Position numbers and translations under genes: made by a program. A stretch of 64,000 nucleotides of DNA, taken from assembly GCA_945878135.1 (NCBI GenBank), contig CAMDUL010000011.1, positions 1 to 64,000 of the forward strand. The letters are read 5' to 3'. The DNA is from Chthoniobacter flavus. Its GTDB lineage: Bacteria > Verrucomicrobiota > Verrucomicrobiia > Chthoniobacterales > JACTMZ01. This document shows positions 1 to 64,000 of this stretch, piece after piece (the stretch's first letter is position 1; each line of letters starts with the position of its first letter). The notes beneath the pieces are model-generated. The model saw only the letters and a list, made by a program, of their open reading frames with translations, ran no database searches and was not told the origin of the DNA.

Positions 1-66
1 AGCGGCGCTCTATGAGCGTCGGTGCCTTGGCGAATTTGTGGTCCGACGCTCATAGAGCGCCGCTAC
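1..66. repeat. Head-to-head pair of GTAGCG-type palindromic repeat units
   Basis: Bases 1-22 and 43-64 are perfect reverse complements of each other (22 bp arms, 20 bp spacer). Each arm is itself an imperfect palindrome around GCTCTATGAGC. The right unit ends CGCCGCTAC, which read on the minus strand is GTAGCGGCG, the boundary shared by the other palindromes in this window. The left unit is cut by the window edge. It lies upstream of the permease gene and could form a large hairpin in RNA or DNA. Confidence 0.85.
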
Positions 67-144
67 ACACTACCCATTTGTTCCGGCCAACCCCGAAGCG
101 TGGCATTTTCCCGCGCTTCGGTTACAACCCCCGTTGCTTTGCCT

Positions 145-1530
145 GTGCCGTCGTCCGAAAATGCAATCCGCTCGGGCCAACTGCGCGATGCCCGTCTCGG
201 GCTGATGCCGTTGGTCGGCCAGTGCTTTTGCATCGGGCCGCTCATCGACATCGCGCTTTTCCTCGGCATCGTGGCCTCGCTGGCGGGGGCGGTGGGGCCG
301 CTGGCCGTGCTCCTCGCGTCCTTCGGGATGGTGGCCTTCTCGTTGGTCGTCGCCTACTACGCGTCGGAAACCGGCGGGGCGGGGGCCATGGGCGATTACA
401 TCGCGCGGGCCTGGGGACGCTTGGCCGGGACAGCGGCGCTGGGCATTTACGTTTTGTCCCTGCTCTTTGCCGGCGCGGCGGGCTTCACCATCGTGGTTGG
501 CGACCTCGCGGCGCGCTTCGTGCATTTTTACGCGGGCGTCGAAATCCCGTGGTGGATCGGGTCAGTCGCTGTCTGTCTCGTGGCGTGGTTCCTCAATGTT
601 CGCGGTGCTTCGGCCGCCACGCGGGTGCAACTCATCATCGTCGGCCTTTCGGTCATCCCGTTCCTGCTCACCGCCGCGGCCGCCGTCATCCATGCCGGCC
701 CGGCCAACACCTGGTCGGTCTTTTCATGGTCCAACCCGCACGGCGGCGATCTTTTCGCCGCGCTGCTTTTCTGCATTTTGCTTTTCGGAGGATTCGAAAC
801 GGCCGGCTCGCTGGCCGAGGAAACCGGCCACCCGCGCCGCACCATCCCGCTGGCGCTCGTCGGCACGGTGGTAGTCACGGCGTTTCTGCTCGTCTTTTGC
901 TCCTATGCCGGAACGATTTATTACGGACCGTCCCACGCCGCACAATCGTGGGGTGACGCCATCGACGGTTTCGCCGTGATGGGCGGCGAGTTGCTCGGTC
1001 CGTGGGCCGCGTTGTGGATCCGGCTGGCCGTGCTGGTCGACTTCACCGCCACTTGCATCGGTTTCACCGTCGCCGCGTTGCGCGGCATCTTCGCCTTGGC
1101 GCGCGCCGGTCACTTGCCCGCGTGGCTCGCCGCGACCAATCGTCGCGGCGCGCCGGGGAATGCCGCGGCTTTGGTCCTGGTTTGTGCCTTGCTCGTCGTC
1201 GCCGCAGGACTCTTGGTGCCGTCCGACGCGCGTTTCCAAACGCTCTTTGTTGCCGCCACCGCGCAGGCTTTGTTGCTGGTGCTGGTTTACACCGCTCTCG
1301 CGGTCGGCGCTTTGCGTCTCATGGCGCAGGGCGGCCAACGCCAACCGCTTTGGCGCTGGATTGTCTTCCCCTTGGCTACGGTGGTTCCGGGCCTCGCCCT
1401 CTACGGAACGTTCGTGCCGTTTCCCGGATTTCCGGAGCGCTACGGGCTTTACGCCGGGCTGGTGTCGCTCGCGATCGTTGCCGTGTGGTTGGTCTGGTCG
1501 GAACGGCGCAAGCGGTCTGCCCAAATGTAG
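145..1530 (+). CDS. APC-superfamily amino acid permease
   Basis: This is a hydrophobic protein of about 461 residues with roughly 12 predicted membrane segments. It resembles amino acid/polyamine/organocation permeases and would move an amino acid or amine across the inner membrane; the substrate cannot be read from sequence. A conserved-looking early helix (GPLIDIALFLGIVASLAG) and a central FGGFETAGSLAEETGHPRR segment match the 'GFE' helix and following loop typical of the family. The open frame extends upstream to 22, but that part runs through the palindromic repeat at 1-66 and is not family-like. I use GTG 145, with ATG 205 as an alternative. No partner gene is adjacent; the next gene is convergent. 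The stop codon TAG lies inside the GTAGCG boundary of the next repeat. Confidence 0.8.
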   Translation: MPSSENAIRSGQLRDARLGLMPLVGQCFCIGPLIDIALFLGIVASLAGAVGPLAVLLASFGMVAFSLVVAYYASETGGAGAMGDYIARAWGRLAGTAALGIYVLSLLFAGAAGFTIVVGDLAARFVHFYAGVEIPWWIGSVAVCLVAWFLNVRGASAATRVQLIIVGLSVIPFLLTAAAAVIHAGPANTWSVFSWSNPHGGDLFAALLFCILLFGGFETAGSLAEETGHPRRTIPLALVGTVVVTAFLLVFCSYAGTIYYGPSHAAQSWGDAIDGFAVMGGELLGPWAALWIRLAVLVDFTATCIGFTVAALRGIFALARAGHLPAWLAATNRRGAPGNAAALVLVCALLVVAAGLLVPSDARFQTLFVAATAQALLLVLVYTALAVGALRLMAQGGQRQPLWRWIVFPLATVVPGLALYGTFVPFPGFPERYGLYAGLVSLAIVAVWLVWSERRKRSAQM

Positions 1531-1620
1531 CGTCGCCGTTTGCCTAGGGGCCGTCTCGAGGACTCGGCTCCGGCGACGGCCGTTAGCGCGAACAATCGGC
1601 GGCGGGGACGCCGCCGCTAC
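1527..1620. repeat. Composite GTAGCG palindrome block at convergent gene ends
   Basis: A unit beginning GTAGCGTCGCCG at 1527 has its arm CGTCGCCG repeated in inverse (CGGCGACG) about 50 bases on. A second hairpin at 1597-1620 (CGGCGGC GGGGACG CCGCCGCTAC) ends with the same boundary inverted. The block exactly fills the space between the permease and the methyltransferase, and supplies the TAG stop of the permease. No U-tract follows either hairpin, so a simple intrinsic terminator is not supported. Confidence 0.8.
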
Positions 1621-1621
1621 A

Positions 1622-2740
1622 TCAAGCAGTTCCCGATCGCGCTTCCAACCGGCAGACCGTTTCGATCGACGCCGTCTGCGGAAACATGTCGACCGGAATG
1701 GCGCATGGCAGATCGTAAGCATCGCTAAGCTTGGCCAAGTCGCGGGCGAGGGTGGCCGGATCGCAGGAGACGTAGACAATCCGCGGCGGTCGGGCGGAGA
1801 GCAGTGCGTTGATCACATCGTCGGCCAGCCCTTGGGCGGGCGGATCGAGCAACACCACTGCATTGTGCGCCTCGTTCAAGATGCCCGGCAGCAATTCGGC
1901 CGCATCGCCGGCGCGGTATTCCTCGGAAGGTCCGGCCTCCGCGCGCGCGGTGTCGATGGAGCGGGTGTCCCAATCGAGGCCGACCACGCGCGTGAATTGT
2001 CCGCGCAATGTTTTCGCGAAGAACCCGGCGCCGCAGTAGGCGTCAATGAGCAAGTCACCGCCTCCGGCCAGTTCCTTCACGACACCAGCCAGCACTTCGG
2101 CGGCGAGGTCGTTCACTTGCCGGAAGCCCGTGCCGGCCGGACCGGAGCGCAGGGTGGCCGGTCCCGGACGGAGCCGCTTCTTCGAACGCAGGGCCGCCAA
2201 GGCCTCATTCACTTTGCCTTCGGCCAGCAGACATTCCCGCACGTCGACGATCTCGCGCGGGTCGGTCCCGTGGAATCCGACGCGCGGCGGCGCGACGTGG
2301 ACGGTGATCCGGTTGCGGTAGCCGTAGGCGAGGGGAGAGGGGCGTGCCGGTTCGACCGGGGGGTCGGGAAATTTGCCGAGGCGGCGCAGGGCCTCGGACA
2401 CCTGGCGCGTTTTGATCTCCAGCTGGCGCGGGTAGGCGATGTGCTGGTAGGCGCAGCCGCCGCAACGTGTGAAGAGCGGACACGGTGGCGCCACGCGATC
2501 CGGCGAGGCGGACAGGATTTGCATCGCGCGGGCCTGCATCCAGCTGCGGGTCACTTTGCCAAGGCGCGCGCGCACCGTTTCGCCGGGGATGGTGAAAGGA
2601 ACAAAGACCACGCGTCCCTCGTGCCGTGCGAGACCCGCGCCGCCGTAGGCGACGTCGGTGATCTCGAGATCCAATTCGTCTCCGGGCTTCATCGGGTGGC
2701 GATCATGGCCTTTCCGCCCCCGCATGGCGATGGACTTCAC
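1622..2740 (-). CDS. TrmA/RlmC/RlmD-family RNA uracil-C5 methyltransferase
   Basis: A SAM-dependent enzyme that methylates C5 of a uridine in rRNA or tRNA. The N-terminus (about residues 17-60) is a TRAM RNA-binding domain. Cys87, Cys93 and Cys96 (CPLFTRCGGC), with a further Cys near 170, fit the 4Fe-4S cluster of the RlmC/RlmD group. The Rossmann methyltransferase domain carries DAYCGAGFF (SAM), DPPAQGL, the catalytic Cys326 in VSCDPATLARD and the base Glu360 in ASIETV. At 372 residues it is somewhat short for RlmD. RlmD, RlmC or TrmA specificity cannot be separated here. Translation may instead start at the internal Met17 (2692), which begins the TRAM domain directly. The gene stands alone, divergent from the DUF5069 gene. 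Confidence 0.88.
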   Translation of the reverse strand: MKSIAMRGRKGHDRHPMKPGDELDLEITDVAYGGAGLARHEGRVVFVPFTIPGETVRARLGKVTRSWMQARAMQILSASPDRVAPPCPLFTRCGGCAYQHIAYPRQLEIKTRQVSEALRRLGKFPDPPVEPARPSPLAYGYRNRITVHVAPPRVGFHGTDPREIVDVRECLLAEGKVNEALAALRSKKRLRPGPATLRSGPAGTGFRQVNDLAAEVLAGVVKELAGGGDLLIDAYCGAGFFAKTLRGQFTRVVGLDWDTRSIDTARAEAGPSEEYRAGDAAELLPGILNEAHNAVVLLDPPAQGLADDVINALLSARPPRIVYVSCDPATLARDLAKLSDAYDLPCAIPVDMFPQTASIETVCRLEARSGTA

Positions 2741-2766
2741 GCCGTCGGACGGGCAGGATCGCGTCG

Positions 2767-3213
2767 ATGAGCAACCGGTTCCCCCGCAGCCCCTACGACC
2801 GCGAAGGCGGTCTGGTTTACTTCCCGCGCCTGGTCGAAAAAATCCGGCTCCACGAGGAGGGCAAATTGCCGGAGGACTACCGGGCCAACCTCGGTGCGGG
2901 CTTCGATCTGCGCTGCTGCGATTTTCTCAACGTCGATTACGACGCGCTGGCCGAACAGGTCCGCGCCGGAAAGTCCGATTCCCAGCTCCTCGAGTGGTGC
3001 TGCGAAAACGGGCGGCGTCCGAGCGAGGATGAGATCTTCATGTGGAACGAATACCTGCGCAAATGCGGGTGGAACGACCACTACTCCGAGCGTTTGCGCA
3101 CGCGGCTCGAGGGGCTCGGCATGGCCGAACGCACGGATATCCGGACGATGTTCGATCTCATCGAGGTGGACGAAGGACGCGAGCCGGGCGGGGTTTCGGC
3201 CGCGGACCGTTGA
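2767..3213 (+). CDS. DUF5069 domain protein
   Basis: A small soluble protein of 148 residues. The opening SPYDREGGLVYFPRLVEKIR, the acidic and aromatic pattern around CCDFLNVDYDALAEQV, and the length fit the DUF5069 family, which is common in Verrucomicrobiota and Planctomycetota and has no established function. No signal peptide or membrane segment is seen. The tail (last ~15 residues) is low-complexity and overlaps or abuts the start of the downstream transporter gene, suggesting a two-gene transcript. Start is ATG 2767. Confidence 0.75.
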   Translation: MSNRFPRSPYDREGGLVYFPRLVEKIRLHEEGKLPEDYRANLGAGFDLRCCDFLNVDYDALAEQVRAGKSDSQLLEWCCENGRRPSEDEIFMWNEYLRKCGWNDHYSERLRTRLEGLGMAERTDIRTMFDLIEVDEGREPGGVSAADR

Positions 3214-3218
3214 GGGCC

Positions 3219-4127
3219 GTGGCGCATCCGTGGCGCGGACGTCTCGCCTTGGCCGCCGCGGTGCTCATTTGGTCGGGCACGCCCGTCTTCCAATACTGGT
3301 TGGCCGGGTCGTTCGACACGTGGACGCAGAATTTTTACCGTTACGCCGCGGGGTTTCTCACCATGGTCCCCTTTCTCGGCTGGATGGCGCGGCGCGCGCC
3401 GCACCGTTTGACGGCCCGCGAGTGGGCGGGTTGCGCGGCGGCCGCCGTGCCCAATGTCGTCCACCAAGTCGCCCAGACGGTGGCGGTCGTCCTGCTGCTC
3501 CCGGGTGTTTATGCGCTGCTCGGACGCGTCTCCGTCATTCTCACCGCCATTCTCGCTGTGATCTTCTTCGCCGACGAACGGTGGATTGCGCGCAGCGTGA
3601 AATTCCAGCTCGGCACCGCGCTCGCCTTGGCCGGGATGGTCGGCTTGGTCTGGTCGCCCGGGACCGGCGTGGTTTCCGGCACCGGCCTCTGGCTGGCCCT
3701 GCTCGCCGCCGTCGGCTGGGCGTCCTACGGGATCATGGTCAAGCAATTCACCGTCCGTCTCGGTCCGACCCTCGGCTTCGGGGTGATCAGCTTTTTCACC
3801 GCGTTGCTCCTGCTCCCGCTGATGCTGCTCTTCGGCGACGCAACGGCTCCCTGGCGCTGCGATGCGTGGACCAATTTCGTGCTCTTCGGTTCCGGGGTCC
3901 TGGCCATCGGTGCGGGTCACTGGTTTTACTACGTCGGCATCCGCCGCCTTGGCGCCGCGCCCGCGCAATCCGCCCTCCTGCTCTGTCCGCTCGGCACCAT
4001 GCTGCTTTCCTCCGGATTGTTCGGCGAATCCTTCCGCTTCGAGCAACTGCTCTCCGGCGCCGTCCTTTTGGCCGGCGCCTTCCTCGCCCTCGCGGCGCGT
4101 CCGCCGGTGGGGGAAGAACCCGCTTGA
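3219..4127 (+). CDS. EamA-family (DMT) transporter
   Basis: An inner-membrane exporter of the drug/metabolite transporter superfamily, with about ten hydrophobic helices arranged as two EamA repeats: one from the LAAAVLIWSGTPVF segment, the second starting near WLALLAAVGWASYGIMVK. Around 302 residues is normal for the family. The substrate is not predictable. The open frame continues upstream into the DUF5069 gene, but that part is a shadow. The start is GTG 3219 or TTG 3210; the latter overlaps the DUF5069 stop as TTGA. It is probably co-transcribed with the DUF5069 gene. The C-terminus PPVGEEPA is polar and cytosolic. Confidence 0.82.
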   Translation: MAHPWRGRLALAAAVLIWSGTPVFQYWLAGSFDTWTQNFYRYAAGFLTMVPFLGWMARRAPHRLTAREWAGCAAAAVPNVVHQVAQTVAVVLLLPGVYALLGRVSVILTAILAVIFFADERWIARSVKFQLGTALALAGMVGLVWSPGTGVVSGTGLWLALLAAVGWASYGIMVKQFTVRLGPTLGFGVISFFTALLLLPLMLLFGDATAPWRCDAWTNFVLFGSGVLAIGAGHWFYYVGIRRLGAAPAQSALLLCPLGTMLLSSGLFGESFRFEQLLSGAVLLAGAFLALAARPPVGEEPA

Positions 4128-4172
4128 AACTGCTCGCGAGCGGTCCCACGTGGTGGCAAGTTGGGTATTGTC

Positions 4173-5309
4173 ATGGACGGTGATCGCTCTGCGCCGCCTT
4201 CCATCCTCCGGGTGGAAAGCGGAGAAACAGCCACCACGCTGCACCTGTCCGGCCGTCTCGATGACGAAACCGTGGCCGCTTGCTGGCACCGGGCGCTCGC
4301 TGCCGCGGCCGGAAGCGCGGGCCGGATCGAAGTGGATTGCCGCGGCGTCGACTATTGCGGGGGAGCCGGTTTCGCGCTCTTTGCCGCGCTGGAGGAAAAG
4401 TCGGAAGAGCGGGGCTCGCCTATGACAATCGTCGGCCTGGCGCCGCGTTTCCGCGAGTTGTTCGACGCGATCGACCGCCGCAAATTGCGCGTGTCGGCCG
4501 CGCCCGACCGCGGGCGCGGGGGCTGGGTGGGCGACATCGGTTACGTCGCTGCCGGGCGGGCCGGAGATTGGCGGGCGGAAACCGAGTTCGTCGGCGAAGT
4601 CGGTGCCGGGCTGGTCTCTCTCGCGCGTCATCCGCGCCGACTGCGGGTCCGCGAGTGGTGGAAGATCGTGGAGAAAGCGGGCAGCGACGCTTTGCCCATC
4701 GTCGGTCTGATCAGCTTCCTCACCGGCGTGATCATCGCTTTCCAAGCCGCCATGCCCATGCGCCAGTTCGGCGTCGATATTTTCGTGGTCAACCTCGTCG
4801 CCTTGGCCGTCACGCGGGAATTGGGTCCGATCATGACGGCCATCGTGCTGGCCGGCCGGACGGGTTCCGCCTTCGCCGCGGAAATCGGCACGATGAAAGT
4901 GAACGAGGAAGTGGCCGCGCTGACCACCATGGGATTGGACCCGGTGCGCTTCCTCGCCGTCCCGCGCGTGCTCGCCGGGATCGTGGTGACGCCGCTGCTC
5001 ACGGTTTATTCCATGGCGGCGGGCATCGCCGGGGGTCTGGCTGTCATGATGCTCATCGACTTTCCGCTCTCGACGCTGATGAACCAGCTGTCCGGCGCGC
5101 TCAAGTTGCAGGACATCTCGGCGGGTCTGATCAAATCGTTTTTCTTCGGCGCGGTGGTCGCGGGTGTCGGCTGCATGCGCGGATTGCGCACCGGCGCCGG
5201 CCCGGCCGCGGTGGGCGACGCCACCACGCGTTCCGTGGTCACCGGCATTTTCCTCATCGTGGTGCTCGATGCCATTTTTGCCGTGGTCTATTACAACATC
5301 GACTTCTGA
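4173..5309 (+). CDS. mlaE: STAS-domain plus MlaE-family lipid ABC transporter permease
   Basis: Permease of an Mla-like ABC system that moves phospholipid between inner and outer membrane. Residues ~10-100 form a STAS-like domain (TLHLSGRLDDETVAA, IEVDCRGVDYCGGAGFALF), the counterpart of separate MlaB. From about 160 the MlaE/DUF140 domain follows with helices at LPIVGLISFLTGVIIAFQAA, the ELGPIMTAIVLAGRTGSAFAAE region and a GTMKVNEEVAALTTMG segment that are hallmarks of the family. Start ATG 4173 is preferred over an upstream TTG at 4161. The ATPase gene follows after one base and the MCE gene directly after that. No mlaA or mlaC lies next to it. Confidence 0.93.
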   Translation: MDGDRSAPPSILRVESGETATTLHLSGRLDDETVAACWHRALAAAAGSAGRIEVDCRGVDYCGGAGFALFAALEEKSEERGSPMTIVGLAPRFRELFDAIDRRKLRVSAAPDRGRGGWVGDIGYVAAGRAGDWRAETEFVGEVGAGLVSLARHPRRLRVREWWKIVEKAGSDALPIVGLISFLTGVIIAFQAAMPMRQFGVDIFVVNLVALAVTRELGPIMTAIVLAGRTGSAFAAEIGTMKVNEEVAALTTMGLDPVRFLAVPRVLAGIVVTPLLTVYSMAAGIAGGLAVMMLIDFPLSTLMNQLSGALKLQDISAGLIKSFFFGAVVAGVGCMRGLRTGAGPAAVGDATTRSVVTGIFLIVVLDAIFAVVYYNIDF

Positions 5310-5310
5310 A

Positions 5311-6066
5311 ATGAGCGCGGACGGCATTGTCGAAGTGAAGCGGCTGACCGCCGGATATGCGGGCCAGCCGGTGCTGCGCGACATCTCCTTCCGCGTGCGG
5401 CGTGGCGAGATCTTCATGATCCTCGGAGGATCCGGGTCCGGGAAAAGCACGCTGTTGAAGAACATGATCGGACTTTACCCCGCGATGGCGGGTGAAGTGC
5501 TCATCGGCGGCGAGGATATCGTCGGGGCCCGCGGGAGCAGGCGCGAGGGAATCCTGCGCAAGTTCGGCGTCACCTATCAGGGCGGCGCTCTCTTCGGCTC
5601 GATGAATCTGGAAAGCAATGTGGCCTTGCCGCTCGAGGAGTGGACGCGCCTGCCATCCGATGCCCGTCTTCTCCTCGCGCGCTTGAAGCTGCAGCAGGTC
5701 GGGCTCGGGGGATTCGGCGGCTACCTGCCTTCGGAAATCAGCGGCGGCATGCAGAAGCGCGCCGCGGTGGCCCGGGCCATGGCGTTGGATCCGGGACTGC
5801 TTTTCCTCGACGAACCTTCCTCCGGTCTCGATCCGGTGACTTCCGCCGGACTGGACGATCTCGTCCGGTCGCTCTCGCGCAATCTCGGCATCACCTTCGT
5901 CATCGCCAGCCACGAACTCTCGAGCATCCTCGCCATCGCCGACCGCGTGATCATGCTGGACGGCGGGGGCATCGTGGCGGAGGGTGACCCTAGGGAATTG
6001 CGCGACCGACCGACCAACGACTACGTGCGGGCTTTTTTCCGTCACGGAAAGGAGCGCGCCGCTTGA
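5311..6066 (+). CDS. mlaF: Mla-type lipid ABC transporter ATPase
   Basis: ATP-binding subunit partnering the upstream MlaE permease. Walker A is GGSGSGKST with Lys45. The signature is a divergent SGGMQKRAAVARAMA, as usual in MlaF/MkL proteins. Walker B is LLFLDEPSSGLD with Asp167 and Glu168, and the H-loop His lies in IASHELSS. Its 251 residues are standard for the family. ATG 5311 lies one base after the mlaE stop, so translational coupling is likely; the longer open frame upstream is only a shadow of mlaE. Confidence 0.94.
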   Translation: MSADGIVEVKRLTAGYAGQPVLRDISFRVRRGEIFMILGGSGSGKSTLLKNMIGLYPAMAGEVLIGGEDIVGARGSRREGILRKFGVTYQGGALFGSMNLESNVALPLEEWTRLPSDARLLLARLKLQQVGLGGFGGYLPSEISGGMQKRAAVARAMALDPGLLFLDEPSSGLDPVTSAGLDDLVRSLSRNLGITFVIASHELSSILAIADRVIMLDGGGIVAEGDPRELRDRPTNDYVRAFFRHGKERAA

Positions 6067-6070
6067 AGCC

Positions 6071-7045
6071 ATGACCGGCCAACCCAATTATTTCAAGATC
6101 GGGCTCTTCGTCATCGCGGCATTCCTGCTTGTCGCCGCCGCGCTCGTTTATCTCGGGGCCGACCGCATGATGCGTCCCAAGATCTACCTCGAGACCTATG
6201 TGGACGGCACCGTGCAGGGCGTTGACATCGGTTCGCCGGTCAAATTCCGCGGCGTGCAGATCGGCCGCATTTCGCGCATCGATTTCGTCTTCAACGAATA
6301 CGGACCCGAACCGGACCGCACCGGGCGCAACGACTATGTCTTTCTCGAGATGGAGATCGACCGCAAATTGTTCCGCGGCATGTTCACCGAAGACCTCGAA
6401 CCGGTCATCGGCGAGGCGGTGCAGCAGGGGTTGCGCGTCATGCTGCAACCGCAGGGCATCACCGGGTTGAATTTCGCCGAACTGAACTACGTGCCGCAAC
6501 CCGACCGCTCTCCTCCGCTGAAAATCTGGTGGACGCCGCGCGCGCATTACATCCCGTCGGCGCCGGGCACGTTGACCAGCATGCTCGATTCGGTCAACCG
6601 CATCATGGACTCCTTCGGCTCGCTCGACGTCGGCGACACATTGAAGGAGCTCAACACGGTGATGCAGAACTTCAACGCCGCGCTGAACAAGCTGCAGACC
6701 AACCTGGACGAGATGAATCTCTCCGAGGCCAGCGCCGATCTGCAGAAGCTCATCGACGAGATGCGCGGGAAGGTCGCCGGTTTGCCCGTGGAGCAATTGA
6801 CCGAAGACGGACGCGAAATGATGCAGACGGTGACGGCGGCCGCCGGGGAGATGCAGGGGTTGGTCGATCGCTTGGAGGACAGCCCGTTGCTCAACGAGAA
6901 AGCGGTCGGCGGCATCGTCCGCGACTTCCAGTCCACTGCGGCCAATTTCCGCGTCCTCAGCGAGAACCTGCGCGACACGCCTTCCTTGATCCTCTGGGGC
7001 AAGCCCCCCAAGCGCACGGTCGTCGAGCCCCGCAGCCGTCAATAG
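6071..7045 (+). CDS. mlaD: MCE-domain (MlaD-like) substrate-binding protein
   Basis: Periplasmic lipid-binding subunit of the Mla-like system. A single N-terminal anchor (about residues 9-31, IGLFVIAAFLLVAAALVYLG) is followed by an MCE domain (TYVDGTVQGVDIGSPVKFRGVQIG...). The region after 170 is helical, with repeated MxxFNAALNKLQTNLDEM-type heptads, so a coiled tail extends away from the MCE ring. At 324 residues it is longer than E. coli MlaD and nearer the MCE proteins of other phyla. ATG 6071 follows the mlaF stop by 4 bases. The TAG stop sits in a TAGGCGGCG palindrome boundary. Confidence 0.9.
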   Translation: MTGQPNYFKIGLFVIAAFLLVAAALVYLGADRMMRPKIYLETYVDGTVQGVDIGSPVKFRGVQIGRISRIDFVFNEYGPEPDRTGRNDYVFLEMEIDRKLFRGMFTEDLEPVIGEAVQQGLRVMLQPQGITGLNFAELNYVPQPDRSPPLKIWWTPRAHYIPSAPGTLTSMLDSVNRIMDSFGSLDVGDTLKELNTVMQNFNAALNKLQTNLDEMNLSEASADLQKLIDEMRGKVAGLPVEQLTEDGREMMQTVTAAAGEMQGLVDRLEDSPLLNEKAVGGIVRDFQSTAANFRVLSENLRDTPSLILWGKPPKRTVVEPRSRQ

Positions 7046-7088
7046 GCGGCGCGTTCATCTTGCTGGCGCGGCGTGCCCGCGCCGCTAG
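7042..7088. repeat. GTAGCG-type palindrome after mlaD
   Basis: ATAGGCGGCGCG at 7042 begins the block and supplies the mlaD stop codon. A hairpin GGCGCGG CGTG CCCGCGCCGCTAG closes it at 7065-7088. It lies wholly between mlaD and the CNNM gene. No T-run follows. Confidence 0.7.
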
Positions 7089-7102
7089 AGTATGCCCCTT
7101 TC

Positions 7103-8359
7103 ATGGAAGTCCCCTGGGTGATCTGGCTGGCCGCCGGCCTGCTTCTCGTCGGATCGGCTGCGTTTGTTTCCGCGCTGGAAGCGGTGCTGTGGCAGACGCC
7201 GCGTGCGCGGATGAACGAGTGGCCGCGTCTCCCGCGGCTGGAGAAGCTCGCCGCGGATTTCGCGCATCCGCGCGATTGCCTCTTCACGCTCTTCATGGTG
7301 ACGGGCGGCGTGCTGCGTGCCTTGGGATGGTGGATGCTGTGGCTGGCCGCGGCCGGGTTGGCCGCGCGGAGCGGATGGCCCGTCTGGGCATGGGCTGCGG
7401 GGCTGGTCGGATCGGCCGCTTTGCTCGAGGTGGTCCCGTCGGTGGTGACCGCGCGCCGTCCGCGCGTCTGGGAATTCCCGCTCTTGCGCGCCGGCGGGCT
7501 GATCCTGCGTTTCTTCGGCCCCTTTTTCGACCGGGTGCAACCGGTGGTCTCGGCGGTGGCGGGAAAGCTTTTCCCGTGGTCCGCCGCGGCCCGGCCGCCG
7601 CTCGATGCCGGGGAGACGGAGACGATGGTGTGGATGCGCGAGGAGGAAGGCGGTTTCAGCCTGCAGGAGGCGGAAGTCCTGGCCGAGGTGCTGCAACTGA
7701 GCCGTCAGACCGTGCGGCAATACATGACGCCGCGGGTCGATGTCACGTTCATCGAAGACGAGATGTCCAACGAGGAAGTGCGCGCTCTGCTCCTGAAAAA
7801 GCAGTTCGTGCGCGCCCCGGTCATCGGCGGGACCCCCGATGAAGTCGTCGGGCTTCTCGACGCGCGCACTCTTCCCCGTCTGCCCGCGGGCATGCACTTC
7901 ACCGAGGTGCTGCTGCCGCCTTCCTTCGTCCCCGAGACGATGGAGGCCAGCCAGTTGCTGGGCAGTTTCCTCAAGCACCGCCAGCCGCTGGCCGTGGTCC
8001 TCGACGAATTCGGCGGCGTGGAGGGCGTGGTCACGCTGGAGAGCTTTCTCGAGGAACTGCTCGGCGGGGCGGCCCCGCGTGCGGACCAGGAACTGTACAT
8101 CGAGCAGCTCGGCGACGGCCGCATCCTGGCCAACGGCACGGCGCACTTGGCCGACCTCGGTGAATACCTCGGCTGCGACGCGACCCGCGAGGGGATCGAG
8201 ACGATCGGCGGCTATGTCATTCATACGCTGGGCAAACTCCCGCGGCAGGGCGCGTCCGTGCGCCTCGGTCCGTGGAAAGTCACCGTGCGCTCCATGACCC
8301 AGCGCCGCGTGCGGGAAGTGGTGCTGCAGCGGGCGGAACGCCGGGGAGGTGCCCGATGA
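7103..8359 (+). CDS. CNNM/CorC (HlyC) family membrane protein
   Basis: A protein of 418 residues with an N-terminal DUF21/CNNM transmembrane domain (about residues 1-150), a central CBS-pair region (from about 215: LSRQTVRQYMTPRVDVTFI ... VVLDEFGGVEGVVTLESFLEELLG) and a C-terminal CorC/HlyC-type domain (ELYIEQLGDGRILANGTAHL). Family members are linked to magnesium and other divalent-cation efflux or homeostasis. The start is ATG 7103 (MEVPWV); the frame extends 10 residues upstream into the palindrome. The next gene overlaps its stop by 4 bases and encodes a related, degenerate partner. Confidence 0.88.
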   Translation: MEVPWVIWLAAGLLLVGSAAFVSALEAVLWQTPRARMNEWPRLPRLEKLAADFAHPRDCLFTLFMVTGGVLRALGWWMLWLAAAGLAARSGWPVWAWAAGLVGSAALLEVVPSVVTARRPRVWEFPLLRAGGLILRFFGPFFDRVQPVVSAVAGKLFPWSAAARPPLDAGETETMVWMREEEGGFSLQEAEVLAEVLQLSRQTVRQYMTPRVDVTFIEDEMSNEEVRALLLKKQFVRAPVIGGTPDEVVGLLDARTLPRLPAGMHFTEVLLPPSFVPETMEASQLLGSFLKHRQPLAVVLDEFGGVEGVVTLESFLEELLGGAAPRADQELYIEQLGDGRILANGTAHLADLGEYLGCDATREGIETIGGYVIHTLGKLPRQGASVRLGPWKVTVRSMTQRRVREVVLQRAERRGGAR

Positions 8360-9282
8360 TCCTCGCGCTGGCCGCCGCACTGCTGGTTTTGTCCTTCGTC
8401 TTCAGCGGGCTGGAGGCCGCATGGGTCGCGCTCGACCGCGTGCGTTTGCAGCACCGTGCGGCCAAGAACGAGGGGCGCGCCCGGCAGATGCTTGCATGGG
8501 ATTCGTCCTCCCCGCAGGCCGATCTGGTCATGGCCTGGACCAGCCGGCTGGCCGCGGCCGGCGCCTTCGTGCTGGTCCTCTCCAAGTTGTCCGCCCTCGG
8601 CGCCCCGGCGTGGCTGGCGCCGCTGGTTTTCGTGCCGCTTTACGTGCTGCTCGTGCAATTGCTCGCGCGCCAGGTTTTCCGCCGCCTGCCTTTCAAAGTG
8701 CTCAGCGCTTCCTGGTGGCTGGTTTCGCTCGCGGGTTCCTTCTGGTCGCTCCTCGCCGGACCGGTCGCCGACCTGCTCCGCCGCGTGCCGCGCGAACCGC
8801 TTTCCCGCGCGCCGTCCGCGGAGGAGTTGCTGGTCACCGCCGCGGCGGCGCCCGAAGTTTCCGCGCTCGAACTCGGCATGCTGCGCAGCGTGCTCGACTT
8901 CCGCCGGCTCACGGCGGGCGGACTGGCGCGTCCCCCGCGCGATTTTCCGCACGCGCCGGCCGGTCTCTCGCTGAGCGAGATGCTGGCCGACCGTGCGCTG
9001 GCCGATGCACGGCAGGTGCTAGTCACCGGGGCCGACGGACTCCCGCTCGGGGCGATGTCCGGTGCGATCGCGGCCCTTTCCGGGGCCCCGGGCGCGCGTG
9101 TGCAGTCGTTCGCCCGGCCCCTGCTTTCCTTTCCGCCTGATCTGCCCGCCTGGAAAGTCCTGGCCAGACTGCGGCGCGCCCCGACGCCGGTGGCGGAGGT
9201 GCGCGACGAGGAGTCGGGGCGGTTGCTCGGCATCATCACGGAGGAATCCGCCATCGCACGACTGCTCGGACAAACGGTTTGA
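8356..9282 (+). CDS. CNNM-like membrane protein with a divergent CBS region
   Basis: This 308-residue partner of the upstream CNNM protein has a recognisable DUF21-like N-terminus (LALAAALLVLSFVFSGLEAAWVALDRVRL, with the S-x-x-E-x-A pattern) and about four membrane segments. The region after residue ~190 only loosely resembles CBS motifs (GMLRSVLDFRRLTAGGLARPP; VAEVRDEESGRLLGIITEES), and no CorC C-terminal domain is present. Tandem CNNM pairs are known, but here the second copy is shortened and may act as a regulatory or dimer partner (inference). The start ATG 8356 overlaps the previous TGA, so the pair is translationally coupled. Confidence 0.75.
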   Translation: MILALAAALLVLSFVFSGLEAAWVALDRVRLQHRAAKNEGRARQMLAWDSSSPQADLVMAWTSRLAAAGAFVLVLSKLSALGAPAWLAPLVFVPLYVLLVQLLARQVFRRLPFKVLSASWWLVSLAGSFWSLLAGPVADLLRRVPREPLSRAPSAEELLVTAAAAPEVSALELGMLRSVLDFRRLTAGGLARPPRDFPHAPAGLSLSEMLADRALADARQVLVTGADGLPLGAMSGAIAALSGAPGARVQSFARPLLSFPPDLPAWKVLARLRRAPTPVAEVRDEESGRLLGIITEESAIARLLGQTV

Positions 9283-9321
9283 GGCGTGCAAAAGGCCGTC
9301 GGTGCCGCCATATTCGCCCGA

Positions 9322-10455
9322 ATGTCCGTGACTGTTTCGACCTTTTCCCGGAAGAACCCTTTTCCTGCGCGTCTGACCCGGACGCGGCTCCTCACTGCTC
9401 CAGGTTCGGGCAAGGAGACCCTCCATTTCGAGGTGTCGCTGGCCGGTTCGGGGCTGGCTTATGAAGTCGGCGATTCTCTCGGCATTTTTCCCTCCAATGA
9501 CGCGGCGGAAGTGGACGCGGTGCTGGCCGCCTCGGGATTGAGCGGTGACGAACCGGTGGAAAGTGCGGGGGTCAACCTGCGCGAAGTGCTGACCCGCCAA
9601 GTCACCTTGCGCGAGCCGTCCCGGCAGTTGCTGGCCGCCATTCTCGAAAAATGCCCGGAGGCCGCCGAGCTCTCCGAACTTGTCGACCCGGAAGCCAAGT
9701 CCGTCATGGACGACTGGGTGGATGGTCGCGAGGTCGTCGATATCCTGCAGGCCTACCCGCGGGCCGGATTCACCGCGGATGAGTTGGTCAAAGTGCTGCG
9801 CAAACTGCAACCGCGGCTTTATTCCATTGCGTCCTCGCCCAAGGCTTTTCCCGAAGACATCCATCTCACGGTGGCTGTGGTGCGCTACGAGTTGCATGGA
9901 CGCAAACGGCAGGGAGTTTGTTCCACTTATCTGGCCGACCGCGTGAACGGCGGAACCATGCCGGTCTTCATCCACTCGGCGAAACATTTCCGCCAGCCCG
10001 AGGATCCGTCCGTTCCCGTCATCATGGTCGGTCCGGGCACCGGCATTGCGCCTTTCCGCGCTTTCCTGCAGGAGCGGGAGGTTCTCGGCGCGCCCGGCAA
10101 AACATGGCTTTTCTTCGGCGACCGCAACCGCGCCACCGACTTTCTTTACGAGGAAGAGATCAATGCGTGGCGCGGGAAGGGCGTGCTGCACCGGCTCGAC
10201 ACAGCTTTTTCCCGGGACCAACCGGAGAAAATCTACGTGCAGCAACGCATGATGGAGAACGCCGCCGAATTGTGGCGTTGGCTCGAGGACGGTTCGTACT
10301 TTTATGTCTGCGGTGATGCCTCGCGCATGGCCAAGGATGTGGACGAAGCCCTGCATCGCATCGTCGAGCAAGCCGGAGGCAAATCGAAGGAAGAGGCCGC
10401 GGCCTACGTCGAGGAATTGAAAAAGACGAAACGCTACCGGAAGGACGTCTACTGA
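9322..10455 (+). CDS. CysJ-like FAD/NADPH flavin reductase lacking the flavodoxin domain
   Basis: Residues 1-~230 form an FAD-binding domain of the sulfite/cytochrome P450 reductase type (PRLYSIASSP binds FAD; KRQGVCSTYLADRV). The rest is the NADPH-binding domain (GPGTGIAPFRAFLQER, SRDQPEKIYVQQRM) ending in the characteristic KRYRKDVY. The normal N-terminal FMN flavodoxin domain of CysJ is missing: only 377 residues are present. Related short forms pair with sulfite reductase or another hemoprotein, but no such gene is nearby. The stop overlaps mpl by one base. GTG 9286 is an alternative start. Confidence 0.82.
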   Translation: MSVTVSTFSRKNPFPARLTRTRLLTAPGSGKETLHFEVSLAGSGLAYEVGDSLGIFPSNDAAEVDAVLAASGLSGDEPVESAGVNLREVLTRQVTLREPSRQLLAAILEKCPEAAELSELVDPEAKSVMDDWVDGREVVDILQAYPRAGFTADELVKVLRKLQPRLYSIASSPKAFPEDIHLTVAVVRYELHGRKRQGVCSTYLADRVNGGTMPVFIHSAKHFRQPEDPSVPVIMVGPGTGIAPFRAFLQEREVLGAPGKTWLFFGDRNRATDFLYEEEINAWRGKGVLHRLDTAFSRDQPEKIYVQQRMMENAAELWRWLEDGSYFYVCGDASRMAKDVDEALHRIVEQAGGKSKEEAAAYVEELKKTKRYRKDVY

Positions 10456-11852
10456 TGAGCGCACCGCAGAATTTGCGCAAGGTCCACTTCACCGGCATCT
10501 GCGGCACGGCGATGGGTTCGCTCGCCGCCGCGCTGCGGGACCGGGGCGTCGCGGTGACCGGTTCGGACGACAATGTCTACCCGCCCATGTCGACCTTCCT
10601 CGAAGGCAAGGGCATCACGATCAGCCGGGGGTTCCGTCCGGAAAACCTCCCGTCCGACGCCGACTTCGTCGTCGTCGGCAATGCCATGGCCCGCGGCAAC
10701 CCCGAGGTGGAAGCCGTCCTCAACCGCAAGCTGCTCTATTACTCGTTGCCCGAGGCGCTGAAATTTTTCTTCCTGCGCGGGCGCCACAATCTGGTGGTCA
10801 CCGGCACGCACGGCAAAACCACGACCACGTCGCTCCTGACGTGGATTTTCGAGTCGGCCGGCCTCGCCCCGTCCTGGCTCATCGGGGGAATCCCCAACAA
10901 CCTCGGGCAAGGCTGCCGCCTCGGGGACTCGAAATATTTCATCCTCGAGGGCGACGAGTATGACACGGCTTTCTTCGACAAGCGCTCTAAATTCGTCCAC
11001 TACCTCCCCGAGTTGCTCATCGTGAACAACATCGAGTTCGACCATGCGGACATCTTCCGCGACCTCGAAGACGTCATGACCAGCTTCCGCCGCCTCGTCC
11101 AGATTGTCCCCTCCGAGGGCATGGTCCTGCTCAATGCCGACGACCCGAACTGCCGCGCCCTGGCCGAAAAGTGCCCCGCGCCGATGCTCGAGGTCGGTTT
11201 GTCTCCCAATGCCGGCAATCACATCCGCGAGGTGAACTACGGACGCGAGTCCTCGGCTTTCACCCTTTTCGGCGAACGTTTCGAGATCCCGATGATCGGC
11301 GAATTCAACGTCCGCAATGCCGCCATGGCGGTGTCGGCCGCACATTTTTACAACGTTCCCTTCACGGACATCCGCAAAGCCCTGCAAACCTTCACCGGCA
11401 TCCGCCGCCGCCAGGAAGTGCGCGGCGAGGCGGGTGGCGTCACGGTCATCGACGATTTCGGCCACCATCCCACGGCCATTGCGCAGACCATCGAGGGACT
11501 GCGTGTGAAATTCCCGGACGCCAAACTGTGGGCCGTCTTCGAACCGCGCTCCAACACCACGCGACGCGCGGTTTTCCAAGACATCCTGCCCAAAGCTTTC
11601 GCCGGGGCCGACGGCGTGGTGCTGGCCCAAGTGGCGCGGATGGACCAGTTGCCCGAGAACGAGCGCCTCAATCCGGAGAAAGTGGTGTCCGACCTCAAGA
11701 GCGCCGGCAAGCAGGCTTTCTACGAACCCGACACGACGGCGATCATCGACCGCGTGGTTTCACTCGCCGGCCCGGGCGACATCGTCGTCGTCTTCAGCAA
11801 CGGCGGTTTCGACAACATCCACGGCAAGTTGCTCTCGAAACTCGGGAGCTGA
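10455..11852 (+). CDS. mpl: UDP-MurNAc:L-Ala-gamma-D-Glu-meso-DAP ligase (murein peptide ligase)
   Basis: Recycles the cell-wall tripeptide by joining it to UDP-N-acetylmuramate using ATP. All three Mur ligase domains are present in 465 residues: the N-terminal UDP-binding domain (HFTGICGTAMGSLA), the central ATP domain with P-loop GTHGKTTTT (Lys121) and EGDEYDTAFFDKRSKF, and the C-terminal domain with DDFGHHPTAI and FEPRSNT. The GDEYDTAFFDKRSKF stretch separates Mpl from MurC. Its presence implies DAP-containing peptidoglycan, consistent with dapF-dapA-dapB further on. The start ATG 10455 shares a base with the stop of the flavin reductase. Confidence 0.94.
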   Translation: MSAPQNLRKVHFTGICGTAMGSLAAALRDRGVAVTGSDDNVYPPMSTFLEGKGITISRGFRPENLPSDADFVVVGNAMARGNPEVEAVLNRKLLYYSLPEALKFFFLRGRHNLVVTGTHGKTTTTSLLTWIFESAGLAPSWLIGGIPNNLGQGCRLGDSKYFILEGDEYDTAFFDKRSKFVHYLPELLIVNNIEFDHADIFRDLEDVMTSFRRLVQIVPSEGMVLLNADDPNCRALAEKCPAPMLEVGLSPNAGNHIREVNYGRESSAFTLFGERFEIPMIGEFNVRNAAMAVSAAHFYNVPFTDIRKALQTFTGIRRRQEVRGEAGGVTVIDDFGHHPTAIAQTIEGLRVKFPDAKLWAVFEPRSNTTRRAVFQDILPKAFAGADGVVLAQVARMDQLPENERLNPEKVVSDLKSAGKQAFYEPDTTAIIDRVVSLAGPGDIVVVFSNGGFDNIHGKLLSKLGS

Positions 11853-11903
11853 GATCCGCGATGGTCCGTGCGGCGAAGCCCGCCGGGCGCTTGCCGGTGG
11901 AAC

Positions 11904-12557
11904 TCAGTCCTTCGGTCCGCCCCAGACCCCGCCGCTCTCCGCCACCGCCTCGCCGACCTGCCGCTCGAGCAGACGTTGTGCTTCCGTGGTCAAATCGCCG
12001 TGGCGCGACGCGCTCTCGCGCGCGGATTCCAGCAGGGCGTTGACCGCCGCGGCGCGTTCTTCCGCGCTTAGTTTGTTCCAGAATCCCTCCGTTTCCTCCG
12101 CTTCGTAGGACAGCATCTCGACCCCGAGAACCTCCGGCCCGGGCCAGACCAGCACCACCCGCGAATCGCGCGGGTCCATTTCGAGGTAGAAGCCTCGAGC
12201 GAGATCGAATCCCGCCTTGGCGGCGAAGGTCCCGCGCAGCTGCAACCGCTTCGTGCTCCCCAACCATTGGTGTTCCCACTCGTATTGGTGGGCGAATTCC
12301 CGCCGCACGGTGGCCAGCTCGAGTATCGGGGTCTGCGCCTGCAGCACCGTCTCGCGTCCGATGCGGACCTCCGGACGGAATTGCAACCGCCGCGCCACGC
12401 CATCCGCGATCCGCCGCGCCAGTTCCACCGCCGGTTCACCGGCGGCCCGGGCTGCCTCCCCGGGCATCCGCGCGCACGAGCGCATCAACCACGCGGCGCA
12501 CAGCGTCAGCACCACCAGCACCAACGCCGCCGAAATGGCCCGAGGCAAATGTCCCAT
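11904..12557 (-). CDS. DUF4230-like membrane-anchored protein
   Basis: 217 residues with an N-terminal hydrophobic anchor (about 8-26, ISAALVLVVLTLCAAWLM) and a soluble extracytoplasmic domain. The LELATVRREFAHQYEWEHQWLGS stretch, broken by a conserved-looking basic and aromatic pattern, followed by LRGTFAAKAGFDL, resembles DUF4230, a family of unknown function. The C-terminal part is helical and charged. It is convergent with mpl and is the only gene on its strand before the tRNA. Function unknown. Confidence 0.6.
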   Translation of the reverse strand: MGHLPRAISAALVLVVLTLCAAWLMRSCARMPGEAARAAGEPAVELARRIADGVARRLQFRPEVRIGRETVLQAQTPILELATVRREFAHQYEWEHQWLGSTKRLQLRGTFAAKAGFDLARGFYLEMDPRDSRVVLVWPGPEVLGVEMLSYEAEETEGFWNKLSAEERAAAVNALLESARESASRHGDLTTEAQRLLERQVGEAVAESGGVWGGPKD

Positions 12558-12734
12558 AAAGCGCGCGATACCTTACCACGACCGGCAAATGAGCAGTAAT
12601 CTTGAAAAAGCGTCGAGAGTTTATGGTTGAGGGTTGAGAGGGATTGCCTGCGCCACGCTTCGGCCGTCTCGCTGCGCTCGGCTCGAACTGCGTTCTCATC
12701 CCTCGGGAGGGCTTCGAGTCCGCCTGCGGCGGAG

Positions 12735-12822
12735 TGGCGGATGGGGAGGGATTCGAACCCTCGGTGCATTGCTGCACACACGCTTTCCAAGCGTGCGCAT
12801 TCGACCACTCTGCCACCCATCC
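12735..12822 (-). tRNA. tRNA-Ser (anticodon GGA)
   Basis: On the minus strand a full class II tRNA is seen: acceptor stem GGATGGG/CCCATCC, a D-arm with GGCAGAGTGGTCGAATGC, anticodon stem CACGC/GCGTG with loop TTGGAAA (anticodon GGA), a long variable arm and a T-arm with GGTTCGAATC. The CCA end is encoded (12735-12737). The long variable arm fits serine. Confidence 0.95.
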
Positions 12823-12934
12823 GGAGTGAGCCTCCAGTAAACACGGACCCGGGGGAATCCGCAAGCCGGCGAACCGTTTTCCCCTTAATGGCCGGACTTG
12901 GTTCGTGCCCCCCGCGGATGCATTATGCTGTCCG

Positions 12935-13807
12935 ATGCCCGACTTTTCCGACGACCCTTCCAACAGTCCGCACGACGATCTGCACTACCGGGAATACAAG
13001 ATCCTGCTCCATCCGGAACGCTTTGCCACGCCGCAGGCGTTCCAGGATTTCTGGCAGGTGGTGAAGCGCGTGGCCAAGCAGTTCGATGTGCGTCTGGAGG
13101 AGGAGGACGATGCTTTCGCCAACCAAGTCCGGGAGGTCCTCTTTTTTGACACCCCGGATTTCGACCTCTACAACAACCACTTCATCGTGCGTCTGCGCAC
13201 GCTTTACCGCGACGGTTGGCCGGCGGGCACGCCGGAGCTGACGGTGAAGTTCCGTCATCCGGACTTCGAGAAAGCGGCCCGGGTCGATGTGCGTCCGGCG
13301 CTGGCCGGCGAGACGCGGATCAAATTCAAGGAGGAGTTGCTGCCGCGGCCGGACCGCCTCGGGGAGCTCCGGTCGATTTTCTCGCACAATTCGGTGCTGG
13401 CCTTGCCGCGCGAGGCGATGAATTTCGCGCTGGAGAACATCACGCACGCTTTCCCCGCGTTCCGCGCCATCGAAGGCAAGGGCGAAGCACCGATCGAATT
13501 GGTCAACGACATGGCGGTGGAGGAAGTGCAGGTCAACACGGGGTCGGCGCACTTCGGTCACCATTACAAAGGCAGGACAACCATCGCGGTATGGCGCAGC
13601 CGCAAGCTCGAGCAGCCGGTCTGCGGGGAATTCGCCTTCCAGTGCAAGTTCAGCAAGTCGGACGACATCCACGAGGGCACGCTGGAACGGGCGGCGGCTT
13701 TCCACAAGGAACTGCAGAAAACGGCGGCGGACTGGGTGCTGCTGGGCACGACCAAGACGGCGCTGGTCTACGGGCTCGGGAACAAGACGGTGGTGAACCA
13801 TGAGTGA
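12935..13807 (+). CDS. CYTH-like domain protein (putative triphosphate-binding)
   Basis: A 290-residue soluble protein. REYKILLHPERF near the N-terminus, LFFDTPDFDLYNNHFIVRLR (one strand and helix) and ELTVKFRHPD follow the order of CYTH tunnel enzymes: an EhK-type strand, then YFDTPDxxLxxxxxxLRxR, then a TLK-like strand. CYTH proteins bind triphosphates such as thiamine triphosphate or polyphosphate. Later parts (ELVNDMAVEEVQVNTG, FKFSK-like FQCKFSK) could give further strands. This is inference from motif order. An alternative GTG start lies at 12905. The last bases overlap the first chromate-transporter gene by 8 bases, so the three genes form one coupled unit. Confidence 0.5.
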   Translation: MPDFSDDPSNSPHDDLHYREYKILLHPERFATPQAFQDFWQVVKRVAKQFDVRLEEEDDAFANQVREVLFFDTPDFDLYNNHFIVRLRTLYRDGWPAGTPELTVKFRHPDFEKAARVDVRPALAGETRIKFKEELLPRPDRLGELRSIFSHNSVLALPREAMNFALENITHAFPAFRAIEGKGEAPIELVNDMAVEEVQVNTGSAHFGHHYKGRTTIAVWRSRKLEQPVCGEFAFQCKFSKSDDIHEGTLERAAAFHKELQKTAADWVLLGTTKTALVYGLGNKTVVNHE

Positions 13808-14363
13808 GTTGTCCGCATCGCCGGTCTCACTCGGACGGATTTTCCGGGTCTTCGCGCAGATCGGGGTGACCAGTTTCGGCGGCGGCATCGTGGCTTACTT
13901 GCGCCGCGCCCTGGTGGAGAAAGAGAAGTGGCTTGACGAGGACCGCTTCATGGCGGCCTTGGAAATTTCGCAGACGTTGCCCGGGTTGAATTCGACGAAC
14001 ATGAGCGTGATCGTCGGCCGCCAGCTGCGTGGCGCGGCCGGCGCTTTCGTCGCGGTGCTCGGCATGATCCTGCCCGGCGCGGTCATTCTCACCGGATTGG
14101 GCTTCGCCTATGTCGCGCTGCGGCATGATCCGAAAGTCGCCCTGATTCTGACCGGTGTGGCCGCGGCGGCGGTCGGGCTGCTCCTGCAGGTGACGCTGAA
14201 AATCGGCTGGAAGCAGCTGGTCCGGCCGCTGGACCTGTCTTTCGTCCTCCTTGTCTTCGTGCTGGTCGGTCTCTTCCACGTGTCGCTGCTCGTCATTCTG
14301 GTCACCGTCGCCCCTCTGGCCGTGTGGATGCACCGGCCGGGGGCGAAGAAGGAAGGCTTATGA
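13800..14363 (+). CDS. chrA: Chromate transporter (CHR family), first half
   Basis: A single-domain CHR protein of 187 residues. The N-terminal FRVFAQIGVTSFGGGIVAYLRR and LEISQTLPGLNSTNMSVIVGRQLRG are the family signature (FGGP/PGP-like region). About six membrane helices follow. Short CHR proteins work as pairs with opposite topology. Substrate may be chromate or another oxyanion. It overlaps the CYTH-like gene upstream and its stop overlaps the start of the second half (ATGA). Confidence 0.88.
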   Translation: MSELSASPVSLGRIFRVFAQIGVTSFGGGIVAYLRRALVEKEKWLDEDRFMAALEISQTLPGLNSTNMSVIVGRQLRGAAGAFVAVLGMILPGAVILTGLGFAYVALRHDPKVALILTGVAAAAVGLLLQVTLKIGWKQLVRPLDLSFVLLVFVLVGLFHVSLLVILVTVAPLAVWMHRPGAKKEGL

Positions 14364-14908
14364 CGAAGATTGTCGAATTGATCAACGTCTTCGCCTTGCT
14401 CTCCCTGCTCGCGGTCGGAGGAGGCACGGCGGTGCTGCCGGAGATGAAGCACGTCACCGTCGAACGCCACCACTGGGTGACCGACACGCAGTTCGCCGAG
14501 ATCTACAGCCTCGGTCAACTGGCCCCGGGACCGAACATGACATGCGTGGCGCTCATCGGCTACGAGGTCTCCGGACTCGCCGGTCTCTTGGCCGTGCTCG
14601 TCGCATTTTTCTTCCCCGCCTGCTTGCTGTGTTATTTTGTCAGCAAATTCTGGGATGCCGCGGAGGGCTCGCCATGGCGCAACGCGGTGCAGCGCGGTAT
14701 GGCGCCGGTCGTGGTAGGACTGATGCTGGCCGGTTGTTACGCGCTGGGCAAAACGGCGAGCTACAATCCCGCCCGGGACTGGGAGTTCAATCTGCTCACT
14801 CTGGCCATCGGCGCGGCGGTCGCGGTCATTCTGAGTGTCACGCGGATCAATCCGGCCTTGACCATCGTCGGGGGCGGCATCGCCGGGTATTTCCTGCTCG
14901 GCAGTTGA
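14360..14908 (+). CDS. chrA: Chromate transporter (CHR family), second half
   Basis: The partner CHR domain, 182 residues: LSLLAVGGGTAVLPEMKHVTV and YSLGQLAPGPNMTCVALIGYE are the C-terminal-type signature (GGG, APGP). About six helices follow, ending GGGIAGYFLLG. Paired with the preceding gene it would make a heterodimeric transporter equivalent to a long ChrA. ATG 14360 overlaps the upstream stop. The next gene is convergent with only 3 bases between. Confidence 0.88.
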   Translation: MTKIVELINVFALLSLLAVGGGTAVLPEMKHVTVERHHWVTDTQFAEIYSLGQLAPGPNMTCVALIGYEVSGLAGLLAVLVAFFFPACLLCYFVSKFWDAAEGSPWRNAVQRGMAPVVVGLMLAGCYALGKTASYNPARDWEFNLLTLAIGAAVAVILSVTRINPALTIVGGGIAGYFLLGS

Positions 14909-14911
14909 CCG

Positions 14912-16198
14912 CTATTCGTAGCGCAGGGCTTTGACCGGATCCATGCGGGCGGCGAACCAGGCGGGGATGACGGCCGCGATCGTGCAGATGAGGAAAGCGC
15001 TGGCGCAGATGATGGCGATATCGGAGGGGACGATTTCCGCGGGGATTTCGGAGAACTGGTAGATCGACTTCGGGAAAATTTCAACGCCCATGACCCCGGA
15101 GAGCCATCCGCTGACCTGATTGCGGTATTGGACGAGCCAGATGCCGGTGGCGAGGCCGATGAGCGTGCCGAAGAACCCGACAACGATGCCTTGGCCGACG
15201 AAAACGCCGATGATCTGTCCGGTGCGCGCGCCGAGGGCCTTGAGGATGCCGATCTCGCGCGTTTTCTGCACGGTGACGGTGATGAGCGTGTTCATGATGC
15301 CGAAGGCGGCGACGATGACGATGAAGAGAAGGATGAAAAACATGACATTGCGCTCCATGTGGATGGCCTCGAAGAGTTCGCGGTTCATGTCCATCCACGT
15401 CGACATGGGCAAGCCGTCGCCCGCGACGAGCCGGATGTTGTCACGCACGGCGGCGGCCTGGTAGGGGTGGACGGTCTTGATGGTCAGCCCGTGCACACCG
15501 CCGCCGAGGCCGTAGAGTTCCTGGCCGATGTGCAGGGGCACGAGGAGGAACTCGGAGTCGTAGAGATAGCGGCCGGACTCGAAGACGCCCGTGACGGTGA
15601 GTTCCAAGGGGAGGATCATCTCGCGCAATTCGCCGGCGCTTTTCGTTCTCGCCGCGCCCTGTTCCAGTTCGTTGATGCTGTCGACGATTTCCTCGAGGTT
15701 GCCCGGCGAATAGACGGTGATGGTATCGCCGACGCCCACTCCGAGGATTCCCGCGAGGGCCGATCCGACAACGACCTCGTTGCCGTCGAGTTTCAGTTCG
15801 CCCGCGACCATGAAGTCCCGGAGGGCCGTGACGGAGGCCTCCGCCGCGGGGTCGATGGCCCGGATTTTCGGGGCGAGCCGGCGCCCCATGAACTCGGCGA
15901 GCACGGGTCCCTGGACGAACGGTGCCACCCCGGTGACGCCCTCGGCGGCGCGGATGCGGGCGGCTTGCGCGGGCCAGTCCTCGATGATGGTCTCGCCGCC
16001 CGCCACGAGATGCGCGTCGAAGCCGAGGACTTTGCGGCGCAATTCCTGCTCGAAGCCGGTCATCACGGAGATGACGAGGATAAGCACCATGATGCCGAGG
16101 GTGACGCCGAGGATGGAGATGACCGTGATGAGGCTGAGGAAGGTGCGCTTCGGTTTGAGGTAGCGCAGGGCGAGGAAGAGGCTGAAGGGTTTGGTCAC
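14912..16198 (-). CDS. lolC: LolC/LolE-family lipoprotein-releasing ABC permease
   Basis: An inner-membrane permease that, with a LolD ATPase, extracts lipoproteins for transfer to the outer membrane. It has four membrane spans: one at the N-terminus (LITVISILGVTLGIMVLILVIS) and three at the C-terminus (FFILLFIVIVAAFGIMNTLI onwards). A large periplasmic MacB-like domain lies between them. The LALRYL opening and TREIGILKALGA coupling helix are typical. GTG 16198 gives 428 residues; a TTG 39 bases upstream is less likely. No lolD lies adjacent. It is the last gene of a long leftward run that starts with tmk. Confidence 0.85.
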   Translation of the reverse strand: MTKPFSLFLALRYLKPKRTFLSLITVISILGVTLGIMVLILVISVMTGFEQELRRKVLGFDAHLVAGGETIIEDWPAQAARIRAAEGVTGVAPFVQGPVLAEFMGRRLAPKIRAIDPAAEASVTALRDFMVAGELKLDGNEVVVGSALAGILGVGVGDTITVYSPGNLEEIVDSINELEQGAARTKSAGELREMILPLELTVTGVFESGRYLYDSEFLLVPLHIGQELYGLGGGVHGLTIKTVHPYQAAAVRDNIRLVAGDGLPMSTWMDMNRELFEAIHMERNVMFFILLFIVIVAAFGIMNTLITVTVQKTREIGILKALGARTGQIIGVFVGQGIVVGFFGTLIGLATGIWLVQYRNQVSGWLSGVMGVEIFPKSIYQFSEIPAEIVPSDIAIICASAFLICTIAAVIPAWFAARMDPVKALRYE

Positions 16199-16242
16199 GG
16201 GTCTTGGAAAGTGTCGCCTCTGGGTGCCGGCGGGCAAGGATA

Positions 16243-16265
16243 AGCGGCGCGGCGCGCGGCGCTAC
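16243..16265. repeat. GTAGCG-type palindrome between two minus-strand genes
   Basis: AGCGGCGCGGC followed by GCGCGGCGCTAC forms a compact GC-rich near-palindrome. Read on the minus strand it starts GTAGCGCCGCG, and the TAG at 16264-16262 is the stop codon of the TPR-like gene. It lies 45 bases upstream of the lolC start. Confidence 0.65.
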
Positions 16266-17029
16266 TCTTCCCGGGGCGCGAGCCGTTCGGCCGCGGGGAT
16301 GTCCAGTTTGGCTTCGAGTTCGTTGATCAGGGTGACGACACGGGGCAGACGTTCCTCCTCGCCGAGGAGATAGATCGCGCGGAGCTTGTCGTAGGCCTCG
16401 CGTTCGCGTCCGGGGCACTCGGCCAGCTCGTAGGCGGCGAGGCGTTTGACATAAGGCGGCGCCTCCGGGTGGCCGGCGGCGGCGGTGAAGGCATCGGCGG
16501 CCGCGCAGTGGTCGAGGAATTTGTCGCGCAGCATGATGCCGAGGCGTTCGCGCAGGAGGTAGCGGTCCGGGTTGTTGGCGATGCCGCGCTCGAGGAAATC
16601 GCGCCCGAGTTCGTGGTATTCGCGTTCGGCCCGCCGGCGGAGGAATTCGCTGGGTTCCCGGGGATTTTCGCGGGCCGCGACCGAGGCGTTCCAAGCCAGG
16701 TGCCAGCTGGCGAGGTCCCAGTAGACGAGCGAACGCGGTTGCAGGGCGGTCACGCTCTGGAAGAGTCCGGCCATGCGTCCCCAGGCCGTTTGTTCCCACG
16801 CGGTGTGGGCTTCGATCCAGAGGAAGGCCGAAACGAGGGAACGGAATCCGCTCAAGGCTGCGGCGTAGGCAAGTTGCCCGATCTGTTCGCGCAGGCCGAT
16901 ATCGAGGGTGGCGGTGCGCAGGTTGGCCGCGCGGTGGGCTTGGTCGAGCGACGTTTCGAGGGGCAGCCGGGCCAGGCCGAAGAGCAGGAGGGCGCCGATG
17001 ACGGCGGTCCAGAGCGCGACGGGTCGCAT
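16262..17029 (-). CDS. Membrane-anchored helical-repeat protein of unknown function
   Basis: 255 residues with one N-terminal hydrophobic segment (about 5-20) and an extracytoplasmic, helix-rich body. Patterns such as LQPRSLVYWDLASWHLAWN, RDFLERGIANNPDRYLLRERLG and AFTAAAGHPEAPPYVKRLAAYELA look like TPR-type helical pairs. I do not recognise a named family. It lies between an ABC-2-type permease (4 bases upstream) and lolC in a leftward operon, so an envelope or export role is possible but unproven. Its TAG stop lies inside a palindromic repeat. Confidence 0.6.
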   Translation of the reverse strand: MRPVALWTAVIGALLLFGLARLPLETSLDQAHRAANLRTATLDIGLREQIGQLAYAAALSGFRSLVSAFLWIEAHTAWEQTAWGRMAGLFQSVTALQPRSLVYWDLASWHLAWNASVAARENPREPSEFLRRRAEREYHELGRDFLERGIANNPDRYLLRERLGIMLRDKFLDHCAAADAFTAAAGHPEAPPYVKRLAAYELAECPGREREAYDKLRAIYLLGEEERLPRVVTLINELEAKLDIPAAERLAPREE

Positions 17030-17032
17030 AAC

Positions 17033-17893
17033 TCAGAGTTCCTTGTGGTGGAAAACGGCGGCGGCCAGCGCGGTGTAGACGGCGATGTATCCGGCGCCGA
17101 GCGCGAGGGTTTTCCAGAAGATCGCGGCGGGGATGGCCGCGCCGGTCACGATGTCATCCACCAGATTGAAGGCCTGCAGGTCGGGGAAGATGAGCGAGAT
17201 GAGGGCGAGCAGGCCCTTGGTGAGGAAACCCGACTCGTTCGCGGCCATCCAGTATTCGCGCGCGGTGGCCTGCAGATGCCCGATGAAATAGACCGCGAAC
17301 GCGGTGATCGTGGTGAAGATCGTCGAGGTGGCGAAGGTCGAGATGAACATGGTCAGCGCGGCGAGCAGCCAGGCTTTGACCAGGATGACGATACCGCCGG
17401 CGAAAAGGTTGGGGTCATGGCCGGCCGCGCGGATTTTGCCGAGGGCGGCTTGCAGTTCCGCGGGGGGCAACGCGGCCATTTCGATCTCGGCCCCGTGCAG
17501 GAGGGTCTGCGTGCGCAGGAGCAGCACGACGGCGAAGAGCGCGCCCATGAGCAGGACGGCGAGGGCGAGGAGCAGAAAGACCCCGGCCAGCTTGCCGAGA
17601 AGGTATTCGGTGCGCGACACCGGTTTGGCCAGAATCGTGTAGATGGTGCGGTCCTCCCGGTCCTTGGGCAGAAGCGTCGCGGTGGCGAGGATGGCGAGGA
17701 GCGAGCTGAAAATGCTCATGGCCCCGAGGGCGATGTCTTTGAGCATCTGGAACTCCTCCTCGAAACTGAAACGCGCGAGGAAGAACGAGTTGCCGATCAC
17801 GAGGAGGGCGAAGATGACGAGGAAATAAAAGACCTTGAGCCGGACGAGTTCGGTCCAGGTCACGGTGGCGATAGCGGCGGTGCGGCGGATCAT
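17033..17893 (-). CDS. ABC-2-type transporter permease
   Basis: A 286-residue integral membrane protein with six hydrophobic segments. The N-terminal ELVRLKVFYFLVIFALLVI and the PKDREDRTIYTILAKPVSRTEYLLGK loop are characteristic of ABC-2 permeases (gliding/NosY-like: a cytosolic loop with K-P-x-x-R). The substrate is unknown and no ATPase gene is adjacent. ATG 17893 overlaps the proB stop as ATGA; the upstream extension of the frame is a shadow of proB. Its neighbour downstream is the TPR-like protein, suggesting these two may form one system. Confidence 0.78.
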   Translation of the reverse strand: MIRRTAAIATVTWTELVRLKVFYFLVIFALLVIGNSFFLARFSFEEEFQMLKDIALGAMSIFSSLLAILATATLLPKDREDRTIYTILAKPVSRTEYLLGKLAGVFLLLALAVLLMGALFAVVLLLRTQTLLHGAEIEMAALPPAELQAALGKIRAAGHDPNLFAGGIVILVKAWLLAALTMFISTFATSTIFTTITAFAVYFIGHLQATAREYWMAANESGFLTKGLLALISLIFPDLQAFNLVDDIVTGAAIPAAIFWKTLALGAGYIAVYTALAAAVFHHKEL

Positions 17894-18648
17894 GGGGTAA
17901 GGGGAAAGCGCGTGCCGACGTCCTTCCCGGCGAGGGCGGCGGCGAGTTGTCCGGGTCGGCGTCCGTCGAGGATCCAAGTTTCGATCCCCGCGCCGGTGGC
18001 GAAAGCGACGGCGTCGAGTTTGCTGCCCATCCCGCCGGTGCTGTGCGCGCCTTTTTCGTCGGTCACGTGGCGGCGGGCGTCCCCGAGGTCGGTGACAACG
18101 GGCATCCGGTGTCCATCCGCTTGGAGGCCGTCGCTGCCGGTGAGGATGAGGAAGAGGTCGGCCCCGCAGAGCCCGGCGACTTCGGCGCCGAGGCGGTCGT
18201 TGTCGCCGAAGCGGAGTTCTTCCACGGCGACCGAGTCATTCTCGTTGATGACCGGAACAACTCCGGGGAAGGCGAGGAGTTCGCGCAGGGTGTTCTCGGC
18301 GTTGCGCCGCCGTTGCAGGCTGTCGATGTCGCCGTGGGTCAGGAGGAGTTGTGCGGCGGTCAGTCCGTGGGCCGCGAATGCTTCCTGCCAGGCCCGCATG
18401 AGTTGCGACTGGCCGACGGCCGCGCAGGCCTGTTTGCCGGGCAGAGACAAGGGGCGTTCGGGGAGACCGAGGGCGGCCACACCCGCGGCCACGGCGGCGC
18501 TGGAAATGACCGTGACGGGATGTCCTTTCGCCACGAGTCCGGCGATCTCCGCGGCGAGGCGGGCGAATTGCGTGCGGTCGAGTTGCAGTCCGCTGGCGTC
18601 GGTGGTGAGGACACCGGTGCCGAGTTTGATCACGAGGCGCTTGTTCAT
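17890..18648 (-). CDS. proB: Glutamate 5-kinase (short form without PUA domain)
   Basis: Phosphorylates glutamate in the first step of proline synthesis. The amino acid kinase fold is complete: LVIKLGTGVLT at the start, ISSAAVAAG, INENDSVAV, FGDNDRLGAEVAGL, and HSTGGMGSKLDAVAFA near the C-terminus. At 252 residues it lacks the C-terminal PUA domain of E. coli ProB (367 residues), a shorter form known in several phyla. proA is not in the window. It overlaps the downstream permease start and the holB stop by 4 bases on each side. Confidence 0.9.
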   Translation of the reverse strand: MNKRLVIKLGTGVLTTDASGLQLDRTQFARLAAEIAGLVAKGHPVTVISSAAVAAGVAALGLPERPLSLPGKQACAAVGQSQLMRAWQEAFAAHGLTAAQLLLTHGDIDSLQRRRNAENTLRELLAFPGVVPVINENDSVAVEELRFGDNDRLGAEVAGLCGADLFLILTGSDGLQADGHRMPVVTDLGDARRHVTDEKGAHSTGGMGSKLDAVAFATGAGIETWILDGRRPGQLAAALAGKDVGTRFPLTP

Positions 18649-19616
18649 GGGCGGGCGAGGGCGAGGCATCCGGCCTCGAGGGCCAGATCTTCTTTCACGT
18701 TGCGATCCAGAAAAAGCCGGAGCTGTGCCGCGCCGTCAAGAACGCGCAGCAATTCCGCGTCGTCAAAGCGTCCGGCCAAGGTCTGCGATTCGCCGGCCAG
18801 GGCCGGAAAATGGAGCGCCCCGAGTCCGTGCCGGGCGCGGAGGACGTCGGCGGTCCGCTCGGCGACGACGGCGGCGAGTTGCTGGCGGACACCGAGGACG
18901 CGGGCTTCGACCAGCGCTTTGAGCCGGGCCTCCTCGTCCTTGAGCCATTCCTCCTCGGCGGTGTCCCCGAGACGCTTTTTTTCCGCTTTGAAAGCCGCCG
19001 AGAGTTCCTCCTCGATGCTTTCCCGCGACTCCCGCAGCGCGTGCTGCAGCCGGCGGGCCAGCCGCAGGGCCGCCCCGGTGCGCCGGCCGGAGGGAGCGGA
19101 CAGCACTTCGCCCGCGGCGGCGGCGACTGCGGCGGCGGATCCTTCGAGCGGGGCCGCGCCCGCGGAGCGCAGGGGGAAGTGGGCGCAACGCGAGACAATG
19201 GTCACGGGCAGGAGCGCGGGGTTGGCCGTGACGAGGATGAAGAGCGTGTTCGCGGGCGGTTCCTCGAGCGTTTTGAGAAACGCGTTGGCCGCACCGAGTT
19301 GCAGGCGGTCGGCGTCGAGGATGATGCCTGTTTTGGTCGCGCCGGGGCGGAAGCTGGTGGCAAAGAACGGTTCGCAGAATTCGCGGAACGGCTCGATCGT
19401 GATGCGGCGCGATTTGGAGCCGGGTTCGAGCCGGTGCACGTCCGGATGCCGCGCGGCTTCCGTCGCCGTGGTGTCGTTGACCAGCGCGGCGATCTCCAGG
19501 GCCAGATGCGAGCGGCCGCTGCCGGGCGGGCCGGTGAGGAGCATGGCGTGCGGCAGACGACCGTTCCGGCGGGCGCGGCCGAGTCGCTCAAGGATGTCAG
19601 CGGGAAAAAAAGCCAT
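18645..19616 (-). CDS. holB: DNA polymerase III delta'-like clamp-loader subunit
   Basis: About 323 residues. The N-terminal part is a AAA+ fold: RNGRLPHAMLLTGPPGSGRSHLA (Walker A with Arg replacing Lys, common in delta' proteins), ILDADRLQLGAANAFLKTLEEPP, and ILVTANPALLPVTIVSRCAHFPL (SRC motif). The C-terminal half has a charged, possibly coiled-coil region (ESIEEELSAAFKAEKKRL...) not seen in standard HolB. The tmk-holB neighbourhood is classical. The start ATG 19616 lies inside the tmk 3' end (20-base overlap); a longer frame upstream is a tmk shadow. Confidence 0.85.
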   Translation of the reverse strand: MAFFPADILERLGRARRNGRLPHAMLLTGPPGSGRSHLALEIAALVNDTTATEAARHPDVHRLEPGSKSRRITIEPFREFCEPFFATSFRPGATKTGIILDADRLQLGAANAFLKTLEEPPANTLFILVTANPALLPVTIVSRCAHFPLRSAGAAPLEGSAAAVAAAAGEVLSAPSGRRTGAALRLARRLQHALRESRESIEEELSAAFKAEKKRLGDTAEEEWLKDEEARLKALVEARVLGVRQQLAAVVAERTADVLRARHGLGALHFPALAGESQTLAGRFDDAELLRVLDGAAQLRLFLDRNVKEDLALEAGCLALARP

Positions 19617-20241
19617 GGAAGCGATCGAGGAGTATGTCGCGGATGCAGCCGGACAACTCGGTTTCGGAAAGCGTGGCGTCGAGGACGGCGAAGCGGTCCG
19701 GTTCGGCCTCCGCGGCCCGGCAGTAACCATCGCGCACGGCTTCGTAAAAAGCGAGCGGTTCGCTCTCCATGCGGTCGCGACCGCCTTCGCGCCGGTGCAG
19801 TCGCCCGAAGGCCTCGCGGGCGTCCATGTCGAGGAGGAAGGTGACATCGGGCACGGTTTCCCCGACGGCGTAGCCATTGACCATGCGGGTCATGGCCGGA
19901 TCGAGGCATCGGGCCACTCCCTGGTAAACGGCGGTGGAGTCGTGGAAACGGTCGCTGATGACCACGCGGTCCGCGGCGAGGGCGGGGCGGACGACCTCGC
20001 GCACGAGTTGTGCGCGGCTGGCGGCGAAGAGGAAAAGCTCGGCCTCCGGCACGAGGCCGTGCCCCTCCGGAGCGTGCTGCAGCAGCTGCCTGATGGCATC
20101 GCCTGCGGGCGTGCCGCCGGGTTCGCGGGTCAGCACGGCTTCGTGCCCCCGCTCGCGCAGCCAGGACGCGAGAAGCCGGATTTGGGTCGACTTGCCGCAC
20201 CCTTCCGAGCCTTCAAAGGTGACAAATAGGCCTCGTCTCAT
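19597..20241 (-). CDS. tmk: Thymidylate kinase
   Basis: Phosphorylates dTMP to dTDP. 214 residues with P-loop FEGSEGCGKST (Lys17), TREPGGTPAGDAIR (the DRE/TREPGG dTMP-binding motif), DRFHDSTAVYQG and a lid with RRREG-like HRREGGRDRME. It is the first gene of the leftward chain tmk-holB-proB-permease-TPR-lolC and is divergent from the dehydrogenase at 20306, with a 64-base spacer that should hold both promoters. Confidence 0.95.
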   Translation of the reverse strand: MRRGLFVTFEGSEGCGKSTQIRLLASWLRERGHEAVLTREPGGTPAGDAIRQLLQHAPEGHGLVPEAELFLFAASRAQLVREVVRPALAADRVVISDRFHDSTAVYQGVARCLDPAMTRMVNGYAVGETVPDVTFLLDMDAREAFGRLHRREGGRDRMESEPLAFYEAVRDGYCRAAEAEPDRFAVLDATLSETELSGCIRDILLDRFHGFFSR

Positions 20242-20305
20242 GGATCCGGTGGATTAGACTCGGACCAAGCCGCGGGGGCAAAAGCATTTCGCGGCGCGCA
20301 ACGGC

Positions 20306-21359
20306 ATGAAGATTGTTTTTGTCGAGACCGAGGACGACGAGCAGCCGTTTTTCGCGGAAAGTCTGGCCGGTCACGAGGTCTGTTTTGTCGACGCGATCGA
20401 GGAGGTGCCACGGGACGCGGAAATCGTGTCGGTTTTCGTCAATTCCCGGGTCGGCCCCGGTTTCCTGCGGGCCCATCCGCGCCTGCGGTTGGTGGCGACC
20501 CGTTCCGCCGCGGTGGACCACTTGGACACCAAGGCGGCGGCCCAGCGCGGTGTGGTGCTGGTCCACGTGCCGGACTACGGCGCCGCCACGGTGGCGGAGC
20601 ACACCTTCGCTCTCATTCTCGGGGTGGCGCGGCGGTTGCGCCACTGCCTCGATACGCGCAACCGCGGCCGTGGTTCGGCGGAGCGTCTGCGCGGGGTCGA
20701 ACTGCGGGGCAAAACCCTCGGGGTGGTCGGCACGGGACGGGTCGGTCGCATGGTCATCCCGATCGCCCGGGCCTTCGGCATGGAGTGCGTGGCCTTCGAC
20801 CGGAAGCGGGATGCGTCCCTGGCCGCGGAATTGGGCTTTCGCTATGTCACGCTCGGCGAATTGCTGAAGCACTCCGATGTCATCACGCTCCATATCCCGC
20901 TCACTCCCCGCACGAGGCACATGCTCAACGCCCGTCGCCTGGCCCGTTGCAAGCACGGTGTCATCCTGATCAACACCGCACGCGGCGCCCTTGCCGATAT
21001 CGACGCGCTGCTGGACGGTCTGAACAGCGGGCAGGTCGGGGGGTGTGGGGTTGGACGTTCTGGAGGACGACACGGCCTTCAAGGCCGACGCATCGCGCGT
21101 CATCGGCGCGCAGATCGTGCAGAAAATCCACGCCGTTTCCACGCCCGGCGGCGACACGGAGCGCCGCGAGGAGCGTCTGCGCGAGTTGCAGGGCATCATG
21201 CGCAACCGCCGGTTGCTCGCGCACGAGAATGTTTTTTTCACCCCGCATGTCGGCTTCAGCAGCGTCGAGGCGATCGAGCGGATCAATCTCGGCACGGTGC
21301 AGAACATCCGGAATTTTATCGCGGGGCGCCTCGCGGACGAAGCGTTGGTCAAGTCATGA
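20306..21359 (+). pseudogene. D-isomer 2-hydroxyacid dehydrogenase, frameshifted
   Basis: An NAD-dependent 2-hydroxyacid dehydrogenase (D-lactate dehydrogenase-like) split by a one-base shift. The first frame (20306 onward) carries the VPDYGAATVAEHTFALIL catalytic-domain helix, the NAD site GVVGTGRVGRMV and INTARGALADIDALL with the substrate Arg. At a run of six G (21038-21043) the similarity jumps to the frame reading GLDVLEDDTAF and FTPHVGFSSVEAIERIN with the catalytic His. Removing one G restores an uninterrupted protein of about 350 residues. Either a real mutation or a sequencing or assembly error in the homopolymer is possible. The TGA at 21357-21359 overlaps the next ATG. Confidence 0.85.
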
Positions 21360-21766
21360 AGCACTGGATGGTCAAACAGGAACCGGACTCCTACCCGTGG
21401 GAGCAATTCGTGCGCGACAAAGGCACGGCGTGGACGGGCGTGCGGAATTTCCAGGCGCGGAACAACCTGCGCGCCATGAAAAAAGGAGACGAAGTTTTTT
21501 ACTACCACAGCGTGACCGGCAAATGCGTGGTGGGACTGGCCAGAGTGACGCGCGAGGCCTACGCGGACGCCACGGCCGGAGAGGGAGACTGGTCGTGCGT
21601 CGACCTGGCGCCGGTCAAGGCCTGCCGCACGCCGGTCACGCTGGAGCAGATCAAAGCGGAACCGGGACTGCGCGAGATCGCGCTGCTGCGTCAATCGCGC
21701 CTCAGCGTGATGCCGTTGACCGCGGCCGAGGCGAAGACCCTGCGGAAACTCGGAGGCCTTGCTTGA
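21356..21766 (+). CDS. EVE domain protein
   Basis: A 136-residue protein that is a whole EVE domain, a PUA-like fold that binds modified bases in nucleic acid. Seen: KHWMVKQEPDSYPWEQF, the TAWTGVRNFQARNNLR aromatic pocket region, GDEVFYYHS and VVGLARVTREAYAD. The start ATG overlaps the dehydrogenase stop and the stop overlaps the start of the downstream GH13 gene (TTGA), so all three are probably co-transcribed, although no functional link is evident. Confidence 0.92.
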   Translation: MKHWMVKQEPDSYPWEQFVRDKGTAWTGVRNFQARNNLRAMKKGDEVFYYHSVTGKCVVGLARVTREAYADATAGEGDWSCVDLAPVKACRTPVTLEQIKAEPGLREIALLRQSRLSVMPLTAAEAKTLRKLGGLA

Positions 21767-23613
21767 GAGGCGCGCGGTGCGTTTTGCTTCTGCTCCTCGC
21801 GTGGCCGGGCGGGGCGGACGCCGGGGCACCGGTGCCCGATCCGGAGGAATGGCAGACCGAAGCGGTCTGGTATCAGATTTTTCCCGAGCGCTTCCGCAAT
21901 GGCGATCCGTCCAACGACCCGGTGCGCGACAGCCTCGGCGGAAAAGAACGGGCGCCGGAATCCTGGCGGGTGCGCGCCTGGAGCTCGGACTGGTATGCGC
22001 GCGACGCGTGGGAGCAGGCACGGGGAACGGATTTTTACGAAACGGTCGCGGAACGGCGCTACGGCGGCGACATCCAGGGCATCATCGACAAGCTCGATTA
22101 CCTGCGCGATCTCGGGGTCAACGCCATTTATTTGAATCCCGTCTTCTGGTCCGGATCACACCACAAATATGACACGTTCAGTTTCCACCATATCGATCCG
22201 TGGTTCGGTCCGGATCCACAGGGTGACCTGAGAATCATCGCGGCGGAGACGGAGGATCCGGCCACATGGCAATGGACGGCCGCCGACAAGCTTTTCCTCG
22301 AGATGGTCGCCCAGGCACACGGGCGCGGCATGCGGGTCATCCTCGACGGTGTCTTCAATCACGCCGGCCTGGGATTTTTCGCCTTCGAGGACCTGCGGAA
22401 AAACCAGCAGGCCTCGGCGTACAAGGACTGGTTCGCGGTCGAAGCATGGGACAACCCCGACACGCCGGAAGACGAGTTCCGCTGGCAAGGCTGGCAGGGG
22501 ATCAAGGATTTGCCGGAATTCGCCGAGGTCGGCACCGCGGAGGGTCCCGATCTCGCACCCGCGGTGAAGGAGTATCTTCTCGCCGTGACCCGCCGGTGGA
22601 TGCAGCCGGACGGAGACGTTTCGCGCGGGGTGGACGGCTGGCGGCTCGACGTGGCGTGGATGGTGCCGACCGCATTCTGGCGGGAATGGAACAAGATGGT
22701 CCACGGGATCAACCGGTCCGCTTTCACCGTAACCGAGATCTGGAAGGACGCCCACGAAGTGACGCTCGGCGGGAACTTCGATGCGGCCATGAACTACGAG
22801 GGCTTCGCCATGCCGGTCAAAGGGTGGCTTTTCGACACGGCGCTCAAGCCATCCGAATTCACCGCATGGCTCGACCGCACGCGCGCCACGTGGCCGGCGC
22901 CCGTCGCCTTGCGGTTGCAGAATCTTCTCGATTCGCACGACACGCCGCGCGCGGGATCGGCCGCCTTCGACGGGCGCGCCGGCAAGAAATACAAGAAACG
23001 ACATGAATTCGATCTCGCGGTCGGCGGCAGTGTCTCGCCCAAGGGCAACCCGGACTACCGTTGGCAGAAGCCGGACCCGCGCGCTTGGCAGCTCGTGCGC
23101 ATGGCCGCTTTGCTGCAGATGGCCTATGTCGGCACCCCGTTCATTTACTACGGCGGGGAAGCGGGGATGTGGGGGGCGAACGACCCCGATTGCCGCAAGC
23201 CGATGCTCTGGGACGACCTGGATTACGATGCGGAGTTCATGGGGCCGGATGGGCAGCGGGTCGGGCCGCACGAGGTGAAATTCGACCGCGACCTGCACGC
23301 GTTTTTCCGCGCGGCCATCGCGCTCCGGCGCAACACGCCGGCTCTGAACCGGGGGAGCTTACGCTGGTTGGCGGTGGACGACGGGGCCAACACGCTGGCC
23401 TTCGAGCGCTCGGACGGCCAGAGCTCCGTGGTCATCGTCTTCAACCGCAGCGAGTCCCCGCAAACCGTGCGGATCGCCGCGCCCGCGGGCTGGCCGGATG
23501 GTGCGGTGCAGGCGGGGTTCGTCTCGGACGGAGGTTCCGCCGTGATACGGCGCAGCGGCGACGAATTGCTGGCTGACCTTGCGCCGTTGACCGCCGCGGT
23601 CTTTTTGCCGTGA
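21763..23613 (+). CDS. Secreted GH13 alpha-glucan hydrolase (neopullulanase/cyclomaltodextrinase-like)
   Basis: 616 residues, beginning with a signal peptide (hydrophobic LLLLLAWPGGADAGA). The GH13 TIM barrel is clear: AVWYQIFPERFRNGDPSND, LGVNAIYLNPVF, DGVFNHAG, nucleophile Asp296 in DGWRLDVAW, acid Glu325 in VTEIW and transition-state Asp393 in DSHDTP. A beta-sandwich C-domain follows (NTLAFERSDGQSSVVIVFNRS). The predicted role is cleavage of alpha-1,4/1,6 glucans outside the cytosol. Start TTG 21763 overlaps the EVE stop; TTG 21784 is an alternative. A same-length paralogue lies at 50464. Confidence 0.9.
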   Translation: MRGARCVLLLLLAWPGGADAGAPVPDPEEWQTEAVWYQIFPERFRNGDPSNDPVRDSLGGKERAPESWRVRAWSSDWYARDAWEQARGTDFYETVAERRYGGDIQGIIDKLDYLRDLGVNAIYLNPVFWSGSHHKYDTFSFHHIDPWFGPDPQGDLRIIAAETEDPATWQWTAADKLFLEMVAQAHGRGMRVILDGVFNHAGLGFFAFEDLRKNQQASAYKDWFAVEAWDNPDTPEDEFRWQGWQGIKDLPEFAEVGTAEGPDLAPAVKEYLLAVTRRWMQPDGDVSRGVDGWRLDVAWMVPTAFWREWNKMVHGINRSAFTVTEIWKDAHEVTLGGNFDAAMNYEGFAMPVKGWLFDTALKPSEFTAWLDRTRATWPAPVALRLQNLLDSHDTPRAGSAAFDGRAGKKYKKRHEFDLAVGGSVSPKGNPDYRWQKPDPRAWQLVRMAALLQMAYVGTPFIYYGGEAGMWGANDPDCRKPMLWDDLDYDAEFMGPDGQRVGPHEVKFDRDLHAFFRAAIALRRNTPALNRGSLRWLAVDDGANTLAFERSDGQSSVVIVFNRSESPQTVRIAAPAGWPDGAVQAGFVSDGGSAVIRRSGDELLADLAPLTAAVFLP

Positions 23614-23635
23614 GTCCCCGCCGCGCTGTGGCAGG

Positions 23636-24331
23636 ATGCGCTTGATGAACGGTCGTGCAGCTTTGCTTTGGACCTTTTTTTTCGGCTTGGCCGCGCTCGG
23701 CCTGATGGTTGCGGGCTTCACCGTTTGGGATCAGCCGGCGCTCGAGGCGGTGCGCGACGGGTCGGGCCGCTCGTGGAAAAACACCGCGCGTGCCTTGTCC
23801 TTCTACGGTGATTTTCCGTGGTTGTTCGGCTCCGGGATCATCGCCCTCTGGCTGGCTTTGCGTTTCCGGGCCCGACGCTGGGCGCGGATCATCACGGCTA
23901 TGTTGCTCGCGGGTATCCTCGCCGGGATGGTTTCCAACGTGGTGAAACTCGGCACCGGCCGGGTGCGTCCGCGCACCGAGGACGTGCAACACGGTTGGTA
24001 TGGTCCGCGGCATGAAGGGCGCTGGGTCACCTTGGAGCACAAATTCCAGGGATTCCCGTCCTCCCATGCGGCGTGTGCTTTCGGTTTTTTCTATCCGCTT
24101 TTTCTCTCGCGACGCGGATGGGGTGCGATCGGTCTGCTCGCCGCGGCGGCCATTGCCTGGTCGCGGGTGCAGTTGAATGCGCACCATATTTCGGACGTCG
24201 CCGCGGGCGCGTTGCTGGGCTTTGTCGCCGGCTGGCTCGTCTGGCGGTGGATCGTCGAGCGCGGTGGTCTGGCGCGTTGGCTCGGGCCGACCGAGGTCAC
24301 TGCGGAGGGCATGCCGCAGCCGGCGGCTTAA
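23636..24331 (+). CDS. PAP2-family membrane phosphatase
   Basis: 231 residues with about five or six membrane helices and the three PAP2 acid-phosphatase motifs: KLGTGRVRP, FPSSHAA and RVQLNAHHISDVAAG. Such enzymes hydrolyse lipid phosphates such as phosphatidic acid or undecaprenyl pyrophosphate at the periplasmic face of the inner membrane; the substrate is not predictable. Start ATG 23636, or ATG 23645. Its end overlaps the convergent HIT gene by 4 bases. Confidence 0.9.
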   Translation: MRLMNGRAALLWTFFFGLAALGLMVAGFTVWDQPALEAVRDGSGRSWKNTARALSFYGDFPWLFGSGIIALWLALRFRARRWARIITAMLLAGILAGMVSNVVKLGTGRVRPRTEDVQHGWYGPRHEGRWVTLEHKFQGFPSSHAACAFGFFYPLFLSRRGWGAIGLLAAAAIAWSRVQLNAHHISDVAAGALLGFVAGWLVWRWIVERGGLARWLGPTEVTAEGMPQPAA

Positions 24332-24666
24332 CCCGGCGGCCAATCCATGGGGCGTCCGCCGAGAAGGTGCACATGCAGATGGGGGACGCTTTCGCCGGCG
24401 TGGGGGCCGTGGTTGATGACCAGGCGGTAACCGGTTTCATCGAGGCCTTCCTGCTTGGCGATGTCGCGCGCGGCAAGGAGCAGTTGGCCGAGCAGAGCAC
24501 CGTCGTCGTCGCGGGCTTCGCCGACGCGGGGGATGACGCGTTGCGGAATGACGAGGATATGGACCGGGGCCTGCGGGTTGATGTCGCGGATGGCGAGAAC
24601 GTCTTCGTCGTTGCGGACGATGTCCGCGGGGATTTCGCCGGCCGCTATACGCTCGAAGAGGGTCAT
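24328..24666 (-). CDS. HIT-family (Hint-like) nucleotide hydrolase
   Basis: 112 residues, a complete HIT domain: MTLFERIAAGEIPADIV, VLAIRDINPQAPVHILVIPQ, NHGPHAGESVPHLHVHLLGG (the H-x-H-x-H triad) and a PMDWPPG tail like bacterial HinT. It would hydrolyse purine nucleoside phosphoramidates such as aminoacyl-AMP. ATG 24666 overlaps the upstream ORF stop by 4 bases. It is the last gene of the nrdR - ATP-cone-like - HIT leftward group. Confidence 0.93.
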   Translation of the reverse strand: MTLFERIAAGEIPADIVRNDEDVLAIRDINPQAPVHILVIPQRVIPRVGEARDDDGALLGQLLLAARDIAKQEGLDETGYRLVINHGPHAGESVPHLHVHLLGGRPMDWPPG

Positions 24667-25223
24667 GTCAGTTCGAGTTCGAGCCCGCGTTTGCGGCGCA
24701 GGCGTGCGGCCTGTCCGCGCACATGGGCGACAATTTCGTTGCGCAGCGCGGCGCAGTCCTTGCCCCACGCGCGGGCGCGGCGGAGGCGTTTGACGCAGGC
24801 GGCGAGGTCGCAAAGTTCGATGCGTGAACTGCGGGAGGAAAGGACGCGGCGCAGGGTGAGGTCGAGTTCGTGGAAGAAGGCGAGTTCGTAGCCGGCACCC
24901 GCGGTCTCGGCGAGGGCGGCGAGGGAGATGCGGACGGGCGGTTCGGGCAGCTTGAAGCCGCGGGCGACTTCGGGATAGCCGATGACTTGGAGCACGCTGG
25001 AGACGAGGGTGCGCAGGCACTGGCTGGCGATGATGTTCTCCTCGAATTCGCGTTCGAGGTAGCTGGTCACGCTCTCGGCCACATGGGGGGCGAGCCACCA
25101 GCGGGCGTAACCGGCTTCCTCGGCGGCCTCGGCCACAGCGCGTTCGAGCCAGGCGCGCTCGTATTTGATGGCGCGTTTGTCGGAGAGCCGGACGAGCGGG
25201 AGATTGTCGGCGAAAGCGATCAA
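24663..25223 (-). CDS. Unknown protein with possible ATP-cone-like N-terminus
   Basis: 186 residues, soluble and helical. Not recognised as a named family. Residues ~15-90 read KRAIKYERAWLERAVAEAAEE ... LAPHVAESVTSYLEREF ... LVSSVLQVIGYPEVARGF. This helix order and spacing recall an ATP-cone (VIKRDG..F....L...I..A....G ... L...VLE.L...D..AYVRF), the nucleotide-sensing module of NrdR and ribonucleotide reductase. The second half (ELAFFHELDLTLRRVL...ELCDLAACVKRLR) is unlike anything I know. Its position between nrdR (37 bases upstream) and a HIT hydrolase makes a nucleotide-related role plausible. The ATP-cone call is tentative. Confidence 0.5.
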   Translation of the reverse strand: MIAFADNLPLVRLSDKRAIKYERAWLERAVAEAAEEAGYARWWLAPHVAESVTSYLEREFEENIIASQCLRTLVSSVLQVIGYPEVARGFKLPEPPVRISLAALAETAGAGYELAFFHELDLTLRRVLSSRSSRIELCDLAACVKRLRRARAWGKDCAALRNEIVAHVRGQAARLRRKRGLELELT

Positions 25224-25260
25224 GGGAGTCGAGGTTTGAAGCGTGAAAGTCGAGGGAGGT

Positions 25261-25788
25261 TCAAGCGGGGACCGGAGGTTCTTGCGGCACTTTGGGCGGA
25301 ACGTTGAAAAGTTCCGGTTGGTCGGCGCGGCGCGGGCTGCGCTTTTTCATCTGCTCGACTTCATCGACGAATTCCCCGGCTTCCTGGAATTGCCGGTAGA
25401 TGGAGGCGTAGCGGACGTAGGCCACGGGATCGACGGCCTGGAGTTTCTCCATGGCCCGCAATCCGATGAGGCGGCTGGGCACTTCGCGTCCGGTCTCGGC
25501 GCCGAGTTCGGTGACGATTTCGTCGACGAGGCGTTCGAGGGTTTCCAGTTTGATCGGGCGCTTCTCGCACGCTTTGGAAAGGCTGCTGAGGAGTTTGTAG
25601 CGGTGGAAAGGCTCGGGCCGTCCGCCCCGCTTGAGCACACGTAGTTCCACCTGTTCGATTTCCTCGTACGTGGTGTAGCGGGTGCCGCAGGCCAGGCATT
25701 GGCGGCGACGACGGATTCGCTCGCCTTCCTGAATCGAGCGCGAGTCGATGACGCGGTCGCGCATGTCTCCGCAACGGGGGCAACGCAT
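25261..25788 (-). CDS. nrdR: Transcriptional repressor NrdR
   Basis: Zinc-ribbon plus ATP-cone repressor of ribonucleotide reductase genes. Residues 1-~45 form the zinc ribbon (MRCPRCGDMRDRVIDSR ... RRQCLACGTRYTTYE with four Cys), and ~50-140 the ATP-cone (VLKRGGRPEPFHRYKLLSSL ... AYVRYASIYRQFQ). 175 residues is slightly long because of a Pro-rich tail. No nrd genes lie in the window. A strong inverted repeat at 25815-25838, 27 bases before its start codon, may be an autoregulatory site. Confidence 0.95.
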   Translation of the reverse strand: MRCPRCGDMRDRVIDSRSIQEGERIRRRRQCLACGTRYTTYEEIEQVELRVLKRGGRPEPFHRYKLLSSLSKACEKRPIKLETLERLVDEIVTELGAETGREVPSRLIGLRAMEKLQAVDPVAYVRYASIYRQFQEAGEFVDEVEQMKKRSPRRADQPELFNVPPKVPQEPPVPA

Positions 25789-25814
25789 AGTGGTTTCAGC
25801 TGACTCATCCGAGT

Positions 25815-25838
25815 GGACACCACAACAGGTTGTGGTGT
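25815..25838. promoter_or_regulatory. Perfect inverted repeat between nrdR and mog
   Basis: GACACCACAAC, two bases AG, then GTTGTGGTGTC: an 11-bp perfect dyad in the 93-base divergent spacer of nrdR and the molybdopterin gene. The outer ACAC/GTGT is like the ends of NrdR boxes, but the inner bases are not the usual AT-rich core and no second box is seen. It fits a dimer- or tetramer-binding operator; assignment to NrdR is inference. Confidence 0.55.
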
Positions 25839-25881
25839 CAATAGTCTTGGTCTCGTTTTTGGCAGGGCGTAGGATGCAGAA

Positions 25882-26400
25882 ATGAGCGGGCGGAAATTCC
25901 TGGTCGGACGCGTGACCTTGAGTGACCGGGCCGCCTCGGGAATTTACGAGGACGCGAGCGGTCCGGAGATCGAGAGGGTGTTGCGCGATTTTTTCGACGA
26001 GGAGATGGAGTTCCATGCGCGGGTCTTGCCGGACGACCGCACGGCGATCGAGGAAACGCTGAGGGCCATGATCGAGGACGGGTTGCCCTTGATCGTGACC
26101 ACGGGCGGGACCGGTCCGTCGGCGCGCGACGTCACACCCGAAGCGACACGGGCGGTGCTGGAGAAGGAGTTGCCGGGATTCGGGGAAATCATGCGGATGA
26201 AATCGTTCGAGCGTGTTCCGACGGCGATTCTGACCCGTGCGGTGGCCGGGGTGGCGGGTCGTTCCCTCATCGTCAATTTGCCGGGGCGTCCGGCGGCGAT
26301 CGGCGAGTGCCTCGCGCTGATTGCTCCGGCCATCGCGGAGTGCCTCGACCATGTCGCGGGTTGGCGTCCGGGTCTGGTGGCGGATAGACTGGCAAGATGA
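25882..26400 (+). CDS. mog: MogA/MoaB-family molybdopterin adenylyltransferase
   Basis: 172 residues, whole MoCF domain: VGRVTLSDRAASGIYEDASG at the start, VTTGGTGPSARDVTPEAT (the substrate-binding TGGTG loop) and IVNLPGRPAAIGECLALI. It would activate molybdopterin by adenylylation for metal insertion; the MogA versus MoaB role is not distinguished. No other molybdenum cofactor gene is near. Its end overlaps the next start (ATGA). Confidence 0.88.
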   Translation: MSGRKFLVGRVTLSDRAASGIYEDASGPEIERVLRDFFDEEMEFHARVLPDDRTAIEETLRAMIEDGLPLIVTTGGTGPSARDVTPEATRAVLEKELPGFGEIMRMKSFERVPTAILTRAVAGVAGRSLIVNLPGRPAAIGECLALIAPAIAECLDHVAGWRPGLVADRLAR

Positions 26401-27071
26401 AAACGCGCGTGTTTCTTGTCCGCCACGGCGCAACAGTGCTGTCGGCCGAGGATCGTTTTGCCGGCGCGACGAACGTGGAGTTGAGCGATGAGGGGCGGTG
26501 GCAGGTGGAGGCGCTGTCGGGACGCTTGGCCCGGCAACCGATCGCGGCTTTTTATGCCTCGCCGCTCGACCGGACGATGGAAACGGCGCGGATTTTGGCC
26601 GCACCGCACGGCCGGCAGGTGGAACCGGAGGATGGTTTTCTCGAAATCAACCACGGGGTGTGGGAAGGACTGACACGGCACGAGGCGGAGACGCGGTTCG
26701 GCGACATGTATGTCAAGTGGGAGGCCGACCCTTACAACTTCGCGCCGGCCGATGGCGAGACCGGTCTGGCCGTGGCCGCGCGGGCCATGCCGGCCTTGCT
26801 GCGCGCGGTGGCGGCGCATGCGGGGGAGATGATTTGCGTGGTGTCGCACAAGGCGACGATCCGGTTGCTGCTCGGGGCGATCCTCGGGTTTGATCCGCGG
26901 CGCTATCGCGATCATTTGGATTTGAATCCCGCGTCGTTGAGCGTCCTTGATTTCCGCGATGCGATGAACGGACGGCTCACCTTGTTCAACGACGTGGCGC
27001 ATTACGCGTCCGACGGCCTGGCTATTCCACCGGTGCCGGGCGGGCGGTTGTCGAAGGTTTGGGAAAAGTAG
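26397..27071 (+). CDS. Histidine phosphatase family protein (phosphoglycerate-mutase-like)
   Basis: 224 residues. Catalytic RHG motif in FLVRHGATVLSA, the second Arg in FYASPLDRTMETA, the acid in EINHGVWEGLT and the second His in CVVSHKATIRLLL give the complete branch-1 histidine phosphatase site. The best general match is the GpmB/CobC type; the substrate is unknown. ATG 26397 overlaps the mog stop, so the two are coupled. Its TAG stop is part of the palindrome at 27068. Confidence 0.88.
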   Translation: MKTRVFLVRHGATVLSAEDRFAGATNVELSDEGRWQVEALSGRLARQPIAAFYASPLDRTMETARILAAPHGRQVEPEDGFLEINHGVWEGLTRHEAETRFGDMYVKWEADPYNFAPADGETGLAVAARAMPALLRAVAAHAGEMICVVSHKATIRLLLGAILGFDPRRYRDHLDLNPASLSVLDFRDAMNGRLTLFNDVAHYASDGLAIPPVPGGRLSKVWEK

Positions 27072-27096
27072 AAGCGGGATTCCCGCCGCTGCTACT
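27068..27096. repeat. GTAG palindrome supplying both convergent stop codons
   Basis: GTAGAAGCGGGATTCCCGCCGCTGCTAC: central dyad GCGGGATTCCCGC with GTAG at one edge and CTAC at the other. The TAG at 27069-27071 stops the phosphatase gene on the plus strand, and the TAG read from 27094 to 27092 stops rpiA on the minus strand. The whole intergenic space is this one element. Confidence 0.75.
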
Positions 27097-27826
27097 CCAC
27101 CGCGACTTCGCGGACTTGGCCGGTGACCGGATCGCGCCGCAGATGGCGCAGCCCGTTTTGTCCGGCGACGATGACATCGTCGGCCATGCCGAGGAAGAGT
27201 CCGTGCTCGACGATGCCGCTGCGGGCGTGCAGCTCCGCGCCGAGTTCCTCGGGATCGGCGATGGGACCGAAGGCGCAGTCATAGATGAAGTTGCCCTCGT
27301 CGGTGATGTAGGGCTGGCCGTCTTCCTTGGTGCGCAAGACCGGATTTCCGCCGAGTTCGTGGAGGAAGTGCCATTGGCCGGCACGGCCGAAGGGGATGAC
27401 CTCGACGGGCAGGCGGTAAAGGGTGCCGAGCTGCGGCGATATTTTGGCTTCGTCGACCACGATGATTTCGCGCTTGCTGGCCTGGGCCACGATTTTCTCG
27501 TGGAGCAGGGCGCCGCCGCCACCTTTGATCAAATTGAGGCGGGGATCGACCTCGTCGGCCCCGTCGATGGTCAGATCGATGACGGCGGGGCCTTCGGCGT
27601 CGATCAGCGGGAGACCGGCGGCTTCGGCGGCGCGGGCCACTTCGGACGAAGTGGCGAAGCAGCGGAGTCCGGGAAGTTCGCCTGCGGCGTGGCGGCGGGC
27701 GATTTCGCGGACGGCGTGGATGGCAGTCGAGCCGGTGCCGAGTCCGACGATGGTGCCGGGTTCGAGGAAGCGGACGGCGTAAACGGCGGCGGCGTGTTTG
27801 AGCGAGTCCCGGTCCAGCGAGCGCAT
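27092..27826 (-). CDS. rpiA: Ribose-5-phosphate isomerase A
   Basis: Interconverts ribose 5-phosphate and ribulose 5-phosphate in the pentose phosphate pathway. 244 residues with GLGTGSTAIHAVREI (phosphate loop), TSSEVARAAEAAGL, DLTIDGADEVDP, LIKGGGGALLHEKIVA (catalytic Glu) and DEAKISPQLGT. ATG 27826 (MRSLDRDS) starts just before the first helix; the frame could extend 32 residues further upstream with a low-complexity, Pro-rich segment. Divergent from fur. Confidence 0.94.
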   Translation of the reverse strand: MRSLDRDSLKHAAAVYAVRFLEPGTIVGLGTGSTAIHAVREIARRHAAGELPGLRCFATSSEVARAAEAAGLPLIDAEGPAVIDLTIDGADEVDPRLNLIKGGGGALLHEKIVAQASKREIIVVDEAKISPQLGTLYRLPVEVIPFGRAGQWHFLHELGGNPVLRTKEDGQPYITDEGNFIYDCAFGPIADPEELGAELHARSGIVEHGLFLGMADDVIVAGQNGLRHLRRDPVTGQVREVAVE

Positions 27827-27946
27827 CGGGGCATTGTGCCATTTCCCGGGGCGGACGGGAGAAATTTCGGCGGCGGGCGCGGAGTCTTGACCCTCGGGGA
27901 GGGGGCGCGGAGTATCCGCCATGGCGCGAAAGCGCCCAATTCACCC

Positions 27947-28426
27947 ATGGAAGAGGTCGTGCGCAACCAGATCCGCGAGTTCCTTGCCGGCAAGGGGCTG
28001 CGCAAGACCACGCAACGCGATGCCATCATCGAGGCGGCCTTCAGCACGGACCGGCACTACACGGCCGACGAGTTGCTCGACATGGCCCGGGGAATCGAGC
28101 GGACGGTGAGCCGGGCGACGGTCTATCGCACCCTGCCGATCCTCGTGGAGAGCGGGCTGTTGCGCGAACTCGACCTCGGGCAGGGGCGCAAGGTTTACGA
28201 TCCGAACTTTGTCGACCATCCGCACCACAACCACCTCATCTGCCTCGATTGCCAGACCATCCTCGAGTTCGAGGACCTGAACATGGAATTGCTCGAAAAT
28301 TGCATGGCCAAGCGGATGGGTTTCACCCCGGCCAACAAGCAGGTGCGCATCGAGGCGCGCTGCGATGAATTGAAACTGAAGGGTGTCTGCCGCAAAAGCG
28401 GACGCGAGGTGCTGGCCGCAATCTGA
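27947..28426 (+). CDS. fur: Fur-family metal-responsive repressor
   Basis: 159 residues. N-terminal winged helix (LRKTTQRDAIIEAAFSTDRHYTADELLD ... VSRATVYRTLPILVESGLLREL) followed by the dimerisation and metal domain with HPHHNHLICLDC (HxH plus Cys pair) and a C-terminal Cys-x(n)-Cys (RCDELKLKGVC), a structural zinc site. Iron (Fur), zinc (Zur) or peroxide (PerR) sensing cannot be settled. No metal-uptake gene is adjacent; argH follows after one base and is likely co-transcribed. Confidence 0.88.
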   Translation: MEEVVRNQIREFLAGKGLRKTTQRDAIIEAAFSTDRHYTADELLDMARGIERTVSRATVYRTLPILVESGLLRELDLGQGRKVYDPNFVDHPHHNHLICLDCQTILEFEDLNMELLENCMAKRMGFTPANKQVRIEARCDELKLKGVCRKSGREVLAAI

Positions 28427-28427
28427 T

Positions 28428-29804
28428 ATGTGGCACGGAAGGTTCACGCAGGATCCGTCGGCGCGGTTGCGCGCTTACGGCGAGTCAGTTTCTTTCGACC
28501 GGCGCCTTGCCTTGCATGATGTCGCGGGGTCGAAGGCCCACGCCGCGGCGCTGCGCAAGGCGGGGCTTTTGACCGCTCGGGAACTTGCGGCGATCAAGCG
28601 GGGACTGGACGCCGTCGCGCGGGAAGTCCGTGCCGGCAAGTTCAACTGGCGCGAGGAACTCGAGGACGTGCACATGAACATCGAGGCGGCGCTGACCAAA
28701 AAAATCGGCGCAGCCGGGGCCAAATTGCACACGGCGCGCTCGCGCAACGACCAAGTCGCGACCGACCTGCGGCTGTGGATGCGGGACGAAACCGCGCTGC
28801 TGCTGGCCGCGGTGCGGAGTCTGCAGAAATCGCTTGTGGGTCTGGCCGCGCGGGCCGGGGAAGCGATCATGCCCGGCTACACGCACTTGCAGCGCGCGCA
28901 GCCCGTTCTGGCGGCGCATCATTTGCTCGCTTACGTCGAAATGCTCGAGCGCGACGCCGGACGTCTGGCCGACGCGGCGCAGCGGGCCAATGTCCTGCCG
29001 CTCGGCTCGGGGGCTCTGGCCGGTTCGACCATCGCCCTGGATCGCGCGTTCATGGCCCGCCAACTCGGATTCGACGGAGTCTCGCAGAACAGCATGGATG
29101 CGGTGTCCGACCGCGATTTTGCCTGCGAATTTTTGTCCGCCTGCGCCATCGCGGGCATGCACCTGTCACGGCTCTGCGAAGACACCGTCCTCTGGGCCTC
29201 GAGCGAATTCGGGTTCCTGTGCCTGAGCGACGCGCACACCACCGGTTCGAGCCTGATGCCGCAGAAGAAGAATCCGGACATCGCCGAGTTGGCCCGGGGG
29301 AAAACCGGCAGGCTTTACGGGAATCTGGTTTCGTTGCTGACCACGTTGAAGGGTCTGCCGCTTTCCTACAATCGCGACCTGCAGGAGGACAAGGAGCCGG
29401 TCTTCGATTCGGCCGACACGCTCGGGGCGTCGTTGGAAATCCTCGCCGAGATGTTCGGTGCCGCGCAGTGGGACAAGAAGCGCATGGCCGCCGCGGCGGA
29501 CGATGCGCTTCTTGTCGCGACCGACTGGGCCGATTATCTGGTGCGGCGCGGGTTGCCTTTCCGGGAAGCGCACAAAGTCGTCGGCCGTTTGGTGGGGCTG
29601 AGCGTCAAGCGGGGTGTCACGTTGCGCGAACTGACGCCCGGGGATCTGCACTCCGCGAGCAAGCTGTTCCGCGCCGACGCGTTGCGCGTGCTCGAGGCCA
29701 GACGTTCCCTGCAGTCGCGCACGGCCGAAGGCGCGCCGTCGCCGCGCCGGGTGGCATCGCGTCTGGCCTGGTGGCGCAAGCATTTGTCGCGGCGCGCGTC
29801 ATGA
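28428..29804 (+). CDS. argH: Argininosuccinate lyase
   Basis: Last step of arginine synthesis: argininosuccinate to arginine plus fumarate. 458 residues with MWHGRFTQDPSARL, DVHMNIEAALTKKIG, LHTARSRNDQVATDLRLW, PGYTHLQRAQPV and the fumarase-family signature GSSLMPQKKNPD with the catalytic Ser. Its ATG starts one base after the fur stop, and its stop overlaps the NUDIX start (ATGA). The other arg genes are not in the window. Confidence 0.96.
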   Translation: MWHGRFTQDPSARLRAYGESVSFDRRLALHDVAGSKAHAAALRKAGLLTARELAAIKRGLDAVAREVRAGKFNWREELEDVHMNIEAALTKKIGAAGAKLHTARSRNDQVATDLRLWMRDETALLLAAVRSLQKSLVGLAARAGEAIMPGYTHLQRAQPVLAAHHLLAYVEMLERDAGRLADAAQRANVLPLGSGALAGSTIALDRAFMARQLGFDGVSQNSMDAVSDRDFACEFLSACAIAGMHLSRLCEDTVLWASSEFGFLCLSDAHTTGSSLMPQKKNPDIAELARGKTGRLYGNLVSLLTTLKGLPLSYNRDLQEDKEPVFDSADTLGASLEILAEMFGAAQWDKKRMAAAADDALLVATDWADYLVRRGLPFREAHKVVGRLVGLSVKRGVTLRELTPGDLHSASKLFRADALRVLEARRSLQSRTAEGAPSPRRVASRLAWWRKHLSRRAS

Positions 29805-30364
29805 GTGGCGGATGGGAGGTGCTGCGGGAAGACGTTCTGCTCGACTCCCCGCATGTGCGGGTGACCCGCGAGACAATCCGCACTCCCTCGCGTCCGGAGG
29901 GAAGGGAATGGACAAAGGTTGGCCGGAAAGTCGGCGTGACGGTGGCGCCGCGTTTGCCGGACGGGTCGTTCGTGATGATCCGCGAGGAACGCGTGCCGGC
30001 ACGGCGCGATTTCTGGCAGTTTCCGGCCGGGCAAGTCGACGATGACGAGGTCACCGACCGCACCATCGCCGAAGCGGCGCGGCGGGAGCTGTCCGAGGAA
30101 GCCGGCTGCACGGTGACCGGGACGCTCGAATATCTCGGCAAATTTTTCACCTCGCCGGGCTTCACCGACGAGCACACGCACCAGTTCCTTGCCACGGAAG
30201 TCCGTTGGGATCGCGGGGCGGCGGTGCACGACGCGGAGGAGCAGATTCTCGAGATGAATTCCTTCCGACCGGAGGAGTTGCGCGGGATGGTCGCGCGCGG
30301 GGTGATCGAGGATGCGAACACCTTGGGACTTTACGCGCGCTTGGCCGCGGGGAGGTGGCTGTGA
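29801..30364 (+). CDS. NUDIX hydrolase (ADP-ribose-pyrophosphatase-like)
   Basis: 187 residues. The front part (EVLREDVLLDSPHVRVTRETI) resembles the strand-rich N-domain of ADP-ribose pyrophosphatases. The NUDIX box is GQVDDDEVTDRTIAEAARREL-like then SEEAGC, with the spacing between the first Glu and the REL slightly longer than the GX5EX7REUXEEXGU consensus. FFTSPGFTDEHTHQFLA is typical of ADPRase. It is coupled by overlaps with argH (upstream) and tatC (downstream). Confidence 0.87.
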   Translation: MSGGWEVLREDVLLDSPHVRVTRETIRTPSRPEGREWTKVGRKVGVTVAPRLPDGSFVMIREERVPARRDFWQFPAGQVDDDEVTDRTIAEAARRELSEEAGCTVTGTLEYLGKFFTSPGFTDEHTHQFLATEVRWDRGAAVHDAEEQILEMNSFRPEELRGMVARGVIEDANTLGLYARLAAGRWL

Positions 30365-31173
30365 GTCTGGAAAAGTTCATCAAGTTCCGCGACGAGCGGG
30401 ACACGCCGAAGCCGTTTCTCGAGCATGTGGAGGACCTGCGGCGCATGGTCGTGCGCATGGCCGTCGCGCTCGGGGTTTGCATGGTGTTCGCTTTCATTTT
30501 TCGCGGACACCTCGCGGCCTTTGTCCAGGCGCCGTTGCTCGCGCTGGATCCCACGCGGATCGACAACCTGCAGTCCCTCGGTGTGGCCGACTCGATGACT
30601 ATCTCCCTGAAGCTGGCCTTCTACGCCGGCTTGGTCATTTCGTTTCCGGTCCTGCTCTATTTTCTCGCGGAATTCATCCTTCCGGCCCTGACCGCGCGCG
30701 AGCGCAAGGTTGTCCTGCTGGCTTCCGTCGTCGGTTTCGGGCTCTTCCTCGCCGGGGCGGCTTTTGCCTTCCACGCGGTGTTGCCGGCGGCGCTGGAATT
30801 CTTTTTCCAGGATGCGCAGATGATGCAATGGCGGCCGACCTGGACGGTCGGGGAGTATTACAGCTTCACCACGCAATTCGTCCTCGCCTTCGGTCTGGCC
30901 TTCGAACTTCCGGTCGTCGTGCTGGCCCTGGTCAAAGTGGGTCTGCTCGAGCACACCCAGATGAAAACCACGCGCCCCTACGCCATCGTGGTGATTTTCC
31001 TGCTCGCCGCCGTGATCACTCCCACGCCCGATATTTTCACCCTCATCCTCATGGGCGCACCGATGGTGTTGCTTTACGAGGCCTGCATCTGGATCGCGCG
31101 CTGGATGGAAAACCGCGAGGCGCTCACCACACCCGGCGCAGACCGTAGCGATCGAACACGGGATCGCGACTGA
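30361..31173 (+). CDS. tatC: Sec-independent (Tat) translocase subunit TatC
   Basis: A 270-residue six-helix inner-membrane protein that recognises twin-arginine signals. Seen: PFLEHVEDLRRMVVRMAVAL (conserved N-terminal H/E and LRxR), FYAGLVISFPVLLYFLAEFILPAL (second helix with P-x-x-x-Y/F), FVLAFGLAFELPVVVLALVKVG and TPTPDIFTLILMGAPMVLLYEA. The start is GTG 30361, overlapping the NUDIX stop. tatA/tatB are absent here. The 3' end overlaps 50 bases with the convergent toxin gene. Confidence 0.95.
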   Translation: MSLEKFIKFRDERDTPKPFLEHVEDLRRMVVRMAVALGVCMVFAFIFRGHLAAFVQAPLLALDPTRIDNLQSLGVADSMTISLKLAFYAGLVISFPVLLYFLAEFILPALTARERKVVLLASVVGFGLFLAGAAFAFHAVLPAALEFFFQDAQMMQWRPTWTVGEYYSFTTQFVLAFGLAFELPVVVLALVKVGLLEHTQMKTTRPYAIVVIFLLAAVITPTPDIFTLILMGAPMVLLYEACIWIARWMENREALTTPGADRSDRTRDRD

Positions 31174-31510
31174 TGATGTCCATCCCCCGCTGGCGGGCCT
31201 GGACGACTTGGATGCGATCGAAGGGATCGCCGTGGATCGGCTCAAGCTGCTGCACCGCGGTCACGGCGCGCCAGTCGGGCACCATGACTTCAAAACCATT
31301 CTCCTCGAAAAGACGGGGCAGGTCGGTGTCGAGCGAGTAGCCGAGTTTGAGTTTGCCCAGGCCGACCTTGATGGCCGCTTCCCATACGGAGGCGAGACTG
31401 ACGCGGCACTCCCACGGCTCGTGCTGCAGGATGTCCTTGGCTCGAGGCCCGAATCCGCGTTCGCCCTCGAGGAATCCGATCCACGCGTTGGTGTCGACCA
31501 GATACTTCAC
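31124..31510 (-). CDS. vapC: PIN-domain (VapC-type) toxin
   Basis: 128 residues, PIN RNase fold: YLVDTNAWIGFLEG (first Asp), RVSLASVWEAAIKVGLGKL (Glu), IHGDPFDRIQVVQARQ (Asp pair) and ISRDPVFDRYGL. It probably cleaves tRNA or rRNA when freed from its antitoxin. The ATG overlaps the antitoxin stop by 4 bases. Its 3' end overlaps tatC convergently. Confidence 0.9.
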   Translation of the reverse strand: MKYLVDTNAWIGFLEGERGFGPRAKDILQHEPWECRVSLASVWEAAIKVGLGKLKLGYSLDTDLPRLFEENGFEVMVPDWRAVTAVQQLEPIHGDPFDRIQVVQARQRGMDIISRDPVFDRYGLRRVW

Positions 31511-31740
31511 ATGTATTCCTTGAATTGCTCGAGCGGCTCATCGAAGTCGGGCGCCATGTAAAAGTCCGGGCTTTTGGCGCAGCCGAACTTCGCTTTGGTC
31601 TGCCTCTTCGGCGCGGGCGGCCGCAGTTCGGCGACCCGCTTGCCGTGCTTCGTGATGTAAATGGTCTCCCCGCCGGCCACTTGGTCGAGCAAACGGGAAA
31701 GATGCGTCTTGGCCTCGAATGCGCCGATTTCTTTGATCAT
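31507..31740 (-). CDS. Phd/YefM-type antitoxin
   Basis: 77 residues. The N-terminal Phd DNA-binding fold (EIGAFEAKTHLSRLLDQVAGGETIYITKHGKRVAEL) is followed by a C-terminal toxin-binding tail ending APDFDEPLEQFKEYM. It is expected to neutralise the PIN toxin and repress its own promoter. The paralogue at 57757 has an almost identical FEAKTHLS core and APDFD.PL tail. Confidence 0.9.
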   Translation of the reverse strand: MIKEIGAFEAKTHLSRLLDQVAGGETIYITKHGKRVAELRPPAPKRQTKAKFGCAKSPDFYMAPDFDEPLEQFKEYM

Positions 31741-31747
31741 GAGATCA

Positions 31748-31764
31748 AACTAGTCTGACTGGTT
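31748..31764. promoter_or_regulatory. Probable antitoxin operator, module 1
   Basis: AACTAGT CTG ACTGGTT is an imperfect dyad (6 of 7 positions) just upstream of the minus-strand antitoxin start at 31740. Its ACTAGTT core recurs next to the start of the second antitoxin. Autoregulation by Phd-type proteins is established; this site is inferred. Confidence 0.5.
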
Positions 31765-31814
31765 GCAAAATCCAGCCATTTCGCGGAACGGAGGGCCGGG
31801 CTATGCTCGGCCGG

Positions 31815-32630
31815 ATGCGTATTGTCTCCCTTCTGCCCAGCGCGAGCGAAATCGTCGCCGACCTTGGTCTGCTCGGCTCGCTGGTCGGACGTTCCCACGA
31901 GTGCCAATGGCCCGAGGGGGTGCGGAGTGTTCCGGTCGTTTCGGCCAGCAGGATCGATTCCGCGGCCTTGAGCGGACGGCAGATTGACCGGGCGGTGCGG
32001 GCCGCGGTGGAAAAGGGCGAAACGCTTTACGCGGTGGATGGAGACCTTTTGGCCTCGCTGCGGCCGGACGTCATCCTCACGCAGGATTTGTGCAAGGTAT
32101 GCGCCGCGTCGGGAGCGGAGATGGCCGATGTCGGCGCGAAAGTGATTTCGCTCGGTCCGCACACGCTGTCCGAAGTGGCCGAGTCCGTGCGTTACCTGGG
32201 ACGCGAGCTCGGCGTGGCCGATCGGGGTCTTGCGGTCGCCGGGAAGATGATGGAGCGCATCGACGCCGTGCGCCGGGCTTCCCAGGGAAAGTGCCGTCCG
32301 CGCGTCTTTGTCGCGGAATGGATCGACCCGCCTTTCGCCTGCGGCCATTGGATTCCCGAAATGGTCGAGGCGGCCGGCGGCGACGAAGTGCTCGGCCGCG
32401 CGGGGGCGCGCTCGGTGCGGACGACTTGGGACGAAGTGCGCGCCGCGCGGCCGGAACTTGTCATCGCCGCGCCTTGCGGTTGCGACGAAGAGCGTGCCGC
32501 TCGCGAAGCCCGGTCGGTCGATGTCGGTTGTCCGGTCGTCCCTGTCGATGCCGACCGCTTTTTTGTCAGGCCCGCGCCCTCCCTGGCAGACGGCGTGGAA
32601 ATTCTGGCCCGCGTTTTTCGCGGCGCGTAG
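31815..32630 (+). CDS. Cobalamin/Fe-siderophore-type periplasmic-binding-fold protein (BtuF-like)
   Basis: 271 residues with the class III substrate-binding fold: RIVSLLPSASEIVADLGLLGSLVGRSHECQWP is the usual BtuF-like opening, then LRPDVILTQDLCKVCAASGA, VAEWIDPPFACGHWIPEMVEAAGG and ELVIAAPCGCDEERA. No signal peptide is visible, as in the cytosolic COG0614-type proteins often annotated as cobalamin-binding. No BtuC/BtuD is adjacent. Start ATG 31815 (MRIV), alternative ATG 31803. It is convergent with dapB, 7 bases apart. Confidence 0.82.
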   Translation: MRIVSLLPSASEIVADLGLLGSLVGRSHECQWPEGVRSVPVVSASRIDSAALSGRQIDRAVRAAVEKGETLYAVDGDLLASLRPDVILTQDLCKVCAASGAEMADVGAKVISLGPHTLSEVAESVRYLGRELGVADRGLAVAGKMMERIDAVRRASQGKCRPRVFVAEWIDPPFACGHWIPEMVEAAGGDEVLGRAGARSVRTTWDEVRAARPELVIAAPCGCDEERAAREARSVDVGCPVVPVDADRFFVRPAPSLADGVEILARVFRGA

Positions 32631-32637
32631 ACACCGC

Positions 32638-33381
32638 CTACTTCAACCCCAGCACGTCCTGCATGTCATAAAGACCGGCAGGTTGTTTGGCGGCCCATTT
32701 GGCGGCGCGGAGGGCGCCGCGGGCGAAGGTGTCGCGGCTGGAGGCTTTGTGGGTGAGTTCGAGGCGTTCGCCGGGGGCGGCGTAGATGACGGTGTGGTCG
32801 CCGACCACATCGCCGCCACGGATGGCGTGGACGCCGATTTCGTCATTGGTGCGCTCGCCGACAATGCCGGCGCGGCCGTGGCGGGCGGCTTCGGCGTAAT
32901 CGAGCTTCCGGACCTCGGCCAGGATCTCGGCGAGGTGTCGCGCGGTTCCCGACGGTGAATCTTTTTTCAAGCGGTGGTGCATCTCGACCACTTCGAGGTC
33001 GAAACCGGGACCGAGGATTTCGGCCGCTTTGCGGGTCAGCCAGAAGAGGGTGTTCACACCGACGCTGTAGTTCGGGGAGAAGACGAGAGGAATCGTGGTC
33101 GAGGCTTTGTTGATTTGTTCGCGCTCGGCGAGTTCGTGTCCGGTCGTGCCGATGACCAGCACCTTGCCGGCCTCGGCGCAGGCTTTGGCCACCTGCGGGG
33201 TGATCTGCGTGGCGGAGAAGTCGATGACGGCATCGCACTTGGCGAGGGCCGCGGCGAAATCGTCGCCGGCATCGACCTCGACAGTGACCTGCAAGGCGGG
33301 GTCTTCGCCGGCGCAGCGGATGAGGGCTTGGCCCATGCGGCCTTTGGCCCCGAAAATGCAGAGACGGAGAGGCTGACTCAT
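32638..33381 (-). CDS. dapB: 4-hydroxy-tetrahydrodipicolinate reductase
   Basis: Second DAP-pathway step shown here, NAD(P)H-dependent. 247 residues with FGAKGRMGQ (nucleotide loop), DFSATQITPQ, IGTTGHE, SPNYSVGVNTLF, EMHHRLKKDSPSGTA (substrate and catalytic His/Lys) and HAIRGGDVVGDHTV. ATG 33381 overlaps the dapA stop by 4 bases. It forms the 3' end of a dapF-dapA-dapB operon for lysine and peptidoglycan. Confidence 0.96.
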   Translation of the reverse strand: MSQPLRLCIFGAKGRMGQALIRCAGEDPALQVTVEVDAGDDFAAALAKCDAVIDFSATQITPQVAKACAEAGKVLVIGTTGHELAEREQINKASTTIPLVFSPNYSVGVNTLFWLTRKAAEILGPGFDLEVVEMHHRLKKDSPSGTARHLAEILAEVRKLDYAEAARHGRAGIVGERTNDEIGVHAIRGGDVVGDHTVIYAAPGERLELTHKASSRDTFARGALRAAKWAAKQPAGLYDMQDVLGLK

Positions 33382-34256
33382 GGCAGGAGCCCGAGGTCGG
33401 CGAGGGTGGCGCGGACGAGCTGGCGGTTTTCCTCGGACATCTCGACGAGCGGGAGACGAAGCTCGGCCGAAAGACCCATGGTGAGGGAGAGTGCGTATTT
33501 GGTCGGGGACGGATTGCTTTCGATGAAGAGATTTTTGAAGAGCGGGTAGAGGCGGCGGTGGAGTTGTTCGGCCCGGACCATTTGTCCTTCGCGTGCGGCG
33601 CGGACCAATTCGCTGACTTGCGCGGGGGCAACATTGGAGGCCACGCTGATGACGCCGACCGCGCCGACGGAAATGAAGGGCAGGGTGAGTGAGTCATCAC
33701 CGGAAATGATTTGGAAGGTGTCGGGCACGGCTTGGCGCAATTGGCTGACGCGCTCGACCGATCCGCCGGCTTCTTTGATCGCCACGATGTTGGGGCAATC
33801 CTTGGCCAGGCGCGCGACCACGGGTACCCCGATCTCGATGCCGCAGCGTCCGGGAATGCTGTAGAGAATGATCGGCAATTTTGTCGACTCGGCGATGGCG
33901 CGGAAATGGCGGTAGAGGCCTTCGGGTGAAGGCTTGTTGTAGTAGGGCGCGACGATCAGGGCGCCGTCCGCGCCGGCTTTTTCCGCGTCCCGGGTGAGGG
34001 CGATGGCTTCGTCGGTGGAGTTGGAGCCCGTGCCGCCGACCACTTTGACCCGTCCCGCGGCGATCTCGACCGCGGCTTTGATCACGTTGCGATGCTCGTC
34101 GTGCGAGAGGGTGGGTGATTCGCCGGTGGTGCCAACGGGGACGATACCGTCCACGCCGCCGGCGATCTGGGTTTCGATCAGTTGGCGGAATCCGTCGTAA
34201 TCGACTTGGCCGTTGCGGAACGGCGTGATGAGGGCGGTGTAGGTGCCGGCGAACAT
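33378..34256 (-). CDS. dapA: 4-hydroxy-tetrahydrodipicolinate synthase
   Basis: Condenses pyruvate with aspartate semialdehyde. 292 residues: FAGTYTALITPFRNGQVDY, the GTTGESPTLSHDEH loop, VVGGTGSNSTDEAI, VAPYYNKPSPEGLYRHF with the catalytic Tyr, and VAIKEAGGSVERV with the Schiff-base Lys. Standard length. dapF lies 12 bases upstream and dapB overlaps downstream. Confidence 0.96.
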   Translation of the reverse strand: MFAGTYTALITPFRNGQVDYDGFRQLIETQIAGGVDGIVPVGTTGESPTLSHDEHRNVIKAAVEIAAGRVKVVGGTGSNSTDEAIALTRDAEKAGADGALIVAPYYNKPSPEGLYRHFRAIAESTKLPIILYSIPGRCGIEIGVPVVARLAKDCPNIVAIKEAGGSVERVSQLRQAVPDTFQIISGDDSLTLPFISVGAVGVISVASNVAPAQVSELVRAAREGQMVRAEQLHRRLYPLFKNLFIESNPSPTKYALSLTMGLSAELRLPLVEMSEENRQLVRATLADLGLLP

Positions 34257-34268
34257 GGAGAGAGTGAA

Positions 34269-35081
34269 CTAGACGGTGATCTCACCTTCAAAGACAAAAT
34301 CGGCCGGGCCGGTGAGGATAACGTGGGAAAAGCCGTCACCCGAGCGGAGGAAGTCGACGCTCAGGGTGTCGCCGCCTTTGACCAGCACACGGATGGGGGA
34401 CTCGGCGCCGGTGAGCTCGGCGACGGTCAGTGCGCTGGCCACCACCCCGGTGCCGCAGGCGAGGGTTTCAGCTTCGACACCGCGTTCGTAGGTGCGGATG
34501 GCGAGGTCTTGCGGTCCGAGTTGGCGGACAAAATTCACATTCGTGCCGCGAGGTTGGAAGTGGTGGTGGTGGCGCAGGGCGGCGCCCAAGCTGTGGACGT
34601 CCGTGCTGTCGAGATTGTCGTCCAGCACAACGGCATGCGGGACCCCGGTGTTGATCGAGTAGACGGTGAGTTTTTGTCCGGCGGCGTCGAGTTCGATGCC
34701 GTCGGCGAAGGGGCCGGGTTGGCTCATGGCCAGCGAGACTTGGTCGCCGCGGAGAGTGGCGGTGATCACTCCGGCGGGAGTTTCAAAGCCGAGCGTGCCA
34801 TCTTTGGCGGGAGCGAGTTTGTCGACAAAGCGGGAGAAGCAGCGGGCGCCGTTGCCGCACATCTCGGCTTCGCGTCCGTCGGCGTTGTAGTAACGCATGC
34901 GGAAGTCGGCCTTGGCCTCCGGTTTTTCGACAAGGAGGAGCCCGTCGGCACCGACGCCGCGGTGGCGGTCGCAGAGGCGGGCGATCTGGGCGTCGGTGAG
35001 GGCGAGCGATCCGTCACGGTTGTCCAGCAGCACGAAGTCGTTGCCGGCTCCGTTCATTTTGGTGAAGTGCAGCGTTGCCAT
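34269..35081 (-). CDS. dapF: Diaminopimelate epimerase
   Basis: Converts LL-DAP to meso-DAP. 270 residues with FTKMNGAGNDFVLLDNRDG, the first active Cys in AEMCGNGARCFSRF, the TGVPHAVV substrate segment and the second Cys in ETLACGTGVVASAL. ATG 35081 begins MATLHFTKMNG; the much longer upstream open frame is not family-like. It opens the dapF-dapA-dapB operon. Upstream lie about 190 bases with no recognised gene but with a short GC dyad TCCGCCGCGGCGGA. Confidence 0.96.
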   Translation of the reverse strand: MATLHFTKMNGAGNDFVLLDNRDGSLALTDAQIARLCDRHRGVGADGLLLVEKPEAKADFRMRYYNADGREAEMCGNGARCFSRFVDKLAPAKDGTLGFETPAGVITATLRGDQVSLAMSQPGPFADGIELDAAGQKLTVYSINTGVPHAVVLDDNLDSTDVHSLGAALRHHHHFQPRGTNVNFVRQLGPQDLAIRTYERGVEAETLACGTGVVASALTVAELTGAESPIRVLVKGGDTLSVDFLRSGDGFSHVILTGPADFVFEGEITV

Positions 35082-35270
35082 CGGGGGAGTTTCTTTGAGG
35101 GACGCGAGGGGTGTCAATCGCGGGGGGGAAAGGGGAATCGCAGCCGGAGTCCGCCGCGGCGGACGGAGATGGCCCATAGGCAAAGGGCGCAGAGGGGAGG
35201 AGGAAGGGGCTTTGCCCGGGAGTGAGGACGGTGTTGGTATTTGGACACGAAGTCGGCGGTTGATCCGGAG

Positions 35271-35435
35271 ATGCTGAAAAATCCGGTTTTTCAGCGCGTC
35301 CTGAGGGAAGGTTTGGCCATTCAGGATCAGTTCAGCGCGGAGCCCGTTTACGCCAGGACGGGCAAAGGTTACTTGAAAAGCTGCGGCGTTGCGGAATTGC
35401 AGGAAATCAAGAAAAAGCACCCGCGCAAAAGTTGA
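35271..35435 (+). CDS. Small hypothetical protein
   Basis: A 54-residue open frame from ATG 35271 (MLKNPVFQRVLREG); a TTG ten codons upstream would extend it. It is polar and Lys-rich at the end (LQEIKKKHPRKS), with a motif SAEPVYARTGKGYLKSCG. A GGAG lies directly before the ATG, too close for an ideal ribosome-binding site. Only 3 bases separate it from the interrupted gene at 35439, so the two may be a small operon. Not recognised; weak evidence that it is expressed. Confidence 0.35.
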   Translation: MLKNPVFQRVLREGLAIQDQFSAEPVYARTGKGYLKSCGVAELQEIKKKHPRKS

Positions 35436-35438
35436 TCC

Positions 35439-35777
35439 ATGAAGCGGGTGTGGCTGCGCGACTACTCTTGGGAGTTTGTCACCGCGCAAAACGCGATGCT
35501 CTGCGAGGCGAAAAACGCCCTGCACAAATCGACATCCGATTGACATGAGAGCACGAGAGGTCTTTGGCAGGAAAACCACTTGCGCGAGATGAAGCTGACC
35601 GAAGCTGTCGAGCCCTGCCGCCGCTGTCATCGCAGCGCGCCTTTCCGCTTTTACAACGGCAACACCTTTGCGGCGATCATCCGTGATGTGATCAATCAGC
35701 TGGATTTGCCGGAAGAGCAGACTGTAGTGGCAAGAAGTCTGGCCGGGCACATCGTGGCAGGCGTGGCGACAGCGTAG
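35439..35777 (+). pseudogene. Small CxxC protein interrupted by one in-frame TGA
   Basis: From ATG 35439 the frame reads 34 codons (KRVWLRDYSWEFVTAQNAML...), meets TGA at 35541-35543, and continues in the same frame for 77 more codons to TAG at 35777. The second part has a CRRCHRSAPFRFYNGNTFAAI segment and a hydrophobic ARSLAGHIVAGVA end. Both halves look like parts of one ~112-residue protein. A single G-to-A change in a Trp codon would explain it. The second half alone could start at TTG 35580. Function unknown. Confidence 0.5.
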
Positions 35778-35827
35778 GAGGAGAGGGCGTTTCGGGATTT
35801 TTGTGCGGGGTTGGAGAGATAGGTTCC

Positions 35828-35889
35828 GGCGGTCGCAGACCGCCGCTACAAGCGTCGGTGAAGGGCGACGCGGGGGATCGCGCTGCTAG
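35828..35889. repeat. Two GTAGCG-type palindromes before mutS 3' end
   Basis: GGCGGTC GCA GACCGCC followed by GCTACA (35828-35850) is a perfect 7-bp stem with a 3-base loop and the usual edge. A second unit at about 35862-35889 (GACGCGGGGGATCGCGCTGCTAG) is a weaker hairpin whose TAG, read on the minus strand at 35888-35886, is the mutS stop codon. Confidence 0.65.
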
Positions 35890-38357
35890 GACTCGAAGAG
35901 GTCGAGTTGGTTGGTGAAGGCGCGGAGTTTGTGGGGGCGTTTGGATTTTTCAGCAAGGGCGGGTTTGCCTTCGGCGGTTAACTCCGAATTTTCGAGATTG
36001 GCCAGGATTTCCCTCGCGCGTTTGAGGATGGGTTCGGGGAGGCCGGCCAGTCTGGCCACCTGGATGCCGTAGCTCTGGTCGGCTGGGCCATCGATAATTT
36101 TGCGGAGGAAGATGACGTCGTCGTTCCATTCGCGCACCGCGACGTTGCAATTGGCCACGCCGGGGCGGGTGCGGGCGAGGTCGGTGAGTTCGTGGTAGTG
36201 CGTGGCGAAGAGCGTCCGGCAACCGGTGACGTCGTGAAGATGCTCGGCCACGCTCCACGCGATGGAGAGTCCGTCGAAGGTCGAGGTGCCGCGTCCGATT
36301 TCGTCGAGGATAACAAGACTGCGATCGGTGGCGTTGTTGATGATGGCGGCGGTTTCGTTCATTTCGACCATGAAGGTGGATTGTCCGCGGGCGAGGTCGT
36401 CGCTCGCGCCGACGCGGGTGAAGATGCGGTCGGCGAGTCCGATCTCGGCGGATGCTGCGGGAATGAAGCTTCCGGTCTGGGCGAGCAGGACGAGCAAGGC
36501 GACCTGACGGATGTAGGTGCTTTTGCCGGCCATGTTCGGTCCGGTCAAAATAACGAGGCGGTGGCTTTCCGTATCGAGTGCGGTGTCGTTGGGCACGAAA
36601 CGGCCGGCGGACATGGTCTGGTCGAGCACGGGGTGGCGTCCGTCGGTGATCTTGATCGCTCCGCCCGCGGTGAGTTTCGGGCGGATATAGCGGAAGGTGC
36701 GCGCGGTTTCGGCCAGTCCGCCGAGGGTATCGATCTGCGCGATGGCGCGGGCGGTGTGTTGGAGGGATTCGAGTTCGGCCAGGACGGCGGTGCGGAGTCG
36801 GGCGAAGATTTCCGACTCGAGCGCGCGGGCGCGTTCTTCGCCGCCGAGGATGCGGCCTTCCATGTCTTTCAATTCCGGCGTGATGAAGCGTTCCGAGTTG
36901 GCCGTGGTTTGTTTGCGGGTGTAGTCGGCGGGGACGTTGGCGAGGTTCGACTTGGTGATTTCGAGGTAGTAGCCGAAGACCGAGTTGTAGCGGATCTTGA
37001 GCGACTTGATGCCGGTGCGGGCGATTTCGCGGTCCTGCAATTCGGCGATCCACTGGCGTCCTTCGGTCCCGGCCCGGCGGAGTTGGTCGAGGTCGTTGTT
37101 GTAGCCTTCGCGGATCATGCCGCCATCGCGGGTGGTCGGAGGAGGTTCGTCGACCAGAGCGGAGGCGAGCAGTCCGACCAGCGGATCGAAGGTGCGGAGG
37201 TCGGCGGCGAGGCCGAGCAGCGGGGAGGATTCGTTTGCGGCGAGGGCGGCCCGGAGGGAGGGGAGGAGGGCGAGCGATGTTTTCAGCGCGGCCAGATCGC
37301 GGGCGTTGCCCGAGGCGAGGCTGAGGCGGGAGACAGCGCGCTCCACGTCGCGGATGTCGCGGAGGATGTCGCGGACGGCGGCGAGGCGCGCGGGTTCATC
37401 GTGGAAGGCGGCGATGAGATCTTGCCGCCGGGTGATGGTCTCGAGGTCGCGGAGGGGGTGCAGGATCCACTCGCGAAGGAGGCGTGCTCCCATCGGCGTG
37501 AGGGTGCGGTCGACGGCGCCGCGCAGGCTGGTGCCTTCGGGGTTGCGGGATTCGACGAGTTCGAGATTGGTCTGGGTGACCGCGTCGAGAAGGACGTAGG
37601 CGGAGGCGTGCCAGGGTTTCGGTGGTGCGAGGTGTTGTGCGTCGCGGCGGAGGCTGCGGGTGATGTAGTGCAGCAGCGCGCCGGCGGCCGCGGTGCCGAG
37701 GGGGAGACCGGAGCAACCGAAGCCGTCGAGGGATTGGACTCGGAAGTGATCGAGCAGGAGATCGGTGGCTTGGGTCAGATCGAAGGCGAAGGCGTCGTGC
37801 GGGGTCGGTGGCACGGGAAGATCCGCGGGTGCATTGTCGCGGTCGGGCACGAGGAGCTCGCTCGGTTGGAGACGGGCGAGTTGGTCGGCGAGTTGCGCGG
37901 ACGAGCCGGTTTCGGCGAGGCGGAATTCACCCGTGCTGAGGTCGAGCCAGGCGAGTCCGTGGGATTTTTTGCCGGGACAAACGGCGGCGAGGTAGTTGTG
38001 CCGGTTTTCTTCGAGACCGAAATCGTCGAGGGTGCCGGCACTGAGGATGCGGGCGATCTCGCGGCGGACGAGTTTGCCCGGGGTGACCTCGCCGACTTGG
38101 TCGCAGATGGCCACGCGTTTGCCGGCTTCGACGAGTTTGGCCACGTAAGCGCGGGCGCTGTGGTAGGGGACACCGCACATGGGAACGTCGTGACGTTTGG
38201 TCAGGGCGACGTTGAGGATCGACGAGGCTTCGCGGGCATCGTCGAAGAACATCTCGTAGAAGTCTCCGAGGCGGAAGAGGAGGAGGGTGTTGGGGGGAAG
38301 CTCGCGGCGGATGTCCTGGTATTGCCGCATCATGGGGGTGAGCTTCGGGGCGGACAT
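35886..38357 (-). CDS. mutS: DNA mismatch repair protein MutS
   Basis: 823 residues with all MutS domains: mismatch-recognition N-terminus with LLLFRLGDFYEMFFDDA (the F-x-E motif), connector, lever and clamp, and the ABC ATPase with Walker A TGPNMAGKST near residue 607, TRVGASDDLARGQSTFMVEM, LDEIGRGTSTFDGLSIAW and FATHYHELT. The C-terminus ends TNQLDLFES; the last segment has a QLDLF-type clamp-binding motif. The start ATG 38357 is followed upstream by a 25-base spacer to the truncated methyltransferase. The stop TAG lies in a palindrome. Confidence 0.97.
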   Translation of the reverse strand: MSAPKLTPMMRQYQDIRRELPPNTLLLFRLGDFYEMFFDDAREASSILNVALTKRHDVPMCGVPYHSARAYVAKLVEAGKRVAICDQVGEVTPGKLVRREIARILSAGTLDDFGLEENRHNYLAAVCPGKKSHGLAWLDLSTGEFRLAETGSSAQLADQLARLQPSELLVPDRDNAPADLPVPPTPHDAFAFDLTQATDLLLDHFRVQSLDGFGCSGLPLGTAAAGALLHYITRSLRRDAQHLAPPKPWHASAYVLLDAVTQTNLELVESRNPEGTSLRGAVDRTLTPMGARLLREWILHPLRDLETITRRQDLIAAFHDEPARLAAVRDILRDIRDVERAVSRLSLASGNARDLAALKTSLALLPSLRAALAANESSPLLGLAADLRTFDPLVGLLASALVDEPPPTTRDGGMIREGYNNDLDQLRRAGTEGRQWIAELQDREIARTGIKSLKIRYNSVFGYYLEITKSNLANVPADYTRKQTTANSERFITPELKDMEGRILGGEERARALESEIFARLRTAVLAELESLQHTARAIAQIDTLGGLAETARTFRYIRPKLTAGGAIKITDGRHPVLDQTMSAGRFVPNDTALDTESHRLVILTGPNMAGKSTYIRQVALLVLLAQTGSFIPAASAEIGLADRIFTRVGASDDLARGQSTFMVEMNETAAIINNATDRSLVILDEIGRGTSTFDGLSIAWSVAEHLHDVTGCRTLFATHYHELTDLARTRPGVANCNVAVREWNDDVIFLRKIIDGPADQSYGIQVARLAGLPEPILKRAREILANLENSELTAEGKPALAEKSKRPHKLRAFTNQLDLFES

Positions 38358-38382
38358 GGGAAGAGGAGATTAGCGCGGGGCG

Positions 38383-39015
38383 ATGGGAATGGAAACCGCA
38401 GAGGGCACAAAGGACGCGGAATTGGATGTGGTTCTGGTGGAACCCGGTCCGGCGGGTGCACGCAATGCGCAGAAGCGCGGCCTGTCGCATGTGGTCTGCG
38501 GCACGATGCAAGCGGCCGGATTCAATCCCGGTAGCGTGGCGGCCATCGGCGCATTCGATGTGGTGGAGCATACCAAGGATCACGGGGGATTTCTGAGACA
38601 TTTTCCGGACCTCTTCGAACCTGGCGGCATGCTCTACCTCACGGTGCCGGCCTACGATTTCCTTTGGCCACATGAAGATGTCCACACGGGGCACTTGCGA
38701 AGGTCTGCCGCAAAGACGCTTCGCAAGCGTGTTGAACGAGCCAGATTTAAGGTGAGGCTAGTCTCCGGGATGTTTGTCTGGCTGATTGTGTCGGTTGCCT
38801 TGTTTCGTTGCCTGCCTTTTCATTTTTTCGAAAGGGGCACGAAAGGTGTTCACCGGGCAAAGGAATCCAAAGCCGATCACTGTATACCGGAATTGCTAGC
38901 TCAGCTCGTTAAAGCACTGCATCTTTGGGGACGCGCAACGACCTCCGAATCGCGGGCGATTGGTGTTGGCGCAAGTCTGATCTGCGCGGCTTTCAAGAAT
39001 GACCCCACCAAATGA
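38383..39015 (+). pseudogene. SAM-dependent methyltransferase, N-terminally truncated
   Basis: 210 residues of which the part from ELDVVLVEPGPAGARNA onward matches a class I methyltransferase of the type found in polysaccharide loci: IGAFDVVEHTKDHGGFLRHFPDLFEPGG, MLYLTVPAYDFLWPHEDVHTGHLRRS, then a membrane-associated C-terminal part. The glycine-rich SAM motif I, and the N-terminal part normally preceding it, are missing. The first dozen codons (METAEGTKDAE) come from a GAAACCGCAGAGGGCACAAAGG-like stretch that resembles intergenic repeat text rather than coding sequence. I regard it as a 5'-truncated remnant marking the left edge of the accessory island. Confidence 0.6.
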
Positions 39016-39197
39016 AGACGGAGGAGTTGAATGAATGCGGCGGGCTCGCTCTATCGCGGCTATCCCAAGGTTGTGAGGTCACAAAGGTTAGAGGAAGCGA
39101 GGGATCCGCGGTAGTGCGGCGCTTCAATAAATTGTTGGCGCCAGCGAAGCTGGGTGACGTGTGATGTGTGGTGTTAGAGGCTTTTGTAATCAAGTCC

Positions 39198-39223
39198 TCG
39201 CGGCCGATGCAGCCGCGACTACA
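39198..39223. repeat. Palindrome with CTACA edge
   Basis: TCGCGGC CGATGCA GCCGCGA then CTACA: perfect 7-bp arms, 7-base loop, followed by the same type of edge as other repeats in the window (GTAGTCGCGGC on the minus strand). It lies in the roughly 295-base gap 39016-39310, which otherwise holds no gene I can support. Confidence 0.6.
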
Positions 39224-39310
39224 CCTGAATCCAAGCCGCTTTAGTTACGACAAGACAATGCTGATCCTGCTTGCGGAAGGTTGATTTTGGTGCATTTTCT
39301 TCGAGCGCTC

Positions 39311-40150
39311 ATGGCCGGAATTATCGTGAATTTTTGCCCGACGGGCATGGTGCCGTCCAAGATGATGACGGCGCATGTCCCAGTCGCGGTGTCGGAGATT
39401 GTCGAACAAGTGCACGAGGCGTGGGAGATCGGGATTACCATCGCCCATTTGCATGCCCGGGCAGACGACGGCCGGCCGTCGGCAAGTGGTGAGACGTATG
39501 CAAGGATTTTCGACGGGGTGCGTCGGCATTGCCCGGATCTCGTCATCTGCGCCTCGACATCGGGGCGGGGCGGGATTGCTCTGGAAGAGCGGACCGAGGT
39601 CATCGCTTTACGGCCGGATATGTGCTCGCTGACTCTGGGATCGCTGAATTTCGTTGCGGAGGCGTCAGTGAACACGCCGGACACGATTGTCGCCTTGGCG
39701 TCCAAAATGAAGGAGTGCGGGGTGCATCCGGAGCTGGAATGTTTCGATCTGGGGATGGTGAACTACGGCAAGGTCTTGGTGAAAAAGGGGCTGGTGGAGG
39801 GGCCGCGCTATTGGAATCTGCTCTTCGGCAATGTGGCCGGCTTCCAGCCCACGTTGCTGCAGATCGGGGCGGCGCTGGCCGAGATCCCGGCAGGCGACTT
39901 CGTGGGCTTGGCGGGCGTGGGGCGGTTTCAGCTGGCGGTCAATGCGCTGTCCGTCTCGCAGGGGCTCGGGGTCCGGGTAGGATTGGAGGACAATATCTGG
40001 TGGGACGAGGAGCGGACGCGCTTGGCGACCAATGCCTCCTTGCTCGGGCGCGTGCATGAGTTGATGGCTTTGCAGGGCCACACGCTGATATCGGCCAAGA
40101 CTTTCGGTGACCATGGATTCTACAACACCCAACGTTTTTCTCGGGTTTAG
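39311..40150 (+). CDS. BKACE-family (DUF849) beta-keto acid cleavage/condensation enzyme
   Basis: 279 residues, a TIM-barrel Zn enzyme of the 3-keto-5-aminohexanoate cleavage (Kce/BKACE) family, which exchanges a beta-keto acid and acetyl-CoA. Seen: IIVNFCPTGMVPSKMMTAHVPV at the start, the metal ligands His46 and His48 in IAHLHAR, PDLVICASTSGRGG, LTLGSLNFV, ELECFDLGMV and GVRVGLEDNIW (barrel loop). The start is ATG 39311 (MAGIIV). A catabolic lysine context is absent; it sits instead among sugar-modification genes, so a role in making an acyl group for a glycan is possible. The 3' end overlaps the next gene by 38 bases. Confidence 0.82.
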   Translation: MAGIIVNFCPTGMVPSKMMTAHVPVAVSEIVEQVHEAWEIGITIAHLHARADDGRPSASGETYARIFDGVRRHCPDLVICASTSGRGGIALEERTEVIALRPDMCSLTLGSLNFVAEASVNTPDTIVALASKMKECGVHPELECFDLGMVNYGKVLVKKGLVEGPRYWNLLFGNVAGFQPTLLQIGAALAEIPAGDFVGLAGVGRFQLAVNALSVSQGLGVRVGLEDNIWWDEERTRLATNASLLGRVHELMALQGHTLISAKTFGDHGFYNTQRFSRV

Positions 40151-40787
40151 CAGCAACGAGCTGGCGCGGCTTTTGGAGTCGCTGGCTCTCGTGCAGCCCG
40201 GGGGAAGCGCAGTCATCGTGGAAAACATCGCGCCGCGCGATGAGCACCCATTTCTCCCGCGGCTGGATCTGCGTGTGCGGCGGGTGCCGCTTGAGGGTTG
40301 GAACTTCCGGCGCGGTCACGACCGCCTGATGCTTTCCACTCTCGGAGTGCGGGGCAAGACGGGAGCCTTTCGCGCTTTTTCCAAGGCCAAGGGGATAGAG
40401 GAGAAGGATTTCGCTACGCTGCTCTCGCTGGGAGTGGTGGTGGCGTCGACGGTGCGGATGGCGCCTGGGTGCTACCTCGAGCCCGGGGTGGTCATCGCGC
40501 CGTTCACAGAGCTGGAATTCAGCGTTTCTTTGAACCGCGGAGTGACTATAGGCCATCATACTAAGCTAGGGGCTTACACGTCGGTCAACCCCGGCTCGCA
40601 TGTGGCCGGGCATTGCCGCATCAGGGAGCGCGTGACGATCGGGATGGGAGTGGTGGTTTTCGATGGATTGACCGTCGGTGAGGGGTCGGTAATCGGCGGG
40701 GGCAGTGTGGTGACCAAGGACGTGCCGCCGGGTGTCTTGGCTTTCGGCAACCCCTGCAAAGTAGTGAAAGAAATTGTCGCGGCGTGA
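40113..40787 (+). CDS. Left-handed beta-helix acyltransferase (NeuD-like)
   Basis: 224 residues. N-terminal Rossmann-like part (FLGFSSNELARLLESLALVQPGG) followed by hexapeptide repeats forming a left-handed beta helix (APGCYLEPGVVIAPFTELEFSV..., TIGHHTKLGAYTSVNPGSHVAGH, VTIGMGVVVFDGLTVGEGSVIGGGSVVTKDVPPG). It would acylate an amino or hydroxyl group on an activated sugar. The unusual large overlap with the BKACE gene (start ATG 40113, or GTG 40107) suggests the two act in sequence: the BKACE enzyme may make the acyl-CoA this enzyme uses (inference). Confidence 0.78.
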   Translation: MDSTTPNVFLGFSSNELARLLESLALVQPGGSAVIVENIAPRDEHPFLPRLDLRVRRVPLEGWNFRRGHDRLMLSTLGVRGKTGAFRAFSKAKGIEEKDFATLLSLGVVVASTVRMAPGCYLEPGVVIAPFTELEFSVSLNRGVTIGHHTKLGAYTSVNPGSHVAGHCRIRERVTIGMGVVVFDGLTVGEGSVIGGGSVVTKDVPPGVLAFGNPCKVVKEIVAA

Positions 40788-40909
40788 ACGATGGCTAAGG
40801 TACACCGCACTCAACAGAGCTGTATTTTGAACAGGATGCGCCTTTTGCTGGTGCTGTATAAAGGATTTATGGCCCGAGGCAATTGTCTGCTTGCTGCGCG
40901 CGAAACAAC

Positions 40910-41824
40910 ATGAAGCTGAGCATCGTTATTCCAGTTTACAATACTGAGCGCTCGTTGGTTGATCTCGCGACCCGACTCGCCCGTGTTTTACAGAGACGGG
41001 GCGATAGCTACGAGGTGATCTTTGTTGATGACAGCTCGAGCAACGCCGCAACATGGAAAATCCTTTGTGAATTGAAGGAAAGCCATGGCGTCAGAGTGGT
41101 CAGACTGACGCGGAATTTCGGTCAGCAACCAGCGACGCTATGCGGAATGACATTGGCGACGGGGGAGTTCATTATCACTATGGACGATGATTGCCAGCAT
41201 GCGCCCGAAGACATCCCGCTCCTGCTCGAGTTTTCCAACCATGATGCCGTCATGGCGCAACTTGCCGAAAAAAGACATGGCTTACTGAAGCGAATCGCCA
41301 GTTCGGCCAAAGGCAAATTCGACGAGGTGATTTTGGGAAAGCCAAAGAATTTGCGGTTGTCCTCATTCCGTCTTTTCAGACGAGAGACAGTTCAAGGAAT
41401 GTTGAAGCTCATGAACACGCCCTTTCCCTTTATTTCCGCCATGATGTTCTATGTGACAAAGGACGTGGTGGGGGTGCCAGTCAAGCACCATGAGCGTGCC
41501 GAGGGCAAAAGTGGCTACTCTGTGGCCAAGATGGTAGCACTCTTCAAAAACCTGCTGATCAACCAGTCGTCGATCCTGCTGGGAATCATCGGAAACATCG
41601 GATTGACGGCGTCTGTGATGAGCATTGTTGGCGCGTGTTACGTGATTTATCGAAAGCTCTTTTTGGATGTGGCCATTGCCGGTTGGGCTTCGTTGTTGGT
41701 GGCGGTCCTGCTTTTCGGTGGGTTGGCGCTCTTCAGCCTGGGCATCATCGGCGAGTATTTGATCCGGATAATCGGTGCCGCCGAAAGAAGACCGATTTTC
41801 CTGGTGAGAGAAGACCTCCAATAA
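40910..41824 (+). CDS. Family 2 glycosyltransferase (DPM/ArnC-like)
   Basis: 304 residues. GT-A domain with LSIVIPVYNTERSLVDL, DSYEVIFVDDSSSN, ITMDDDCQHAPEDIPLLL (DDD and metal-binding) and NLRLSSFRLFRRET, then two C-terminal membrane helices (ILLGIIGNIGLTASVMSIVG; LLVAVLLFGGLALFSLGIIGEYL). This is the layout of undecaprenyl-phosphate sugar transferases. Donor sugar unknown. ATG 40910 lies after a 122-base gap. Composition is less GC-rich than the core genes. Confidence 0.87.
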   Translation: MKLSIVIPVYNTERSLVDLATRLARVLQRRGDSYEVIFVDDSSSNAATWKILCELKESHGVRVVRLTRNFGQQPATLCGMTLATGEFIITMDDDCQHAPEDIPLLLEFSNHDAVMAQLAEKRHGLLKRIASSAKGKFDEVILGKPKNLRLSSFRLFRRETVQGMLKLMNTPFPFISAMMFYVTKDVVGVPVKHHERAEGKSGYSVAKMVALFKNLLINQSSILLGIIGNIGLTASVMSIVGACYVIYRKLFLDVAIAGWASLLVAVLLFGGLALFSLGIIGEYLIRIIGAAERRPIFLVREDLQ

Positions 41825-42100
41825 TTAATACAACGTGACCCGTTTTCCGGCCTGCTGCTGAAGCGGATTTCAACCGGAGTCCCGTCGCCGGTTGCTAGCA
41901 CCTGACACTGAATCCTATTGCGCGTGCAATACCGAACGGCTCTCGGCGACTGTTGTCTTGTAATAGAGTGAAGACAGCTGGACCGAAATTCGTGTTGCCT
42001 CTGTCCCTACTCCACTTAAAAGAGGCACAATCATGCAAACCGAAAATTTTCCAGCATCGCCGTCCCTTAAAGAGGATTTTTCCTAAGCCCGCTTCGTAGT
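41825..42100. other. Gap in the glycan island, with a possible 17-codon ORF
   Basis: No full gene seen. A mini-ORF from ATG 42033 to TAA 42086 encodes MQTENFPASPSLKEDFS and has a good AGAGG ribosome-binding site nine bases upstream; it could be a leader peptide for the WbqC gene. Two copies of a short CTTAAAGAGG-like motif occur (around 42017 and 42066). A fragment of lost gene sequence is also possible. Confidence 0.25.
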
Positions 42101-42784
42101 GTGAAAGCGGTGATCTTACAACCGAGCTACATTCCGTGGCGGGGATACTTTGATCAAGTGCGAAAGGCAGACGTATTTGTCTTCTACGACTGTGTGCAGT
42201 ATGACGACCGCGGTTGGCGTAATCGCAACAAAGTCAAAGCCCCGCAGGGCACGCTGTGGCTCACCGTTCCGGTCAATTCAAAAGGTTGCCAGACGCTGAA
42301 GACGCCGATTGCTGATATACCAATTTTGTGGGATGCGCCTTGGTCCGAGAAGCACCTGAAGACTCTACAGCTGTGCTACAGCAAAGCACCCTTTTTTCGC
42401 GAGTATGCAGAACTCCTCGACGCAATTTATACGCGGCACGACGAGAGACTGGTGGACTTCACTTGTACAAGCACTGAACTGATTGCGCGTGCCTTGGGTA
42501 TCGGCCACACCGAGTTTGTGAGATCGTCAAATCTTCCCGCTAAGGGCGCCAAGTCGGATCGCTTACTTAGCATTTTATACCATTTGGGCGCAACGCATTA
42601 CATATCCGGACCATCGGCCCGCAGCTATCTGGATCTAGACAAGTTTGCCGATGCCGGAATCAATGTGGAGTTCATGGAATATGCTTATCAGTCGTATCCG
42701 CAACTATATGGGGCTTTTGAGCCACAGGTGACGGTGCTAGACTTGCTCTTCAACACAGGAGCCGCGGCTGGGCGGCATTTCTGA
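42101..42784 (+). CDS. WbqC family protein
   Basis: 227 residues. VILQPSYIPWRGYFDQVRKADVFVFYDCVQYDDRGWRNRNKVK is the WbqC opening, seen here in shorter blocks: QPSYIPWRGYFDQV, VQYDDRGWRNRNKVK, LWLTVPVNSKG. The C-terminus has GATHYISGPSARSYLD and YPQLYGAFEP. WbqC proteins occur in O-antigen loci and probably help form or transfer an acylated amino sugar, but the reaction is not established. Start GTG 42101. The aminotransferase gene follows after 5 bases. Confidence 0.88.
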   Translation: MKAVILQPSYIPWRGYFDQVRKADVFVFYDCVQYDDRGWRNRNKVKAPQGTLWLTVPVNSKGCQTLKTPIADIPILWDAPWSEKHLKTLQLCYSKAPFFREYAELLDAIYTRHDERLVDFTCTSTELIARALGIGHTEFVRSSNLPAKGAKSDRLLSILYHLGATHYISGPSARSYLDLDKFADAGINVEFMEYAYQSYPQLYGAFEPQVTVLDLLFNTGAAAGRHF

Positions 42785-42789
42785 GGATT

Positions 42790-43932
42790 ATGCCAGGCAT
42801 TCCTTTCAACCGCTCCTCGCTTCAAGGGAGAGAGATGGACTACATCCTCGAGACCATCGATGTCGGACAGGTGGTCGGAGACCAGATGTTTTCGCGCAGA
42901 TGCCAAGAACTCTTGCACGATGCCCTTGGTGTGTCCAAGGCGCTCGTCACCACGTCGTGCACTCACGCTTTGGAGATGGCCATGATTCTTCTTTGTCTAA
43001 AGGAAGGCGACGAGGTGATCCTACCGTCGTTTACCTTTGTCTCGACGGCCAATGCGTTTGTCTTGCGAGGCGCCAAGCCGGTCTTCTGTGATATCCGTCC
43101 CGACACACTCAATCTGAATGAGACCGAGATTGAGGCTCTGATCACGCCGCGCACCAAGGCGATTGTGCCTGTGCACTACGCCGGCGTGGGCTGTGAGATG
43201 GATGCGATCATGGCGATCGGTGATCGCCACGGAGTGGCGGTGATCGAGGATAACGCGCACGGGCTGTTCGGGAAATTCAAGGGGCGCTGGCTGGGAACAT
43301 TCGGTCAGCTTGCGACGCAGAGCTTCCATGAGACGAAGAACATCACCTGCGGCGAAGGTGGAGCGCTGCTCATCAACGATCCGCAATACGAGGAGCGGGC
43401 GGAGATTATCCGCGAGAAAGGGACTAACCGCGCCCGGTTCTTCCGCGGACAAGTGGATAAGTATTCGTGGGTGGATGTGGGCTCAAGCTATGTAATGAGC
43501 GATGTGCTGGCTGCCTTCCTCTACGGGCAGCTCGAGCAGTGGGAAAGCATCCAAGCCAAGCGCAAGGCGATCTGGGAAAGGTATGATGAGGCACTGGGCG
43601 ATTGGGCTGAGGGGAGGTGTATCGGGCGGCCGATTGTTCCGAATCACTGTGAGCAGGCTTACCACATGTATTATCTGTTGATGCCTTCGCTTGAAGCACG
43701 GACAGCATTCATCGAGCATTTAGCGAAAAACGGCATCGAGGCGGTGTTTCATTATCTTCCGCTTAATAAGAGCGCTTACGCGCTCCAGATGGCAGATAGC
43801 GGATGGCGAAGGGCCGAGTGTCCCGTGACAGAAGATGTGAGTAATCGTCTCGTGCGCTTGCCATTTTACACTTCCTTAATGGAGGAGAAGCAGCGGAGAG
43901 TGATCGACTCCGTCCTTTCGTGGACTGCTTGA
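42790..43932 (+). CDS. DegT/DnrJ/EryC1 sugar aminotransferase (WecE/RffA-like)
   Basis: A PLP enzyme of 380 residues that aminates a nucleotide 4-keto-6-deoxy sugar. PFNRSSLQGREMDYILE, GVSKALVTTSCTHALEMAM, EVILPSFTFVSTANAFVLRG, DNAHGLFGKFKG, QSFHETKNITCGEGG (PLP Lys183) and YLPLNKSAYA are as in dTDP-4-amino-4,6-dideoxygalactose transaminases. With WbqC and the acyltransferase this gives a plausible route to an N-acylated amino-deoxy sugar. Co-transcribed with wbqC (5-base gap). Confidence 0.9.
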   Translation: MPGIPFNRSSLQGREMDYILETIDVGQVVGDQMFSRRCQELLHDALGVSKALVTTSCTHALEMAMILLCLKEGDEVILPSFTFVSTANAFVLRGAKPVFCDIRPDTLNLNETEIEALITPRTKAIVPVHYAGVGCEMDAIMAIGDRHGVAVIEDNAHGLFGKFKGRWLGTFGQLATQSFHETKNITCGEGGALLINDPQYEERAEIIREKGTNRARFFRGQVDKYSWVDVGSSYVMSDVLAAFLYGQLEQWESIQAKRKAIWERYDEALGDWAEGRCIGRPIVPNHCEQAYHMYYLLMPSLEARTAFIEHLAKNGIEAVFHYLPLNKSAYALQMADSGWRRAECPVTEDVSNRLVRLPFYTSLMEEKQRRVIDSVLSWTA

Positions 43933-43980
43933 CGGGTGCTCGCCTCTAAAGCTTACAACTAAGCTTTTCCGGAAAAACTA

Positions 43981-45471
43981 GTGAAGGTTATCGCATCGAA
44001 GAGCATGTTTGCAGACGCCAGTTCGCGCCAAATCTGGCTGCTATGGCTTGTGGCCGCGCTTCTCTCGGCAGGCGTCTACTCTTTTACTCTCACGCTGACT
44101 AAGCATATTTGGCAGGATGAAGTGCAGATTCTCGAACTCGGTCGGGCTTCGCTGCCGGGTGCGGATCTCTCGCATGGCATGTATTGGAACTTGGAGACGG
44201 ATAAGCCCGCCCGCCCGCTCAGCTACTTGGGATCTTCAATACAGGAACTTTTTTACCGTCTATTTTACCCTTCGGTTTATGGCGCGAGAGTTTCGTCTTT
44301 GCTGGGTGCCGCATGTGCGTCCGCCGCCTTGCTTGGATGGTTGCTATCGCGCGGAGGTGCGAGGTGGGTGGCACTTGCCTGCTCGTTGCTCATGTTTTGG
44401 GATCCGCTCTTTGTTGAAGGCTACCGCGGCGCGCGCATCGACAGCTGGACGATGGCTTTCATGCTTCTCGCTCTCTGGGTCATCGCGGAAGGAAGAAAGC
44501 GGCCCCTGGCGCGCTCCGGCTTCGAGCGATGGGAGATTGCCGCGGGCATTTGTATCGCGCTGGCTGGGCTCTTTTGGGTCTCGGCTATTATTCTGATTCC
44601 TCTGGTGATGCATCAGGTGCTCAGGGTTGATGCGGATCATTCCAACACCCCTTGGGAAAGTCGGTTGGCCAGCTTGGTCTGGCTCGGGTTTTTCAGCGTG
44701 GCGGCCATGGTTGTGCTTCTGTTGCCCGTGGCACCGGTGGTCGGCGAGTTGATGGCGGGGACTTTCGGATCCGTGGACGAAAAGGCTTCCGGTAGTATTC
44801 AATTCGACGCTTTTGCCGCACCCTATGTCCGCAGTCCTTGGCTTCCTATCTCTGCCATTGCTGCACTATTTTATGCTCGGCAATGGTCTTTGGGCCTGGT
44901 TTTCGGCACAGCGGTTGTCGGCGTTCTGCTGACGGGAGCCTATGTGCACCGGAATAACTACCTTTTGCCTTATATGCTATTGGCGGTGGCTGTTGGCGGT
45001 AACACACTCTTGAATGTTGGCGTGGGCAAAGGCAAAGCCTTTTCCTTTGCAGTGCTGCTCGCATTGCTTGCGATGTTGATGTGGAGTGCCGCTCTCAGCC
45101 TTGGGGCACGGACTTTTGTTGCGCTCAAAGAAAAGAAGTTCCGTGACCCTGCCTCCTTGGAGCATATGGTGCGGTCCAATCTTCCTGTCGGAACCTTGAA
45201 GGCCTACATCATTCCTTACGAGCTGTATTACGCTGCACGGTCTCTGGGTTGGAGTTTTTACAGGGGCGGTCGTCCGGAGGATTGGACGCACGAGAACCAG
45301 CAAAGTCTCCTGAGCCAAATGGACGTTGTTATCCAGCGTGGTGATGATCCAAAGAGCCCTCCTGAAGATTTGATGAAGTCACTAGGATTTTCACCCAAGA
45401 AGGTCTCCACTGGCCTCGGCCCGGTCCAAAAAATGGAGAATTACGGCGAGTATATCATCTACGAACGCTGA
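43981..45471 (+). CDS. Polytopic membrane protein, GT-C/PMT-like glycosyltransferase
   Basis: 496 residues with about ten or eleven membrane spans. An early loop holds KHIWQDEVQILELGR, resembling the acidic DE catalytic motif of lipid-linked-sugar GT-C enzymes. A soluble C-terminal part (from about 380) follows the last helix. It could transfer the finished sugar from an undecaprenyl carrier. No close family is recognised; this is a fold-level call. Start GTG 43981, 48 bases after the aminotransferase. It is the last gene before the insertion sequence. Confidence 0.6.
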   Translation: MKVIASKSMFADASSRQIWLLWLVAALLSAGVYSFTLTLTKHIWQDEVQILELGRASLPGADLSHGMYWNLETDKPARPLSYLGSSIQELFYRLFYPSVYGARVSSLLGAACASAALLGWLLSRGGARWVALACSLLMFWDPLFVEGYRGARIDSWTMAFMLLALWVIAEGRKRPLARSGFERWEIAAGICIALAGLFWVSAIILIPLVMHQVLRVDADHSNTPWESRLASLVWLGFFSVAAMVVLLLPVAPVVGELMAGTFGSVDEKASGSIQFDAFAAPYVRSPWLPISAIAALFYARQWSLGLVFGTAVVGVLLTGAYVHRNNYLLPYMLLAVAVGGNTLLNVGVGKGKAFSFAVLLALLAMLMWSAALSLGARTFVALKEKKFRDPASLEHMVRSNLPVGTLKAYIIPYELYYAARSLGWSFYRGGRPEDWTHENQQSLLSQMDVVIQRGDDPKSPPEDLMKSLGFSPKKVSTGLGPVQKMENYGEYIIYER

Positions 45472-45545
45472 GGAATGCTGAGACAACCCTGCCAAAAAGT
45501 GCAACTGCCAGCATTTACCGCTAAATAACAGATTCCACCGTTAAT

Positions 45546-46846
45546 CACGCCTGTCCGGTTTTAACTACCACAGCCACAGTTGGTTAGGATTGTGGGTGTC
45601 CATAAAGTTGTCGGGTGTTTCTGTAAGTAGTTCATGCAGAGGGGTCTTTTCAAAAGGGTGAACGCTCAAAATCTGCAGAGTTCTGTGCAAAGAGCCGGGC
45701 AACTTGAGTTCCTTGTAAAGGATGGCAATGAGCACGTAGATGCTGACGGCGATCCACACTTGGGTCTTCACCGCGTTGGGCGAAGTGCCGAAGAAGTGTT
45801 TGATGCGCAGGTGCTGTTTGATCCAGCGGAAGAAGAGTTCGATCTGCCAGCGGTTCTTGTAAAGCGCGGCTACTGTTTCGGCCGGCACCTCGAGATGGTT
45901 GGTGAGAAAGATCAGCTTCTTGCCCGTGTCGGGATCGACAAAGCGAATGCGTCGCAGCGGCCAAGGGAAAGCCTCGCGTGCTTTGGGCAAAGTTGGTTGT
46001 CCGACTTGATCGCTGCTCACGCCGCTGCCGAAGATCTTCGGGTTGGAACCAATGCGCGAGAAACGCAGGTTGTCTTTGGCCCGCGTGACGAAGAACGCGC
46101 CCGCGCGGGCGATCTTGGCCAGTCGCGTGAAGTCCATGTAAGCGCGATCGAGCAGGTAAAACGCTCCGGGTTCGAAAATCAGCGTATCCAGCCACAACAC
46201 GTCGTGAGAACGCGCCGCGCGCACTTCGATCTGCACGGGAATCGGACCACGCAGGTCGAGCTGCGTGTGCAACTTGACGCCCGCTTTGGTCGAGCGGAAA
46301 TCGGCCCACGGGAAAAGCTGCAAAGACAAATCGATGGTCGTCGAGTCCAACGCGTAGATCGTCTCGTCCAGTTCCAACCCGAGATCCTCGCCGGCATAAA
46401 GTCGCCGCGCACGTTTGATCAATCCCATTGCCAGATCCTGCCACAGCCGCCAGTCGCGTTGTTCGTTGGCTTCGGCCAAGGTCACCCGTGCCACCGGTTC
46501 GCGCAGACCGAGATGGTAAAGCGCGGCCGGTCCTTTGGCGTTCAAGCATTCCTCGATGTCGCGCAAACTCTCGCGCCAGGTCAGTTGGGCAAAGCCCATG
46601 CAGATCAACTGCTGCCGGCAACCGAAGTGACGCGTGCGAATGTGGTAGCGCTCGGCCAAGCGCGTGAGCGTTTGCCAGTGAATGCGATCGAGAACCTGCG
46701 TGAGAACGTAGCGGCCGGAGTTCATGGCCTGCCATGCTGCCAACCGCACGTGTCGGCCTCAAATCCCTCACACCCATTTTGCCGCGCAAATACCTCATCT
46801 TGAAGAGCTCAAACAAAATGATACCTCATTTAACCGGACAGCCGTG
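45546..46846. mobile_element. Complete IS4-type insertion sequence
   Basis: 1301 bp. The ends CACGCCTGTCCGGTT (left, from 45546) and, reading inward from 46846, CACGGCTGTCCGGTT form 15-bp terminal inverted repeats with one mismatch. Directly outside are identical 9-bp target duplications ACCGTTAAT at 45537-45545 and 46847-46855. One intact transposase lies inside on the minus strand. Intact ends, duplication and ORF indicate a recent insertion, at the right border of the glycan island. Confidence 0.93.
45565..46725 (-). CDS. IS4-family transposase
   Basis: 386 residues. N-terminal DUF4372-like domain (MNSGRYVLTQVLDRIHW, LICMGFAQLTWRESLRDIEECL). DDE catalytic core: Asp127 in ALDSTTID, Asp193 in LLDRAYMD and Glu296 in YKNRWQIELFFRWIKQ, which has the Y-(2)-R-(3)-E-(6)-K signature of IS4. 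Start ATG 46725 is the family N-terminus; the frame extends eight codons further. No frameshift. A long open frame on the opposite strand of this gene is a shadow. Confidence 0.95.
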   Translation of the reverse strand: MNSGRYVLTQVLDRIHWQTLTRLAERYHIRTRHFGCRQQLICMGFAQLTWRESLRDIEECLNAKGPAALYHLGLREPVARVTLAEANEQRDWRLWQDLAMGLIKRARRLYAGEDLGLELDETIYALDSTTIDLSLQLFPWADFRSTKAGVKLHTQLDLRGPIPVQIEVRAARSHDVLWLDTLIFEPGAFYLLDRAYMDFTRLAKIARAGAFFVTRAKDNLRFSRIGSNPKIFGSGVSSDQVGQPTLPKAREAFPWPLRRIRFVDPDTGKKLIFLTNHLEVPAETVAALYKNRWQIELFFRWIKQHLRIKHFFGTSPNAVKTQVWIAVSIYVLIAILYKELKLPGSLHRTLQILSVHPFEKTPLHELLTETPDNFMDTHNPNQLWLW

Positions 46847-47011
46847 ACCGTTAATATAAAAATCTACCCAGCGGCTCACCACTTCCGTCCGACTCTCCTT
46901 GCCGCTGCCCGCTTGACGGTGGGTCTTGTTGCCTCCATGGCATTCCTTACCATACAATACGATTGGAGGGGCTGAGGGTACAAAGCTGGTTGCCATGCTG
47001 ACCGACCCCTA

Positions 47012-47049
47012 CCGGGGAACGGCCTTCGCCGGGGACTCCCACGCTACAG
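47012..47049. repeat. Degenerate GTAGCG repeat upstream of the SLC13 gene
   Basis: CCGGGGAACGGCCTTCGCCGGGGACTCCCACGCTACAG contains nested dyads (CGGC/GCCG, GGGACTCCC) and ends with CGCTACA. On the minus strand it starts GTAGCGTGGGAGTCCCC, the same edge as other repeats. Its presence makes coding starts upstream of 47088 unlikely. Confidence 0.45.
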
Positions 47050-47087
47050 GGTTTGGCTTTGTGCTGGGGATTTGGCAGGTTCTCGAC

Positions 47088-48539
47088 GTGAGAGAAAATG
47101 GCATCACGCGTGCAGGGCGGATCGGGTTGATCGCGGCTCCGGTGGTCCTGGCTTTTGTTTTGCTGACCGACCCGCCGGACGGGTTGAGTGCGGCGGGATG
47201 GCGGACGGCGGGGGTCGTGGTGGTGATGGCGGTTTTGTGGATGACCGAGGCGATTCCGATTCCGGTGACGGCATTGCTGCCGCTGGTTTTGTTTCCCTTG
47301 CTCGGGGTGGCGCCGGTCAAAGAGGCGGCCGCGCCATTCGCCAATCCGGTGATCTTTCTTTTCCTCGGCGGCTTTATTCTCGCGCTGGGTTTGCAGCGCT
47401 GGCGTCTGCACGAGCGCGCGGCTTACTGGATCATCGGCTGCACGGGCGCGCGGGTCAGCCATGTGCTGGCCGGTTTCATGGCGGCGACGGCTTTCGTCAG
47501 CATGTGGATCAACAACAGCGCGACGACGGTGATGATGTTGCCCATGGCGGTCTCTGTGTCGGTGCTCTTCCGCGCCCACCTGGGCGGAGACGAGAAGGGG
47601 AAGGAGGGTCTCGGGTTGGCCTTGATGCTCGGGGTCGCCTACGCATCGAGCATCGGCGGGGTGGGCACGCTAATCGGCACGGCACCGAATGCGTTCATGG
47701 CGGGGTTCATGCGGGAGAATTACGGAATCCACATCGGGTTTGCCGAGTGGATGTCGGTGGGTGTGCCCTTTGTCGCGGCCGGGGTTTTTGTCGCTCACGC
47801 GGTGTTGTCGCGGGTTTGTCTGACGGATCGGCGGTTCGAGGTGCCCGGCATGCGCGAGGAAGTGCGAAGGGAACTGGGCAAGCTCGGCGGATGGAAACGC
47901 GGGGAGGTTGTTGTCGCGGCGGTATTCGGCCTGGCGGCCGCGCTGTGGATGACGCAACCGCTGCTCAAGCCGTGGGTGCCCGGCTTGTCCGATGCCGTGG
48001 TGGCGATGGCGGCGGCGATCGTCCTCTTTTTGATTCCGGTGGATTGGCGGCGGGGGGAGTTTGTCCTCGCCGGCCGGGACTTGCGCGACCTGCCGTTCGG
48101 GGTGCTGTTGCTGCTCGGGGGTGGTTTGAGCATGGCGGAGATGATCGACTCCACGGGCTTGGCCGCGTGGTTGGGGACCTGGACGGAGGGATGGCGGGTG
48201 TTGCCGGTTGCCCTGGTCGTCGTGCTGGTCACCTTGGTGATCATTTTTCTGACCGAACTGACGAGCAACACGGCGACCACGGCGACTTTCTTGCCGGTGG
48301 TGGCTTCGATTGCCGTGGCGATGGGTCATGCGCCGATGGTCCTGGTCTTGCCGGCGGCGATCGCTGCAAGTTGCGCGTTCATGTTGCCGGTCGGGACTCC
48401 GCCGAATGCGATCGTGTTTGCCAGCGGGTTGGTCCCTTTGCCCCGGATGGCACGTGTCGGGTTGGTGCTGAACGTGATCTTTGCGGTGCTCATTCCGCTC
48501 GTCGTGCTCAGCTTGGGGGCGTGGGTCTTCGGGTCGTGA
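47088..48539 (+). CDS. SLC13/DASS-family anion transporter
   Basis: 483 residues, about 11-12 membrane segments. MTEAIPIPVTALLPLVLFPLLG, FANPVIFLFLGGFILALGLQ, SMWINNSATTVMMLPMA and the C-terminal LTSNTATTATFLPVVASIA (the SNT signatures binding Na+ and substrate) identify a DASS transporter of C4-dicarboxylate, sulfate or a similar anion. Start chosen at GTG 47088 (VRENGITRAGRIGL) after a GGCAGG ribosome-binding site; earlier ATGs at 46926 and 46995 would add a non-conserved stretch through a repeat. It stands alone. Confidence 0.88.
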   Translation: MRENGITRAGRIGLIAAPVVLAFVLLTDPPDGLSAAGWRTAGVVVVMAVLWMTEAIPIPVTALLPLVLFPLLGVAPVKEAAAPFANPVIFLFLGGFILALGLQRWRLHERAAYWIIGCTGARVSHVLAGFMAATAFVSMWINNSATTVMMLPMAVSVSVLFRAHLGGDEKGKEGLGLALMLGVAYASSIGGVGTLIGTAPNAFMAGFMRENYGIHIGFAEWMSVGVPFVAAGVFVAHAVLSRVCLTDRRFEVPGMREEVRRELGKLGGWKRGEVVVAAVFGLAAALWMTQPLLKPWVPGLSDAVVAMAAAIVLFLIPVDWRRGEFVLAGRDLRDLPFGVLLLLGGGLSMAEMIDSTGLAAWLGTWTEGWRVLPVALVVVLVTLVIIFLTELTSNTATTATFLPVVASIAVAMGHAPMVLVLPAAIAASCAFMLPVGTPPNAIVFASGLVPLPRMARVGLVLNVIFAVLIPLVVLSLGAWVFGS

Positions 48540-48563
48540 AGTGCGACGCTCGGTCGGGAACAG

Positions 48564-49310
48564 TTACTGGGGCCGGAACTCGACCTGCATGACAACCTCG
48601 CGGCCGATGACCGTCTCGCCGCCTTGGATGTCGAGCTCCGGGAGGGGGGCGGCATCGGCGGCCATCATCATGGCGGAGCGATGCATGGGACGAGGTTCGA
48701 AGCGTCCCCCGGTGGCGTCGATGTTGCGAAGACCGACCCATTGGAGATTGAGGGCGGCAAGAAGCGCGCGGGCTTGGGTTTCACCGTCTTTGGCGGCGAG
48801 GGTGAGGGCTTCGTTTTCGGCGGTGCGACGGGCTTCGTCGGCGGGCCGCGTGAACATGTTGGAAACGGAATTGGCGCCGCTTTGCATCATGGCGGAGATG
48901 AGGCGCCCGGCCTCTTCGACGGGTGATTCGTAGCTCACCGACACCTGCGCGATGTAGCCGGTGATCTTCGGTGCTGGCGGGCGCTTGCCGGCTTCGGGTT
49001 GCACGGGGGCGAATTGCGGGCGGATGGTGACGGCCGTGGTTTCAAGACTTTGCACTTCGCTTTCGGCTTTGAGGGCGGCAACGACGGCTTGCGAGCGCTT
49101 GGTCACGTCCTCGCGGATGGGAGCTTCGTCCGCGCCGGCGGCCTCAAAGCCCAGTTGGACGGTGGCCACGGTGTTAGGCACGCGGACTTCGCCGCGGCCC
49201 TGCACGGTGACGAGCGGCGGTTCGGGCGTGGTCGGGCGCGGCAGCATCTGTGCGTGCAGCGGGGCGGCAAGGACGAGGACGAGGGGGAGGAGGAAGAAGA
49301 GTTTGCTCAT
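48564..49310 (-). CDS. SIMPL/DUF541 periplasmic protein
   Basis: 248 residues with a signal peptide (SKLFFLLPLVLVLAAPLHA). Then VTVQGRGEVRVPNTVATVQLGFEAAG, RSQAVVAALKAESEVQSLETTAV and IQGGETVIGREVVMQVEF fit the SIMPL (DUF541) fold, an oxidative-stress or envelope-related periplasmic family without a firm function. ATG 49310 overlaps the CNNM gene stop by 4 bases, so the two are coupled. It is convergent with the SLC13 gene. Confidence 0.85.
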   Translation of the reverse strand: MSKLFFLLPLVLVLAAPLHAQMLPRPTTPEPPLVTVQGRGEVRVPNTVATVQLGFEAAGADEAPIREDVTKRSQAVVAALKAESEVQSLETTAVTIRPQFAPVQPEAGKRPPAPKITGYIAQVSVSYESPVEEAGRLISAMMQSGANSVSNMFTRPADEARRTAENEALTLAAKDGETQARALLAALNLQWVGLRNIDATGGRFEPRPMHRSAMMMAADAAPLPELDIQGGETVIGREVVMQVEFRPQ

Positions 49311-50359
49311 GATGTGGGGGCGGGGAGGTCGGGTTGGCGGTGACGCTGGCGTCCGCGGCGCCGGGCCAGCGCGCGCATATCGACGGCCACGTCGTCTTTC
49401 TCGTAAATCTCGCGTCCGATCAAGTGCTCGATGACATCTTCGATCGAGACCACGCCGACGAAGCCGCCGTATTCGTCGACGACGGCGGCCATCTGCTGGT
49501 TGGCCGAGAGGAGGGTCTGCAGGGCGCTGGCCGCGGTGGCCATTTCGGGGACGAAGGAGACGGGTTGTTGCAGGTCTTTGATTTTCCGGTCGCCTTGGCC
49601 CGTGGCGATGCTGTGGAGGATGTCGCGCCGCCGGGCCAAACCGGTGATCTCGTCCAGCGTGCCGGAGTGCACCGGCATCCGGCTGAAGCGGATCGACGGA
49701 TGTTCGGCCAGGACCCCGGCCGCCGTCTGGTCGTCCTCGAGGGTGACGACAACATTGCGCGGGGTGAGGATGTCCGCGACGCGCGTGGTCGAGAGGCTCA
49801 AGGCATTGTGGATCAGGTCGCGTTCGCCGCCGGTCAGGGTGCCTTCGCGCGCGCCTTTCTCGGCGAGGAGGACGATTTCGCGGTCCGAGGCGCCTTGTTC
49901 CGGTTTGCGGCGGATGATGGCGCGCACGACGAGGTTGCAAAGATGGGTGAGGGGACGCAGAACGCGGCGCATCCAATACAATGGGTAGGCGGCGTGCTTT
50001 TGCAGGAAACCGCGGTAGGCGACGCCGAGGTTCTTGGGGATGACTTCCGAGATGACAAGGATGGCGAGGGTCATGAGCGCCGAGATGATGCCGAGCGACG
50101 CGTCGCCGAAGAGTTTGGTCGCGATGCCGCCGACCATCACGGCCCCGAGGGTGTTGGCGATGGTGTTGAGGGTGAGGATGGAGGAAATCGTCTCTTCCAT
50201 GTGTTCGCGCGAATCCTCGAAGAGCTTGCCCCGCCGGGGATTGCGTTCCTTCAAAGCCTCGACCTCGGCCGTGGTCGTGCTGAGGAACATGGCTTCGAGC
50301 AGGGAACAAAAAAAAGAAACGCCGAGCGTGAAAGCCACGGCGAGAAGGAAGGCAGTCAT
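49307..50359 (-). CDS. CNNM/CorC-type membrane protein (third copy)
   Basis: 350 residues: DUF21 transmembrane domain (FLLAVAFTLGVSFFCSLLEAMFLSTTTAEVEAL), then a CBS pair (TRVADILTPRNVVVTLEDDQTAAGVLAEHPSIRFSRMPV, MAAVVDEYGGFVGVVSIEDVIEHLIG). It ends in a basic tail (RRRGRQRHRQPDLP) with no CorC domain. Likely a divalent cation transporter or regulator. Coupled to the SIMPL gene downstream, and divergent from the GH13 gene. Confidence 0.88.
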   Translation of the reverse strand: MTAFLLAVAFTLGVSFFCSLLEAMFLSTTTAEVEALKERNPRRGKLFEDSREHMEETISSILTLNTIANTLGAVMVGGIATKLFGDASLGIISALMTLAILVISEVIPKNLGVAYRGFLQKHAAYPLYWMRRVLRPLTHLCNLVVRAIIRRKPEQGASDREIVLLAEKGAREGTLTGGERDLIHNALSLSTTRVADILTPRNVVVTLEDDQTAAGVLAEHPSIRFSRMPVHSGTLDEITGLARRRDILHSIATGQGDRKIKDLQQPVSFVPEMATAASALQTLLSANQQMAAVVDEYGGFVGVVSIEDVIEHLIGREIYEKDDVAVDMRALARRRGRQRHRQPDLPAPTS

Positions 50360-50463
50360 CGAATGTTGGAAAGGATCCTAGGGCCCGATCGGCGAGTCGG
50401 CAATCGTTTGCGCCTTGACTTGGGCCACTCTGCGCGGAGTCTGTGGGACAATTTTCAACAAAT

Positions 50464-52314
50464 ATGCCCATCAAGCGCCTCTGTTTACTACTGATCCTGC
50501 CGGCCGCGACCGCCTTGGCCCGGGAAAGCCCCGCCGCCAAGCTCAACAACGTGCCCGACTGGGGCAAATCCGCGGTCTGGTATCAGATTTTCCCGGAGCG
50601 ATTCCGCAACGGCGACCCGTCGAACGACCCGACCCGCGAGACGCTCGAAATGCATTTTCCCAACGTGGGCGGATGGCGCCCCACTCCCTGGACCGGCGAT
50701 TATTTTGTCCGCGACGAGTGGGAGAAGGCGATCGGCGACAGCTTTTATGAGAACGGCATTTTCCACCGCCGCTACGGCGGAGACCTGCAGGGTGTGATCG
50801 ACAAGCTCGACTACCTCAAGGAACTCGGGGTCACGGCCATCAAATTCAACCCGGTTTTCTACGGGCGTTCCCAGCATAAATACGACGGCAACTCTTTCCA
50901 CCACATCGATCCGAATTTCGGTCCGGATCCGGCGGGTGATTTCGAGATCATCCGCAACGGCGGCGAGACCGCCGACCCGGCGACGTGGAAATGGACCGCG
51001 GCGGACAAGCTGTTCCTCGAACTGATCAAACAGGCGCACGAACGCGGGATCAAAGTGGTCATCGACGGCGTCTTCAACCACACCGGACGCGACTTCTTCG
51101 CCTACCGCGACATCCGCATCAACGGCGAGAAGTCACCCTACGCCGAGTGGTTCACCGTCCAGTCTTTCGACAATCCGGACACGCGCCGCAACGAGCTGCG
51201 TGTCACCGGTTGGGCCGGTTTTTTCACCCTGCCGGAGTTCCGCAACAACGAAGACGGCACCGACCTGCATCCGGGGCCGAAAAAATACATTTTCGACGCG
51301 ACCAAGCGCTGGATGGACCCCGACGGCGACGGCGACCCCTCCGACGGCATCGACGGCTGGCGTTTGGATGTGTCCGAGGAAGTGCCGGACAAATTCTGGC
51401 GCGAGTGGAACGAGATAGTTTTCACGATCAACCCCCAGGCCATCACCATTCCCGAGGTCTGGACCGACGCGGCGGAATACCTCAAGCGCACCGGTTTTTC
51501 CGCGGCCATGAACTACTACGCCTTTGCCATGCCGGTGAAAGCCTACCTGATCGACAACAGCATCAAGCCGTCCGCTTTCGGCGAACTGCTCAACCGGCGC
51601 CGCGGGCAATTCCCGGAAGACACGCAGTTGGCACTCTGGAACCTGACCGATTCGCACGACACCGATCGTCTCGCGCAGATGATCGTCAACCGCAACCCGG
51701 AAGGCCGATACAAGAACGCGGAAAAATTCGACTACGACGAGCCGGGCAATTCCGCGCGCAGCAACGCGCAATACCAGATCCGCAAGCCGGATGAACAAGA
51801 GCGCGCCATCCAGCGCTTGGTCACCTTGTTCCAGGCTACCTATGTCGGTGCGCCGATGTTCTACTACGGTGTCGAAGCGGGCATCTGGGGCGGCGACGAC
51901 CCGGATTGCCGCAAGCCGATGCCGTGGCCGGATCTGCCCATGGCAACGGAAAAGACCGACCCGATCGGGCGCGAGCGCCCGGAAGACGACGCGAATTTCG
52001 ACCCGGAGTTGCACGGCTTCTTTACCGCCGCCATCGCCCTCCACAACGGGAATGCCGCCTTCAAGTCGGCGGATTTTGCCGTGCTGGCCGCCGAGGACGA
52101 CAAGAATGTGTTCGTCTATGCGCGCGGCACGGGAGACAGCCGGCGGGTGGTGGCGTTGAACCGTTCGGCCGAACCGCAGACCGTGACCTTCGACGGTCCG
52201 ACCGAGAAAATCATTTTCGTCAGCCGCGGCGACGCCTCGGAAGTTCGTCTCCAAAGCGACGGCCCGGCGCATCGTTTGGCTTTGCCGCCGCTGACCGGTG
52301 CCGTCCTCGAGTAG
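50464..52314 (+). CDS. Secreted GH13 alpha-glucan hydrolase, second paralogue
   Basis: 616 residues with a signal peptide (MPIKRLCLLLILPAATALA). Same layout as the gene at 21763: SAVWYQIFPERFRNGDPSND, LGVTAIKFNPVF, DGVFNHTG, nucleophile Asp302 in DGWRLDVSE, acid Glu331 in TIPEVW and Asp399 in TDSHDTDRL, then a C-terminal beta-sandwich. A neopullulanase-like specificity is likely. Loops differ from the first paralogue, notably in the region after the nucleophile and before the C-domain. It stands alone, 104 bases from the divergent CNNM gene. Confidence 0.9.
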   Translation: MPIKRLCLLLILPAATALARESPAAKLNNVPDWGKSAVWYQIFPERFRNGDPSNDPTRETLEMHFPNVGGWRPTPWTGDYFVRDEWEKAIGDSFYENGIFHRRYGGDLQGVIDKLDYLKELGVTAIKFNPVFYGRSQHKYDGNSFHHIDPNFGPDPAGDFEIIRNGGETADPATWKWTAADKLFLELIKQAHERGIKVVIDGVFNHTGRDFFAYRDIRINGEKSPYAEWFTVQSFDNPDTRRNELRVTGWAGFFTLPEFRNNEDGTDLHPGPKKYIFDATKRWMDPDGDGDPSDGIDGWRLDVSEEVPDKFWREWNEIVFTINPQAITIPEVWTDAAEYLKRTGFSAAMNYYAFAMPVKAYLIDNSIKPSAFGELLNRRRGQFPEDTQLALWNLTDSHDTDRLAQMIVNRNPEGRYKNAEKFDYDEPGNSARSNAQYQIRKPDEQERAIQRLVTLFQATYVGAPMFYYGVEAGIWGGDDPDCRKPMPWPDLPMATEKTDPIGRERPEDDANFDPELHGFFTAAIALHNGNAAFKSADFAVLAAEDDKNVFVYARGTGDSRRVVALNRSAEPQTVTFDGPTEKIIFVSRGDASEVRLQSDGPAHRLALPPLTGAVLE

Positions 52315-52337
52315 GCACGGAACCGGGCGGTGCGGGC

Positions 52338-52439
52338 TCAGGACCGCCCCGCGTCGCGCCAGTCGGCCGCGAAGAGCACGACCGAGACGACGGCGGTGGC
52401 GGTGAGGACGAGAAAGAGGAGGTCGATGAAGGTGTTCAT
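52338..52439 (-). CDS. Very small single-span membrane peptide
   Basis: A 33-residue frame reading MNTFIDLLFLVLTATAV then VSVVLFAADWRDAGRS, one membrane helix with a short charged tail. Its first residues and size are like many unannotated small membrane proteins. It is predicted only from the clean start, hydrophobic helix and position in a 180-base gap between the amylase and the tRNA. No strong ribosome-binding site seen. Could be chance. Confidence 0.35.
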   Translation of the reverse strand: MNTFIDLLFLVLTATAVVSVVLFAADWRDAGRS

Positions 52440-52495
52440 GCCCGCAAGCAGAACACAGGGGGTGGGACATCGGCCGGGCGACCCCCGGAAAATTT

Positions 52496-52567
52496 TGCCC
52501 CGACCGGGAATCGAACCCAGATTTAAGGTTTAGGAAACCTCCGTTCTATCCGTTGAACTATCGGGGC
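52496..52567 (-). tRNA. tRNA-Arg (anticodon CCT)
   Basis: Minus strand: acceptor stem GCCCCGA/TCGGGGC with discriminator A, D-arm TAGTTCAACGGATAGAAC, anticodon stem GAGGT/ACCTT with loop TTCCTAA (anticodon CCT), and T-arm TGGGTTCGATTCCC. CCA is not encoded, unlike the serine tRNA here. No integrase or attachment repeat was seen next to it. Confidence 0.94.
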
Positions 52568-52591
52568 GGTGCGGAAACGATTACTATGGCC

Positions 52592-55207
52592 TCACGGCCT
52601 CTCCGCGACAAGGCGGCGCGCCGCTTCACACCCGGCGAGCATGCCGAGGCACATGCCGAGGACCATGGCGGCGAAGGTGAGGAAGAATTGGGCGGACGCG
52701 GCGGTGACGGGGAGTCCGGCCAGGGCGACGGCGCTGATTTCCATGCCGACGAACATGCCGGCCAGTCCGGCGGTCCAGCACCAGAGGCGCGAGGAAACGG
52801 AGCGGAAAATTTCTTTGTCGACGAACAGTCCGGGCAACGCGGCGAGCAGCATGCCGGCATCCATCCAGGTGATTTTGGCGAGGAGACCGAGGCCCATGTT
52901 CGATTGCGCGCAACCGCAGAGGCACACGCCCCCGCGCACCACGGCGGCGAAACCGGCGTCGGCCCACCAACCCGCGAGCATGGCGAGTCCGCCCACGCTG
53001 AACATGGCCATGGTCATGCGCGCCGCGGGCGACCACGCGCGATCGCGCGACCAGAGGAGCACGGCACCGGCGGCGGTGAGAAAAAGTATGACAAAACCGG
53101 CCGCGCCCGCGCCGTGGAATCCGCCGAGCCAGGCGATGACCGGACCCTGCAAGGCGAGGGCGGCGGCGAAAACGAAGCGCTCGAATTGCGGGAAATCCCA
53201 CACCTTGCGCGCGGCGAGGGGACGGTCCTGCGCGGCTGCTTTTTGCAGGGCGGTGTCGGAGGTCTCGCGCAACACGCGCCAGGTGACGGTGAGGCTCGAG
53301 ACCAGCATGATCAGGGCGGCGGCGATGGGATGGAGAATGCCCGCGGCGGCGAGGCCGATGCCGAAAATGTTGTAGCAGGCGGCGAAGGCGATGTTGCGGC
53401 GGATGGCCCGCACGGTGGCGCGGCAGAGGGCGATGGATTGCGGGACGACGCGCAGGTCCTGTCCGTTGAGTTCCAGTCCCGCCGTCTCGCGGGGCAATTC
53501 GCTGCCCGCGCCCATGGCGATGCTTGCCGTGGCGGCGGCCATGGCGGGGGCGTCGTTGATGCCGTCGCCGATGAAGAGGACTTTGCTTCCGGCCGCGCGC
53601 AACTTTTCCACCTCGCGCAACTTCGCGTCGGGGGTGAGTCCGGCCAGGCACTCGTCGAAGCCGAAACGCGCCGCGTTTTCCTCGCGGTCGCCGGTCATGA
53701 CGATGGTGCGGATGCCGAGTGTTTTCATCTGTGCCATGGCTTCGCGGGCCGAATCGCGGAGCGACTCGCGGACCACGGCCAGACCGCAAAGGCGTCCGTC
53801 ACGGCGGACGAAAATTTCGTGGCCGCCCTTTTCTTCCGTGGCGAGCCGGTCTTGCAGCGATGCGCGTTGGTCGCCGGGTGCGAGAATGCCGTCGTTGCCG
53901 ATTTGCAGTGCGGTGCCGTCGGGCAAGGTGCCTTCGATGCCGGCGCCGGGCAGCACGCGGATCGCGCGGGCCAAGAGGGCGGTGTCTGCCGCTGCGGCGG
54001 ATCGGAAAGCGCGGGCGATGGGGTGTCCGCTGCCGGTTTGCACCGCGGCGATTTCGCGGAGCAGTTGGGCGCGGTCCACCCCGGGCGCGACGACGAAGTC
54101 GACAAGGCGCGCGTCGCTTTCGCTCAGCGTTCCCGTTTTGTCGAAGACCGCGGTGCCGACCAAAGCGAGTGCTTCGATCGCGTCGCCGCCGCGGGCGAAC
54201 AGTCCGCGTTTGGCCAAGGCAGCGAGGGCCGACCAGATGGCGACCGGCGTGGCCAATCCCATGGCGCAGGGGCAGGCCACGAGGAGAACGGCAAGGCCGT
54301 TGAAAACACCGGTGATCCAGCCGCTGTGCAGGGTCCACCCGAGGGTGGTCAGCGCGGCGATAACCAGAACGAGGGGAAGGAACCACGAAACGAGGCGATC
54401 GGCCTCGCGTTGGATGCGTCCGGGATTGCGGCGCGCCTCCTCGATGGAACGCAGCAAGGTGTCGAGGCGGCGGGAGCGTCCGCGCGAAGTGGCGGCGATG
54501 CGCAGCGTGCTGTCTTCCACCCGGCTGCCGGCTTGCACCGCGTCGCCGGAGCGTTTGACCACAGGATAAGGTTCGCCGGTCAGCGCGGCTTCATCGACCA
54601 AGGCCACCCCGTCGGCAACTTGTCCGTCCACGGGGATGCCTTCGCCCGCGCCGACCAGAACTTCGTCCCCGGGTTCGATGCGGTCGACGGTGACCGTTTC
54701 GCGGTGGCCGGCGGAGTCGACGCGCTGGCAAAGATCGAAGGCCGCGCCGATTTTTTCGATGGAGCGACGCAGGACGTCGCGGCGTTGGCGCGCGAGGATG
54801 GTGCCGAAGGTGTAGATGGCGACCAGAACGGCGACCACTTCGTAGTAGACGCTGCCCGTGCCGGTGAGCGAACTGTGCACCGAGGCGAAGAACGCGCCGA
54901 AGATGCCGACGAGGAAAAATTGCTCGAAAACAATCCTGCCGTGACGGAGTGCGTCCCACGACTCGCGCAGGATGGGCAGACCGGCGAGGAGGAAGACGCC
55001 GAGGGCGGAAAGGGCGAGGGCGCCGTGGAGGATCCAGCGGGCGTTGCCCTCGACCGGCGACATGTTGACCGCGAGGCTGAAAATCATGGCCTGCGCGGCG
55101 AGGAGGCCGGCCATGCCGATGCGCAACCAAGTCTTGGCTTCGCGGTTGAGGACGAGCTGATCGGACGGCTCCCCGTCGGTCGTCGGGTTGTGGCAGCAGG
55201 CGGACAT
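52592..55207 (-). CDS. P1B-type copper-like ATPase with long C-terminal membrane extension
   Basis: 871 residues. Canonical core: TGEPYPV actuator loop, CPC motif at 312-314 in ACPCAMGLATP, phosphorylated Asp356 in DKTGTLS, HP in SGHPIARA, and GDGINDAPAM. A CPC motif marks copper(I) or silver transport. The start SACCHNP has a Cys-Cys-His, but no HMA domain is present. From about residue 665 a 200-residue extension follows with five or six more hydrophobic helices and a Cys-rich GGVCLCGCAQSN loop. This extension is not part of a normal P1B ATPase. ATG 55207; divergent from priA. Confidence 0.88.
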   Translation of the reverse strand: MSACCHNPTTDGEPSDQLVLNREAKTWLRIGMAGLLAAQAMIFSLAVNMSPVEGNARWILHGALALSALGVFLLAGLPILRESWDALRHGRIVFEQFFLVGIFGAFFASVHSSLTGTGSVYYEVVAVLVAIYTFGTILARQRRDVLRRSIEKIGAAFDLCQRVDSAGHRETVTVDRIEPGDEVLVGAGEGIPVDGQVADGVALVDEAALTGEPYPVVKRSGDAVQAGSRVEDSTLRIAATSRGRSRRLDTLLRSIEEARRNPGRIQREADRLVSWFLPLVLVIAALTTLGWTLHSGWITGVFNGLAVLLVACPCAMGLATPVAIWSALAALAKRGLFARGGDAIEALALVGTAVFDKTGTLSESDARLVDFVVAPGVDRAQLLREIAAVQTGSGHPIARAFRSAAAADTALLARAIRVLPGAGIEGTLPDGTALQIGNDGILAPGDQRASLQDRLATEEKGGHEIFVRRDGRLCGLAVVRESLRDSAREAMAQMKTLGIRTIVMTGDREENAARFGFDECLAGLTPDAKLREVEKLRAAGSKVLFIGDGINDAPAMAAATASIAMGAGSELPRETAGLELNGQDLRVVPQSIALCRATVRAIRRNIAFAACYNIFGIGLAAAGILHPIAAALIMLVSSLTVTWRVLRETSDTALQKAAAQDRPLAARKVWDFPQFERFVFAAALALQGPVIAWLGGFHGAGAAGFVILFLTAAGAVLLWSRDRAWSPAARMTMAMFSVGGLAMLAGWWADAGFAAVVRGGVCLCGCAQSNMGLGLLAKITWMDAGMLLAALPGLFVDKEIFRSVSSRLWCWTAGLAGMFVGMEISAVALAGLPVTAASAQFFLTFAAMVLGMCLGMLAGCEAARRLVAERP

Positions 55208-55300
55208 CGCTTTAATTTTAGCGCGGGGTCGCGCGGTGGCAATGGAGGGATGACCCGAGGGCGGAGGGCGGGGGTGGACGGAGGGGGTAAGCTTTCGGCC

Positions 55301-57529
55301 ATGGCGCGCTTTGCCCAGGTGATTCTCGACCGCTCGACGGCCCGTCCCCTCGACTACTCGATTCCGGACGGCTGGAGCGACCGGGTGGCGGCAGGTTCGC
55401 GCGTGCGGGTGCCGTTGCGCAACCGGCAGGTTGCCGGGACGGTGGTTTCCGTTTCGGGTGCGACGTCGGCCAAGGGTGTGCGACCGATCGCGGCGGTGAT
55501 GGATGAGCGTCCGCAGATGACGCCGGTGCTGATGAGGCTGGCGAAGTGGATGGCGGACTACTACGGGTGCGACGAGCAGGATGCTTTGCGTTGTGTCCTG
55601 CCGCGGGCGGTGCGGGAGACGGGGCATGCCCCGCTCAAGCGCAAATTTGCCGCGCTGGCGCGCGAAGTCACCCCCGGGGAGATCGCCGCCATGCGCACCA
55701 AGGCGCCGCGGCAGGCTGCGATTATCGACCATTTGCAGCGAGCCGGCCGGGCGGTTGCGGCGGCCAAGCTGGTCGCCGGTCCCGGTTCGTCCGATGCGGC
55801 GTTGAAGGCGCTGGTGCGGCGCGGTCTGGTATCCGTCACCGCGGAATCCGTGCGCCGTGCGCCGCGCGGGTCCGAGGAATTCGCGGCCACCCGGCCGCCG
55901 ACACTCAGCTCCGAGCAGGAGCGCGCGCTGGAAGGGATCCGTCCGGCCCTGCACGACCCGTCCGCAAACAAACCGATCGTGCTCAAGGGGATCACCGGCA
56001 GCGGGAAGACAGAGGTGTATCTGCGGGCCATCGGCGAAGTGCTGCAGGCGGGGAAGACGGCGCTGGTGCTGGTGCCGGAAATCTCGCTGACTCCGCAGAC
56101 GGTGGAACGTTTCGCCTCGCGTTTCACGCCGCAGGGGATCGGGGTGGCGGTGCTGCACAGTCATTTGAGCGAAGGCGAGCGCCACGACGAGTGGCACCGT
56201 GTGCGGGACGGGAAAGCGAGGATCGTCATCGGTGCCCGGGGCGCCGTTTTCGCGCCACTCGGCGATTTGGGGCTCATCGTCATCGACGAGGAGCACGACA
56301 CGTCCTACAAGCAGGACGAAGGCCCGCGTTACCATGCCCGCGATCTGGCCGTGGTGCGCGCCGGGATGGAGCCCTGCGCCGTCTTGCTCGGCTCGGCCAC
56401 GCCTTCGCTGGAGAGCTACGAAAATTGCCGCAAGGGCAAGTATGATCTCCTTGAGTTGACGCACCGCCATGACGGCTGCGTGCTTCCGGTCTTCCGCGTC
56501 GTCGACATGCGGCTGCGCAGCAGAGACGGCGAGCGCAACGACCAGTTCATCTCGCCGAAGCTGGCCACGGCCATCGAGTCGCGTCTGGCCAAGGGCGAAC
56601 AGACGATCCTGTTTCTCAACCGGCGCGGATTCTTCACCGTGCTGGCCTGCAAAGCCTGCGGAAAGACGGTGGAATGCCCGAATTGCAGCATCTCACTCAC
56701 CTTGCACCGGGCCGAGGACAGGGCACGGTGTCATATTTGCGGACACGCGGAAAAGCCGCCGCGGCGCTGTCCGCAATGCCATGACCCGCAGATCGCCTTC
56801 AGCGGCGTCGGCACAGAGAAGGTCGAGGCCGCGGTGAGGAAGATGTTCCCCAAAGCGCGCGTGGCGCGGATGGATTCCGACACCATGACGCGCAAGGATG
56901 CGTATCACGAAACGCTGGGGGCCTTCCGCGCGCGGAAGATCGACATTCTGGTCGGCACGCAGATGATCGCCAAAGGACTCCATTTTCCCGGCGTGACGCT
57001 GGTCGGGATCATCAGTGCGGACTCCGCCCTGCATCTGCCCGATTTCCGCGCGGGGGAGCGGACCTTCCAACTGCTCGTGCAGGTGGCGGGGCGTGCCGGC
57101 CGCGGCGATGCCGAGGGCGAGGTCATCGTGCAGACCTTCACCCCGGCGCACCCCTCGCTGCAGTTCGCCAAGTCGCATGATTTCGACGGATTTGCCGGCC
57201 ACGAACTCGAGATGCGCGGAAATTTCGGGCATCCGCCCTATTCGCACATCGTGCTGATCACCGCGCGGGCCGATACGGCGCAGAAGGCGGAGTTCGCCGC
57301 GCGCACCCTGGCGCAGAAGCTATCTTCCGCGGTGCCGCCGAGCGTCATGGTCAGTCCCGCAGCCCCGGCACCCTTGGCGCGCGTGCGCGGGATGTATCGG
57401 TATCAAGTGGTGGCGCGGGGAAAACAGATCCGGCTCCTGACCAAGGCGATCCGCGGGACGCTCAAAGCGCTCAAGCTGCCGAAGGACGTGCATATCGCGG
57501 TGGACGTCGATCCCATGGCGGTGCTGTAG
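55301..57529 (+). CDS. priA: Primosomal protein N' (replication restart helicase PriA)
   Basis: 742 residues. N-terminal 3'-DNA-binding domain (RFAQVILDRSTARPLDYSIPDGW), winged helix, then helicase: GITGSGKTEVY with Lys236, DEEHDTSYKQDEGPRYHARDL, GSATPSLESY, FLNRRGFF, a zinc-binding block with eight Cys (CKACG...CPNC...CHICG...CPQC) and QMIAKGLHFPGVTLVGII, then QVAGRAGR. Start ATG 55301; a very long open frame upstream of it in the same phase is antisense to the ATPase and not coding. It is divergent from the ATPase, 93 bases apart. Confidence 0.96.
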   Translation: MARFAQVILDRSTARPLDYSIPDGWSDRVAAGSRVRVPLRNRQVAGTVVSVSGATSAKGVRPIAAVMDERPQMTPVLMRLAKWMADYYGCDEQDALRCVLPRAVRETGHAPLKRKFAALAREVTPGEIAAMRTKAPRQAAIIDHLQRAGRAVAAAKLVAGPGSSDAALKALVRRGLVSVTAESVRRAPRGSEEFAATRPPTLSSEQERALEGIRPALHDPSANKPIVLKGITGSGKTEVYLRAIGEVLQAGKTALVLVPEISLTPQTVERFASRFTPQGIGVAVLHSHLSEGERHDEWHRVRDGKARIVIGARGAVFAPLGDLGLIVIDEEHDTSYKQDEGPRYHARDLAVVRAGMEPCAVLLGSATPSLESYENCRKGKYDLLELTHRHDGCVLPVFRVVDMRLRSRDGERNDQFISPKLATAIESRLAKGEQTILFLNRRGFFTVLACKACGKTVECPNCSISLTLHRAEDRARCHICGHAEKPPRRCPQCHDPQIAFSGVGTEKVEAAVRKMFPKARVARMDSDTMTRKDAYHETLGAFRARKIDILVGTQMIAKGLHFPGVTLVGIISADSALHLPDFRAGERTFQLLVQVAGRAGRGDAEGEVIVQTFTPAHPSLQFAKSHDFDGFAGHELEMRGNFGHPPYSHIVLITARADTAQKAEFAARTLAQKLSSAVPPSVMVSPAAPAPLARVRGMYRYQVVARGKQIRLLTKAIRGTLKALKLPKDVHIAVDVDPMAVL

Positions 57530-57732
57530 GAGTTCTTGAACGAGAGGACAACCCGGAAACGGAAACGGATAGCGAGGGTCTCGGAGATGAGAGGCACAAC
57601 GGCCAAACGGACTCAATCATGGAGTTTCTGCAGAAAGTCCATGGGTGAGTTTTGGGTGCGGTTGGTGCGAATGGTCCTATGGGAATGTTCCTCTTTTCGT
57701 GGCGCTGAGTGGGTAAGGGGTTGATTCATTAT

Positions 57733-57754
57733 CAACTAGATGGCAAACTAGTTG
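57733..57754. promoter_or_regulatory. Probable antitoxin operator, module 2
   Basis: CAACTAG, 8 bases, CTAGTTG: a perfect 7-bp dyad ending 2 bases before the antitoxin ATG. It contains the ACTAGTT core also present upstream of the first antitoxin (31748-31764). A repressor bound there would block translation start and promoter. Confidence 0.55.
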
Positions 57755-57756
57755 GT

Positions 57757-58002
57757 ATGAAGATCCAAGAAGCGGGTTTGTTCGAGGCAAAGACGCATCT
57801 TTCCGAGATGGTGGCCAAGGTGGAGAAGGGCGAGGTGGCTTACCGGATCACCAGGCGTGGCAAGCCGGTGGCGGAGTTGCGGCCGATTGGCGGGGAAAGG
57901 GAGAGGGCGCGGTTGCCGTTCGGTTACGGGGCGGGGACGGTGCCCTTCATTGCGCCGGACTTCGATGCACCGCTCGATGATCTGCGGGAATATATGGAAT
58001 GA
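57757..58002 (+). CDS. Phd/YefM-type antitoxin, second module
   Basis: 81 residues: MKIQEAGLFEAKTHLSEM, then VAKVEKGEVAYRITRRGKPVAEL (Phd fold), a basic linker and a toxin-binding tail APDFDAPLDDLREYME. Closely similar to the antitoxin at 31507. The start ATG 57757 is placed at the family N-terminus; the frame extends upstream across the operator. Overlaps the toxin gene by 4 bases. Confidence 0.9.
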   Translation: MKIQEAGLFEAKTHLSEMVAKVEKGEVAYRITRRGKPVAELRPIGGERERARLPFGYGAGTVPFIAPDFDAPLDDLREYME

Positions 58003-58388
58003 AGCTCTTGGTTGATGCCCAGCCATTGATCTGGCACCGCGCGGGGGATCCTCGTTTGCCGGAGAAGGTGCGTCTCGCGCTGGCAGACCTCCGAAATGAT
58101 TTGTTCATCAGCGAGGTGACCTGGTGGGAGATCTGCCTGAAGTTGTCCATGGGCAAACTGGAATTGCTCGGCGGTGTGGACGGCTTGCGCGAGGAATGGA
58201 TCGGGCGCGGCGCGGCGGAGGCCTTGCCGTTGGAATGGCGTCACTCGCGGCGACTGGTCGATCTGCCGTTCGTGCATCGTGATCCGTTCGATCGCCTGCT
58301 TGTGGTCCAGGCTTTGACCGAGAGATTGACCATCGTCGGCGGGGATGCGTGTTTCGGCAGGTATCCGGGTGTGGACGTATTTTGGTGA
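57999..58388 (+). CDS. vapC: PIN-domain (VapC-type) toxin, second module
   Basis: 129 residues: LLVDAQPLIWHRAG (Asp), FISEVTWWEICLKLSMGKL (Glu), VHRDPFDRLLVVQAL (Asp pair) and VGGDACFGRYPG. Homologous to the toxin at 31124, most clearly in H-x-DPFDR-x-x-VVQA. Predicted RNase controlled by the Phd antitoxin. It is followed by a TGAACCGCGGAAGACGCGG repeat-like stretch. Confidence 0.88.
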   Translation: MKLLVDAQPLIWHRAGDPRLPEKVRLALADLRNDLFISEVTWWEICLKLSMGKLELLGGVDGLREEWIGRGAAEALPLEWRHSRRLVDLPFVHRDPFDRLLVVQALTERLTIVGGDACFGRYPGVDVFW

Positions 58389-58439
58389 ACCGCGGAAGAC
58401 GCGGAGCATGGTCTCCGGCGTCCCGCATCCTTGAAAATT

Positions 58440-58643
58440 TCAGGTCCCAGCCGGCCACCATGCCAAGACCGAGACGGACAAGCCGACCAGCACGAGCAGG
58501 CCTATCCATTCGGCGAGGACCGATTCGGAGCAGCCATCTCCCCAATCGAGCTGGACGCGGCCGAAGGTGAGGACCTTGACCGAAGTGCCGCCGATCCATC
58601 CGCAGATCGTGTGAAAGACCATCTCGACGAGGAAATGAAGCAT
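58440..58643 (-). CDS. Small two-helix membrane protein
   Basis: 67 residues. A hydrophobic N-terminus (MLHFLVEMVFHTICGWIGG), a short polar middle (VKVLTFGRVQLDWGDGCSES) and a second helix (WIGLLVLVGLSVSVLAWW). Not recognised. Clean ATG and stop in a gap between the toxin gene and the CIA30 gene, 21 bases from the latter's end, support it as real, possibly co-transcribed with CIA30. Confidence 0.5.
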   Translation of the reverse strand: MLHFLVEMVFHTICGWIGGTSVKVLTFGRVQLDWGDGCSESVLAEWIGLLVLVGLSVSVLAWWPAGT

Positions 58644-58664
58644 GCGGGGCGGGTTCCTGGCACT

Positions 58665-59222
58665 TTACTCCAGTCTGATGCTCGCGATTTCAAGACGGAA
58701 GGATTCGGTCCGTCCGTTGGCGATCATGAGGCGGACCTGGGACAGGGTTTTGCCGGGGTAGTCGGGCAAGTCGAGACGGTCGCCGCGGCGGACGGCATAC
58801 ATGGTCCGCAGGGGAATTTTCACCTCCTGCCAGTCGCCAGTCGTGGTGAATTCGGCCACATAGTAGTGCCGGGCGTTTTCGTCCGCCTCGACAATGAAAC
58901 GGTAGTTTTTCCCGTCGCCCTTGAGCCGGAGGACGGCGTGTTCATAGGCGGCGACGTCGAGGGGGGCGAAATTGTTTTGCACGGAGGAAAAGCCCCCGTT
59001 GTTTTCGAGCGAGACTTCCCCGCGGAAGACGGCGAATCCTTCCGCGTCGCGGGAGAACCGGCCGCGGGAGACTCCGCCCATGACGACGTCATCTTCGACA
59101 TTCCAACCGCGCATGGAGGACGCCTGCGCGAAGTCGAAGAGCATCCGCTGGTCCGGATCGGCGGCGGGAGCGGTCGGCGCGGACGCGAGGATCAACGCGA
59201 AGCAAAGAAGAAGCCGGTTCAT
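58665..59222 (-). CDS. CIA30-family secreted protein
   Basis: 185 residues with a signal peptide (MNRLLLCFALILASAPTAPA). The mature part has LFDFAQASSMRGWNVEDDVVMGG, then FRGEVSLENNGGFSSVQNNF and YHYVAEF-like YYVAEFTTTGDWQEVKIPL, the galactose-binding-like CIA30 fold (named after a mitochondrial complex I assembly factor). Function in bacteria is not established. Start ATG 59222, with the MFS gene 93 bases upstream. Confidence 0.85.
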   Translation of the reverse strand: MNRLLLCFALILASAPTAPAADPDQRMLFDFAQASSMRGWNVEDDVVMGGVSRGRFSRDAEGFAVFRGEVSLENNGGFSSVQNNFAPLDVAAYEHAVLRLKGDGKNYRFIVEADENARHYYVAEFTTTGDWQEVKIPLRTMYAVRRGDRLDLPDYPGKTLSQVRLMIANGRTESFRLEIASIRLE

Positions 59223-59314
59223 GGGTTCGGGGAGTGGCGGCGCCGGTGCGACGCCGTGCACGCCAAACATCCTGGGCACGAGCGGGCCGGGGTCCAAGTC
59301 CGGACTGCGGCGCG

Positions 59315-60604
59315 TCATGCCGCCGTTCGCCGGGTCAGGCGCAGCGCCAACCAGAGGACAATGCCGCACCCGAGGAATGCGGCAGGCAACCAAGGGAGGG
59401 CCATGGCGAAGATGCAGTTTTCTTCCGCCCCGGGATGCGTGGTGCGGAGGCGGGCGGTGAGTTGCGCGAAGAGAATGCCGGCGGCCGCGTAGCCGAGGTT
59501 GAAGGCGACGCCGCGAAAGCTGAGGACGGTGGCGCGGACCCGGGATTCGGTCCACCGGTTGAGGTAGTTCGAGGTGAAGAATTGCAACATGGACATGGAC
59601 ACGCCCAGCGGCACAACGACCCAGGCGCCCCACCAAGGCCACGCCATGGCCGTTCCGGTGAGTCCGATGAGCACGAGCACGGCGACGACGGTGTAGTTGG
59701 CCACCACGCCGCGGTGCGCCACCATGCGTCTGGCCAGCGGGGCGACGGCGAAGCCGAGCAGGGCCAGGCCGGAGCCGAGGAGTCCGTTGACCACGGGCGG
59801 CAAATCGATGAGCCGGTAGTAGTTGCTGGCAAAGGTGAGGAAAATACGGACGGAGCTGTCGATGAGCAGCGCGGCGATCATGAGAAAGAGAACGCGGCGC
59901 GAGGTGAAGACATGGACGGCGCCCTCGATCACATTTTGCCAGGCGCGGCCGACGGCGTGGCGTCCGGCCGCGGCGGGGGCCGGTGGTTCGCGGAAGTTGA
60001 GCGCGACGAAAAGGCAGAGGACCGAGGTCGCGAGCGTGGCGTAGACCGGCCAGCGCACGGTGGATCCGGGAGAGGGTGTCCATCCGGTCCAACCGAGGAG
60101 CGGTGACATGAGGCTCTGGTCGAAGAGGGCGGCACCGCCGACCATGGCGAGGAAGAATCCGCCGGATTTCCAGCGCATGAGGGATTCGAGCACGCGCGGC
60201 CAGGTGGTTTGGCGGTCGGCGGCGGGCAGGGATTCGTAGGCCAGCGCTTCATCGGCCCCGCTGGCGCAGGCCTCGGCCGCGCCGCTGAGGATGCGGTTGA
60301 GCACAAGCAGCCAGAACATCCACGCTCCGCGCGGGGCGAAGGCGAAGACGGCCATTTCGGCGACCATGAGCGCGGCGGCGAGGACGATGACGCGTTTGCG
60401 TCCGATCACATCGGCCAGCGCGCCGGACGGGATTTCCAGCACGACGATGACGACGGCCCAGACGACGTTGAGCAGCGCGTATTGCTCGAGGGTGAGGCCG
60501 AGGTCGAGGAAGAGGACGCCGATGACCGGGTAGTAGAACCGCGCGTGGAAGAGCACGCGGAAGGCGATGAAGAGGGGGAGGTTGCGGCGGAGGGAAGCGG
60601 ACAC
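59315..60604 (-). CDS. Major facilitator superfamily transporter
   Basis: 429 residues with twelve hydrophobic segments. The A-motif region reads GALADVIGRKRVIVLAAAL between helices 2 and 3, typical of MFS. RILSGAAEACASGADEAL is the fifth-helix-like region of drug-efflux-type proteins. Substrate unknown. Start GTG 60604 (VSASLRRN); the frame could start 25 codons earlier inside a repeat, which is unlikely. Possibly co-transcribed with the CIA30 gene. Confidence 0.85.
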   Translation of the reverse strand: MSASLRRNLPLFIAFRVLFHARFYYPVIGVLFLDLGLTLEQYALLNVVWAVVIVVLEIPSGALADVIGRKRVIVLAAALMVAEMAVFAFAPRGAWMFWLLVLNRILSGAAEACASGADEALAYESLPAADRQTTWPRVLESLMRWKSGGFFLAMVGGAALFDQSLMSPLLGWTGWTPSPGSTVRWPVYATLATSVLCLFVALNFREPPAPAAAGRHAVGRAWQNVIEGAVHVFTSRRVLFLMIAALLIDSSVRIFLTFASNYYRLIDLPPVVNGLLGSGLALLGFAVAPLARRMVAHRGVVANYTVVAVLVLIGLTGTAMAWPWWGAWVVVPLGVSMSMLQFFTSNYLNRWTESRVRATVLSFRGVAFNLGYAAAGILFAQLTARLRTTHPGAEENCIFAMALPWLPAAFLGCGIVLWLALRLTRRTAA

Positions 60605-60615
60605 GGGGGCAAACT

Positions 60616-60679
60616 GTAGCGCAGCCGTCCCCGGCGGCGAACGAGATAACGACCGGCGACGGGGACGTCGCCGCTGCAT
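60616..60679. repeat. Paired GTAGCG palindromes between MFS and HAD genes
   Basis: A plus-strand unit GTAGCGCAGCCGTCCCCGGC (60616-) faces a minus-strand unit ending GTCGCCGCTGCAT (to 60679), with hairpin GGCGACG GGGA CGTCGCC. The arrangement is the same head-to-head layout seen at 1-66 and 1527-1620. It lies between the MFS start and the HAD stop. Confidence 0.75.
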
Positions 60680-60680
60680 T

Positions 60681-61562
60681 TCAATGTTTGGGCGCGCGGA
60701 CGGTGGCCGCTTCGAGGTCGTCGCGGCGGCGCTCGACGATGCTGTCGGCGATTTCCATGATCATCTCCTCGAGGAGGAGACGGAGATGGCTGCCGGGCCG
60801 GTAGTCTGCGGGGGCGATGTGCTTGACCCGGTCCGCATGGGCGGTGAGCTGGTAGCTTTTTTTGAAACTGACGCGCGACCGGTCCTCGGGATTGTAGACG
60901 GCGATGGCGCGTCCGCCGGTTTGCTTCATCACGGTGAAGCAGGGGACGTCGGTCGGGCCGTCGCCCACGTAGATCATGTTGGTGAAGGGGACGGGCCTCA
61001 GTTCGGGCGGCATGTGGTCGTTGACGTCCTGCGCGAGGTCGAGCATGCCCTTGTTGATGCGGAAGAGGAACTGCGTCTTCTGCGTGTGGCTGATGACACG
61101 TTTGGGAAAGGTGATGTGTCCGTCGTTGTCCTCGGCGTATTCGCAGCCGAAAATTTTGCGCACGTAAGGTTCGATGCGGCTGCCGAGGATGAGTTCTTTG
61201 AGGCCGGAACTGACGATGTAGTGTTCCACATTGATGCCGTGGGCCCGGTGCTCGGCGGTGAGGAGTCCGTTTTTGAATTCCTCGAACATCTCCGGGATGC
61301 CGGGGAAGAAGCTGAGTTGGGCGCCGAGTTCGCGGAGTTGGGCGTTGGTCGGACGGTCGGGTTCGAGGTAGTCGAGGAGGGCCTTCATGTAGGCCAGTTC
61401 GTTCTCGAAGCCGTGCTTCTGGACCAACTCCCCGCAGCGTTGCCAGAACTGCTTCCCGTCGATCCCGAAGTGCGGAAAAATCGCCTCCTCCTGCATGTAA
61501 TTCGGGCTGAGGGTCTGGTCGTAGTCGTAAATTATGGCGATGGTGCTCTGCGGAACGGACAT
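60681..61562 (-). CDS. HAD-superfamily phosphatase
   Basis: 293 residues. The nucleophile motif is IIYDYDQTLSPNYMQ (D-x-D-x-T), then ISSG-like VSSGLKELILGS, a Lys-containing TFPKRVISHTQK and the acidic motif VGDGPTDVPCFTVM. It resembles the phosphoserine-phosphatase branch (haloacid dehalogenase-like). Substrate unknown. Start ATG 61562; it diverges from the exonuclease-ligase gene with a 72-base promoter spacer. Confidence 0.88.
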   Translation of the reverse strand: MSVPQSTIAIIYDYDQTLSPNYMQEEAIFPHFGIDGKQFWQRCGELVQKHGFENELAYMKALLDYLEPDRPTNAQLRELGAQLSFFPGIPEMFEEFKNGLLTAEHRAHGINVEHYIVSSGLKELILGSRIEPYVRKIFGCEYAEDNDGHITFPKRVISHTQKTQFLFRINKGMLDLAQDVNDHMPPELRPVPFTNMIYVGDGPTDVPCFTVMKQTGGRAIAVYNPEDRSRVSFKKSYQLTAHADRVKHIAPADYRPGSHLRLLLEEMIMEIADSIVERRRDDLEAATVRAPKH

Positions 61563-61634
61563 AACGCGGTCGAAGGTGCATGGTATCCGCATGCGCACGG
61601 GGTTCCAGAAGGTTTCTTCGACGGGAGGGCGGCC

Positions 61635-64000
61635 ATGATCGAGGTGGTCTATCGCGGCGGGGTGCTGGTTCCGTCCATCGACCTGTGGATGGATCCGCGG
61701 GCGCCGCGGGGGTTCGCTTTTGTCTCGCATGCGCACAGCGATCATATCGGCAGGCACCGCGAGACGGTGCTTTCGCCGGGGACGTCGCGGCTGATGCGCG
61801 CGCGGCAGGGGGCGTCGGGGGTGGAGCACGTGCTCGAATTCGGGGAGACGCGGAAGATGCGCGGGGCGGAGTTCACCTTGCTCCCGGCGGGGCATGTCCG
61901 CGGGTCGGCGCAATTGCATTTGCAGGCGGAGGACGGATCGATCCTCTACACCGGAGATTTCAAATTGCGTCCGGGTCTTTCCAGCGAACGCACCGCGTGG
62001 CGTCAGGCCGACACGCTCATCATGGAAACGACCTTCGGCAAGCCGGAATTCGTTTTCCCGCCGACCGCGCAGGTGCTGTCCGGGGTGGTGAAGTTCTGTC
62101 GCGAGGCCCTGGAAGACGGCGAGGTGCCGGTGTTGCTCGGTTACTCCCTGGGCAAAGCGCAGGAAATCATTTGCGCCGTGGCCGCGGCCGGACTCCGCCC
62201 GATGCTCCACGGGGCGGTGGCCAAGCTGACGCGCATTTACCGCGATCTGGTGCCGGGATTTCCCGACTTCGTCCCGTATGAAGCCTCCGAGGTTCCGGGT
62301 CACGTGCTCATCGCCCCGCCCAGCGTGAAAGGATCGCGCATGCTGGCCGGGATCAAAAAGAAGCGCGTGGCCATGCTGACCGGCTGGGCTATGACACCGG
62401 GGGCGGTGCACCGCTATCAGGTGGATGCCGCATTTCCGCTCAGTGACCATGCGGGTTATGACGATCTGCTTGAATACGTGGAACTCGTGCGGCCGAAGCG
62501 CGTGCTGACTCTCCACGGGTATGCGTCGGAGTTCGCCCGCGACCTGCGCGAGCGCGGGATGGAGGCCTGGTCGCTGGTCAGTCCCGACCAACTCGAGTTC
62601 ACCGGGTTCATCGCGCCGGCGACCCCGCGGGTGCGCGGGCAGACGACGGCGGGGGAGGCGCCGGACTCCCCTTTCGGCGCGTTCTGCGCCACGGCCGAGG
62701 CGGTCGGTGCGGCCACCGGGCGCCTGGCCAAAACAAGGATTCTGGCGGACTACCTGCGCGGACTGGATGACGACGATTTGCGCCGCGCGGCAACCTGGTT
62801 GACCGGACAGCCCTTCGGTCCGACCGAGGAACGCAGCGCCCAGACCGGTTGGGCCGTGCTGCGGCGCGCCTTGGGAGCGGCGGCGGGGATCGCCGAAGAC
62901 GAAGTGCGCGCGGTGTCGCGGCGCTGCAACGATTCCGGACTGGCCGCGCGCGAGATCATGGCGGGCCGTGCGCCGGGCACAGCCTTCGATTTGGCCGCGG
63001 TGGCCGGGTTATTCGACGGCTTGGCCGCGGCCCGAGGTCCGGTGAAGAAGCAGGCCTTGCTCGAGGATTTCTTCCGCGCCTGCAGCGCATCCGAGGCGTC
63101 CATCGTGGTGCGTATTCTCACCGGGGATCTGCGTATCGGGCTGAAGGAAGGTTTGCTCGAAGAGGCGATCAGCGCGGCGTTTGCCGCCGAACCGCAGCAA
63201 GTGCGCGAGGCCGGCCTGTTGCTCGGCGACGCGGGGGCGGTGGCCGTGGCGGCGAAGCGCCGGGAACTCGAGCGCGCCGAGTTGCGCATTTTTCATCCGG
63301 TGAAATGCATGCTGGCCGGATCCGAACCGGACGGTGCCGCGGTATGGGACAGGTTGTCCGGCGAGGAGCAGGCGGTGTGGGTGGAGGACAAATACGACGG
63401 TATCCGGGCGCAGGTCCATGTGGCGGACGGGCGGTGTGAGATCTTTTCGCGCGATCTGCGGCGGATCACCGCGCAGTTTCCGGAGATTGCCGCGGCGGCG
63501 GCCAAGTTGCCGGGTTGCCTTGTGCTCGACGGGGAAATCCTGGCGTCGGTGGCCGGGCGCCGTCTGACCTTTTTCGACCTGCAAAAGCGTCTCAACCGCC
63601 GCGAGGCGGACCTCTTTTTGACCGAGGATGTGCCGGTGGAGTTTGTGGCCTTCGATATCCTGTCGCGGGACGGGGTGACTTTGCTGGCGGCGCCGTGGCG
63701 CGAGCGGCGGAAGGTTTTGCAGGGATTGGCGCCGGGGAAACCGGTGTCGGTTGCTCCGGTGACGCGGTTGGAAAGTGCGGAGGCGGTGGAGTCGGAATTC
63801 CGGGCCGCGCGGGCCCGGGGCAACGAGGGTCTGGTCGGCAAGGACCCCGGAAGCACCTACACGCCGGGACGGCGCGGTCTGGCCTGGATCAAATTGAAGA
63901 AGGAATTCGCCACGCTGGACGTCGTGGTGACCGGAGTCGAATACGGCCATGGCCGCCGCCGCGAGGTCCTGAGCGATTACACCTTCGCCGTGCGCGACGG
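61635..64000 (+). CDS. Fused MBL-fold exonuclease and ATP-dependent DNA ligase (3' end beyond window)
   Basis: One reading frame from ATG 61635 with no stop to the window edge (788 codons seen). Residues 1-~325 form a metallo-beta-lactamase-fold exonuclease of the ligase-associated type: SHAHSDH with His32, His34, Asp36, His37; LPAGHVRGSAQLHL; YTGDFKLRPG; METTFGKPEF; GYSLGKAQEII; LTLHGYASEFARDLRERG. After a linker (~325-355) comes an ATP-dependent ligase: N-terminal helical domain (RILADYLRGL, IVVRILTGDLRIGLKEGLL), nucleotidyltransferase with KYDGIR (adenylated Lys586), LVLDGEILA, EGLVGKDPGSTYTPGRRG and WIKLKKEF. The OB domain begins at the edge. Frame was checked across the junction. Confidence 0.93.
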   Translation, partial: MIEVVYRGGVLVPSIDLWMDPRAPRGFAFVSHAHSDHIGRHRETVLSPGTSRLMRARQGASGVEHVLEFGETRKMRGAEFTLLPAGHVRGSAQLHLQAEDGSILYTGDFKLRPGLSSERTAWRQADTLIMETTFGKPEFVFPPTAQVLSGVVKFCREALEDGEVPVLLGYSLGKAQEIICAVAAAGLRPMLHGAVAKLTRIYRDLVPGFPDFVPYEASEVPGHVLIAPPSVKGSRMLAGIKKKRVAMLTGWAMTPGAVHRYQVDAAFPLSDHAGYDDLLEYVELVRPKRVLTLHGYASEFARDLRERGMEAWSLVSPDQLEFTGFIAPATPRVRGQTTAGEAPDSPFGAFCATAEAVGAATGRLAKTRILADYLRGLDDDDLRRAATWLTGQPFGPTEERSAQTGWAVLRRALGAAAGIAEDEVRAVSRRCNDSGLAAREIMAGRAPGTAFDLAAVAGLFDGLAAARGPVKKQALLEDFFRACSASEASIVVRILTGDLRIGLKEGLLEEAISAAFAAEPQQVREAGLLLGDAGAVAVAAKRRELERAELRIFHPVKCMLAGSEPDGAAVWDRLSGEEQAVWVEDKYDGIRAQVHVADGRCEIFSRDLRRITAQFPEIAAAAAKLPGCLVLDGEILASVAGRRLTFFDLQKRLNRREADLFLTEDVPVEFVAFDILSRDGVTLLAAPWRERRKVLQGLAPGKPVSVAPVTRLESAEAVESEFRAARARGNEGLVGKDPGSTYTPGRRGLAWIKLKKEFATLDVVVTGVEYGHGRRREVLSDYTFAVRD

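What the first reader, a model, noticed from the sequence alone, without database searches (positions are those of the whole stretch)
61635..64000. Exonuclease and ATP-dependent DNA ligase fused in one polypeptide
The MBL-fold 'ligase-associated exonuclease' and the bacterial ATP-dependent ligase are normally separate genes of a four-part repair cassette (with an Lhr-type helicase and a manganese-dependent endonuclease). Here they form one continuous frame: exo motifs SHAHSDH at 32-37, ligase Lys586 in KYDGIR, no stop or frameshift at the junction near 62600-62760. Fusion would tie end-processing to sealing and suggests order and stoichiometry in this poorly understood system. The linker keeps the ligase N-terminal helical domain intact.
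Basis: partly seen in the sequence, partly recalled or inferred. Interest (0 to 1): 0.75.

Follow-up and report, generated by a model that had tools for sequence, protein, structure and literature searches.

The report
Exonuclease-ligase fusion, already described
This gene really does join a DNA-trimming enzyme and a DNA-sealing enzyme in one protein, but the same fusion has been reported before and is common in this bacterial group; what is less expected is that the sealing half is often damaged or missing in relatives while the trimming half survives.

Summary
Window 61635-64000 is the first 788 codons of an intact 884-codon gene (stop at contig position 64289): an MBL/beta-CASP exonuclease (residues 1-322), a floppy linker of about 23 residues and a complete LigB-type ATP-dependent ligase. 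Three other assemblies (78-90% identical) keep the same frame, with dN/dS about 0.10-0.15 in both halves. No convincing internal start was seen.

The fusion is not new: PMC10140301 (2023) describes 13 such proteins plus one in Opitutus terrae, and assayed one ligase half. Here it occurs in 35 of 387 genomes of the phylum.

The four-part cassette is not here: no MPE nuclease and no Lhr helicase were found in this genome, and 11 of 35 fusion genomes lack MPE (nine of them also any strong Lhr match). And the ligase half is dispensable: 33 genomes have a related exonuclease alone, and three fusions have a dead or truncated ligase. The ligase halves form one clade while fused and solo exonucleases interleave, so one old fusion with repeated ligase loss fits best.

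Most likely function: a 5'-phosphate-dependent 5'-3' DNA exonuclease tethered to a nick-sealing ligase (activity inferred).

The parts
61635..64000 (+). Exonuclease-ligase fusion gene, 5' 788 codons of 884; continues to the stop at contig position 64289
61623..61629 (+). GGGAGGG, Shine-Dalgarno-like stretch 5 bases before ATG 61635
   Evidence: read; motif judged by eye
61635..62600 (+). MBL/beta-CASP exonuclease half (residues 1-322); metal ligands H32 H34 D36 H37 H87 D108, motif A E131, motif B H272, motif C H294, phosphate-pocket-type Y170 K174 S270
62601..62669 (+). Interdomain linker (residues 323-345), variable in length and sequence among relatives; model residues 320-341 have pLDDT under 50
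62670..63170 (+). Ligase N-terminal DNA-binding domain (PF04675)
63363..63899 (+). Ligase adenylation domain (PF01068) with KYDGIR, K586 (63390-63407)
63957..64000 (+). Start of the ligase OB-fold domain (PF04679, residues 775-867), which ends beyond the window
60681..61562 (-). Divergent neighbour, 293-aa HAD-like phosphatase (name from its DYDQT motif, recalled; no family search run); same neighbour in L100-L102

Best explanation
A bifunctional DNA-repair enzyme. The N-terminal MBL/beta-CASP half is most likely a two-metal, 5'-phosphate-dependent 5'-3' exonuclease of the SNM1A/Apollo kind, which removes damaged or flapped 5' ends and leaves a new 5'-phosphate. The C-terminal half is a complete LigB-type ATP-dependent ligase that seals the nick once a separate polymerase has filled the gap. 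A disordered linker keeps the sealing enzyme at the trimmed site without fixing the geometry. Shown here: the single reading frame, the intact catalytic residues, purifying selection on both halves, and no Lhr or MPE found in this genome. Inferred: the polarity, the DNA (not RNA) substrate, the polymerase step and the repair role. By descent it is most simply one old fusion in this bacterial class; the exonuclease is the lasting core and the ligase half has been lost or inactivated several times.
For: Frame and domains. Same frame and low dN/dS in three other assemblies. All metal-site residues plus motifs A, B and C kept in 35 of 35 fused, 33 of 33 solo and 15 of 15 separate-gene exonucleases compared. 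Nearest solved sequence to the window exo alone is Apollo, E 1.6e-13; an RNA-type chain (PH1404, 5.8e-12) and SNM1A (6.8e-12) follow. The YSLGK stretch aligns identically with Apollo; in PMC4678830 Y182, K186 and S274 of SNM1B hold the ligand that marks the proposed 5'-phosphate pocket, and Tyr there is conserved among the DNA repair enzymes while RNases mostly have Phe (passages). Here Y170 and S270 are invariant in 83 of 83 and K174 in 82 of 83. The ligase half fits archaeal LigI-type ligases over all domains; a homologous ligase half was active with ATP (PMC10140301, passages). Single fused-ligase clade, support 100/100.
Against: Motif C is His (H294) in 83 of 83, as in RNA-type beta-CASP enzymes; SNM1 enzymes have Val there, although V1061H did not change SNM1A's DNA preference according to that paper. 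With the exo model, Foldseek's best matches by E-value are RNA-type (archaeal CPSF/FttA, TTHA0252), with SNM1A first at rank 33 and Apollo at 48; the profile search also ranks CPSF-type chains first. I saw no assay of any such exonuclease half; in PMC10140301 it was insoluble. Repeated absence of the ligase half argues against tight coupling.
Confidence: 0.55

Rival explanations
1. The exonuclease half acts on RNA or RNA-DNA hybrids (for example 5' ribonucleotides or RNA flaps), and the ligase then joins the cleaned DNA end.
For: RNA-type His at motif C in 83 of 83; a match to RMMBL, Pfam's 'RNA specificity domain'; Foldseek and profile searches put RNA-type beta-CASP enzymes first.
Against: Single-sequence search puts Apollo first; DNA-type Tyr170 invariant; fusion to a DNA ligase; SNM1A V1061H kept its DNA preference (PMC4678830, passages).
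Confidence: 0.2
2. The fusion has no mechanistic meaning: two independently acting enzymes share a chain by history, and the exonuclease alone is what selection keeps.
For: 33 genomes with the solo form and 3 with a dead or truncated ligase half; linker unconserved in length and sequence; in one genus (g23) fused and solo forms sit at the same locus.
Against: In one search no genome showed the two halves of this clade as separate genes (G085 is broken by a contig end; that search scored at most two candidates a genome); the ligase half is under purifying selection where compared.
Confidence: 0.2
3. The ligase is also or only made separately from an internal start, or the fusion is a sequencing error.
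For: One in-frame GTG at codon 333.
Against: No Shine-Dalgarno-like stretch before it; both motifs in one frame in 79 of 80 named loci.
Confidence: 0.03

Closest known systems
Metallonuclease-LigB fusions of Dry Valley metagenomes and Opitutus terrae OTER_RS15935 (PMC10140301; Ejaz and Shuman 2018 cited there, not read)
   Same: Same order of parts: N-terminal MBL/RMMBL nuclease, linker, complete LigB ligase; none of the Dry Valley genes lay in the LigB/Lhr/phosphodiesterase setting, as here
   Different: No difference in kind seen. The sequences of that paper were not compared with this one letter by letter
Four-gene LigB cassette: Exo (TIGR04122), ligase (TIGR04120), Lhr (TIGR04121), MPE (TIGR04123)
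   Same: Homologous exonuclease and ligase
   Different: Exo and ligase fused; both below the curated cut-offs (210.5 vs 325 and 277.2 vs 400 bits); no Lhr or MPE found in this genome
SNM1A / Apollo 5'-3' DNA exonucleases
   Same: MBL/beta-CASP fold, metal site, Tyr/Lys/Ser of the proposed phosphate pocket
   Different: Motif C His instead of Val; ligase attached
Human Artemis docked on DNA ligase IV
   Same: A beta-CASP nuclease brought to a LigI-family ligase
   Different: There a peptide of Artemis packs against the first two helices of the ligase (PMC4037875, passages); here the link is covalent. Analogy only

Membership tests
Exonuclease-LigB fusion (PMC10140301 kind) | MBL nuclease with RMMBL N-terminal to the ligase DNA-binding domain in one frame | tested here: met
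Exonuclease-LigB fusion (PMC10140301 kind) | All three ligase domains (A_N, A_M, A_C) with KxDGxR | tested here: met
Exonuclease-LigB fusion (PMC10140301 kind) | ATP-dependent ligase activity | not testable with these tools
   reported for a homologous ligase half only
LigB four-gene cassette | MPE phosphoesterase (TIGR04123) in the genome | tested here: not met
   no match in own genome at E<=0.001; genome 90.7% complete
LigB four-gene cassette | Lhr helicase (TIGR04121 / PF08494) in the genome | tested here: not met
   best 59.2 bits against a cut-off of 850; PF08494 none
TIGR04122 ligase-associated exonuclease (equivalog) | score over the curated cut-off of 325 | tested here: not met
   210.5 bits, 213.7: a relative, not an equivalog
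TIGR04120 cisplatin-response ligase (equivalog) | score over the curated cut-off of 400 | tested here: not met
   277.2 bits; PRK03180 scores higher, 334.8, also under its cut-off of 641
SNM1 nucleases | Val at motif C | tested here: not met
   His294; definition from PMC4678830
SNM1 nucleases | Tyr and Lys of the proposed 5'-phosphate pocket | tested here: met
   Y170, K174 aligned with Apollo YSLGK
SNM1 nucleases | 5'-3' exonuclease activity on 5'-phosphorylated DNA | not testable with these tools
   no assay

The most novel reading that the evidence does not exclude
In this bacterial class the exonuclease is the selected core and the fused ligase is an accessory that has repeatedly been lost or turned into a catalytically dead arm. 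In one genus a lysine-less, OB-less pseudo-ligase is kept, perhaps as a DNA-binding arm (adenylation-domain remnant 66% identical between two species, against 69% for the exo half). The ligase-free exonuclease then works in a pathway without Lhr, MPE or LigB.
Probability: 0.4. Interest if true: 0.5.

Novelty: new member of a known kind. Interest (0 to 1): 0.33.

Why it matters
The role of the LigB/Lhr/Exo/MPE pathway is not known (stated in PMC10140301). The comparison here splits it into two modules in this class: Exo-Lig, and Lhr with MPE, which occur together (the same 24 of 35 fusion genomes have both). It also shows that the Exo persists without the ligase, so the next assay should be on the exonuclease. 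Solo exonucleases of about 330 residues might give the soluble material that the published attempt lacked.

Tried and rejected
Artefact or frameshift: rejected by three other assemblies. Internal ligase start: no support. Cassette just past the window end: rejected; LemA, TPM and MalQ follow. Several fusion events: not favoured, because the 34 fused ligase halves compared form one side of a branch with 100/100 support (L044 was left out of that tree because it has no adenylation domain). Fused exonucleases as one clade with no later loss: rejected, AU p 7.8e-27. Defence system: no PADLOC match. Phage: PHROGs gives only a general ligase family. Plasmids: 54 records match, none over 80% of the query.

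Link of MPE/Lhr with an intact ligase: Fisher p 7e-10 over 68 genomes ignores kinship; with independent pairs it is not significant (6 pairs; on average 2.2 the same way, 0 the other; median p 0.5), so I do not claim it. G215 keeps MPE and Lhr with a truncated ligase, against that link.

Set aside by judgement: 9 of the 16 loci with an Lhr hit (L123, L134, L142, L146, L147, L153, L156, L160, L174) have that hit only inside the fusion gene; I took these as shadow frames of the 1419-codon G018 query frame and did not test that.

Dropped rows: searches covered 80 of the 87 matching genomes (G015, G023, G093, G157, G174, G186 and G267 left out). G186, G093, G128 and G078 were not in the exo tree. 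The root of the exo tree is unsure, so whether the f8 and f16 solo forms ever had a ligase is open.

Full report
What is there. The frame that starts at ATG 61635 runs off the window and stops at contig position 64289, giving 884 residues. Residues 8-314 match the ligase-associated exonuclease model, and 346-512, 577-755 and 775-867 match the three domains of an ATP-dependent ligase. Relatives L100, L101 and L102 come from other assemblies and are 90, 79 and 78% identical. They keep the frame with no stop; dN/dS is 0.10, 0.12 and 0.13 in the exo half and 0.12, 0.15 and 0.15 in the ligase half, and the linker is only 68, 50 and 40% identical. The whole-protein model has mean pLDDT 85, with residues 320-341 under 50, so the picture is two folded enzymes on a flexible tether. 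Solo relatives end within a few residues of where the linker begins.

It is already in print. PMC10140301 (section 16 and passages read) reports 13 fusions of an RMMBL metallonuclease to the N-terminus of LigB in Dry Valley metagenomes, cites Ejaz and Shuman 2018 for the same in Opitutus terrae, and shows that one ligase half works with ATP while the nuclease half was insoluble. Ejaz and Shuman 2018 itself was not held and was not read. The ten paper searches listed no other paper that I could see to be about the fusion; I saw listings only, one search listed 20 of 541, and subscription papers are mostly missing from the library.

How common. Of 387 genomes of the phylum, 87 match at E<=1e-10. 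I sorted these by matched range and open frame: 35 carry the fusion (one, G085, is broken by a contig edge), 33 a solo exonuclease 42-57% identical to this one, 14 a more distant exonuclease and a ligase as separate genes, 3 a distant exonuclease only, 1 a fragment (G128) and 1 only a ligase-like match (G078). None of the 33 solo genomes has a match to the LigB N-terminal domain. In the window's own order one search lists 6 fused, 2 solo and 3 without a match. Of the best 80 named loci, 79 are shown to be fusions and one is cut by a contig edge; their record titles are mostly Verrucomicrobia in general, Chthoniobacterales, Spartobacteria, Opitutaceae or Verrucomicrobiaceae.

Partners. In this genome no MPE match was found, and no Lhr (best 59.2 bits against a cut-off of 850; PF08494 none). 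Among the 35 fusion genomes the same 24 have a near-full-length MPE match (82 bits or more) and an Lhr match of 330 bits or more. The other 11 lack MPE; two of them (G339, G289) have an Lhr match of about 430 bits in a frame of nearly 1480 codons, which I take for a different Lhr, and nine have none at E<=1e-60. None of the 33 solo genomes has a near-full-length MPE; matches of 20-28 bits occur in six, and one (G271) has a partial Lhr-type match of 249 bits. From the coordinates, fusion, Lhr and MPE lie in that order in 6 of the 24 (G277, G099, G088, G143, G010, G018), and the three lie within about 9 kb in another order in G251; elsewhere they are further apart or on other contigs. Of 58 named loci with at least 4 kb downstream, 7 have Lhr and MPE there.

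History. In a tree of 83 exonuclease domains, fused and solo forms make one clade (100/100) apart from the 15 separate-gene forms, but interleave: 7 changes, at least 4 forced by well-supported branches. A single fused clade is rejected (AU p 7.8e-27). In contrast, 34 fused ligase halves form one side of a branch (100/100), with families grouped much as in the exo tree. One old fusion with repeated loss of the ligase half explains both most simply. In genus g23 the fused G260 and the solo G292 and G140 share about 4 kb of upstream DNA plus the exo region, and similarity stops at the exo end; no significant remnant of the adenylation or OB domains was found beside the solo genes (best E 0.02, in G140). 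Intermediate states exist: in G289 and G223 the motif-I lysine is replaced and the OB domain is missing, and in G215 only the DNA-binding domain remains, with no further ligase match in the 5 kb downstream that I held. Between G289 and G223 the remnant adenylation domain is 66% identical, the exo half 69% and the DNA-binding domain 49%, so the adenylation remnant does not look like free decay.

Mechanism. The exo half keeps every metal ligand and motif in all 83 compared. Its nearest solved sequence is Apollo, and its invariant Y170 and S270, with K174 in 82 of 83, match the residues of the proposed 5'-phosphate pocket of SNM1B. Against this, motif C is the RNA-type His, and fold and profile searches rank RNA-type enzymes first. 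I therefore put a 5'-phosphate-dependent DNA exonuclease ahead of an RNA or hybrid nuclease, without calling it settled. A polymerase step between trimming and sealing is inferred, not seen.

Verdict. A real, intact, selected fusion gene of a kind already published. The useful additions are its modular partners and the repeated loss or death of the ligase half.

Noticed in passing
60681-61562 (-): A 293-aa HAD-like gene starts about 70 bases from the fusion gene and diverges from it; the same neighbour was found in L100, L101 and L102 and not in the other 77 named loci, some of which hold little upstream DNA. A shared promoter region is possible.
   Followed up: partly
L041, L042, L186, L187 (genomes G289, G223): Fused pseudo-ligase: motif-I lysine replaced by Arg or Leu, OB domain missing, frame ending at the same place in two species.
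   Followed up: partly
L078 (genome G310): A genome with the same genus code as G289/G223 carries the separate four-gene order exo, ligase, Lhr, MPE.
   Followed up: no
L147, L162, L175: Fusion genes on contigs titled Betaproteobacteria and Akkermansia muciniphila; probably mislabelled bins, not checked.
   Followed up: no
G000:C19:26276-26617: A second, weaker beta-CASP-type match (38.5 bits to TIGR04122) in a 472-codon frame elsewhere in the genome.
   Followed up: no
L156, 2833-3057: MPE-like match shortly after the fusion with no Lhr hit between.
   Followed up: no
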